From assembly GCA_017459565.1 (NCBI GenBank), contig JAFUCP010000202.1, positions 1 to 33,181 on the forward strand: 33,181 nt of DNA. Reading direction: 5' to 3'. The notes below the pieces were generated by a model, which did no database searches, was not told the DNA's origin, and worked only from the letters and a program-made list of their open reading frames with translations. Both the position numbers and the translations under genes were made by a program. Position 1 is the first letter of the stretch. Each line of letters begins with the position of its first letter. Positions 1-33,181 of the stretch are shown piece by piece. The DNA comes from Clostridia bacterium (lineage in GTDB: Bacteria > Bacillota > Clostridia > Christensenellales > Aristaeellaceae).

Positions 1-1008
1 GATGTGTTCAGCCAGGAGGATTCCTCTGCCACCAACAAGTACGGCTCTACCGGCCTGGGTATGCCCATCACCAGGAGCCTGGTGGAGATGATGAACGGCA
101 ATATTGCCGTGGAGAGCGAAAAGGGCGTGGGCACCACCTTCACCGTGACGGTGACGCTGGGCCAGTCGGACCGCAAGGCCGCGGCGCTGTCCGGGGACCG
201 CTTGAACCCGCACGCCATGAGCGTGCTGGTCATCGACGATGATCCCGTCGCCAGCGAACACGCCCGGCTGGTGCTGGGACAGCTGGGCATCAGCTGCGAA
301 ACCGCCGCCTCTGGCGCGGAGGGCATCGAAATGGTGAGCCTGCGCCACGCCCGGCGCGAGCCATACGACCTGCTGCTGGTGGACTGGCGTATGCCGGAGA
401 TGGACGGCGTGGAAACCACCCGCCGCATACGCGCCATCGCGGGCAGCGATACGCCCATCATCATCCTCACCTCCTACAACTGGGACGATGTGGCCGAGGA
501 GGCCCGGGCGGCAGGGGTGGACACCTTCGTGCCCAAGCCGCTGTTCGCCGGCAGCGTGATGGATGAATTCCGCGAGGCCTTCAAGCGCAAGGCGGCGGAC
601 CGGCACGCCAGGCGGGCGAGGCTGGAGGGCCGCCGCGTGCTGCTGGCGGAGGATGTTTCCGTGAACGCGGAGATTATGGTCATGGTGCTGGGTATGCGCC
701 AGATTGAGGCAGATGTGGCCGAGAACGGCCGCGTTGCCGTGGACAGGTTCCTCCAGCGGCCCGTGGGCTATTATGACGCCATTCTGATGGACATGCGGAT
801 GCCCGTGATGGACGGACTGGAGGCCACGCGGACCATTCGCGCCTGTGGGCGGGAGGACGCGAAGGACATTCCCATCATCGCCCTGACGGCCAACGCCTTT
901 GACGAGGATGTGCAGCGCAGCCTCCAGGCCGGGCTGAACGCCCACCTGTCCAAGCCCGTGGAGCCGGAAGCGCTGTTTGATACGCTGGAAACACTGATCA
1001 AGGACTGA
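1..1008 (+). CDS. Hybrid sensor histidine kinase, C-terminal part (ATPase end plus two receiver domains), 5' end outside window
   Basis: The frame is open from base 1, so the start lies upstream of the window. Residues are counted from the codon at base 1. Residues 3-50 are the end of a HATPase_c domain, with the G-box GSTGLGM (15-21). A first receiver domain (about 74-195) has acidic residues D79-D81, phosphoacceptor D128 and K179. A second (about 212-335) has E217/D218, phosphoacceptor D264 and K318. Both receivers keep every catalytic residue, so phosphorelay through either is possible. This is the usual design of membrane-linked hybrid kinases that pass phosphate between domains; no Hpt domain is visible here. 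The input domain and histidine are not seen, so the signal is unknown. The next gene begins 18 bases later but is a decayed permease and gives no clue to the target. Confidence 0.93.
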   Translation, partial: DVFSQEDSSATNKYGSTGLGMPITRSLVEMMNGNIAVESEKGVGTTFTVTVTLGQSDRKAAALSGDRLNPHAMSVLVIDDDPVASEHARLVLGQLGISCETAASGAEGIEMVSLRHARREPYDLLLVDWRMPEMDGVETTRRIRAIAGSDTPIIILTSYNWDDVAEEARAAGVDTFVPKPLFAGSVMDEFREAFKRKAADRHARRARLEGRRVLLAEDVSVNAEIMVMVLGMRQIEADVAENGRVAVDRFLQRPVGYYDAILMDMRMPVMDGLEATRTIRACGREDAKDIPIIALTANAFDEDVQRSLQAGLNAHLSKPVEPEALFDTLETLIKD

Positions 1009-1026
1009 ACATAGCGGGGAATTGAT

Positions 1027-1922
1027 ATGGACGAAAAGAACACCTCGGATCGCAATTTGTCCCGCCTGGATGTCTGGGCCATCGCCTTCGGCTGCATGGT
1101 GGGGCGGGGCGCGTTTGTCATGCCCGGCGCCACATTTTTGCCGCCGCGGGGCCCGCGGGCACGGTCATAGCTCTTGCGGTGGGCACGCTGCTGATGCTGG
1201 TCGTGGGCATGAATTTCTCCTTCCTCATGACCAACAGCCCGAACACCGGCGGCGTCTATTCCTACACCAAAAACGCCTTCGGCAGGGACCACGCCTTCCT
1301 GGCCTCCTGATTCCTGTGCCTGTCCTATCTGACCATCGTGTTTTGAATGCCACCGCGCTGTTCGTCGTGATCCGTGTGCTGTTCGGCAGCAGCCTGCAAG
1401 TCGGCTATCACTATGTGATTGCGGGAAGCGATATCTATCTGGGAGAGGTGGCCCTGTCCATCGTCGCGCTGGCGGTGGTGGGCTTTCTGTACATCCATGC
1501 CAAGGCCCTTCTGCAAAGGCTGTTCACCGCGCTGGCGGTGCTGCTGCTGCTGGGAGTGGTGATCGTGGCGGCGTTCTGCGTGCCCCGCGTGCCCATGGAA
1601 GCCATGGATGACTTTGGCACCGCGGGCATCAGCAAGGGCTTTGCCATCTTTACCATCGTCATCATGGCTCCCTGGGCCTTCGTGGGCTTCGACGTGGCCA
1701 GCTTCGACACCGCCCATTACAAATTTCCGCCCAGACACAACAAGTGGGTCGTAGCCGTATCCATCGTACTGGCAGGCTTCGTGTACGGGATCCTGCCCGT
1801 GGTCAGCGTCGCCGCCGTGCCCGGAAACTACGGCTCCTGGCAGGCGTACCTCGCGGATCTGGACAGCCTCAGCGGCGTAAGCTCCGTGCCCGCCTTCTTC
1901 GCCGCCAGCTCGTGGATGGGCT
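1027..1922 (+). pseudogene. Decayed APC-family amino-acid permease
   Basis: The ATG at 1027 (weak GGGGAA site upstream) opens a typical APC permease N-terminus, including LSRLDVWAIAFG. The reading then breaks three times. A missing base near 1140 moves the frame; the next stretch, starting AAAGPAGTVIA, is read from 1140. A TGA at 1308-1310 sits where tryptophan is expected. A second missing base at about 1345 again shifts the frame, and the rest reads from 1346. The two shifts are each explained by one lost G, and the stop by TGG to TGA. After roughly six membrane helices the similarity stops at about 1922, where a 23-bp tandem repeat begins, so the C-terminal half is gone. The intact protein would have been a 12-helix transporter for amino acids or amines; the substrate cannot be told. 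Sequencing error could explain one lesion but hardly all three plus the truncation. Confidence 0.85.
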
Positions 1923-1967
1923 GCCAATCACGGGATCTGCCCGTTGCCAATCACGGGACCTGCCCGT
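1922..1967 (+). repeat. Two tandem 23-bp direct repeats at the broken permease end
   Basis: The unit at 1922-1944 is repeated at 1945-1967 with one mismatch (T1936 against C1959). It marks the point where permease similarity ends and lies directly upstream of the tetR promoter. It may be a slippage product or the scar of the deletion that removed the permease 3' half. Confidence 0.85.
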
Positions 1968-1971
1968 TGTG

Positions 1972-2000
1972 TTGACAAGGTGTCAGCGTTCTGCTATAAT
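1972..2000 (+). promoter_or_regulatory. Consensus promoter of the TetR gene with overlapping operator
   Basis: TTGACA at 1972-1977 and TATAAT at 1995-2000 are separated by 17 bases, a perfect sigma-A consensus. The inverted repeat TGACA-AGG-TGTCA at 1973-1985 overlaps the -35 box. The same 5-3-5 palindrome occurs twice before the next gene (2700-2712, 2734-2746), so this is most likely the operator through which the TetR protein represses itself. Confidence 0.85.
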
Positions 2001-2042
2001 GGCGGCATATCAAAGCCGCCGGGCGGTGGGGGGATTGCTGTC

Positions 2043-2672
2043 ATGCCCAGGGGTTCCGCTGAATTGACGAACGCGCGCAGGGAGGAAATCATCTCGGCGT
2101 GCGAACGGCTGTACCAAACCATGAGCTTCAAGGAAATCACACTGAAGGACATTGCCGGCGCGACCAGCTTCACGCGCACCTCCATCTACAATTACTTCCA
2201 GACCAAGGAGGAAATCTTCCTTGCGCTGATGCAGAAGGAATACGAGCGCTGGGCCGAGGAGCTGGACGCCCTGGCCGAAAGCGATGCCGACATGAGCGCC
2301 GCGGCGTTTTCCGGCGCGCTGGCGCATACGCTGGAAAAGCGCAGTATGCTGCTGAAGCTTTTGAGCATGAACCACTTCGATATGGAGGAAAACAGCCGCC
2401 CGGAGTGTCTGCGCGACTTCAAGAAGGCCTACGGCGCGTCCATCGAGGCGGTGCGCCGCTGCCTTGTCAGGTTTTTCCCGGACATGGACGCGGCCGCACA
2501 GCGGAATTTCCTGTATGCCTTTCTGCCCTTCCTCTACGGCCTGTATCCCTACACCACGGTTTCTGAAAAGCAGCGCCGCGCCATGGCGGAGGCCGGCGTG
2601 GATTTTGCATATATGACCGTCTACGACATGGCCTGTAACTGCGTTCGCGCCTTGCTGGAGTCATATGAATAA
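2043..2672 (+). CDS. TetR/AcrR family transcriptional regulator
   Basis: A 209-residue protein, normal for TetR repressors. The N-terminal helix-turn-helix domain covers about residues 10-58, with a recognition segment near TSFTRTSIYNYF and the following TKEEIF typical of the family. The rest is a helical ligand-binding and dimerisation domain that does not name the ligand. I chose the ATG at 2043 because the promoter -10 ends at 2000, putting transcription start near 2007, and because a GGTGGGGGGA stretch precedes it; the longer reading from 1944 would begin before the promoter. Three copies of TGACA-N3-TGTCA, one on its own promoter and two before the aldo/keto reductase downstream, suggest it controls itself and that enzyme. 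The upstream permease, now broken, may once have belonged to the same response. Confidence 0.92.
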   Translation: MPRGSAELTNARREEIISACERLYQTMSFKEITLKDIAGATSFTRTSIYNYFQTKEEIFLALMQKEYERWAEELDALAESDADMSAAAFSGALAHTLEKRSMLLKLLSMNHFDMEENSRPECLRDFKKAYGASIEAVRRCLVRFFPDMDAAAQRNFLYAFLPFLYGLYPYTTVSEKQRRAMAEAGVDFAYMTVYDMACNCVRALLESYE

Positions 2673-2698
2673 ACCGCGCCGCAAAGCTGAATTTGGTA

Positions 2699-2746
2699 TT
2701 GACATCGTGTCAGAAATGGTATATACTATGGATTGACACGGTGTCA
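2699..2746 (+). promoter_or_regulatory. Promoter and two TetR-type operators upstream of the aldo/keto reductase
   Basis: TTGACA at 2699-2704 and TATACT at 2722-2727 are 17 bases apart. Palindromes TGACA-TCG-TGTCA (2700-2712) and TGACA-CGG-TGTCA (2734-2746) flank the -10 box, their centres 34 bp apart. Base 2735-2750 (GACACGGTGTCAGCGT) nearly matches 1974-1989 at the tetR promoter. One operator covers the -35 and the other the start site, a layout suited to tight repression. Confidence 0.85.
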
Positions 2747-2783
2747 GCGTTTATATGAATGATTATACAGGAGGTTGACGGCT

Positions 2784-3821
2784 ATGAAGTATGCACGGCT
2801 TGGAAACAGCGATTTGAACGTCTCGCGCATCTGCATGGGATGCATGGGCTTTGGTGACGCGGGACAGGGACAGCACGGCTGGACGCTGGATGAGGAACAC
2901 TCCCGCGAGATCATCAAACGCGGGCTGGAGCTGGGCGTCAACTTCTATGATACCGCCATTGCCTACCAGTCGGGCACCAGCGAGCAGTATGTGGGCCGGG
3001 CGCTGCGGGATTTCGCAAAGCGCGACGAGGTGGTTGTGGCCACCAAGTTCCTGCCCAGGACGCCGGAGGAGATTGAAGCGGGCGTCACGGGACAAAAGCA
3101 CATCGAGCGGATGCTGAACAAGAGCCTTGAAAACCTGGGTATGGATTATGTGGACCTGTACATCTATCACATGTGGGACTGGCAGACCCCCATCGAGGAT
3201 ATCCTGGACGGCCTGAACCGCCAGGTGGTCGCCGGCAAGGCGCGCTACATCGGCATTTCCAACTGCTTCACCTGGCAGCTGGCCAAGGCCAACGCCATCG
3301 CCGAGCGGGAGGGCTGGGCGAAATTCGTGTCCGTGCAGGGGCACTACAACCTGATCTTCCGGGAGGAGGAGCGGGAGATGGCCCCCTATTGTCACGAGGA
3401 GAGCATTGCCCTCACGCCATACAGCGCCCTGGCCTCGGGCCGGCTGGCCAGAAAGCCGGGGGAGACCTCCGCGCGCCTGGAGAAGGACGCCTACGCGAAG
3501 TTCAAGTATGACGCTACGAAGGAACAGGATGATATCATCATAGGCCGCGTGGCGGAGATTGCCGAAAAGCGGGGCGTGAGCATGACGGAGGTGTCACTGG
3601 CCTGGCTGCTGGGCAAGGTGACGGCGCCGGTGGTGGGCGCGACAAAGTTCCGCCACATCGAAGGCGCGGCGAAGGCCGTGGAGCTTGAGCTGACGGATGA
3701 GGAAACGGCGTATCTCGAAGCGCCCTATGTGCCGCACCCGCTGGCCGGCGTCATGGCGCAGAACAAACCCGCGAACGCAAAAGAGAAGCATGTGTGGACG
3801 ACCGGGAACCAAAAGATTTAG
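2784..3821 (+). CDS. Aldo/keto reductase
   Basis: A 345-residue NAD(P)H-dependent oxidoreductase of the AKR superfamily, cytosolic (alpha/beta)8 barrel. The catalytic tetrad is complete: D56 (in FYDTA), Y61, K88 (in ATKF) and H129 (in YIYHMW). The N-terminal KYARLGNSDLNVS and the long loop around 25-38 fit the YajO-like or voltage-channel-beta-like branch rather than the short sugar reductases. I placed the start at the ATG at 2784, nine bases after AGGAGG (2769-2774); the TTG at 2775 touches the ribosome site and is unlikely. It has its own promoter with two operators matching that of the upstream TetR gene, so its expression is probably induced by an electrophile, aldehyde or other small molecule sensed by TetR. 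The substrate is unknown. Confidence 0.93.
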   Translation: MKYARLGNSDLNVSRICMGCMGFGDAGQGQHGWTLDEEHSREIIKRGLELGVNFYDTAIAYQSGTSEQYVGRALRDFAKRDEVVVATKFLPRTPEEIEAGVTGQKHIERMLNKSLENLGMDYVDLYIYHMWDWQTPIEDILDGLNRQVVAGKARYIGISNCFTWQLAKANAIAEREGWAKFVSVQGHYNLIFREEEREMAPYCHEESIALTPYSALASGRLARKPGETSARLEKDAYAKFKYDATKEQDDIIIGRVAEIAEKRGVSMTEVSLAWLLGKVTAPVVGATKFRHIEGAAKAVELELTDEETAYLEAPYVPHPLAGVMAQNKPANAKEKHVWTTGNQKI

Positions 3822-4002
3822 TGGCCACTTAACAATTCCCGCACCGATTCTGCGGCGCCTTTTCCGGCATCTGTCTGTTGCGGTTTTTTCGATTTGCCTC
3901 CGGCATGCCTGTGTTTGGCATCCTTGTAGCAACGAAAAATCATTTTCTTACCTGATAACATTTTAGACTGAGTTGCTTCCTCATTCTAACAGCTTTGGCA
4001 AC

Positions 4003-4047
4003 AAGATGGTCAGTCTCCTGACTGGCCTTCAAGTTCCCGACCATCTT
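4003..4047 (+). repeat. Inverted repeat in the leader before the redox cluster
   Basis: AAGATGGTC (4003-4011) and GACCATCTT (4039-4047) form a perfect 9-bp stem. A competing inner hairpin GTCAG-TCTC-CTGAC lies at 4009-4022. The element sits 35 bases before the flavin reductase start. It could be a weak terminator for the upstream gene or a leader structure; the following run TTATTG is short of thymines. The rest of 3822-4082 is AT-richer and shows no gene and no convincing promoter. Confidence 0.4.
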
Positions 4048-4082
4048 TATTGCAGTAGAATAGAATAAGGAGATGAAGTGAC

Positions 4083-4625
4083 ATGAAAAAGAACATTGGC
4101 GCGACACTGGCGCTGTATCCCAGCCCGCTGATCGTAGTAGGCGCAATGGTGGACGGCAAGCCCACCTGGACCCTGGTGGCCCATGCGGGCACCGTGGCCC
4201 ACAGCCATTTGATGGTATCGCTGGTGCAGGCGCACTACATCAACAAGGGTATCCGCGAGAACAACAAGCTGTCCGTGAACGTGGTGGACGCCTCCTGGCT
4301 GAAGGCCGCCGACCACATGGGCACCGTCAGCGGCAACAAGGTGGACAAGTCGGAAGCGTTTGCCTGGACCATGGGCGAGAACGGCGCGCCGCTGATCGAC
4401 GACGCGAAGGTGTCCATCGAATGTGAGGTGGACGGTAATTACGAGTTGGAGCACTTCGATCACTTCATCTGCAAAATTCTGGCGACCTACGCCGACGAGA
4501 CCGTGCTGAACGAGAAGGGCAAGATCGACTACCATGCCTTCAAGCCGGTGCTGTTTGAGTTCCCGACCTACGAGTACTTCGTGACCGGCGACAAGGTGGG
4601 CGACTGCGGCAAAATGAACGCCTGA
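4083..4625 (+). CDS. Flavin reductase family protein (FMN-binding split barrel)
   Basis: A 180-residue cytosolic protein of the flavin-reductase-like FMN-binding fold. Such proteins bind FMN and pass electrons from NAD(P)H or other carriers. Recognisable features are the N-terminal PSPLIVVGAM strand, the segment NKLSVNVVD and the C-terminal signature around TYEYFVTGDKVGDCGKMN. The ATG at 4083 follows AAGGAG (4067-4072) by ten bases. It is first of five closely spaced genes (4083-7943) that also encode an exported DUF362 protein, a permease, an exported flavodoxin and a DUF4405 membrane protein, so a role in feeding electrons or flavin to that set is likely. Its direct partner is not shown by the sequence. 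Confidence 0.88.
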   Translation: MKKNIGATLALYPSPLIVVGAMVDGKPTWTLVAHAGTVAHSHLMVSLVQAHYINKGIRENNKLSVNVVDASWLKAADHMGTVSGNKVDKSEAFAWTMGENGAPLIDDAKVSIECEVDGNYELEHFDHFICKILATYADETVLNEKGKIDYHAFKPVLFEFPTYEYFVTGDKVGDCGKMNA

Positions 4626-4648
4626 ACCAGACAAGGAGGTTGCGCGAT

Positions 4649-5647
4649 ATGAAAACCATTTGCAGAATCGCTTCGCTGCTCATCTGTGTGCTGCTGTGCG
4701 CATCGACGGCACTGGCGGCGGACCTGACCACCAACGGCGGCGTGGCGCTCGACCTGTCGGCGCTGCCTCATCAGGATGAAGCCGCCCCGGCTGCGGTGTA
4801 TTTCATCAGTGATATTTCCCCGGAGAGTCTGGTCAAAGCCTACCAGGCGTTGAACGTGGAATTGCCCGGGAAGGTGGGCGTCAAGCTGTCCACCGGCGAG
4901 AGCGAGCGCAGCAACTATCTGCGCCCGGCGCTGATCGGCGACCTCGTTCAGCTGTTGGACGGCACCATCGTGGAGTGCAACACCGCCTACGGGGGAAGCC
5001 GCGCCTCCACCGCCATGCACCTGCAGCTGGCGCAGGATCACGGCTTCACAGAGATTGCCGATGTGGACATTCTGGACGCCGAGGACAGTATGGAGCTGCC
5101 GATTGAAGGCGGCAACCGGCTGAACGTGGACTATGTGGGCAGTCACTTTGCGAATTACGATGCCTTCCTGGTGCTTTCCCACTTCAAGGGTCACGCCATG
5201 GCGGGCTTCGGCGGGGCCATCAAGAACATCTCCATAGGCTTTGGATCGTCCATGGGCAAGGTGTGGATTCATTCCGGCGGCACCCGCACCAGCGGCAGCA
5301 TCTGGGGCGATCAGGACCCATTTCTGGAATCCATGGCCGACGCGGCGAAGGCTGTGGACACGGCCATGGGCGATAACATCGTCTACATCAGCGTGCTGAA
5401 CCGCCTGTCCGTGGACTGCGATTGCGATGGCAACCCCGATGAGCCGGATATGCATGATATCGGCATATTGGCATCCACCGATCCGCTGGCCATCGACCAG
5501 GCGGCCATCGACCTGGTGTACGCCATGCCGGACAGCGGCAGCCTCGTTGAGCGCATCGAGAGCCGCAACGGCCTGCACACGCTGGACGCCGCAGAGGCCG
5601 TCGGGCTGGGAAGCCGGACCTACAATCTGGTGAATCTGGATGATTGA
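4649..5647 (+). CDS. Exported DUF362-domain protein
   Basis: 332 residues. An N-terminal signal peptide (hydrophobic core ICRIASLLICVLLC, likely cleavage after ALA near residue 21-22) precedes a DUF362 domain. Family marks include VGVKLSTGE, the NTAYGGSR stretch, HFKGHAMAGFGGAIKN and the C-terminal VDCDCDGNPDEPDMHD. DUF362 proteins are often cytosolic and fused to 4Fe-4S ferredoxin repeats; this one has no ferredoxin CxxCxxC module and is predicted to be exported. The Cys pair CDC in the last third could bind metal. ATG 4649 is nine bases after AAGGAGG (4633-4639); the TTG at 4640 is too close. Its 3' end overlaps the permease gene by eight bases, indicating coupled translation. Molecular function of the family is not settled. 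Confidence 0.85.
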   Translation: MKTICRIASLLICVLLCASTALAADLTTNGGVALDLSALPHQDEAAPAAVYFISDISPESLVKAYQALNVELPGKVGVKLSTGESERSNYLRPALIGDLVQLLDGTIVECNTAYGGSRASTAMHLQLAQDHGFTEIADVDILDAEDSMELPIEGGNRLNVDYVGSHFANYDAFLVLSHFKGHAMAGFGGAIKNISIGFGSSMGKVWIHSGGTRTSGSIWGDQDPFLESMADAAKAVDTAMGDNIVYISVLNRLSVDCDCDGNPDEPDMHDIGILASTDPLAIDQAAIDLVYAMPDSGSLVERIESRNGLHTLDAAEAVGLGSRTYNLVNLDD

Positions 5648-6548
5648 TTGGATTCGCCGGGAGGCGATCTATCTCTGGTACTATCTGGATATCCAGGTCC
5701 GCCAGATCGCGCCCTACTGGGCGCTGGGCATACTGCTGGGCAGCGCGGTATCGGTGTTCGGCAAGCGGTATATCCATGGCGCTTTTGCGAAAATCGGTCA
5801 GCGCAGAATGGGCTGGCTGGGTGTGATCCCCGCGAGCCTGCTGGGCGTCGCCTCCCCGCTGTGCATGTATGGCACGATCCCCATTGCGGCCTCGTTTTCG
5901 GAGCAGGGCGTGAAGGACGATTATCTTGCGGCGTTCATGATGTCCAGCATACTGCTCAATCCCCAGCTGATCTTTTACAGCGGCGCACTGGGCCAGACGA
6001 CGGTGGTCATCCGCTGCCTGAGCTGCACCCTCTGCGGCTGTGTCGCCGGGTGGCTGATCCGCCTGTTTTACAGCGGAAAGGGAAAGAGCTTCTTCGACTT
6101 CACGGGCTTTCAAGAGGGGGCCAGCCGTGACACTGACCCGAATCTGCTTTTGCGCTTTTTGAAGAACGTCTGGCGCAACATCAAGGCCACCGGCCCGATG
6201 TTCGCGCTGGGCATCCTGTTAACGGCGCTGTACCAGATTCATGTGCCGGACGATTTCATCAGCTCCCTGTTCGGGAAAAACGAGGGCTTCGGCGTGCTGA
6301 TGGCGGCGACCATCGGCGTGCCGCTGTACATGTGCGGCGGGGGGACGATCCCGCTTTTGCAGCAATGGCTGCTGGATGGCATGAGCATGGGCAGCGCCGC
6401 GGCGTTTATGATCACCGGACCAGCGACCAAGATAACCAATCTCGGTGCGATGAAGATCGTGTTGGGCTGGAAGCGGTTCATCATCTATATCCTGTTCACC
6501 ATGGCCTTCGCCTGGGGAACGGGCATGATCGTCGATTTTTTGATGTGA
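5640..6548 (+). CDS. ArsP/DUF318-like membrane permease
   Basis: 302 residues with about eight hydrophobic helices and the two inverted half motifs of the permease family PF03773: SPLCMYGTIPIA in the first half and PLYMCGGGTIPLL in the second. Members with known roles export trivalent organoarsenicals; others are uncharacterised and lie beside redox proteins. Here each half motif keeps a single cysteine (C in PLCMYG and in YMCGGG) in the membrane region, which suggests a soft-metal or thiol-linked substrate. The start ATG overlaps the end of the DUF362 gene, with no strong ribosome site, so translation is probably coupled. No ArsR-type regulator or arsenate reductase is nearby, so calling it an arsenic pump would go beyond the evidence. 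Confidence 0.85.
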   Translation: MIDWIRREAIYLWYYLDIQVRQIAPYWALGILLGSAVSVFGKRYIHGAFAKIGQRRMGWLGVIPASLLGVASPLCMYGTIPIAASFSEQGVKDDYLAAFMMSSILLNPQLIFYSGALGQTTVVIRCLSCTLCGCVAGWLIRLFYSGKGKSFFDFTGFQEGASRDTDPNLLLRFLKNVWRNIKATGPMFALGILLTALYQIHVPDDFISSLFGKNEGFGVLMAATIGVPLYMCGGGTIPLLQQWLLDGMSMGSAAAFMITGPATKITNLGAMKIVLGWKRFIIYILFTMAFAWGTGMIVDFLM

Positions 6549-6562
6549 AAGGAGCTATCAGA

Positions 6563-7114
6563 ATGAAAAAGGCAATCGCAATAATGATGGCGCTGTGCCT
6601 GCTGCTGGGCGTGGGGGCGCTGGCCGAGGAGACTGTCCGCAGCGACGCGCTGGTGATCTATTTCTCCGCGACGGGCACCACCAAGGGCGTGGCTGAGAAG
6701 CTGGCGAATGTGACCGGCGCGGACCTTTATGAAATCGTCCCCGCCGAGCCCTATACCGATGAGGATTTGAACTATAGTGACCGCTCCACCCGCGCCACCC
6801 GGGAACAGGATGACCCGCAGACCCGGCCTGAAATCGGCGGCGAGGACATTGAACTGACGGGTTATGCCACCGTCTATATCGGATATCCCATCTGGTGGGG
6901 CGAGGAGCCTCGCATTATGTGTACCTTTGTGGAATCCCATGACTTCACCGGCATCACCGTGATCCCCTTCTGCACCTCAGGTGGCAGCGGCATCGGCAGG
7001 AGCGGCGACGATCTGGCGCAGCTGGCGGGCAGCGGAGACTGGCTCAAGGGCGCGCGCCTCAACGGCAATGTCGGCGAGGACGAGCTGCGAGCCTGGGTGG
7101 ACGGCCTGAAATGA
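6563..7114 (+). CDS. Exported flavodoxin
   Basis: 183 residues. A signal peptide (MKKAIAIMMALCLLLGVGALA, cut after ALA at residue 21) leads into a flavodoxin fold. The FMN phosphate loop SATGTT is at 35-40, and GYPIWWGEEP is the loop that packs on the isoalloxazine ring. It resembles the Flavodoxin_4-like group. Flavodoxins usually act in the cytosol; the signal peptide places this one outside the membrane, anchored or free. ATG 6563 follows AAAGGAG (6548-6554) with eight bases. It lies between the permease and a DUF4405 cytochrome-like membrane protein 19 bases downstream, a natural electron donor across the membrane. No lipobox cysteine follows the hydrophobic stretch. How FMN is loaded outside the cell is unclear. 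Confidence 0.9.
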   Translation: MKKAIAIMMALCLLLGVGALAEETVRSDALVIYFSATGTTKGVAEKLANVTGADLYEIVPAEPYTDEDLNYSDRSTRATREQDDPQTRPEIGGEDIELTGYATVYIGYPIWWGEEPRIMCTFVESHDFTGITVIPFCTSGGSGIGRSGDDLAQLAGSGDWLKGARLNGNVGEDELRAWVDGLK

Positions 7115-7133
7115 CAGAACAGGGGGGCGGCAC

Positions 7134-7943
7134 ATGCGAACGCGACAGAAGAACCTTCGGAGGACCGTCGATATCGGCATGACCGTCCTTTTGCTTTTAC
7201 AGATGGCCTATCAGGCGACGGGGGAGGCGGCCCACGAGTGGCTGGGCATGGGCATGACCGCACTGGTCATTATCCATCAAATTATAAACCGACGTTGGTA
7301 TGCTTCGACGTTCAAGGGCAGATATACCGCCTATCGCGCCGTCTCCGCCTGCCTGAACGCGATGCTTATCGTATCCTTTGCCCTGACGGCTCTCTGCGGC
7401 ATGGCCATGAGCAATTATGCCGTGCCCTTTCTGTACGGCGTCGTGCGGGTGTCCCTTGTGCGCATGGCCCATCTGTCCATGTCCCACTGGTCGTTTGTGT
7501 TGATGGGACTGCACCTGGGTCTGCACGTGCCGGCAATGCTCCAGGGCCTCAAAGAAAAAGTACGACGCGCCCTGTCGGCGGCCTGCGCGGCTGTCGCGGG
7601 TGTCGGGCTGTATCTGTTTTTGCGAAACGGTATGCCCGACTATCTTTTCTTTCGGGTGCCCTTCGCCTTCCTGGATTACGAAAAGGCCGGGGCGCTGGTT
7701 TTGCTGGAAAATGTGGCCATGTTGCTGTTCTGGGCCTTTATGGGCTGGCAGGCGGCGGTGGCGCTGCGGGGAAGGGAGCGCCGGTGGGTGAGCGTGGCGC
7801 TGATGATCGTGGCGGTGATCATCGGCATGGCCCTGAACGCGGCCCTGCCGAACCGTGAGGAGGCGCCCTTCAGCTCCGGCTGGAGCGCCGCTGTGCCGCG
7901 GGCCGGGATGGAAACGATCTATACGCAAAGGAGCCTGTCCTGA
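7134..7943 (+). CDS. DUF4405 b-type cytochrome-like membrane protein
   Basis: 269 residues with roughly seven hydrophobic segments. The N-terminal half is a DUF4405 domain, a four-helix module that resembles the haem-binding core of cytochrome b. Histidines sit where haem ligands would be expected: H34 (AAHEW), H48 (IIHQI), H113 and H118 (MAHLSMSHW), H127 and H131 (GLHLGLH). The C-terminal three helices and a short tail (PNREEAPFSSG) are not recognised. ATG 7134 follows GGGGGGCGG by a few bases. As last gene of the cluster, it may carry electrons from a cytosolic donor to the exported flavodoxin or DUF362 protein. Haem binding is inferred from histidine placement only. Confidence 0.82.
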   Translation: MRTRQKNLRRTVDIGMTVLLLLQMAYQATGEAAHEWLGMGMTALVIIHQIINRRWYASTFKGRYTAYRAVSACLNAMLIVSFALTALCGMAMSNYAVPFLYGVVRVSLVRMAHLSMSHWSFVLMGLHLGLHVPAMLQGLKEKVRRALSAACAAVAGVGLYLFLRNGMPDYLFFRVPFAFLDYEKAGALVLLENVAMLLFWAFMGWQAAVALRGRERRWVSVALMIVAVIIGMALNAALPNREEAPFSSGWSAAVPRAGMETIYTQRSLS

Positions 7944-7965
7944 TCGGGAACGGCTCTTTTCTTTT
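7931..7965 (+). terminator. Rho-independent terminator of the redox cluster
   Basis: GAGCC (7931-7935) pairs with GGCTC (7952-7956), extended inside by TCC/GGA, followed by TTTTCTTTT. The stem overlaps the stop codon of the DUF4405 gene and ends the 4083-7943 operon. Confidence 0.75.
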
Positions 7966-8052
7966 GTCTCGCACTAAGACCGGGAAAGATTACAGGATGA
8001 AAAAAACCAACAGAAAACTTCGGGAAAAATACGACAATCGGAAACGAAACCG

Positions 8053-8081
8053 TTGAAAAAAACGTCAATATGTGGTATGGT
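8053..8081 (+). promoter_or_regulatory. Probable promoter for the 5'-nucleotidase gene and following exported-protein genes
   Basis: TTGAAA (8053-8058) and TATGGT (8076-8081) are 17 bases apart. Transcription would begin near 8088, leaving a leader of about 135 bases before the ATG at 8222. I see no known riboswitch in that leader. The rest of 7966-8221 holds no convincing gene. Confidence 0.55.
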
Positions 8082-8221
8082 AATTGATGGAAAGACAGAC
8101 ACGCTTCAGGTTTGACCAGGAATGGTTCTTGCCCCTGCCGCTGATGGCCAGGACGGTGAAAATGAGCGTTGTGTATCGAGTAAAATACCGACGTCGGTTT
8201 GTGACAGACAGGAGAAGCGAA

Positions 8222-9889
8222 ATGAGAAGGTCACTTGCGTTTGCGTTGCTTTTGTGCTTTGCCATGCCTTTTTGCGCCATGGGCGCCGCCGCGGAGAAGA
8301 CGGGACTGGCCCGGGACGTACTCGTGCTGTTCACCAGCGACGTTCACTGCGGCGTGGACCAGAATTTCGGCTATGCGGGCCTGCAGGCTGTGCGGGACAC
8401 GGCGGCGCAGGAGGATTATGTGCTGCTGGTAGACGATGGCGACTCCATTCAGGGGGAACCCATCGGCATCCTGACGCGCGGCCAGGCGAACATCGAGCTG
8501 ATGAACAAAATGGGCTATGACGTGGCGATTCCCGGCAACCATGAGTTCGACTACGGCATGGATCGCTTTTTCGAATTGGCGGAGATGGCCGACTTTACCT
8601 ATGTCAGCTGCAATTTCGCCAAAAACGGCGAGCTTGTGTTTCCGGCCTATGTCATCAAGGAGTTTGACGGCGTTAAAATCGCGTTTGTGGGCATAACGAC
8701 CCCGGAGACGCTGACCTCGTCCACGCCCCGCTATTTCCAGGATGAGGACGGCAACTATATCTACAGCTTCTCCCAGGGCGGCGACGGATCGATGCTTTAT
8801 GAAAAGGTCCAAAAGGCAGTGGACGATGCGCGCGCCGAGGGCGCGGACTATGTGTTTGCGATTTCTCACCTGGGCAATGAGGCAGCGTGCGCGCCCTATA
8901 CCTACGCGGATGTGCTGGGGAATACCAGTGGCATCGACGCCATGCTGGACGGCCACAGCCACGATACCATGAAGGTCGTCATGCTGAACAAGAGCGGTGA
9001 AAACGTCATTCGCCAGGCCTGCGGCACGAAGATGGCCGGCATCGGCTGGCTGCGCATCTCCGCCGCGGACGGCAGCGTGGACACGGGCCTGTACACCTGG
9101 AACAACAGCGTTTCCGCCCCGGATTTGCTGGGGCTGGACAACGAGATGGATCGCCTGGTGGACGAGGCAACGGGCAGCATCCGTTCACAGCTTGAGGAGA
9201 GCGTCGGCGTTTCAAATGTGGAGCTGACCATCAACGACCCCACTGCCGTGGATGAGAGCGGCACCCCCGTGCGCATCGTGCGCCGCGCGGAGACGAACCT
9301 GGGCGATCTGTGCGCCGATGCCTTCCGGGATCAGATGGGCGCGGAAGTGGGAATCGTTACCGGCGGCAGCATACGAAAGAGCATTGACGTGGGCGATATC
9401 ACCGTGAACGAGATTCTCGGTGTGTTTCCCTTTGGCAACAGGGTCGGTGTCATCGAGGCCACCGGTCAGCAGCTTTTGGACATGCTGGAATACGGCGTCA
9501 GCGCCGTGCCCAGCGAGAACGGCGCTTTCCCGCACGTGTCCGGCATGAGCTATGAGATCGATATGTCCGTGCCCAGCAGTGTGAAGCGGGACAAAAACGG
9601 CTTGTATACGGGCATCGAGGGTGAATACCGCATCAAGAACGTGATGGTGGGCGGCGAACCCCTGGACCTGGAAAAGACCTATACCATCGCGGCGCAGAGC
9701 TATGTGCTGGTGGACCACGGCGACGGAATCACCGCCTTTGACGGTTGCAAGCTGCTGAAGGAAAGCGAGGAACTGGACTACCGGCTGATCATCGCCCATA
9801 TCCGGGATACGCTGGGCGGCGTCGTGGGCGAGGGCTATGAGAATCCCTACGGCCAGGAGCGCGCCGTTGCCATTGGCCAGGACGAATAA
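8222..9889 (+). CDS. Exported 5'-nucleotidase / 2',3'-cyclic phosphodiesterase family
   Basis: 555 residues with a signal peptide (MRRSLAFALLLCFAMPFCAMG). The N-terminal calcineurin-like phosphoesterase domain shows the two-metal site: D40 and H42 (SDVHCG), D74 (DDGDS), N106-H107 (PGNHEFD) and H245/H247 (GHSHD). A 5_nucleotid_C domain follows from about residue 355 (NLGDLCADAF at 359, then GGSIRKSI and FPFGNR). Enzymes of this family remove phosphate from extracellular nucleotides, helping salvage of nucleosides and phosphate. ATG 8222 is preceded by AGGAGAAGCGAA; an in-frame ATG at 8084 would start upstream of the predicted transcription start and lacks a signal peptide. No cell-wall LPXTG motif is seen. 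It leads a run of five exported proteins ending at 15974. Confidence 0.93.
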   Translation: MRRSLAFALLLCFAMPFCAMGAAAEKTGLARDVLVLFTSDVHCGVDQNFGYAGLQAVRDTAAQEDYVLLVDDGDSIQGEPIGILTRGQANIELMNKMGYDVAIPGNHEFDYGMDRFFELAEMADFTYVSCNFAKNGELVFPAYVIKEFDGVKIAFVGITTPETLTSSTPRYFQDEDGNYIYSFSQGGDGSMLYEKVQKAVDDARAEGADYVFAISHLGNEAACAPYTYADVLGNTSGIDAMLDGHSHDTMKVVMLNKSGENVIRQACGTKMAGIGWLRISAADGSVDTGLYTWNNSVSAPDLLGLDNEMDRLVDEATGSIRSQLEESVGVSNVELTINDPTAVDESGTPVRIVRRAETNLGDLCADAFRDQMGAEVGIVTGGSIRKSIDVGDITVNEILGVFPFGNRVGVIEATGQQLLDMLEYGVSAVPSENGAFPHVSGMSYEIDMSVPSSVKRDKNGLYTGIEGEYRIKNVMVGGEPLDLEKTYTIAAQSYVLVDHGDGITAFDGCKLLKESEELDYRLIIAHIRDTLGGVVGEGYENPYGQERAVAIGQDE

Positions 9890-9937
9890 CTGCCGATAAA
9901 CTGCGAATAAAAAGCAATATATTCAAGGAGGTACAGT

Positions 9938-11791
9938 ATGAAAGCGATTCAGAGGATACTGGCGCTGACCGTGGCGCTGCTGCTGGCGGTCGCCGCCTGC
10001 GCCCTCGGCGAGGAGACGGAGCAGACGGAGCAGACGGGACTGCGCAGGCTGCGGCTGGGCAGCTCTGTCTACACGGTGATGATCGATGATGATTTTGTGT
10101 CCTGTGATTTGACGGAGGAGGATATCGCGGACGACGAAATCGGCTATTACCAGTGCGATGAAACCGGCCTTGACTTTGACCTGTACCAGTTCAGCAAGGA
10201 GGGCGTCGCCCAGGAGCTGAGCCACTATACGATGGAGGAGGCCAACGGATACGACGCGGTGGAGGTGGTCTGGCCGAACGCCGTGATCAACGATATCCCG
10301 GTAGGCTGGTACCGCACCCGGGAGACATGGGAGGGCGTTGAATACGACACCGCCACCTACATTTTAGACAACGGCGACGATTATGTGGAGCTGGTGTTCT
10401 GGATGGAGGACGAGGATGACGCCGAGAGAGCCCGTCAGATCATGGAATCCCTGCAATACATTGAGCTTCAGGAGATTCGGCTGGGCGATTCCAGCTTCAC
10501 GCTCACCCTTCCCGACGACTACGTGCAGGGCAGCATGACCCCCGAGGATATGATGGACGACCAGGTGGCCTACTGGTACAGCGACGCGACGCTGCTGGAT
10601 TTTGACGTGTACCAGTTCAGCAAGGCGGGGCTGAGCGAGAACCTGGCGGATTATGCCGCCGAGGAAGCCGCCGCCTGCTACGGCGTGACGGAGCTTGTGA
10701 CCGACGAAGTCATCAACCTGATCCCTGTGGCCCATTACCGCGCGGTGGAGGAGTTCGAAGAGGGTGAATACGACACCCTCACCTACATCATGGACGATGG
10801 CGACGAATACGTTGAAATCGTGTTCTGGCTGGACGGCTTGACCGCCGAGGCGGAGGCCGATTACATCATTCACAACCTGATCGACGAATCGCTGTTTGAG
10901 GCCGACGGGGAGGAGGAAGCCGCGGCCCTGCCCGAGGGCGTGACGCCCGTGACCTGGGATGTTACCCCGGAGCATCCGATGATCGACACCGACGAGGCCC
11001 GCGCGCTGTATGAGCGCATCGTGGCGGAGGACTATCCTACGATGGAGGAGCTGCTGGCCGATCCCGTGGTGGCTCAGCTGGACGCGCTGTCCGCCTATTA
11101 CAGGCAGTTCTACGGCAACACCGCCGATATTGACACGCCGGAGCGCGAGGAGCTGCGAGAGGAGCTGAAGAACTGGTTCCTGGGCCTGGGCTCCGCCCGC
11201 ACCGAAAGCGTGGACGAGAACGGCAAACACAGCTATGTCTATGACGGCCCCCTGAACCGCGATTTCCAGATGGAGCTGGTGCTGGGCCTGCCGGCATCCG
11301 GCAAGTCTACCCGTGTGGCCGACCCGGATAGCGAGGCCATGGGCGCTTTCATACTGGACGTGGACATGATCAAGGCGGAAATCCCAGAATACAAGGAGAG
11401 CCATGGCGCGGGCGCGGACGCGGTACACTTTGAGGGCTTTGCCATCTTCAACCGTGCTTTGGACGCCTTCCTGACCGGCGAAATGAAGGGCGTGAACATC
11501 GTGCTGCCCATTGTCGGCACCGATTTGGACGAGATGATGCAGCAGTACATACTGCCCTTTGAGGCGGCTGGCTACAATGTGAAGGCGCGGTTCTGCCCTG
11601 CGAAGGAAAACGAAGCCGCGGCCCGCGTGGTGATGCGCGAGCTGGGCGGCGGCCAGCTGATCAACAGCAAGGTGGCCTTCAACTTCGGCGCCGGCCCGGA
11701 AAACGTCTACAATGAATTGAAGGACATGATCAATTCATACGGCGAGCCCTATGGCTATGAAGAGGACGCGGCGCTGGAGCCCGCGGCGTAA
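9938..11791 (+). CDS. Predicted exported protein: two repeat domains plus zeta-toxin-like P-loop kinase domain
   Basis: 617 residues. A hydrophobic leader ends in VAAC, a plausible lipobox with C21; cleavage further on, after ALG, is the alternative. Two tandem repeats of about 140 residues follow (about 35-175 and 176-315), sharing LDFDLYQFSK / LDFDVYQFSK, EYDT-TYI and YVELVFW / YVEIVFW. The C-terminal part (about 440-600) is a P-loop kinase: Walker A GLPASGKST (450-458, K456), then LDVDMIKAEIPEY (473-485), as in zeta toxins that phosphorylate UDP-N-acetylglucosamine. Zeta toxins act in the cytosol; here the whole protein is predicted outside the membrane, where ATP is scarce. No epsilon-like antitoxin is adjacent. 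ATG 9938 has AAGGAGG nearby. The neighbours all encode exported wall-type proteins. Kinase activity and export need proof; the leader might be misread. Confidence 0.75.
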   Translation: MKAIQRILALTVALLLAVAACALGEETEQTEQTGLRRLRLGSSVYTVMIDDDFVSCDLTEEDIADDEIGYYQCDETGLDFDLYQFSKEGVAQELSHYTMEEANGYDAVEVVWPNAVINDIPVGWYRTRETWEGVEYDTATYILDNGDDYVELVFWMEDEDDAERARQIMESLQYIELQEIRLGDSSFTLTLPDDYVQGSMTPEDMMDDQVAYWYSDATLLDFDVYQFSKAGLSENLADYAAEEAAACYGVTELVTDEVINLIPVAHYRAVEEFEEGEYDTLTYIMDDGDEYVEIVFWLDGLTAEAEADYIIHNLIDESLFEADGEEEAAALPEGVTPVTWDVTPEHPMIDTDEARALYERIVAEDYPTMEELLADPVVAQLDALSAYYRQFYGNTADIDTPEREELREELKNWFLGLGSARTESVDENGKHSYVYDGPLNRDFQMELVLGLPASGKSTRVADPDSEAMGAFILDVDMIKAEIPEYKESHGAGADAVHFEGFAIFNRALDAFLTGEMKGVNIVLPIVGTDLDEMMQQYILPFEAAGYNVKARFCPAKENEAAARVVMRELGGGQLINSKVAFNFGAGPENVYNELKDMINSYGEPYGYEEDAALEPAA

Positions 11792-11824
11792 AAAGGCAAT
11801 ACCGACGAACAGGAGGCAAAGCAT

Positions 11825-12313
11825 ATGAAGCGATTCAAGAAGTTTCTGGCGGCGCTGTTGATCGCGGCGTTCTGCCTGTCCATGGTTGGCGCGCTGGCGG
11901 ACGGCGTGGTGCGCACCACCGGCAATCTGAACCTGCGCAAGGGCCCGGGCCTGGGCTACAAGTCCATTCGCACCATCGGAGAAGGCGTCACTCTTGAGTA
12001 CGACAAGTCCGAAAAGGATGAGCGCGGCGTGCGCTGGTACCGGGTGACCTATAAGGGTCGCACGGGCTGGGTTTCTTCGAAGTATGCCAGGGAAGGCTCC
12101 TCCGGCGGCTCCGGCAGCAAGGTCAAAACCACCGGCAGCGTGCATATGCGCACCGGGGCGGGCCTGGATTACAAGTCCCTGCGCACCATTGGCAAGGGTG
12201 TGACCCTTTCCTATGATGAGACCAGGAAGGACGACCGCGGCGTCGTCTGGTATCACGTGAGCTACAAGGGCAAGAGCGGATGGGTTTCTTCCAAGTATGC
12301 CAAGAAGAAGTAA
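11825..12313 (+). CDS. Exported protein with two bacterial SH3 domains
   Basis: 162 residues: a signal peptide (cut after ALA near residue 25), then two SH3b domains (about 28-85 and 98-160). Both have the LNLRKGPGLGYKS / VHMRTGAGLDYKS motif and end in GWVSSKYA. SH3b domains bind cell-wall peptides. A short Gly-Ser linker (SSGGSGS) separates the domains. There is no enzymatic part, so this may be a wall-binding accessory protein. AGGAGG precedes the ATG at 11825 and the following gene starts 25 bases after its stop, so all are probably one transcript. Confidence 0.9.
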   Translation: MKRFKKFLAALLIAAFCLSMVGALADGVVRTTGNLNLRKGPGLGYKSIRTIGEGVTLEYDKSEKDERGVRWYRVTYKGRTGWVSSKYAREGSSGGSGSKVKTTGSVHMRTGAGLDYKSLRTIGKGVTLSYDETRKDDRGVVWYHVSYKGKSGWVSSKYAKKK

Positions 12314-12338
12314 CGCGCGCAAAGGAGGTTTTCCCAAG

Positions 12339-13667
12339 ATGAAAAGATGGATTCTGTCCGTGCTTTCGATCCTGCTGGTTCTGACGATGGTTCTCCCCGT
12401 GCTGGCTCTGGCCGATGAGGATACGATTGTCGAGGGCGTAGATTACTATCTGGTGGAACACTATCCGGTGTATTCCCTCAAGGAAGGCCTGAAGCTGTAC
12501 AACAAGCAGACCCGCAAGAGCCATTCCGTCCGGCAGCTGGCCTATGGCGAGGAAATGATCGTTGAGGCCGTCTCTGCGGACGGGCTGTGGCTGGGCATCA
12601 CCTATCAGAAAAAGGGCAAGACCCGCTTTGCCTGGGCCCAGAAGGAATACTTGAGCGATATCAGGCCCAGCGGCGGTTCGCCCGCGCCCGCGCCAACGCC
12701 CGCGCCCGCGCCAGAGAAGAAGAAAAAGACGGCTGAAAAGACGCAGGAGCAGAAGCAGGCCGAGGCCGCGAAGGCCGCGGAGCAGGCCAAGAGGCAGATC
12801 GACAGCGTGCTGGGCAGCATGACCGTCGTCGCGCCCTATAACGCCATGATCACCACCAAGACCGTCGACGGCACCGTGGCGCTGCGCTGGCAGCCCACCA
12901 CCGAAGGCAAGCTCATCGGCTATCTGCCCAACGGCACGCGCCTTACGGTGCTGGCTGAGGGAGACGGCTGGTTCCAGGTGACAGACGAGCAGAACGGCAG
13001 CACCGGCTTCATGTCCAGCAGGTACATTACCCGCGTTGCCACGCAAAGCGAGCCTGTAGAAACCTTGCCCGTGGAAATCTTGCCCGTGGAAACCCTGCCC
13101 TCGTCCGCCGAGCCTGCTGTCGTCGCTCCTCTGACGAAAAGCGTGGACGTGGCCAATCTGCCCGACGGCACCTGGCCCGTGTCCTTCAACGGCGGGGACG
13201 TCCTCTCCGGGGCGTCCGGCATCTTCATGAACGCCGTGCATGTTTTTGCGATGGACCTGTATGACGCCGTGGCCGTCAATGCACTGGCCGAGGGGGATAC
13301 CCTGGTTGTGGAGGGCGCGCCCCACGCCGTGACCTCGGTGCAGCGCAGCGGGGAAACCGTCGTCGTCAATGGCGGCATGGATGCGGACGGCTGGGAGCTT
13401 GCGCCTGTGGACGGCAGTGTCTACCGCGTGTTCGGCTATAACGATATGGCAACCTATACCGAACTGGGCGTGGCTTCGCTGATGCTGGCGCCGGAAGCCA
13501 CATATGTGGACGGCTTCGATCTGGACGCTCCTGCCCAGACGGTTCAGTACGGCGGCATCGTGGAGGCGATCGCCACCGTGGAGCCGGACAGCTTCAGCGT
13601 ATACAACACCACTCTGCGCACCGAAGGGGGCAGGGTTGTCGAGATCAATCGTGCGTACATGCCGTAG
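12339..13667 (+). CDS. Exported SH3-domain protein with a novel C-terminal module
   Basis: 442 residues. The signal peptide ends at ALA (about residue 25). A first SH3-like stretch (about 30-110) is followed by a PAPAPTPAPAP linker and a Lys/Glu/Ala-rich helix (about 115-155), then an SH3b domain (about 164-234). A short repeat of PVE-LP units (about 247-256) leads to a C-terminal module (264-442). That module is shared with the next protein: both contain NLPDG, GDVL-GASG-FMNAVH and YNTTLR-EGG. The start ATG 12339 lies ten bases after AAAGGAGG (12321-12328); longer readings begin inside the upstream gene. Role unknown; the layout suggests a wall-associated scaffold or adhesin. Confidence 0.88.
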   Translation: MKRWILSVLSILLVLTMVLPVLALADEDTIVEGVDYYLVEHYPVYSLKEGLKLYNKQTRKSHSVRQLAYGEEMIVEAVSADGLWLGITYQKKGKTRFAWAQKEYLSDIRPSGGSPAPAPTPAPAPEKKKKTAEKTQEQKQAEAAKAAEQAKRQIDSVLGSMTVVAPYNAMITTKTVDGTVALRWQPTTEGKLIGYLPNGTRLTVLAEGDGWFQVTDEQNGSTGFMSSRYITRVATQSEPVETLPVEILPVETLPSSAEPAVVAPLTKSVDVANLPDGTWPVSFNGGDVLSGASGIFMNAVHVFAMDLYDAVAVNALAEGDTLVVEGAPHAVTSVQRSGETVVVNGGMDADGWELAPVDGSVYRVFGYNDMATYTELGVASLMLAPEATYVDGFDLDAPAQTVQYGGIVEAIATVEPDSFSVYNTTLRTEGGRVVEINRAYMP

Positions 13668-13718
13668 CTGTGCGCGATTGAAATAAAGAAAATACGATTA
13701 ATATGGAGGAAGAAGCGC

Positions 13719-15974
13719 ATGAACAAATGGATCAAGCTGTGTGCTATGATTGCCCTGGTATTGGCAATCGTGCTGAGCGTCACCGCGCTGGCGGACGTGC
13801 CCTACAACGGGCCGCTGCCGCTGTATGTGAACCGCGAGAAGATCAAGGTTTACCGTGAACAGAACACGAAGTCCAAGACCATCGTCAAGATCAAGGGCGC
13901 GCAGGCCGTGACGCCTGAGCTTGTGAGCGACGACGGCCAGTGGATTGGCATCCTGGTGGAGGATACCAAGCATGGCGGACAGATGATTGGCTGGGTGCAG
14001 GCGGAGCTGCTGGTGGATTACTTCCCCCAGAGCCTGTGCGACCATCACTGGTCCGATTGGACGGTGGAAAAGGAAGCTACCTGTACCGAGAAGGGGTATC
14101 GCTGGCGCACCTGCGTCATCTGCGGCATCCGCGATGAAAAGGATATCAAGAAGAAGGACCACGATTGGGGCAAGTGGAAGGTCCAGAAGGAAGCCACCTG
14201 CTATACCAAGGGCAAGCGCACCCATACCTGCAAGAACTGCGGCTATGAGGAGTCCGAGGAGTACTACGAGGACCACGATTTCGGTTCCTGGGAAATGACC
14301 AAGGAGCCCACCTGCTCCGAGCAGGGTGAGCGTCAGCACACCTGCAAGGTCTGCGGCACCGTAAAGACCCAGGCGCTGGAGACGCTGCCCCACGACTATG
14401 AGTACCAGGTGACGCTGGAGGCCACCGACCACTCCGCGGGCGTGCGCGCCAAAGTGTGCAGGAACTGCGGCGCGTCCACGGCGGAGGAGAGTTTCGATCC
14501 TGAGGGCACCATCCGCCGCGGCGACAGGGGCGAGGCTGTGCAGACGATCCAGCAGCTGCTGGTGGAGCAGGGCTATCTGAACGCCGGCGGCGCGGACGGC
14601 ATCTTCGGCGGCGGCACCGAAAAGGCGCTGATGAAATACCAGCAGGACCGCAGTCTGAACCCGGACGGCGTTGCATGGCCGCAGACGATCGATGATTTGC
14701 AGCATGACTTCGGCCCCTGGACCACCGTTCAGGAAATGACCCGCTCCCAGTCCGGCGAGCGCGTGCGCGTGTGCAACGGCTGCGGCTTTGAACAGCATGA
14801 GGTCGTCAATGCCGGTACGGTGCTTGAAAAGGGCAACCGCGGCGAAAACGTTCGCGCCATGCAGCAGATCATCAAGGAGGTCGGCTACGATGCCGGCGGC
14901 TTTGACGGCATCTACGGCAAGAAGCTGGACGCCGCGCTGGCGGGCTTTGCCGCCGCCAACGGCATGGTGGTCGAGGAGGGCAAGATCCGCCCCTCCGATG
15001 TGGACGCGGTGGTGAACGCCTGGTTTGACACCATCCCCGCGGAGAACTGGAAGGGCGAAGGCGGCCTGGAGAGCCCTGTGAACTTGGCCCTGACGGTGGA
15101 GCCTGCCGGCGAACCCGACGACAGCGGTGTTCGCGCCTACAACTGGTCTCTGACCAACCTGGGCAGCGAAAAGGCCATGTTCAACACCCTGCTGCTGACC
15201 TTTGGCGAGCCGGACTTCACGAAGGAAGACCTGGTGATGGTGCTGGACGGCTTTGAGCTTCAGACGAACGCCGGCAACAGCGTCTCCGGCAGCTTCAACG
15301 TGGACGTCGACTGGGGCGAGGGCGACCTGAATTTCGCGGCGATGGCCGTTTCCGAGGCCGACGGCTCCAAGTGGCTCAGCAATACCGTGAGCTATGAGAA
15401 CGTGGTCAATCCCGGCGAAAAGACCATCGCGCCCATGACGTACGATATCGATGTGAACAATCTGCCGGACGGCATTTATCCCGTCTCCTTTGACCGCGGC
15501 GACGTGCTGAACGGCGCTTCCGGCACCTTTATGAACGCTGTACACATCTATACCGAGGATTGGTATGATATCCTGGATGTTCATACTCTCAAGGCGGGCG
15601 ATACCGTCATCGTCGAGGGCGAGCCGGTGCCGGTGCTTTCCGTTGAGAAGAGCGAAAATGGTTACAGCGTGAACGAGGGGCAGGATGTCCGGGAGTTCTG
15701 GTTTGTCAGCAAGGACGACAACAACGGCTTCTGCATCCAGGGCCTTGACGATCTGACCACCTACACCGAACAGGGTGTGACCACGCTGCTGCTGGACGCC
15801 AATGTCAGCTTCACGGATGCCTGGGACATTGAGAAGGAGCCCGTCACCGTGACCGGCGATGCCGTCGTGGAGGCCATGCAGAGCAGTGAAAACGATTACT
15901 TTGTGCCCTACAACACCACGCTGCGCGTTGAGGGCGGCAAGGTCGTGGAAATTCACCGCGTTTATGTGCCGTAA
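13719..15974 (+). CDS. Exported multidomain protein: Cys-rich repeats, two peptidoglycan-binding domains and shared C-terminal module
   Basis: 751 residues. After a signal peptide (cut after ALA, residue 25) comes an SH3-like segment (about 30-102). Four zinc-ribbon-like repeats with a His-x-Trp start, Cys-Thr or Cys-Ser, then Cys-x-x-Cys-Gly, lie at about 106-255, with a degenerate fifth at 330-362. Two PG_binding_1 domains (about 265-330 and 368-430) each carry a DGI(F/Y)G motif. A beta-rich region (450-570) and the C-terminal module (573-751, as in the preceding gene) complete it. Peptidoglycan-binding domains tether proteins to the wall; the Cys-rich repeats may bind zinc or form disulfides. 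A GGAGGA ribosome site precedes ATG 13719. No hydrolase motif is visible, so the protein is structural or adhesive rather than clearly catalytic. Confidence 0.9.
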   Translation: MNKWIKLCAMIALVLAIVLSVTALADVPYNGPLPLYVNREKIKVYREQNTKSKTIVKIKGAQAVTPELVSDDGQWIGILVEDTKHGGQMIGWVQAELLVDYFPQSLCDHHWSDWTVEKEATCTEKGYRWRTCVICGIRDEKDIKKKDHDWGKWKVQKEATCYTKGKRTHTCKNCGYEESEEYYEDHDFGSWEMTKEPTCSEQGERQHTCKVCGTVKTQALETLPHDYEYQVTLEATDHSAGVRAKVCRNCGASTAEESFDPEGTIRRGDRGEAVQTIQQLLVEQGYLNAGGADGIFGGGTEKALMKYQQDRSLNPDGVAWPQTIDDLQHDFGPWTTVQEMTRSQSGERVRVCNGCGFEQHEVVNAGTVLEKGNRGENVRAMQQIIKEVGYDAGGFDGIYGKKLDAALAGFAAANGMVVEEGKIRPSDVDAVVNAWFDTIPAENWKGEGGLESPVNLALTVEPAGEPDDSGVRAYNWSLTNLGSEKAMFNTLLLTFGEPDFTKEDLVMVLDGFELQTNAGNSVSGSFNVDVDWGEGDLNFAAMAVSEADGSKWLSNTVSYENVVNPGEKTIAPMTYDIDVNNLPDGIYPVSFDRGDVLNGASGTFMNAVHIYTEDWYDILDVHTLKAGDTVIVEGEPVPVLSVEKSENGYSVNEGQDVREFWFVSKDDNNGFCIQGLDDLTTYTEQGVTTLLLDANVSFTDAWDIEKEPVTVTGDAVVEAMQSSENDYFVPYNTTLRVEGGKVVEIHRVYVP

Positions 15975-16008
15975 AGACAGCGGAGGTTGACCGAGAATGA
16001 GACCCGCA

Positions 16009-16042
16009 AAAGGCCCCTTGCGCGCGTGCGCCGGGGGCCTTT
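16009..16042 (+). terminator. Rho-independent terminator of the exported-protein operon
   Basis: A perfect 9-bp stem AAAGGCCCC (16009-16017) and GGGGCCTTT (16034-16042) with a GC-rich loop. The thymine run is cut short because a group II intron begins six bases later, at 16048. It is also the likely target hairpin of that intron. Confidence 0.85.
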
Positions 16043-16139
16043 GCATAGTGCGCCGGGCATGGCGCACATCTAACCGGTGGAAGTCCGGTCGCGGGTAGTT
16101 ACCGCCAAGCGTAGCGAACCGCAAGCTGCTGGTGGCGAC

Positions 16140-16988
16140 GCCATCAGGGAGCGTGTCAATGAGGCGAAGGTTCTCCACCTGATACGGAGTTTTCTCCGGG
16201 CGGGGGTGATGGAGAGCGGGTTGGTCAGCCCGACGGAGGAGGGCGTGCCGCAAGGCGGGCCGTTGTCGCCGGTGCTGAGCAACATATACCTCGACAAGCT
16301 CGACAGGGAACTGGAATGCAGGGGACTGGGCTTTGTACGATACGCAGATGATTGCGACATATTCGTGCGAAGCGAGAAGGCGGCGGACCGGGTGATGACA
16401 AGCGTGAGCAGTTGGCTGGAGCGTAAGCTGAGGCTGAAGGTGAGCGCGAGCAAGACCAAGGTGGTCAGACCGACCAAGAGCACCTTCCTGGGATTCAGCT
16501 TCTGGAAATCAATGGAGGGATGGAAACCAAGGCCGGCAAAGGACCGAAAGGCCAGGCTGTGCGAGAAGGTGAAGGCAGTCCTGTGCAGGAAACGAGCGGC
16601 GGCGATGCCGCTGGGAGCCGTCTTCGTAAAGCTGAACCAGATACTGCGAGGCTGGATAAACTACTTCCGAATCGGCAGTATGAAGGGATGGCTGAGAGAC
16701 GATTTTTGCCCGTGGATGCGGCACAAGGTGAGAGTGGTGATACTCAAACAGTGGAAGAAGCCGAAGACGATTTACAGAAATCTGATGCGGCTGAACACCA
16801 AAATGCATTGCAACATGACCCACGAGGACATCTTCAAGGCGGCGAATTCCCGTTTGGGACCGTTCCGAAGGGCAGGACGTGATGTGGTGAACTTCCTGCT
16901 GAGTCCCAAAGTGCTTGCCTTGCCTAATAAGAAAGAGAACCGGCCTGGTTTGGTCGATCCTCTCGCTTACTACCTGGGTAATACGTGA
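16140..16988 (+). pseudogene. Group II intron reverse transcriptase/maturase, N-terminally truncated
   Basis: The reading frame, fused at its 5' side to intron domain I sequence, preserves RT blocks from the motif GVPQGGPLSPVLSNIYLD onward, then the active site YADD, the segment KSTFLGFSFW, and the maturase (X) domain with LRGWINYFRI and QWKKPKT. RT blocks 0-3 are missing, so the palm lacks its first catalytic aspartate. There is no HNH endonuclease at the C-terminus, as usual in class C. The protein cannot be an active reverse transcriptase; whether the maturase domain still folds is unknown. No credible start codon with ribosome site exists. Confidence 0.88.
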
Positions 16989-17004
16989 ATCCATGTTGCG
17001 ATGT

Positions 17005-17073
17005 AGCGCCGTATACCTGACCGGTACGTACGGTGCAATGGGAGGGGCGAGGGCTATTGCTCTCCCTCTACCA
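17005..17073 (+). ncRNA. Group II intron domains V and VI
   Basis: AGC (17005-17007) opens the catalytic triad and GCGCCGTA pairs with TACGGTGC (one G-T wobble), giving the short domain V hairpin ending at about 17037. A second hairpin built on GGGAGGGG and CTCCCTC (about 17040-17070) is domain VI. These are the ribozyme core pieces and fix the 3' end of the element. Confidence 0.8.
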
Positions 17074-17141
17074 TATTACATGCGATTTGATAAGACGCAA
17101 TGCACCCGAAAGATGACAAAACCGAAAGGAAGCGTGGCAGC

Positions 17142-19211
17142 ATGAAGCGAAACCTGAGCGGCCTTGGAACGCGCATGGCGGCGTTGTGCCTTCTGATGAT
17201 ATGCCTGTGCCTGGCGGTGACAGGCGCCCTTGCGGATGGAATGGGTGGTTCGGCTGAACCGTTCGTGCAGCCGCCCGTCATCGTGCAGGACGCGGCTTCT
17301 CCGTCGGGCTTGAGGACGACCTGGAAATGTGTGTACTTCGGGTCCTATCCCTCTGTAGAGGTCGTGGACAGCGAATGGGACGCTGTGGACGAATATGCCC
17401 TGCAGCAGGGCGATTTGATACGCGACGACGGTCTGTATGCCCGACTCGCTTCGGCGGATTGGCAGGACAGCGTTTTGGAGATGGACGGCGCTTCCTATCT
17501 TCGAGTGGGGCCGGACGCGGCTCCGGCGGCGCAAGCGAGCAGGGAGCAGCACTACAACTGGACGTATGAACGGCCCTGGCACTATTTCAGGATCATGCCC
17601 CTCCGCTGGCGCGTGCTGGACGTGCAGGGGGACAGGGCGCTGTTGCTGGCCGACAGGATGCCGGACAGCGTGCCCTTTCATGCCGTGGACGAGGATGTTG
17701 CCTGGGACGAAAGCACGCTCAGGAGCTGGTTGAACGGCTATGGCGCAGACGCCAATCGCCAGGGCGAGGACTTCACAGGAAAGGGCTTTGTGGACCGCGC
17801 CTTCACGGACCGCGAGCGCGAAGCCATCGTCGCCGGACGCTGCGAAAACCTTGCGAACCGGGATTACGGGACGGACAGCGGCGCGGACACGGAGGACGTC
17901 GTGTTCATCCTCTCCAACGCGGAGGTGTTTGAAGGCGAGGCAGCCGGGCGCTATGGCTTCTTCCCGGGCCGGGATTACGACGATCCCGCCAAGCGCTTCA
18001 GTTCCACGCTGTACGCCAAGTGCATGGGCGCCTGGTGGTCCCCGGTGGAGGCCTACGCGGGCAACTCCTTTTGGTTCATGCGCACCGCCGGGTATAACCC
18101 CAGAAGCGTGACCTATGTGTGCGATTTCGGCTATATCTACAGCAAGGGAACGCTGGTCACATGTGGCGACGCCGCGGTGCTGCCCGCCTTGTGGGTGGAT
18201 TTGAGACGCGCGGAGCTTGCGGACGCCGGTGAGCGCAGCTCATCTGAAATCATGCACAGCGCGGGGAGGGCGGGTCAGGCCGACGCCGGCGATATCGACA
18301 ACCCTGTCGTGATCGAGGACAGCGCCATGCCAGGCGGGGCGTATACCGTGTGGAACGCGGTCACCTTCGGCAGCTATCCCCAGACGGAGATCGTGGCCGA
18401 CGCGCCTTCCCGGGAAGGCGCGGGCGAAGAGGACGTGGCGGTCGATCCAAAGCTGTATGCCAGGCTGGCGGAGGCCGGCGGAGAATCGGTCGAGCTGGAC
18501 GGAACGCGGTACATCCGCCTTGACGGGCGCTGGTTTCGCTGCGATCCCATCGTCTGGCGCGTCCTGGAGGTACAGGACGATACGGCGCTGCTGCTTGCGG
18601 ACCGCGCCCTGGACAGCGTGCCCTATCACGCTTCCTACACGGATGTGTTCTGGGAGGCTTCCGACGTGCGCAAGTGGCTGAACGGCATGAAAAATGAGCG
18701 CGTCACGGAAGCGGAAAGGGCGCTTTACGGCGACATGTCCTTTGCTCAGATGGCCTTTACCCAGGAGGAATACAGCGCCGTCGTGCCGTCAAGCCTGTCC
18801 AACGACAATAATTTCTACTTTGGCACGTCCTGCGGCTCCTCCACCCACGACCGGGTATTCATACTCTCGGAGGCGGAGGTCTTCAGCTCCGATCGGGCCA
18901 AGCGCTACGGCTTCAGGCCCAGCGACGCCGTCGCCGACATCGGCAGGCGCATGAGGCCCACCGCCTATGCCCTGGCCAGGGGCGCCTGGCAATCCGAACA
19001 GGCGGATACCGCAAAAATCGGCTTCTGGCTGCTGCGCACCAACGGCTATACCCGGGACAACGTGGTCTATGTGGGCGAGAAGGGTTATCTATACAATCGC
19101 GGCATCCCGGTGACCTGCATGGATGCCTGCATCGTCCCGGCCATCAGGATCAGGCTGGGCGAGGCCGACTACGCGCGCGTGGCGGACATTTCATCCCGGG
19201 AAGAACGGTAA
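17142..19211 (+). CDS. Exported protein with two DUF6273 domains
   Basis: 689 residues. A signal peptide (cut after ALA near residue 32) precedes two copies of a DUF6273-type domain, about 57-365 and 400-680. Each opens with V(Y/T)FGSYP--E, has WRVL(D/E)VQ-D-ALLLAD, a RSWLNG or RKWLNG helix, VFILS-AEVF and ends near a CGD-AVLPA or CMD-CIVPA strand. DUF6273 has a C-type-lectin or formylglycine-enzyme-like look and is common in secreted gut Clostridia proteins; the function is unknown. ATG 17142 has GAAAGGAAG upstream. The gene lies right behind the group II intron. No clear promoter is seen in the 69 bases between them. Confidence 0.86.
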   Translation: MKRNLSGLGTRMAALCLLMICLCLAVTGALADGMGGSAEPFVQPPVIVQDAASPSGLRTTWKCVYFGSYPSVEVVDSEWDAVDEYALQQGDLIRDDGLYARLASADWQDSVLEMDGASYLRVGPDAAPAAQASREQHYNWTYERPWHYFRIMPLRWRVLDVQGDRALLLADRMPDSVPFHAVDEDVAWDESTLRSWLNGYGADANRQGEDFTGKGFVDRAFTDREREAIVAGRCENLANRDYGTDSGADTEDVVFILSNAEVFEGEAAGRYGFFPGRDYDDPAKRFSSTLYAKCMGAWWSPVEAYAGNSFWFMRTAGYNPRSVTYVCDFGYIYSKGTLVTCGDAAVLPALWVDLRRAELADAGERSSSEIMHSAGRAGQADAGDIDNPVVIEDSAMPGGAYTVWNAVTFGSYPQTEIVADAPSREGAGEEDVAVDPKLYARLAEAGGESVELDGTRYIRLDGRWFRCDPIVWRVLEVQDDTALLLADRALDSVPYHASYTDVFWEASDVRKWLNGMKNERVTEAERALYGDMSFAQMAFTQEEYSAVVPSSLSNDNNFYFGTSCGSSTHDRVFILSEAEVFSSDRAKRYGFRPSDAVADIGRRMRPTAYALARGAWQSEQADTAKIGFWLLRTNGYTRDNVVYVGEKGYLYNRGIPVTCMDACIVPAIRIRLGEADYARVADISSREER

Positions 19212-19231
19212 ATCGATTTGCAAAACAGGGT

Positions 19232-19260
19232 TGCATTTTGCTCCTTTTCATGTTATACTC
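19232..19260 (+). promoter_or_regulatory. Promoter of the DUF6273/macrodomain unit
   Basis: TTGCAT (19232-19237) and TATACT (19255-19260) are 17 bases apart. Transcription should start near 19267, just before the inverted repeat at 19271-19287. Confidence 0.75.
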
Positions 19261-19270
19261 AATGTATAAA

Positions 19271-19287
19271 ATACCCTATAGGGGTAT
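19271..19287 (+). promoter_or_regulatory. Inverted repeat resembling a CsoR/RcnR-family operator
   Basis: ATACCC-TATAG-GGGTAT is a perfect 6-bp inverted repeat placed at about +4 to +20 of the transcript. CsoR-type copper and persulfide sensors bind inverted repeats with a TACCC/GGGTA core, and the arrangement here is the same. A bound repressor would block transcription. No csoR gene lies in the window, so the link is inferred from sequence alone. Confidence 0.5.
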
Positions 19288-19305
19288 ATGAACGGAGTGA
19301 AGTGC

Positions 19306-19986
19306 ATGACCGATGAAAGACGGGAAGAGATTTACGAGGGCGCAAAGGACAAATTCCTGCATTATGCCTCCCGGGAGGACCTTGAAAGCGCCATAGAGGC
19401 GTTTAAGCAGATCGAGAATTACAAGCAGTCGGCGGCCGGTATCGAAAAATGTGAAACGCTGCTGGAATACTGGGTGGGCGGCGAGGTCGTGTTCGGCAGC
19501 TTCGAGGGCAAGCCCATCCGCTGGCAGGTCGCGGACCAGCGGGGAAAGATGCGTCTGCTGGTGGCGCGTGAAATCGTCACCCGCCGCTGCTACCACCGCA
19601 CGACCCTGGAGGACGCCACCTGGTCGGACTGTTCGCTGCGCAGGTGGCTGAACAAGGAGTTCCTCGAGGCGGCCTTTACGCCCCAGGAGCGCCTGAGGAT
19701 CGTGCCGAACAAGCTGCAAAACCTGCGCAATCGCAAGTTTTACACCCAGGGCGGCATGGATACCATGGACCGCGTGCATATCCTGAGTCCCGACGAGGTG
19801 GAGCGCTATATGCCCGATCAGAGCGAACGGGCGGGGAACGGCTGGTGGTGGCTGCGCAGCCCCGGAAGCAATTTGTTCAGCGCCGCGGCGGTCTATGACG
19901 ACGGCTCCATGTATGAAAACGGCATCCACATCGATTATGAGCTGGGCGGCGTGCGCCCGGCGGTCTGGGTGCTTTTGAAGGTGTGA
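19306..19986 (+). CDS. Cytosolic DUF6273 protein with N-terminal helical repeat
   Basis: 226 residues, no signal peptide. About 1-55 is a TPR-like helical segment (YEGAKDKFLHYAS, AIEAFKQIENYKQS) often found before DUF6273. The DUF6273 domain (56-226) has VVFGSFEGKPIRWQV, RRWLNKEFLEAAFTPQER and GVRPAVWVLL. I prefer ATG 19306, seven bases after CGGAGTG; ATG 19288 sits inside the inverted repeat. It is transcribed from the promoter at 19232 and is followed 32 bases on by the zinc macrodomain gene, so the two proteins are probably made together. Function unknown. Confidence 0.85.
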   Translation: MTDERREEIYEGAKDKFLHYASREDLESAIEAFKQIENYKQSAAGIEKCETLLEYWVGGEVVFGSFEGKPIRWQVADQRGKMRLLVAREIVTRRCYHRTTLEDATWSDCSLRRWLNKEFLEAAFTPQERLRIVPNKLQNLRNRKFYTQGGMDTMDRVHILSPDEVERYMPDQSERAGNGWWWLRSPGSNLFSAAAVYDDGSMYENGIHIDYELGGVRPAVWVLLKV

Positions 19987-20018
19987 CGCCGCAGGGCGCG
20001 CGAAAGGGGAGGAAAGCC

Positions 20019-20855
20019 ATGTGTGAAATGGCACAGTTGAAGCGCCTTGAGGACCTGCTGGAGCGCTTTAAGGCGGATTCCGGGCGCTACAGCGCAATGA
20101 AGGTCCCATCGGACGACGCATCGCGTCGCAGGGCGCTCAGGTCCTTGATGAACATTCGCCCGCCGCGGCCCATGGACGCTGAAACGCTGTCGCTCCAGGA
20201 TGCCTATCTGACGCAGCGTGCCCGGGAAAAGGGCATCGTCTGCGTGGAGGAAATCCCCACGGCGGCCCAGAGGTACGGTGCCAAGGGGCCGTTTGCCGAT
20301 AAGATATCCCTGTGGCAGGGGGATATCACGCGGCTGGCGGCGGACGCCATTGTCAACGCGGCCAACAGCCAGATGCTGGGCTGCTTTGTCCCCATGCACA
20401 GCTGTATCGATAACTGCATCCATTCCTTTGCGGGGGTGCAGCTGCGTCAGGCGTGCGCTCAGCAGATGGCGGCGCTTCGGGAGCGCTTCGGGCCGGACTA
20501 TGAGCAGCCCACCGGCGTTCCCATGCTGACAGGGGGCTACAACCTTCCCGCCAAAAACGTGATCCACGTGGTCGGCCCCATCGTTGAGGACGCTGTGACA
20601 CCGAAGCTGGAGCGCGATCTGGCGTCCTGCTATACGCGTGTGCTGGACATGTGCCTGGCCAACGGCCTGCGCAGCGTCGCGTTCTGCTGCATTTCCACCG
20701 GCGTGTTCCGCTTTCCGAACCGCCGCGCCGCCGAAATTGCCGTGCAGACGGTGCGCGAATGGCTGGCGGCGCACCCCGATGGGCTGAACCGGGCGGTGTT
20801 CAATGTGTTCAAGGACGAGGACCTGCGGCTGTATGAGGCGCTGCTTTCGAACTGA
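20019..20855 (+). CDS. Zinc-containing macrodomain protein ADP-ribosyl hydrolase (Zn-Macro type)
   Basis: 278 residues. A helical N-terminal part (1-90) leads to a macrodomain (about 93-275) with QGDITRLAADAIVNAANSQ. The zinc-macro signature follows: C122, H127 and C129 in GCFVPMHSCIDN have the 5-2 spacing of the metal ligands in the staphylococcal and streptococcal enzymes, which remove ADP-ribose from proteins. The C-terminal CCISTGVFRFP loop binds the distal ribose. In those bacteria the gene stands in an operon with a sirtuin, a glycine cleavage H-like protein and a lipoate ligase; none is present here, so the substrate may differ. GGGGAGG precedes ATG 20019. It is probably co-transcribed with the DUF6273 gene upstream. 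Confidence 0.93.
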   Translation: MCEMAQLKRLEDLLERFKADSGRYSAMKVPSDDASRRRALRSLMNIRPPRPMDAETLSLQDAYLTQRAREKGIVCVEEIPTAAQRYGAKGPFADKISLWQGDITRLAADAIVNAANSQMLGCFVPMHSCIDNCIHSFAGVQLRQACAQQMAALRERFGPDYEQPTGVPMLTGGYNLPAKNVIHVVGPIVEDAVTPKLERDLASCYTRVLDMCLANGLRSVAFCCISTGVFRFPNRRAAEIAVQTVREWLAAHPDGLNRAVFNVFKDEDLRLYEALLSN

Positions 20856-20926
20856 CGCACAGCCGAACCAAATATGTACGACTGTGTTTATAGTGGGTTC
20901 ACAAATGGCTGGTAGAATAAAGTCAT

Positions 20927-21033
20927 CGGTTGAGGGTTCAACCGTTCGCATAGATCCCCCCTTTCTTTTGTGTGACCCCTACTGACCCCGGACGGACGCG
21001 ATTGCTGAAACGGTTGCGCCTGACCGGGGTCAG
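20927..21033 (+). repeat. Two perfect inverted repeats between the macrodomain and hydrolase genes
   Basis: CGGTTGA-N4-TCAACCG at 20927-20944 is followed by a stretch of C and T bases. CTGACCCCGG (20982-20991) pairs perfectly with CCGGGGTCAG (21024-21033) around a 32-base loop and is followed by ACTATTTTGG. They could be terminators for the macrodomain unit or the remains of a small mobile element. No gene is visible in 20856-21127. Confidence 0.5.
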
Positions 21034-21061
21034 ACTATTTTGGCCGGACGGTTCATAGCGC

Positions 21062-21091
21062 TGGACAAGCGCGGCGGAGTGCTGGTATAAT
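21062..21091 (+). promoter_or_regulatory. Promoter of the alpha/beta hydrolase gene
   Basis: A perfect -10 TATAAT is at 21086-21091 with TGGACA (21062-21067) 18 bases before it. Transcription would begin near 21098, 30 bases before the start codon. Confidence 0.6.
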
Positions 21092-21127
21092 GAGACTGAA
21101 ATCCCACTGAAGCAAGGAGAGGATACC

Positions 21128-21886
21128 ATGTACATCACAGAGGACGGTATTCGGCTGAACGCCTGCATCGAACGTCCGACGGCCGGCCCGGAAAAGTGTC
21201 CGATGGTGGTGGTGATCCATGGCTTTACCGGCCATATGGAGGAGCGGCACATTCTGGCGGTTTCCAAAAGGATGAATGAGCTGGGCTTTGCGACGCTGCG
21301 CGTAGACATGTATGGCCACGGTCACAGCGACGGCGAATTCAGGAGGCACACGCTGTATAAATGGCTGACCAACGCGCTGACGGTGATCGACTACGCCCGT
21401 GGCTTGGATTTTGTGACAGACCTCTATCTGTGCGGCCACTCCCAGGGCGGGCTGACCGTCATGCTGGCGGCGGCGCTCAAGCACGATGTGATCAAGGGCG
21501 TGATCCCGCTGTCTCCGGCCTGCATGATCCCGGAGATGGCCCGCAAGGGGGAACTGCTGGGGAAGCGGTTTGACCCCGATCATATCCCCGACACGCTGGA
21601 AAGCTGGGATGGGCGACTGCTGGACGGCAACTATGTGCGCGTCGCCCAGGCGATTGACGTGGAAAGGGCCATCGACCGCTATGCCGGGCCGGTGCTGATC
21701 GTCCACGGCGATGAGGACGAGGCCGTCCCCGTCGAATTCGGAAAGCGGGCTGCCGCGGCGTATCGAAACGCGCAGCTGGTGCTGATCCCCGGGGACAACC
21801 ATTGCTATGACCGCCATCTGGACCGGGCGGTGGACGCGGTGGGCGCGTGGCTGAAGGGGCGGCTGAAAGCGGACGCGGCCCGATAG
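21128..21886 (+). CDS. Alpha/beta hydrolase, cinnamoyl/feruloyl-esterase-like
   Basis: 252 residues, cytosolic. The oxyanion-hole motif HGFTG is at 31-35, the nucleophile S105 in GHSQGG, the acid D197 (HGDEDEAVP) and the base H225 (GDNHC). An insertion between about 130 and 175 forms the lid expected in feruloyl and cinnamoyl esterases of gut anaerobes, which cut ester links in plant hydroxycinnamates. That substrate is a guess from overall similarity; other esters are possible. AAGGAG lies nine bases before ATG 21128 and a good promoter lies upstream, so it is likely a single-gene unit. It converges on a minus-strand gene only four bases away. Confidence 0.9.
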   Translation: MYITEDGIRLNACIERPTAGPEKCPMVVVIHGFTGHMEERHILAVSKRMNELGFATLRVDMYGHGHSDGEFRRHTLYKWLTNALTVIDYARGLDFVTDLYLCGHSQGGLTVMLAAALKHDVIKGVIPLSPACMIPEMARKGELLGKRFDPDHIPDTLESWDGRLLDGNYVRVAQAIDVERAIDRYAGPVLIVHGDEDEAVPVEFGKRAAAAYRNAQLVLIPGDNHCYDRHLDRAVDAVGAWLKGRLKADAAR

Positions 21887-21890
21887 CCCT

Positions 21891-22613
21891 CTACGCGCCG
21901 TCAAACAGCCGCTTGCCCGTGCGCCTTTGCAGCAGCGCCGCGCCGATGCCGAAAAGCGTTACGAGCGAAGACAGCAGGTAAAGCGCGCTGCCAAAGCGCA
22001 GGTACATGGCCAGCATACCTGCCGCCAGCAGCGCGCTGCGCGGAGAGATTCTGGCACCGGCAAACCGCATGAGCCATTGACCGGGCCGCGCTTGCTGCGC
22101 TTGCTGCGCTTCGTTCCATCCGCCGCTTCGGCGCATGAGGCGGGCGAGGGCGCGGCTGTCTACGATGGCTACGGCGGGTCCGCGCAGCTGCCGGGCATAC
22201 AGCGCCGCCCGGGGTTCGCAGAGGCAGGTTGCCGCCACGACCAGCCGGTCCGCGCCGCGGTTGGCCTTCCATGCGCCGAGTATGTCCCCGGAGCTGAGCG
22301 CCGCCTCCGGGTGCTTGAGCGCCACGGCCAGCTGAAAATCCTCGCCGGGATAGCCGCGTGAGATCAATTCGACCAGCTCCGCCTGGGCCTGGGCCTCTGG
22401 CAGCGAAGCCAGGCGCAGCAGCCGGGCCGCGATCTGTCTGCCCGTGACGCGCCGCTTGGGCGGATGCTCTCGCAGGAAGCGCCTCGCCAGAACAGAGGCG
22501 GCGAAGGCCGCGGCACAGGCGAGGGGGATACTGCCCCAGACATTCAGAAAAAACAGGTAGAGCGCCGTCGCGCCCAGTGCCGTGAGCGTCCAACGGTCTA
22601 TTCGCCTGCCCAC
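21891..22613 (-). CDS. Membrane protein with central soluble domain (possible degenerate Mrr-like fold)
   Basis: 240 residues counted from a GTG at 22613, which follows GGGAGG by nine bases; an ATG at 22649 is possible but lacks such a site. Two helices at the N-terminus (about 8-45) and two at the C-terminus (about 188-228) flank a soluble region. Part of it, DRLVVAATCLCEPRAALYA followed by VAIVDSRALARLM, resembles the C-terminal strand-helix part of Mrr-type restriction folds. The catalytic Asp and Glu-x-Lys residues are not evident. I do not assign a nuclease function. It is convergent with the hydrolase gene and divergent from the branching enzyme gene. Confidence 0.7.
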   Translation of the reverse strand: MGRRIDRWTLTALGATALYLFFLNVWGSIPLACAAAFAASVLARRFLREHPPKRRVTGRQIAARLLRLASLPEAQAQAELVELISRGYPGEDFQLAVALKHPEAALSSGDILGAWKANRGADRLVVAATCLCEPRAALYARQLRGPAVAIVDSRALARLMRRSGGWNEAQQAQQARPGQWLMRFAGARISPRSALLAAGMLAMYLRFGSALYLLSSLVTLFGIGAALLQRRTGKRLFDGA

Positions 22614-22683
22614 ATCGATAGCCCTCCCATTTTGCGATGCATATAGCATAGACGGTTCGGGAGGGGCTTATACCGCCATGCCT

Positions 22684-22793
22684 GCGGCGCGAAAGAAAAA
22701 TGCGCCGCGGGACTTGTGCCTGTTAAAAAACTGTGTTATACTTTACCTATCTGAATATTACAGCGAAAAACGCCCCTTCGCGCAAAAGGGGCG
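22684..22793. promoter_or_regulatory. Divergent control region: branching-enzyme promoter and two hairpins
   Basis: A -10 box TATACT (22737-22742) has TTGTGC 17 bases before it (22714-22719), pointing toward the branching enzyme gene. A 7-bp hairpin GCGGCGC/GCGCCGC lies at 22684-22708, upstream of that promoter. A second, CGCCCCTT/AAGGGGCG (22771-22778, 22786-22793), lies in the leader of the branching enzyme transcript. I see no gene in 22614-22819. Confidence 0.5.
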
Positions 22794-22819
22794 CGCTTTG
22801 CAGCTTAAGGAGGCCGACT

Positions 22820-24838
22820 ATGATCCATGTGGACGACGCCATCAGGCGATTGCTGGAGAAGGACCCGTGGCTTGAGCCCTACGCGGGGGAGGTACGGATG
22901 CACCTGGACCGCTACAACGATTGCCGCTGGCGGCTGGCCGGGGACAAACCCATCTCCGAATTTGCCAACGGCCATCATTACTTCGGGTTCCACCGCACAG
23001 ATACAGGCTGGGTATTCAGGGAGTGGCTGCCCGGCGCGGACGCCGCGTGGCTCACCGGGGATTTTAACGGCTGGGACAAGTATGCCTGTCCCCTTGAGCA
23101 GATTGGCAACGGCGTATGGGAAATAGCCCTTGAGGGCCGCGACGCCCTGAAGCACGGCCAGTTTGTCAAGCTGGTGGTGGGACGGCTGGGCTCCAGCTTT
23201 GAGCGTATCCCGGCTTATATGACCCGCTGCGTGATGGATGAATCCACCTATCAGCTTTGCGGGCAGATTTGGATGCCGGATGAGCCCTTTGCGTGGACGG
23301 ACGGGGAATTCTATTGCAAACAGCGCCCGGAATCGCCCATGATCTATGAGGCCCATATCGGCATGGCCCAGGAGAAGGACGGCATCGGCACCTATCGTGA
23401 ATTTGCGGATGACACGCTGCCCTGGATCAAAAACGCGGGCTACAATACCGTACAGCTGATGGCGATACAGGAGCATCCCTACTATGCCTCCTTCGGCTAT
23501 CAGGTGACGAATTTTTTCGCGCCTTCCCACCGCTACGGCACGCCTGAGGATTTGAAGTATTTGATCGACAGAGCCCACGGCATGGGCATTTCCGTGCTGC
23601 TGGACGTGGTTCACAGTCATGCATGTCCCAACCTGGGCGAGGGCCTGAACCAGCAGGATGGCACCGAGGACCAGTATTTTCTGTATGGCGGGCGCGGCTG
23701 GCACCCGGCCTGGGAGACGCGTATTTTCGATTACGGTAAGCATGAGGTGCTTCACTTCCTGCTGTCCAATCTGAAATACTGGCAGGAGGAATTCCACTTT
23801 GACGGCTTCCGCTTCGACGGCGTGACCAGCATGATGTATGAAAATCACGGCCTGTGCGCCTTTGGAAGCTATGACTCCTATTTTTCCATGAACACCAATG
23901 TGGACGGGCGCGTCTATTTGATGCTGGCCAATGAACTGGTCCACGGCGTCAACGAAAAGGCGATGACCGTGGCCGAGGAGATGAGCGGCTTCCCCGGCAT
24001 GTGCCTGCCGCTGGAATACGGCGGCGTGGGCTTTGATTACCGCCTGGCCATGGGGATGCCCGATATATGGATCAAGCTGGTCAAGGACATGCGCCAGGTG
24101 GACTGGGACATGTTCTATCTCTGGCATGAGCTGACCTCCTGCCGCCCCGGAGAGATGAGCGTGGGCTATGCCGAATCCCACGACCAGGCGCTGGTGGGGG
24201 ACAAGTCGCTGATGTTCCGCATGGCGGACGCGGAGATGTATACCGGCATGATGAAGGATTATCACAGCCCCAGCATGGATCGGGCCATCGATATGCACAA
24301 GCTGATCCGGCTTTTGACCTGTTCGCTGGCTGCCAACGGCTATCTGAATTTTATCGGCAATGAATTTGGCCATCCCGAATGGGTGGATTTCCCGCGGGAG
24401 GGCAACAACTGGAGCTATCACTATGCCCGCCGTCAGTGGTCGCTGGTAAAGAGCGCGGATTACAAATATGAATGGCTGGCCAACTTTGACCGCGCCATGA
24501 CCTGGCTGATGAATACGCGCCGCGTCCACTGCTCCGGGCCCGCCGAGAGCCTGTGGATCGACAACGAAAAGAAGCTGCTGTTGTTTGCCAGGGACGGGAT
24601 GCTGTTTGCCTTCAACATGCACCCCACCTGGTCCCAGGAGAGCGTGTTCATCGATACCCGTATCACCGGCCCGGGCGAATACCGGGTGGTGCTTTCCACG
24701 GACGCGGAGGAATTCGGCGGACAGAACCGCATTGATACACAGATGATCTACCGCGCAGGCGAGACGCCCTTTGGCACAGGGCTTCAGGTCTACCTGCCCT
24801 GCCGCACGGCGGTGGTGCTGGAAAAGGTAGAGGCTTAA
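22820..24838 (+). CDS. glgB: 1,4-alpha-glucan branching enzyme (GH13, eukaryote-like type)
   Basis: 672 residues, cytosolic. It cuts alpha-1,4 chains and joins them by alpha-1,6 bonds, making branched glycogen. An N-terminal CBM48 (about 65-130, LTGDFNGWDKY) leads to the GH13 barrel. The catalytic triad is D333 (FRFDGVTS), E386 (VAEEMSG) and D455 (ESHDQA), with the usual DVVHSH region before it. The NVDGRVYLMLANEL region and the overall plan resemble the eukaryotic GBE1-like class GH13_8 more than the Escherichia coli enzyme, a known feature of several anaerobe lineages. The ATG at 22820 follows AAGGAGG by eight bases; an upstream in-frame ATG at 22733 lies before the -10 box. No other glycogen gene is near. 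It converges with the penicillin-binding protein gene. Confidence 0.95.
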   Translation: MIHVDDAIRRLLEKDPWLEPYAGEVRMHLDRYNDCRWRLAGDKPISEFANGHHYFGFHRTDTGWVFREWLPGADAAWLTGDFNGWDKYACPLEQIGNGVWEIALEGRDALKHGQFVKLVVGRLGSSFERIPAYMTRCVMDESTYQLCGQIWMPDEPFAWTDGEFYCKQRPESPMIYEAHIGMAQEKDGIGTYREFADDTLPWIKNAGYNTVQLMAIQEHPYYASFGYQVTNFFAPSHRYGTPEDLKYLIDRAHGMGISVLLDVVHSHACPNLGEGLNQQDGTEDQYFLYGGRGWHPAWETRIFDYGKHEVLHFLLSNLKYWQEEFHFDGFRFDGVTSMMYENHGLCAFGSYDSYFSMNTNVDGRVYLMLANELVHGVNEKAMTVAEEMSGFPGMCLPLEYGGVGFDYRLAMGMPDIWIKLVKDMRQVDWDMFYLWHELTSCRPGEMSVGYAESHDQALVGDKSLMFRMADAEMYTGMMKDYHSPSMDRAIDMHKLIRLLTCSLAANGYLNFIGNEFGHPEWVDFPREGNNWSYHYARRQWSLVKSADYKYEWLANFDRAMTWLMNTRRVHCSGPAESLWIDNEKKLLLFARDGMLFAFNMHPTWSQESVFIDTRITGPGEYRVVLSTDAEEFGGQNRIDTQMIYRAGETPFGTGLQVYLPCRTAVVLEKVEA

Positions 24839-24854
24839 AACAACAAATAAACAA

Positions 24855-24882
24855 CCCGCCGCTCCCATGGGGGAACGGCGGG
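24855..24882. terminator. Bidirectional terminator between glgB and the PBP gene
   Basis: CCCGCCG (24855-24861) and CGGCGGG (24876-24882) form a 7-bp stem with CTCCC/GGGGA inside. On the minus strand it is followed by a T-rich run (TTGTTTATTTGTTG), so it serves the PBP gene best; on the plus strand CTCTTC follows. Confidence 0.75.
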
Positions 24883-24896
24883 CTCTTCATATACGG

Positions 24897-27293
24897 CTAT
24901 CTTCCCAGGGTACACACGCCCAGGCTTGTGGAGCTTTCGTTGGTGGACGCGCCGGTAAAGTAGGCGGTCACATCGTCCAATTGCAGCGCGTAGCGCAACG
25001 GGTGCCCCGCGGGAATGAAGATCATGCCGAATACCCGTGTGTTCTCGCAGCTCTCCGCGGCCACCTGATGGCTGTAGGCGCAGACCGTCACGGCTCGGTG
25101 CATGTTGCAGTAGGCCGTGGGCTGGGTGCCCGCCAGGTAGTAGTCGGTGTTGGTCTCATAGCCGTTCACGTCGTTGCGACAGGCGGAGGTGGGCAGCATA
25201 CCCGACACGGCGCATACCGTGCAGGTGGTCAGGTTGTAGTCCGCGGGGGAGCCGGATATGATCGTGCGGTCGAGGGTGCAGTTCGTCAGCGTGTGAACCT
25301 GGGTCATGATCTCCGCCCACAGCGGCGCGGCGTAGCTGCCGCCCGTGGCGTCGCTGGTCAGCGGCTTGTAGTTGTCGGAGCCGACCCAGACCGCCGCGGA
25401 ATAATAACCGGTCAGGCCGGAGAAGGTCACGCCGATGTTGTTGGTGTTGGTGCCGGTCTTGCCGGCCACCGTGATGTTGCCGAAGTTGGCCAGCGAGCCC
25501 GTGCCGTTGGGGCCGACGCAGCCCTTCAGCACGTCGACGAGCAGGTAGGCGGTGGAGGGCTTGAAGGCCTGCCAGGTCTCCTGCACCTCGTTGACATCGA
25601 TATAGACCGTGCCGTCCGGGTTCAAAATCTGGGTAAAGGCATAGGATTCCTGATAGACACCGCGGTTGGCGATGGCCCCAAAGGCGGTGGCCAGCTCGAT
25701 CACCGTCAGACCCGACGAGCCCAGCGCCAGGCCGGAGCCGTTGGCGAGGATGTGATCGGGGTCCACGCCCAGCTTGAGCAGATAGGTGACGGCGTTTTCA
25801 ATGCCCACATAGTCCATCAGCACGTGGGCCGTGGAGGTGTTGTGGGACTGGTTGATGGCCAGGCGCATACTTTCCACGCCGCTGAAGCTGCTGCCGCCTT
25901 CGAAGTTGTTGGGGTAGCCCGTCTCGCTGACCCATCCCTTGATGGGAATGGGCATGTTCAATACCGGCGTGCCGGGGGAATAGCCCATATCGAAGGCGGG
26001 GCCGTAGACGGACAGGGGCTTGATGGAGGAGCCCACGGGCATGTCGTTCTGGTAGGCGCGGTTCAGCTGTTTGCGCTGCACCGGCTCATTTCGCCCGCCC
26101 ACCACGGCGATGAGTTCGCCGGTGTGCCAGTCCATCACCGCCGCGGCGCACTGGGGCTGCACCACGGTGAGGTATTCGCCGCCGCCCAGGGAGGCCTGGG
26201 TGGATGAATCGTTGGAATAGCGCATACTGGGATAGCGCGTCCAGTTGGTGATGGTCTCCTGCACGGCCTGCTGGATATCCGGCCTCAGGCTGGTGAACAC
26301 CTTGTAGCCGCCGTTGCGCAGCTTGGTCTCCATCTGGCTGCGGTTATAGGAGGTGTCCTCCAGACCCTCGACGCGCAGCATCTTGGTCACCACGTCGTAG
26401 ATGGAATATTCCACGTAATAGGCGTTGTCATACATGGTGTCGCTGGCCGCGGTGCCGCTTTCGATGATGCTCAGACGGTCCTCATGGGCCTCGTTGTACT
26501 GCTCCTCGGTGATCAGCCGGTGGTCCAGCATTTCGTCCAGCACATAATTGGTGCGAAGGTCTGTGGTCTCGGGCCGATTGCGCCGGTAGTAGTTGGCACG
26601 GGGATTGTAGCGGTAGGGATTGCGGATCAGCCCGGCCAGACATGCGCACTCGCGCAGCGTCAGGTCGTTCAGGTCCTTGCCGAAGTAATCCTGGGCGGCG
26701 ATCTTGACGCCGTAGCTGGAACCGCCCAGATAGATCACGTTCAGATAGGCCTCCAGGATCTCCTCCTTGCTCAACCGCTTTTCCAGCTCCAGGGCCAGAT
26801 AGGCCTCCTGCATCTTGCGCTTGTAGTTCTGGTCGCTGTTGAGCAGGGTGAGCTTCACCAGCTGGCAGGTGATAGTGGAAGCGCCCTGGGTCGCGCCGCC
26901 CAGCAGGTTGTTGATCAGTGCGCCGCCGATGCGCTTCAGGTCCACGCCGTGGTGTTCGTAAAAGCGGGAATCCTCGATGGCGATAACCGCGTTGATCAGC
27001 TGCTGGGGAATGTCCTCGATTTCTACGTAGATGCGGTTCTCGGAGCCCTTGAACTCCATGATCAGCTTGCCCTGGCTGTCATAGATAAAGGAGGTCTGGG
27101 ACTGCGCGCCGATGGCGGCCAGATCCAAATCCGGCGCGGTGTCCACCCAGCCCTTGGCGATGCCCGCCACCAAGCCGACGCCCGTCAGGCCGATCAGCAG
27201 CACCACGAAGAACAGCATTTTCACCGTCATAAGCAGCACGGAAAACAGAAAACTCCGATCATGCTCTCTGGGCTTGAATATTGCGTATTTCAA
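24897..27293 (-). CDS. Class A penicillin-binding protein (PBP1A-like)
   Basis: 798 residues from a TTG start at 27293, which lies about ten bases after GGGAGG; in-frame ATG codons further up have no ribosome site. One membrane helix (about 17-45) anchors the enzyme. The GT51 glycosyltransferase domain has EDSRFYEHHG (107-116) and TQGASTITCQL, and the transpeptidase domain has SSIK (S422), SHN (483-485) and KTG (612-614). The protein polymerises and crosslinks peptidoglycan outside the cell. The last 130 residues are Cys-rich, with eight cysteines, which is common in clostridial PBPs and may form disulfides. Its promoter has an extended -10 at 27368. The gene stands alone between the branching enzyme and a terminator on the minus strand. 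Confidence 0.95.
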   Translation of the reverse strand: MKYAIFKPREHDRSFLFSVLLMTVKMLFFVVLLIGLTGVGLVAGIAKGWVDTAPDLDLAAIGAQSQTSFIYDSQGKLIMEFKGSENRIYVEIEDIPQQLINAVIAIEDSRFYEHHGVDLKRIGGALINNLLGGATQGASTITCQLVKLTLLNSDQNYKRKMQEAYLALELEKRLSKEEILEAYLNVIYLGGSSYGVKIAAQDYFGKDLNDLTLRECACLAGLIRNPYRYNPRANYYRRNRPETTDLRTNYVLDEMLDHRLITEEQYNEAHEDRLSIIESGTAASDTMYDNAYYVEYSIYDVVTKMLRVEGLEDTSYNRSQMETKLRNGGYKVFTSLRPDIQQAVQETITNWTRYPSMRYSNDSSTQASLGGGEYLTVVQPQCAAAVMDWHTGELIAVVGGRNEPVQRKQLNRAYQNDMPVGSSIKPLSVYGPAFDMGYSPGTPVLNMPIPIKGWVSETGYPNNFEGGSSFSGVESMRLAINQSHNTSTAHVLMDYVGIENAVTYLLKLGVDPDHILANGSGLALGSSGLTVIELATAFGAIANRGVYQESYAFTQILNPDGTVYIDVNEVQETWQAFKPSTAYLLVDVLKGCVGPNGTGSLANFGNITVAGKTGTNTNNIGVTFSGLTGYYSAAVWVGSDNYKPLTSDATGGSYAAPLWAEIMTQVHTLTNCTLDRTIISGSPADYNLTTCTVCAVSGMLPTSACRNDVNGYETNTDYYLAGTQPTAYCNMHRAVTVCAYSHQVAAESCENTRVFGMIFIPAGHPLRYALQLDDVTAYFTGASTNESSTSLGVCTLGR

Positions 27294-27367
27294 ATCTATT
27301 GTTCCTCCCTGCGGCCTTGCCGCATGATAAAACATGAAAGTATAACATCCCAATTTAACCGATATCC

Positions 27368-27376
27368 ATTATAGCA
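27368..27376 (-). promoter_or_regulatory. Extended -10 promoter of the PBP gene
   Basis: On the minus strand TGCTATAAT gives an extended -10 (27368-27376). A TTGACA (27409-27414) lies 33 bases upstream, too far for a normal -35, so the extended element is probably what polymerase uses. Confidence 0.55.
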
Positions 27377-27446
27377 CATATCGCCGCGTTGCGCACGTTT
27401 TTTTGGTGTCAATTCGGTGAAATCTGCAATGAGCAAAAGACGGGCA

Positions 27447-27471
27447 ATAAAAAAACCGGGCAGGGCCCGGT
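27447..27471 (-). terminator. Rho-independent terminator of the four-helix membrane protein gene
   Basis: On the minus strand ACCGGGC-CCT-GCCCGGT (27455-27471) is followed by a run of seven thymines (27449-27455 read in reverse). It ends the gene at 27491 and sits just upstream of the PBP promoter. Confidence 0.9.
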
Positions 27472-27490
27472 GAAGGAGCGCTTTAGCGCG

Positions 27491-28018
27491 TCAATTCTTG
27501 TGCTTTGCGGCGTACTGGAGCTTTGCGACCTTCCTGTAAACCAAGCCGTGCATGGTCATGTTCACGCAGATCAGCAGGCCGATGGCGGTGAATATTGACA
27601 GCGAGATGCGGAAGATCAGCGCGTCCGGGGTCTTGCCCAGGAACGACAGGAAGCTGAACATGGCCAGGATGCTCTTGTATCTCACGATCAGATTGGGCAG
27701 GAAGAAGCCCGCCAGCACAAACAGGCACAGGGCAATGACGCCCAGCAGGATGCTGATGACGCCCAGCGAAGTGGTGCCGGAGCGCTGTTTTCTGTAGGTG
27801 ATGCCGTGCATGATCAGGTTCATGCCGATCAACAGGCCGATGAAGGCGAAGAAAAAGATGATCAGGGCCGAGATGCCGAAGTTGGAATAGTTTGCCAGGT
27901 CGGTGACGCTCTGTGCCACGACGTTCTTCCATGCGACGACCTTACTGGCGATAAACGCGCCAGCGCCGCTAAAGCAGACAAAGATGACGGCGCCCAATAT
28001 GATGCTGAACAGTCCCAT
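27491..28018 (-). CDS. Four-helix membrane protein with internal duplication, function unknown
   Basis: 175 residues. Four hydrophobic helices are arranged as two halves. Each half ends in a similar motif, GMNLIMHGITYRK in the first and CVNMTMHGLVYRK in the second, so the gene arose by tandem duplication. The chosen ATG at 28018 follows AAGGAG by seven bases. The two MHG-YRK motifs lie at the cytosolic end of a helix. Its promoter is close to consensus and carries palindromes that may be operators. I do not recognise the family by function. It stands between NfnB and the PBP gene with its own terminator. Confidence 0.82.
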   Translation of the reverse strand: MGLFSIILGAVIFVCFSGAGAFIASKVVAWKNVVAQSVTDLANYSNFGISALIIFFFAFIGLLIGMNLIMHGITYRKQRSGTTSLGVISILLGVIALCLFVLAGFFLPNLIVRYKSILAMFSFLSFLGKTPDALIFRISLSIFTAIGLLICVNMTMHGLVYRKVAKLQYAAKHKN

Positions 28019-28046
28019 AATGATTCTCCTTATGCTGCGATTGTAG

Positions 28047-28092
28047 GTCACTGTGTGACGTTATTATACCGGCTGCGGCATGACACTGTCAA
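28047..28092 (-). promoter_or_regulatory. Consensus promoter with two palindromes before the four-helix protein gene
   Basis: On the minus strand TTGACA (28087-28092) and TATAAT (28063-28068) are 18 bases apart. TGACACTGTCA, a perfect palindrome at 28081-28091, overlaps the -35, and GTCAC-TGT-GTGAC at 28047-28059 lies at about the transcription start. The first resembles the TetR-type repeats at 1973 and 2700 but with a 1-base rather than 3-base spacer. Confidence 0.7.
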
Positions 28093-28139
28093 GCAAATGC
28101 CCTGTTTTGTCGAAATATCGCGCGAATACGGGAATAATT

Positions 28140-28172
28140 CAGGGGCGGCTTTCATATCGAAGGCCGCCCCTG
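28140..28172 (-). terminator. Hairpin terminator after nfnB
   Basis: CAGGGGCGGC (28140-28149) and GCCGCCCCTG (28163-28172) form a perfect 10-bp stem. On the minus strand it is followed by AATTATTCC, a weak T run. It separates nfnB from the region leading to the four-helix gene. Confidence 0.65.
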
Positions 28173-28194
28173 GAGGGTCAGTCAAGATGTTTCG

Positions 28195-29622
28195 TCAGCC
28201 GTTCTTGCCCTTGATATAGGCGTCGATGGCCGCGGCGGCGTTTTTGCCCGCGCCCATCGCCAGTATGACGGTGGCCGCGCCGGTGACGGCGTCGCCGCCG
28301 GCGTAGACGCCCTCGCGGCTGGTCAGGCCGTCCTCGCCCTGGGTGACGATGCAGCCGTGCTTGTTGGCTTCAAGACCCGGGGTGGTGGAGCGGATCAGCG
28401 GGTTGGGGGAGGTGCCGATGGACATGATCATGGTATCGATATCCAGCGTAAATTCGCTGCCCTCCTTGACGATGGGGCGGCGGCGGCCGGAGGCGTCGGG
28501 CTCACCCAGCTCCATCTCCACGCACTTCATGCCGATGACCTCGCCGTTGCGGGGATCCCTGGGATCGTCGGGATTGTTGTAGCCCAGGACCTCCACGGGA
28601 TTGGTGAGGGTCTTGAAGATGATGCCCTCCTCCTGGGCGTGTTCAACCTCCTCCGCACGGGCGGGAAGCTCCTCCATGCCGCGGCGATAGACGATGTACA
28701 CCTCATCGGCGCCCAGACGCTTGGCGGAGCGCGCCGCGTCCATGGCCACGTTGCCGCCGCCCACCACGGCCACCTTTTTGCCGTGGCGGATGGGGGTCTT
28801 GCTGCCGTCGCGGTAGGCCTTCATCAGGTTGATGCGGGTCAGGAATTCATTGGCGGAGTAAACACCCTTCAGGCTCTCGCCGGGGATGCCCATGAACCGG
28901 GGCAGACCCGCGCCGGAGCCGATAAACACGGCCTCGTTGCCCATTTCAAACAGCTCGTCGATGGTCAGCACCTTGCCGATGACCATGTCGGTTTCGATGT
29001 CCACGCCCAGCGCCTTGAGGTTTTCGACCTCCTTGTTCACGATGGCCTTGGGCAGGCGGAACTCCGGTATGCCGTAGCTCAGCACGCCGCCGGCGACGTG
29101 CAGCGCCTCATACACGGTGACCTTATAGCCCATGCGGGCCAAATCGCCCGCACAGGTCAGACCCGCGGGGCCGGCGCCGATGACAGCCACCCTGTGGCCG
29201 TTGCTTTCGGGAGCCTTGGGGGTGTCGGTGGCGTGTTCGCGGTGCCAGTCGGCCACGAAGCGCTCCAGTCGGCCAATGCCCACGGGCTCGCCCTTCACGC
29301 CGCGCACGCACTTGGATTCGCACTGGGTCTCCTGGGGACACACGCGTCCGCACACGGCGGGCAGGGAGGAGGAGCGGTTGATGATTTCAAACGCGCCCTC
29401 GATATCCTCGTTGGCCAGCCTTTCGATAAAGGCGGGAATGTCGATCTGAACGGGGCACTTGCTGACGCAGGGCTTGTTTTTGCAGTTCAGGCAGCGCCGG
29501 GCTTCTTCGATGGCCATTTCATAGGTGTAACCGGTGGCGACCTCCTCGAACACCTTGTTGCGGTAGTTCGGCTCAAGGGAGGGCATGGGGCATTTGGTCA
29601 GGCTCATATTTCTCTGCGGCAT
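28195..29622 (-). CDS. nfnB: NADPH-dependent glutamate synthase small-chain family; NfnB-like large subunit of ferredoxin:NADP oxidoreductase
   Basis: 475 residues. An N-terminal iron-sulfur domain has the cysteine clusters CLNCKNKPCVSKC and CGRVC, QCESKC for two [4Fe-4S] centres. Then a flavin domain (GAGPAGLTCA) and an NAD(P)H domain (VVGGGNVAMDAA) follow. The glutamate synthase small subunit and NfnB share this architecture; the gene directly upstream encodes the FNR-like NfnA, and no large glutamate synthase subunit is near, so NfnB is the better reading. NfnAB couples NADH oxidation to ferredoxin and NADP+ chemistry in anaerobes by flavin-based electron bifurcation. The ATG at 29622 begins one base after the NfnA stop codon, with AAGGAGG inside the NfnA 3' end, so translation is coupled. 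Confidence 0.9.
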   Translation of the reverse strand: MPQRNMSLTKCPMPSLEPNYRNKVFEEVATGYTYEMAIEEARRCLNCKNKPCVSKCPVQIDIPAFIERLANEDIEGAFEIINRSSSLPAVCGRVCPQETQCESKCVRGVKGEPVGIGRLERFVADWHREHATDTPKAPESNGHRVAVIGAGPAGLTCAGDLARMGYKVTVYEALHVAGGVLSYGIPEFRLPKAIVNKEVENLKALGVDIETDMVIGKVLTIDELFEMGNEAVFIGSGAGLPRFMGIPGESLKGVYSANEFLTRINLMKAYRDGSKTPIRHGKKVAVVGGGNVAMDAARSAKRLGADEVYIVYRRGMEELPARAEEVEHAQEEGIIFKTLTNPVEVLGYNNPDDPRDPRNGEVIGMKCVEMELGEPDASGRRRPIVKEGSEFTLDIDTMIMSIGTSPNPLIRSTTPGLEANKHGCIVTQGEDGLTSREGVYAGGDAVTGAATVILAMGAGKNAAAAIDAYIKGKNG

Positions 29623-29623
29623 A

Positions 29624-30466
29624 TCAGTTGGCCTCCTTGTTCAGCAGGTTGCAGAATTCATCGCGCTTGCGCTGCTCGAAATCGCGGTACATCGCGCCGC
29701 GCTTCATGGCCTCGTCGAAGTCCACCAGGTGGCCGTCGAAGTCGGGCCCGTCCACGCAGGCGAACTTTGTTTCGCCGCCCACGGTCAGACGACAGCCGCC
29801 GCACATGCCCGTGCCGTCGATCATGATGGGATTCATGGAGATGACGGTCTTGATATTATACTTTTTGGTGAGCATACACACGAATTTCATCATGATCACC
29901 GGCCCGATGGCGATCACCTCGTCATACTGGTTGCCCTCGTTGATGAGCGCCTCCAGGGCGTTGGTGACCAGGCCCTTGGTGCCGTAGCTGCCGTCGTCGG
30001 TCATCATGCAGGCCTTTGCGGAGCAGGCGTTGAACTCGTCCTCCAGGATCACCAGGTCCTTGGTGCGGAAGCCGACGATGGAATGGACCTCGCAGCCGTT
30101 GGCGTGGAGCGCCTGGGCCACGGGCAGCGCGATGGCGCAGCCCACGCCGCCGCCCACCACGGCGACCTTCTTAAAGCCCTCGACCTCGCTGGCCTTGCCC
30201 AGCGGGCCCACGAAATCGGGCAGGAAATCGCCCTCCTTCAGCTCATTCAGCTCCATGGTGGTGCCGCCCACGATCTGGAAGATGATATCCACGGTGCCCT
30301 GTTCGCGGTCATAGCCCGCGATGGTCAGCGGGATGCGTTCGCCGTCCTCGCTGGCGCGCAGGATGATAAATTGGCCTGCCTGCGCCTTGCGGGCCACCAG
30401 CGGCGCGTCGATGACCATCTTGGTGACGGTTGGGTTCAGCGGTTGTTTCTTAATGATTTTGAACAT
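29624..30466 (-). CDS. nfnA: Ferredoxin-NADP reductase-like NfnA small subunit
   Basis: 280 residues. An FAD-binding barrel (LVARKAQAGQFIILRA, RIPLTIAGYD) and an NAD-binding Rossmann part (VAVVGGGVGCAIALP) are followed by a C-terminal cysteine cluster for a [2Fe-2S] centre (MCGGCRL, then FACVDGPDF). This is the plan of NfnA and of dihydroorotate-dehydrogenase-type electron-transfer subunits. The partner gene is the NfnB-like protein immediately downstream. I start at the ATG at 30466, preceded by AGGAGAGGG; the reading from 30511 has no ribosome site. Promoter at 30544-30572. Confidence 0.92.
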   Translation of the reverse strand: MFKIIKKQPLNPTVTKMVIDAPLVARKAQAGQFIILRASEDGERIPLTIAGYDREQGTVDIIFQIVGGTTMELNELKEGDFLPDFVGPLGKASEVEGFKKVAVVGGGVGCAIALPVAQALHANGCEVHSIVGFRTKDLVILEDEFNACSAKACMMTDDGSYGTKGLVTNALEALINEGNQYDEVIAIGPVIMMKFVCMLTKKYNIKTVISMNPIMIDGTGMCGGCRLTVGGETKFACVDGPDFDGHLVDFDEAMKRGAMYRDFEQRKRDEFCNLLNKEAN

Positions 30467-30543
30467 GCTTTCCCTCTCCTCTGAATGATTTGCCGCGCAA
30501 GTCCAAAGCAAATGCGGATGATGTGCGGAACTTATTCAATAAT

Positions 30544-30572
30544 ATCATAGCATAACGCTTCTCAAAAATCAA
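30544..30572 (-). promoter_or_regulatory. Promoter of nfnAB
   Basis: On the minus strand TTGATT (30567-30572) and TATGAT (30544-30549) are 17 bases apart. The leader is about 75 bases and shows no known riboswitch. Confidence 0.7.
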
Positions 30573-30597
30573 CAAAGAAACATGGATTTTGCATTGG

Positions 30598-31155
30598 CTA
30601 TGACCTGCCCGCGCTCCATGCGCGGCCCAGCGCGGCGGCGGCGGCCAGGGCCTCTGCGTCCATGGCCGCGGGCACAACTTCGGTCTTCAGGCTCATGACC
30701 GGCTCCGAGATTTCGTTGCAGCCCATGGCCCTGAGCAGGATGCGCGCCCGGGTGATGGCGTCGGCGGGAGAGCCGTCGCCCCCGCCTGCCAGCAGAATAC
30801 CGCCCCTGCGGGCGCGGTTCGAGAAGCCGGCCTCGCCCCGCCCGCGGGCGTAATAGCCGGGCTGGAGCCTGCTGAGAACATCCAGCATACGGCCCGTCAG
30901 TTCAGAATAGTAGATGGGGGAGGCGATGACGATGTTGTCCGAGGCCAGTATGAGCCGGTAAACCTCGCTCATGCCGTCGTCGATGGCGCAGGAGAAGCGA
31001 GCGCGGCAGGCGCGGCAGTCCACACAGGGGGAAATCCTTGCCCGGTAGCAGCCCACAATGTCCGCGCGGCCCGAAAGGGAAGCCGTCAGCGCGCCGATCA
31101 GCGCGACGGTATCGCCCTGTTGTCTGGGTGAACCGTTGAAGATCAGGGTATTCAT
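30598..31155 (-). CDS. NAD(P)H-dependent flavin oxidoreductase, iron-sulfur-flavoprotein-like
   Basis: 185 residues. The flavodoxin-like fold begins with LIFNGSPRQQGDT, the FMN phosphate-binding loop. The segment SPCVDCRACRARFSC holds four cysteines that could bind an iron-sulfur cluster, and ASPIYYSELTGRM is the conserved loop near the flavin. Such proteins reduce quinones, flavins or other acceptors in anaerobes. The ATG at 31155 follows GGGAG; an upstream ATG at 31179 or 31209 is less likely. The last 15 residues are Ala-rich and carry no motif. It has its own promoter and stands alone between nfnA and folT. Confidence 0.88.
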   Translation of the reverse strand: MNTLIFNGSPRQQGDTVALIGALTASLSGRADIVGCYRARISPCVDCRACRARFSCAIDDGMSEVYRLILASDNIVIASPIYYSELTGRMLDVLSRLQPGYYARGRGEAGFSNRARRGGILLAGGGDGSPADAITRARILLRAMGCNEISEPVMSLKTEVVPAAMDAEALAAAAALGRAWSAGRS

Positions 31156-31180
31156 GGGCTCATCTCCCTTTTTTGACATA

Positions 31181-31209
31181 ATCGTACAACAAAACGGGCC
31201 CAAAAGCAA
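31181..31209 (-). promoter_or_regulatory. Promoter of the flavin oxidoreductase gene
   Basis: On the minus strand TTGCTT (31204-31209) and TACGAT (31181-31186) are 17 bases apart, about 26 bases before the chosen ATG. Confidence 0.5.
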
Positions 31210-31256
31210 TCATACGATGCTAATGCGTGAAATTTCAGTGTCATGCCCGGGGGATA

Positions 31257-31285
31257 TTGTGTTTTCAAAACGGGTGTACTATAAT
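31257..31285 (+). promoter_or_regulatory. Promoter of the folT transcript
   Basis: TTGTGT (31257-31262) and TATAAT (31280-31285) are 17 bases apart. Transcription should begin near 31292, at the edge of the riboswitch. Confidence 0.75.
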
Positions 31286-31290
31286 ATTGG

Positions 31291-31390
31291 CAACAGAGTA
31301 GGGCCCTCTTCGTTAAGTGCCGCCAAAATGGGGAGTTGTCTGGCGGACGAAGGCGAAAGCTGCGGTTGAAGGCCCGCACCCGCTGAGACC
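31291..31390 (+). ncRNA. Tetrahydrofolate (THF) riboswitch
   Basis: The order of conserved blocks is that of the THF riboswitch: GAGTAGG, CGTTAAGTGCC, GGGAGTTGTC, GACGAAGGCGAAAGC, TGCGGTTGAAGGCC and CGCACCCGCTGAG. The riboswitch binds reduced folates and controls folate transport or synthesis genes; here folT lies 65 bases downstream. The ends are approximate by a few bases. Confidence 0.92.
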
Positions 31391-31410
31391 ATAATGGGGA
31401 AAATTTGCAG

Positions 31411-31452
31411 CCTCCTTATGCAGCAAGTGTTTGCTCTGAAAGGAGGTTTTTT
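31411..31452 (+). terminator. Riboswitch expression platform: hairpin that hides the ribosome site, with a terminator-like T run
   Basis: CCTCCTT (31411-31417) pairs with AAGGAGG (31440-31446), which is the folT ribosome binding site; an inner hairpin AGCAA-TTGCT (31422-31435) stacks inside. Six thymines (31447-31452) follow directly before GC and the start ATG. The same hairpin could both hide the ribosome site and stop transcription. Confidence 0.75.
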
Positions 31453-31454
31453 GC

Positions 31455-32525
31455 ATGACGCAGAACGCGCTTGACAACCGTGCGCTGTATCCCCATCCCT
31501 TCTCAAAGGTCTATTGGAAGCAAGCAGCCGGGGAATTCAAAAAGCGGAGGGTGCTGATCTTTGCGGCGCTGATGATCGGGCTGCGCGTGGCGCTGAAGAG
31601 CCTGGGCATCCCCATTGCGGCGGATCTGAAGATCAACATCGCCTTTTTCATCAATGCCTATGGCGCGATGGTGTTCGGCCCGGTGGTGGCCATCGTGGCG
31701 GCGGCCATTTCCGATACCCTGGGGTGCATCCTGTTTCCGACGGGGGTATACTTTTTCCCGTTCATATTCATCGAAATCGCCGGATCGCTGTGCTTTGCCC
31801 TGTTTCTGTACCGGGCGGAGATAACGGCCAAGCGGGTGATCCTGTCCCGCTTCTGCATCGATTTCTTTGTCAATATCGTGCTGAACACGCCGGTGATGTG
31901 GCTGTACTACAAAATGGTCATGGGCAAGAGCTATGCCATTTTTGATTTGGTGCGCATCGTCAAGAATCTGGCGATGTTCCCCATCGAATCCGTGCTGTTA
32001 ATCCTGTTTTTGCGCATGGTCATCCCGCCGACCCAGAAGCTGGGCTACATCTACAGCGGCATCGACAAGCTGCGCTTCAATCGCAAAAACATCATCCTTC
32101 TGGTGGCGCTTGTGCTGATCGGCGCGGGTGCGGTGACGGGCTACGCTATCTACAGCTACAATACCACCTCCCTGAGCGCAAGCTATTCAACCCAGGAGCG
32201 GCTGGCCCGAAACGGCGAGATGAACGAATGGGTTGTGGCAGAAGCCGACGGCCTGGACGCCGGGGATACCGTGACCATCATCGAAGCTGCCAACCGCAAG
32301 GTGGGCGACCCGGACCTGGTCTATACCCTGGCGGTGTACCGCCTGGATGCGGAGAAGTTTGCAGCTCAGGCCGCCGCGGACGAGACCTACACGCTGGAAA
32401 CCGTGCGCGGCTATTCCAAGTCCAAGGCAGCCAAGGACGAGGCGCTGACGCGGATCGGCTCGGCCACGGCGGTCACCGACAAAAAGACAGGGGAACACAA
32501 GTCTATCGAGGTTCATCTGGACTGA
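31455..32525 (+). CDS. folT: Folate-family ECF transporter S component (FolT) with C-terminal extension
   Basis: 356 residues. The first 195 form the six-helix S component, with RVLIFAALMIGLRVALKSL and AISDTLGCILFPTG, that captures folate for the shared ECF energy-coupling module. FolT is normally 170-200 residues. Here a seventh helix (about 212-234) and a soluble domain (236-356) follow. The topology suggests the extra domain lies outside. It contains no recognised motif, though beta and helix-rich segments such as TVTIIEAANRK are visible. The THF riboswitch directly upstream supports the folate assignment. ATG 31455 is eight bases after AAAGGAGG. The energising EcfA and EcfT genes are not in this window, which is normal for group II ECF systems. 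Confidence 0.93.
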   Translation: MTQNALDNRALYPHPFSKVYWKQAAGEFKKRRVLIFAALMIGLRVALKSLGIPIAADLKINIAFFINAYGAMVFGPVVAIVAAAISDTLGCILFPTGVYFFPFIFIEIAGSLCFALFLYRAEITAKRVILSRFCIDFFVNIVLNTPVMWLYYKMVMGKSYAIFDLVRIVKNLAMFPIESVLLILFLRMVIPPTQKLGYIYSGIDKLRFNRKNIILLVALVLIGAGAVTGYAIYSYNTTSLSASYSTQERLARNGEMNEWVVAEADGLDAGDTVTIIEAANRKVGDPDLVYTLAVYRLDAEKFAAQAAADETYTLETVRGYSKSKAAKDEALTRIGSATAVTDKKTGEHKSIEVHLD

Positions 32526-32534
32526 TATGTAAAG

Positions 32535-32575
32535 CGCGCAAGTGGGCCCGGCAATCTGCCGGGCCCGCTTGCGCG
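32535..32575. terminator. Very long hairpin after folT
   Basis: A 19-bp stem (32535-32553 with 32557-32575, one G-T wobble, loop of three bases). It is GC-rich and followed by TAAAGAG, with only a weak T run, but its strength makes it a likely stop signal between folT and the convergent GNAT gene. Confidence 0.7.
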
Positions 32576-32582
32576 TAAAGAG

Positions 32583-32607
32583 AAAAACCGCGCTGCCCAT
32601 CGGGCAG
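32583..32607 (-). terminator. Terminator after the GNAT gene
   Basis: On the minus strand CTGCCC-GAT-GGGCAG (32593-32607) is followed by CGCGG and a run of five thymines (32583-32587 read in reverse). The 10-base segment GCAGGTCCTG occurs twice (32604-32613, 32629-32638) in this short region. Confidence 0.65.
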
Positions 32608-32648
32608 GTCCTGCTTGCCGTCCTGGCGGCGCAGGTCCTGTCGCGGCG

Positions 32649-33092
32649 TCAATCCTTTTTCAGCATCTTGCGGAAGTTGTACTGGGTCTTGATGTATTCA
32701 AAGCCCATGGACTTGTAAAAGCGCAGGCCGTCGTTCATGTTCTCATTGGAATTGACGCGCACGCCCGCCGCGCCGGTTTCCCTGGCCCAGTCCTCCACCG
32801 AGGCCACCAGCATGTGGCCCAGGCCCTGCTTGCGGAATTCGGGCTTGATCGCCAGGGCCACCACGCTCTTCATCGGCGGCGCGTAAACGGGCTCATGATT
32901 GTGGGCGTGGATGAAGCCTACGACCTCGCCCCGGGCCTCGGCCACCAGCAGCAGGTTGTTGGCCTCGCCCATCATGCGGCGGATGTTGGATTCCACCTGG
33001 GCCTCGGGAAAATCGTAGCCCAATTCAGCGTGGCACAGCTCGTAGATGGGGTGCGTATCGGAAATCATGCACCTGCGTATATTGATATTCAT
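32649..33092 (-). CDS. GNAT-family N-acetyltransferase
   Basis: 147 residues. It has the GNAT fold with the acetyl-CoA loop KPEFRKQGLGHML (a form of the R/Q-x-x-G-x-G/A motif), the beta-strand SVVALAIKPEF before it, and the C-terminal FYKSMGFEYIKTQY typical of the family. It transfers an acetyl group from acetyl-CoA to an amine; the substrate is unknown. I start at ATG 33092, after AAAGGCGG; upstream ATG codons precede the -10 box. Promoter at 33127-33155. It is convergent with folT, and the two genes are separated by two hairpins. Confidence 0.9.
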   Translation of the reverse strand: MNINIRRCMISDTHPIYELCHAELGYDFPEAQVESNIRRMMGEANNLLLVAEARGEVVGFIHAHNHEPVYAPPMKSVVALAIKPEFRKQGLGHMLVASVEDWARETGAAGVRVNSNENMNDGLRFYKSMGFEYIKTQYNFRKMLKKD

Positions 33093-33126
33093 GCATAAGC
33101 CGCCTTTCACCGTTTCTTTACGCATG

Positions 33127-33155
33127 ATTATAGCATAATCGCGCGCGGGGTTCAA
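33127..33155 (-). promoter_or_regulatory. Promoter of the GNAT gene
   Basis: On the minus strand TTGAAC (33150-33155) and a perfect TATAAT (33127-33132) are 17 bases apart, about 35 bases before the start codon. Confidence 0.8.
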
Positions 33156-33181
33156 TAGAAAATTCAGATTTGCGGCGCAAA

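What the first reader, a model, noticed from the sequence alone, without database searches (positions are those of the whole stretch)
9938..11791. A predicted exported or lipid-anchored zeta-toxin-like kinase
A signal or lipoprotein leader, two novel tandem domains and a C-terminal P-loop kinase with GLPASGKST sit in one chain. Zeta toxins use ATP to phosphorylate UDP-GlcNAc in the cytosol. A version sent to the wall space would be new: it might be a toxin for neighbours, a modified enzyme with another phosphate donor, or a degenerate domain used for binding. It stands within a set of wall-binding proteins and no epsilon antitoxin is nearby.
Basis: partly seen in the sequence, partly recalled or inferred. 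Interest (0 to 1): 0.7.

Follow-up and report, generated by a model that had tools for sequence, protein, structure and literature searches.

The report
Exported zeta-type kinase near phosphatases
Rumen and gut bacteria of the Clostridia appear to have taken a toxin-like kinase module from phages, given it an export signal and tied it to exported phosphate-removing enzymes, which would make it a kinase-like enzyme working outside the cell, where such enzymes are hardly known in bacteria.

Summary
The ORF 9938-11791 (617 aa) has a clear signal peptide, two copies of one ~135-aa domain and a C-terminal zeta-type P-loop module. The AlphaFold2 model of the module (mean pLDDT 93) has zeta toxin as its best PDB match, and so does the sequence profile. 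Export is a family trait: 16 of 17 relatives with a readable 5' end have a leader. They come in at least five architectures: alone, behind a UshA-type 5'-nucleotidase, behind the tandem domain, behind a HAD phosphatase, or before an HD-like domain. The lipid anchor is not a family trait (lipobox in 2 of 16). Exported modules form one clade, nested among phage zeta domains, under purifying selection. K456, D474, D476 and R567 are invariant. Two residues essential in zeta toxin are replaced: E116 by Pro (always) and R171 by Gln (15 of 17). So UDP-GlcNAc poisoning is unlikely, although phosphoryl transfer remains possible. UshA is fused or adjacent in eight loci, including a Lachnospiraceae one. 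I conclude that this is a new exported branch of the zeta kinase superfamily, recruited from phages, most likely acting with phosphohydrolases on extracellular nucleotides or nucleotide sugars. Export and fold are well supported by sequence; activity and substrate are inferred.

The parts
9925..9932 (+). Ribosome-binding site AAGGAGGT, 5 bases before the ATG
   Evidence: sequence read directly
9938..10009 (+). Signal peptide (aa 1-24, MKAIQRILALTVALLLAVAACALG); lipobox-like VAAC at aa 18-21, not conserved in relatives
10049..10453 (+). First copy of the ~135-aa domain of unknown function (aa 38-172)
10475..10879 (+). Second copy of the same domain (aa 180-314); stand-alone exported homologues exist in the same genus
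10928..11257 (+). Helical lead-in of the kinase module (aa ~331-440), shared with phage relatives (TPER..LR...L..GSA)
   Evidence: alignments; model
11267..11707 (+). Zeta-type P-loop kinase core (aa ~444-590)
   Evidence: Pfam; PDB profile; AlphaFold2; Foldseek
11285..11311 (+). Walker A GLPASGKST (aa 450-458, K456)
11357..11365 (+). D474-V-D476; D476 aligns with zeta catalytic D67
   Evidence: residue role from PMC6356619
11426..11434 (+). H497-F-E499, motif shared with the phage relatives but not with zeta toxin
11507..11509 (+). P524, which replaces zeta E116
11636..11638 (+). R567, aligns with zeta R158
11654..11656 (+). Q573, at the place of the conserved Arg of phage relatives (probable zeta R171)
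   Evidence: equation with R171 by position, inferred
8222..9889 (+). Exported UshA-type 5'-nucleotidase / metallophosphoesterase, ends 48 bases upstream; fused to the kinase module in relatives
11825..12313 (+). Exported SH3_3 protein 33 bases downstream; same neighbour in L041 (70% identity)
12297..13667 (+). SH3_3 protein, next in the apparent operon
13719..15974 (+). PG_binding_1 protein; relative lies downstream of the nucleotidase-kinase fusion in L034

Best explanation
The gene encodes an exported protein whose C-terminal half is a zeta-type P-loop kinase module recruited from a phage protein. The signal peptide sends it across the membrane (inferred from sequence in 16 of 17 relatives). 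Outside, the module most likely binds a nucleoside triphosphate through the Walker A lysine K456 and moves or releases its gamma phosphate, with D476 as base and R567 as phosphate sensor (inferred from alignment to zeta toxin). Its substrate is probably not UDP-GlcNAc in the way of zeta toxin, because the residues at zeta E116 and R171 are changed. It is tied by fusion or adjacency to exported phosphohydrolases (UshA-type 5'-nucleotidase, a DHH-family protein of pyrophosphatase type, HAD phosphatase). I therefore think that it is one step of an extracytoplasmic route that processes nucleotides or nucleotide sugars for salvage, the partner enzymes stripping the phosphates. The tandem domain of the window chain is an accessory, possibly holding or binding part.
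For: Export: leaders in all but one of the chains with a readable 5' end, in five or more architectures. Fold: model pLDDT 93; top PDB hits are zeta toxin 3q8x/1gvn, then AvrRxo1 and PezT; profile hits are zeta 2e-9, Pnkp1 6e-9, PezT 3e-6. Active-site core: G450, K456, D474, D476, E499, R567 invariant in 17 of 17 exported rows. Purifying selection: dN/dS 0.09-0.33 across 12 pairs with the window where it could be computed, 0.05-0.22 in other pairs. Origin: exported modules form one group (96/96), whose neighbour is a phage protein (100/99), within phage zeta domains; Iyer et al. 2017 describe zeta-like kinases in phage and conjugative polyvalent proteins (PMC5512222). Partners: UshA fused (L034, L040, L035, L037, degenerate in L032) or adjacent (window, L042, L047); exported DHH-DHHA2 protein adjacent in L033 and L036; HAD fused in L046 and L047; HD-like domain in L043.
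Against: No activity or location was measured. ATP outside the cell is scarce and UshA would compete for nucleotides. R171 of zeta, essential there, is Gln in 15 of 17. L043/L044 keep the domain under purifying selection with a broken Walker A (GVHKST), and L044 lacks a leader. Several UshA fusions are close relatives, so the association counts few independent events. Leaders were judged by a hydropathy script and by eye, not by a trained predictor.
Confidence: 0.5

Rival explanations
1. Degenerate domain: the P-loop fold is kept for binding (nucleotide, sugar nucleotide or protein) or as a structural wall module, without catalysis.
For: Zeta E116 and R171 equivalents replaced; one lineage with GVHKST still under strong purifying selection (dN/dS 0.05, L043/L044); ATP is scarce outside cells.
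Against: K456, D474, D476 and R567 invariant in 17 of 17. E116 is also absent from most of the phage relatives, so its loss is older than export.
Confidence: 0.22
2. Extracellular polynucleotide or nucleoside kinase that conditions scavenged nucleic acids, with the phosphohydrolases as partners, as in T4 Pnkp (kinase plus HAD phosphatase) or bacterial Pnkp (kinase plus metallophosphoesterase).
For: Second-best profile hit is Pnkp1 4xrp (6e-9); Foldseek also returns T4 and Clostridium thermocellum kinases; partners belong to the same phosphohydrolase superfamilies.
Against: Zeta family ranks first by structure and sequence; UshA enzymes act on mononucleotides and nucleotide sugars rather than polymer ends (general knowledge).
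Confidence: 0.1
3. Secreted antibacterial toxin of the polymorphic kind: variable N-terminal parts deliver a C-terminal zeta toxin to neighbours.
For: Kinase module is the C-terminal part in most fusions; zeta toxins kill when free in the cytosol.
Against: N-terminal parts are enzymes, not delivery domains; neighbours differ between loci, without a shared small immunity-like gene; residues needed for zeta toxicity (E116, R171; PMC6356619) are replaced; one full copy per genome, no toxin array.
Confidence: 0.09
4. Ordinary cytosolic zeta-type toxin or a gene-call/assembly artefact (false leader or chimeric ORF).
For: Most annotated zeta toxins are cytosolic; the kinase module and the tandem domain lie in separate genes in other genomes of the genus.
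Against: Leaders in 16 of 17 relatives on unrelated N-terminal contexts; same fusion and neighbour gene in L041; good ribosome-binding site before the leader.
Confidence: 0.04

Closest known systems
Zeta / PezT toxins of epsilon-zeta toxin-antitoxin systems (Pfam PF06414)
   Same: Fold, Walker A, D67 (=D476) and R158 (=R567)
   Different: Exported; no epsilon partner recognised; E116 to Pro and R171 to Gln; HxE motif instead; fused or next to phosphohydrolases
Zeta-toxin-like kinase domains of phage and conjugative polyvalent or MuF proteins (Iyer et al. 2017, PMC5512222)
   Same: Closest sequence relatives (L090 36%, L092 30%, L069 33-35%); share the helical lead-in, DxD, HxE and N..LP.VG motifs
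   Different: Phage ones lack a leader, sit in large phage proteins and keep Arg where the exported ones have Gln
AvrRxo1 (type III effector with zeta fold)
   Same: Zeta fold in a protein that leaves the producing cell
   Different: Injected by a secretion machine into a host cytosol, with a chaperone/antitoxin gene; here a Sec-type leader and no such partner
T4 Pnkp and bacterial Pnkp kinase domains
   Same: P-loop kinase joined with HAD or metallophosphoesterase phosphatases
   Different: Cytosolic nucleic acid repair; closer match here is zeta
UshA-type 5'-nucleotidase / UDP-sugar hydrolase
   Same: It is the neighbour or N-terminal fusion partner, with metal-binding motifs present (DVH, GD, GNHE, GHSH)
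   Different: Known members are not fused to a P-loop kinase, as far as I know
CotH family kinases (PF08757)
   Same: A leader-bearing CotH protein lies 20 bases downstream of the kinase gene in L042, another kinase family predicted to be exported
   Different: Protein-kinase-like fold, unrelated to P-loop kinases

Membership tests
Zeta toxin superfamily (PF06414) | Sequence match to the family model above its cut-off | tested here: met
   Relatives L045, L046, L041, L039 pass (38.5, 32.2, 30.7, 24.0 bits vs 22.3); all 35 aligned members hit at E <= 0.01. P0001 itself is just below (19.2-21.1 bits)
Zeta toxin superfamily (PF06414) | Zeta fold | tested here: met
   Model pLDDT 93; Foldseek best hits 3q8x, 1gvn, E 5e-5 to 2e-4, TM 0.42-0.49
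Epsilon-zeta toxin-antitoxin toxin | Adjacent epsilon-type antitoxin gene | tested here: not met
   Neighbours are UshA and SH3 genes; no shared small partner gene in relatives
Epsilon-zeta toxin-antitoxin toxin | K46, D67, E116, R158, R171, needed for toxicity (PMC6356619) | tested here: not met
   K, D and R158 conserved in 17 of 17; E116 is Pro in 17 of 17; Arg at the R171 place in only 2 of 17
Epsilon-zeta toxin-antitoxin toxin | Phosphorylates UDP-GlcNAc; toxic in the cytosol | not testable with these tools
   Needs enzyme assay and expression test
Phage polyvalent/MuF zeta-like kinase domain | Common ancestry with phage zeta domains | tested here: met
   Exported clade 96/96, joined to phage L090 at 100/99 and nested among phage rows; long branches make exact placing unsure
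Exported protein (Sec signal peptide) | n-region, hydrophobic core, conserved in relatives | tested here: met
   16 of 17; no trained predictor was available
Bacterial lipoprotein | Lipobox cysteine conserved in the family | tested here: not met
   VAAC in window, VTAC in L043, none in 14 other leader-bearing kinase chains
Polymorphic toxin | Delivery domain and cognate immunity gene | tested here: not met
   No delivery domain, no conserved immunity-like gene

The most novel reading that the evidence does not exclude
A branch of zeta-type P-loop kinases, captured from phages, has become a working extracytoplasmic phosphotransferase (or NTPase) of gut Clostridia, operating with exported nucleotidases and other phosphohydrolases on environmental nucleotides or nucleotide sugars: an enzyme class not described outside the bacterial cell.
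Probability: 0.35. Interest if true: 0.78.

Novelty: new variant of a known kind. Interest (0 to 1): 0.6.

Why it matters
Zeta-type kinases are known as cytosolic toxins, phage polyvalent domains or injected effectors. A conserved clade with Sec-type leaders, joined to phosphohydrolases, would be a phage toxin fold domesticated for work outside the cell. It raises a testable question: which phosphate donor and substrate does a P-loop kinase use where ATP is scarce? It also points to an uncharacterised nucleotide-processing module in rumen and gut bacteria.

Tried and rejected
Chimera or recent fusion artefact: first suspected because one search found kinase and tandem domain at separate loci, rejected by L041. 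First AlphaFold2 run with 10 close relatives gave pLDDT 43 and was not used. PF06414 scan of the family was uninformative because weak P-loop hits ring in all control genomes. No relatives in plasmids, and none in viral contigs with A2 or single phage-type queries; profile A3 found 15. Literature searches for exported or secreted zeta toxins found no precedent, in an open-access library only.

Full report
What is there. The ORF 9938-11791 encodes 617 aa with a good ribosome-binding site. It starts with a typical signal peptide, followed by two copies of one ~135-aa domain (aa 38-172 and 180-314; local score 308 against 38 +/- 6 for shuffles) and a 290-aa C-terminal module with GLPASGKST. Pfam sees Zeta_toxin and AAA_33 just below their cut-offs in this protein, but above the Zeta_toxin cut-off in relatives.

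The two halves have separate histories. In the same genus the tandem domain and the kinase module usually lie in different genes at different loci. The window chain joins them, and so does L041 from another genome, with the same SH3 gene behind it, so the fusion is not an assembly error. The kinase module is found in 11 of 28 genomes of the genus, one of these only as a fragment. Elsewhere it turned up only sparsely: a scan of 84,980 species genomes returned 19 loci, all Clostridia by record title, some of them named as rumen or goat-gut samples, and samples of the class and phylum found no further exported member.

Export is a family trait. I read the 5' end of every relative. Sixteen of 17 chains carry a leader; the exception, L044, is a near copy of L043 that has lost its leader. 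The leaders sit on quite different N-termini: directly before the kinase (L031, L033, L036, L039, L042, L045, L048, L049, the last split over two contigs), before a UshA-type 5'-nucleotidase fused to the kinase (L034, L040; the degenerate nucleotidase of L032), before the tandem domain (window, L041), before Big_2 plus HAD phosphatase plus kinase (L046, L047), and before kinase plus an HD-like domain (L043; HD-CE at 23.4 bits, under its cut-off of 27). A conserved lipobox is absent (2 of 16), so secretion or wall retention is better supported than a lipid anchor.

Fold and active site. A 35-row alignment that includes phage relatives gave a model with mean pLDDT 93. The best PDB matches are zeta toxin (3q8x, 1gvn), then AvrRxo1 and PezT. 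The profile finds zeta toxin at 2e-9 and Pnkp1 at 6e-9. Read against zeta, whose K46, D67, E116, R158 and R171 are needed for toxicity (PMC6356619), K456, D476 and R567 are invariant; E116 is Pro in 17 of 17, and the Arg at the presumed R171 place is Gln in 15 of 17. Most of the phage relatives also lack E116 but keep the Arg. The E116 equation comes from the HMMER alignment; the R171 equation is by position and less sure. dN/dS is 0.09-0.33 for the 12 pairs with the window in which it could be computed, so the module is maintained by selection.

Origin. A tree puts all exported modules on one branch (96/96), joined to a phage protein (L090, 100/99) and nested in phage zeta domains. Many of these phage domains lie in large proteins (for example 2462 aa in L069) of the polyvalent kind, for which Iyer et al. 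reported zeta-like kinases (PMC5512222). Long branches make the exact place unsure.

Partners. A UshA-type nucleotidase with canonical metal motifs ends 48 bases upstream of the window gene. A homologue is fused to the kinase in L034, L035, L037, L040 and, decayed, in L032, lies just upstream in L042, and downstream in the Lachnospiraceae locus L047. In L033 and L036 the neighbour is a leader-bearing DHH-DHHA2 protein of the family-II pyrophosphatase type. The common thread is exported enzymes that remove phosphate from nucleotides or pyrophosphate. Several of these loci are related, so independent events are few.

Interpretation. The evidence shows, at sequence level, an exported, selected zeta-type P-loop module of phage origin. 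It suggests, but does not show, that the module still moves phosphate. It makes a neighbour-killing zeta toxin unlikely: no immunity gene, no delivery domain, changed active site. My best reading is an extracytoplasmic nucleotide or nucleotide-sugar processing step, at about 50%; the main rival is a binding or structural domain without catalysis.

Noticed in passing
L042:4888-6435: A leader-bearing CotH-family kinase (PF08757, 4e-38) lies 20 bases behind the exported zeta-type kinase gene, so two unrelated kinase families predicted to be exported stand side by side.
   Followed up: partly
L033:3207-4322 and L036:2717-3787: Leader-bearing DHH-DHHA2 proteins of the family-II pyrophosphatase type next to the kinase gene; this enzyme class is normally cytosolic.
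   Followed up: partly
L043:149-2521 and L044:3962-4939: A lineage whose Walker A reads GVHKST (Gly lost) yet stays under strong purifying selection (dN/dS 0.05); L044 has also lost the leader.
   Followed up: partly
L047:2735-7266: The kinase chain and the following DUF3089/5'-nucleotidase ORF overlap by a few bases with a Big-like domain apparently running across, as if one long chain were split by a frameshift.
   Followed up: no
window 16077-16988: Group II intron reverse transcriptase/maturase ORF lacking its N-terminal part (RVT_1 matched from position 95), inside the run of wall-protein genes.
   Followed up: no
window 31292-31387: THF riboswitch (RF01831, 73.4 bits), ordinary.
   Followed up: no
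window 9938-10912 and L011-L030: An uncharacterised ~135-aa exported domain, single or in two or more tandem copies, widespread in this genus with no significant Pfam or PDB relative.
   Followed up: partly
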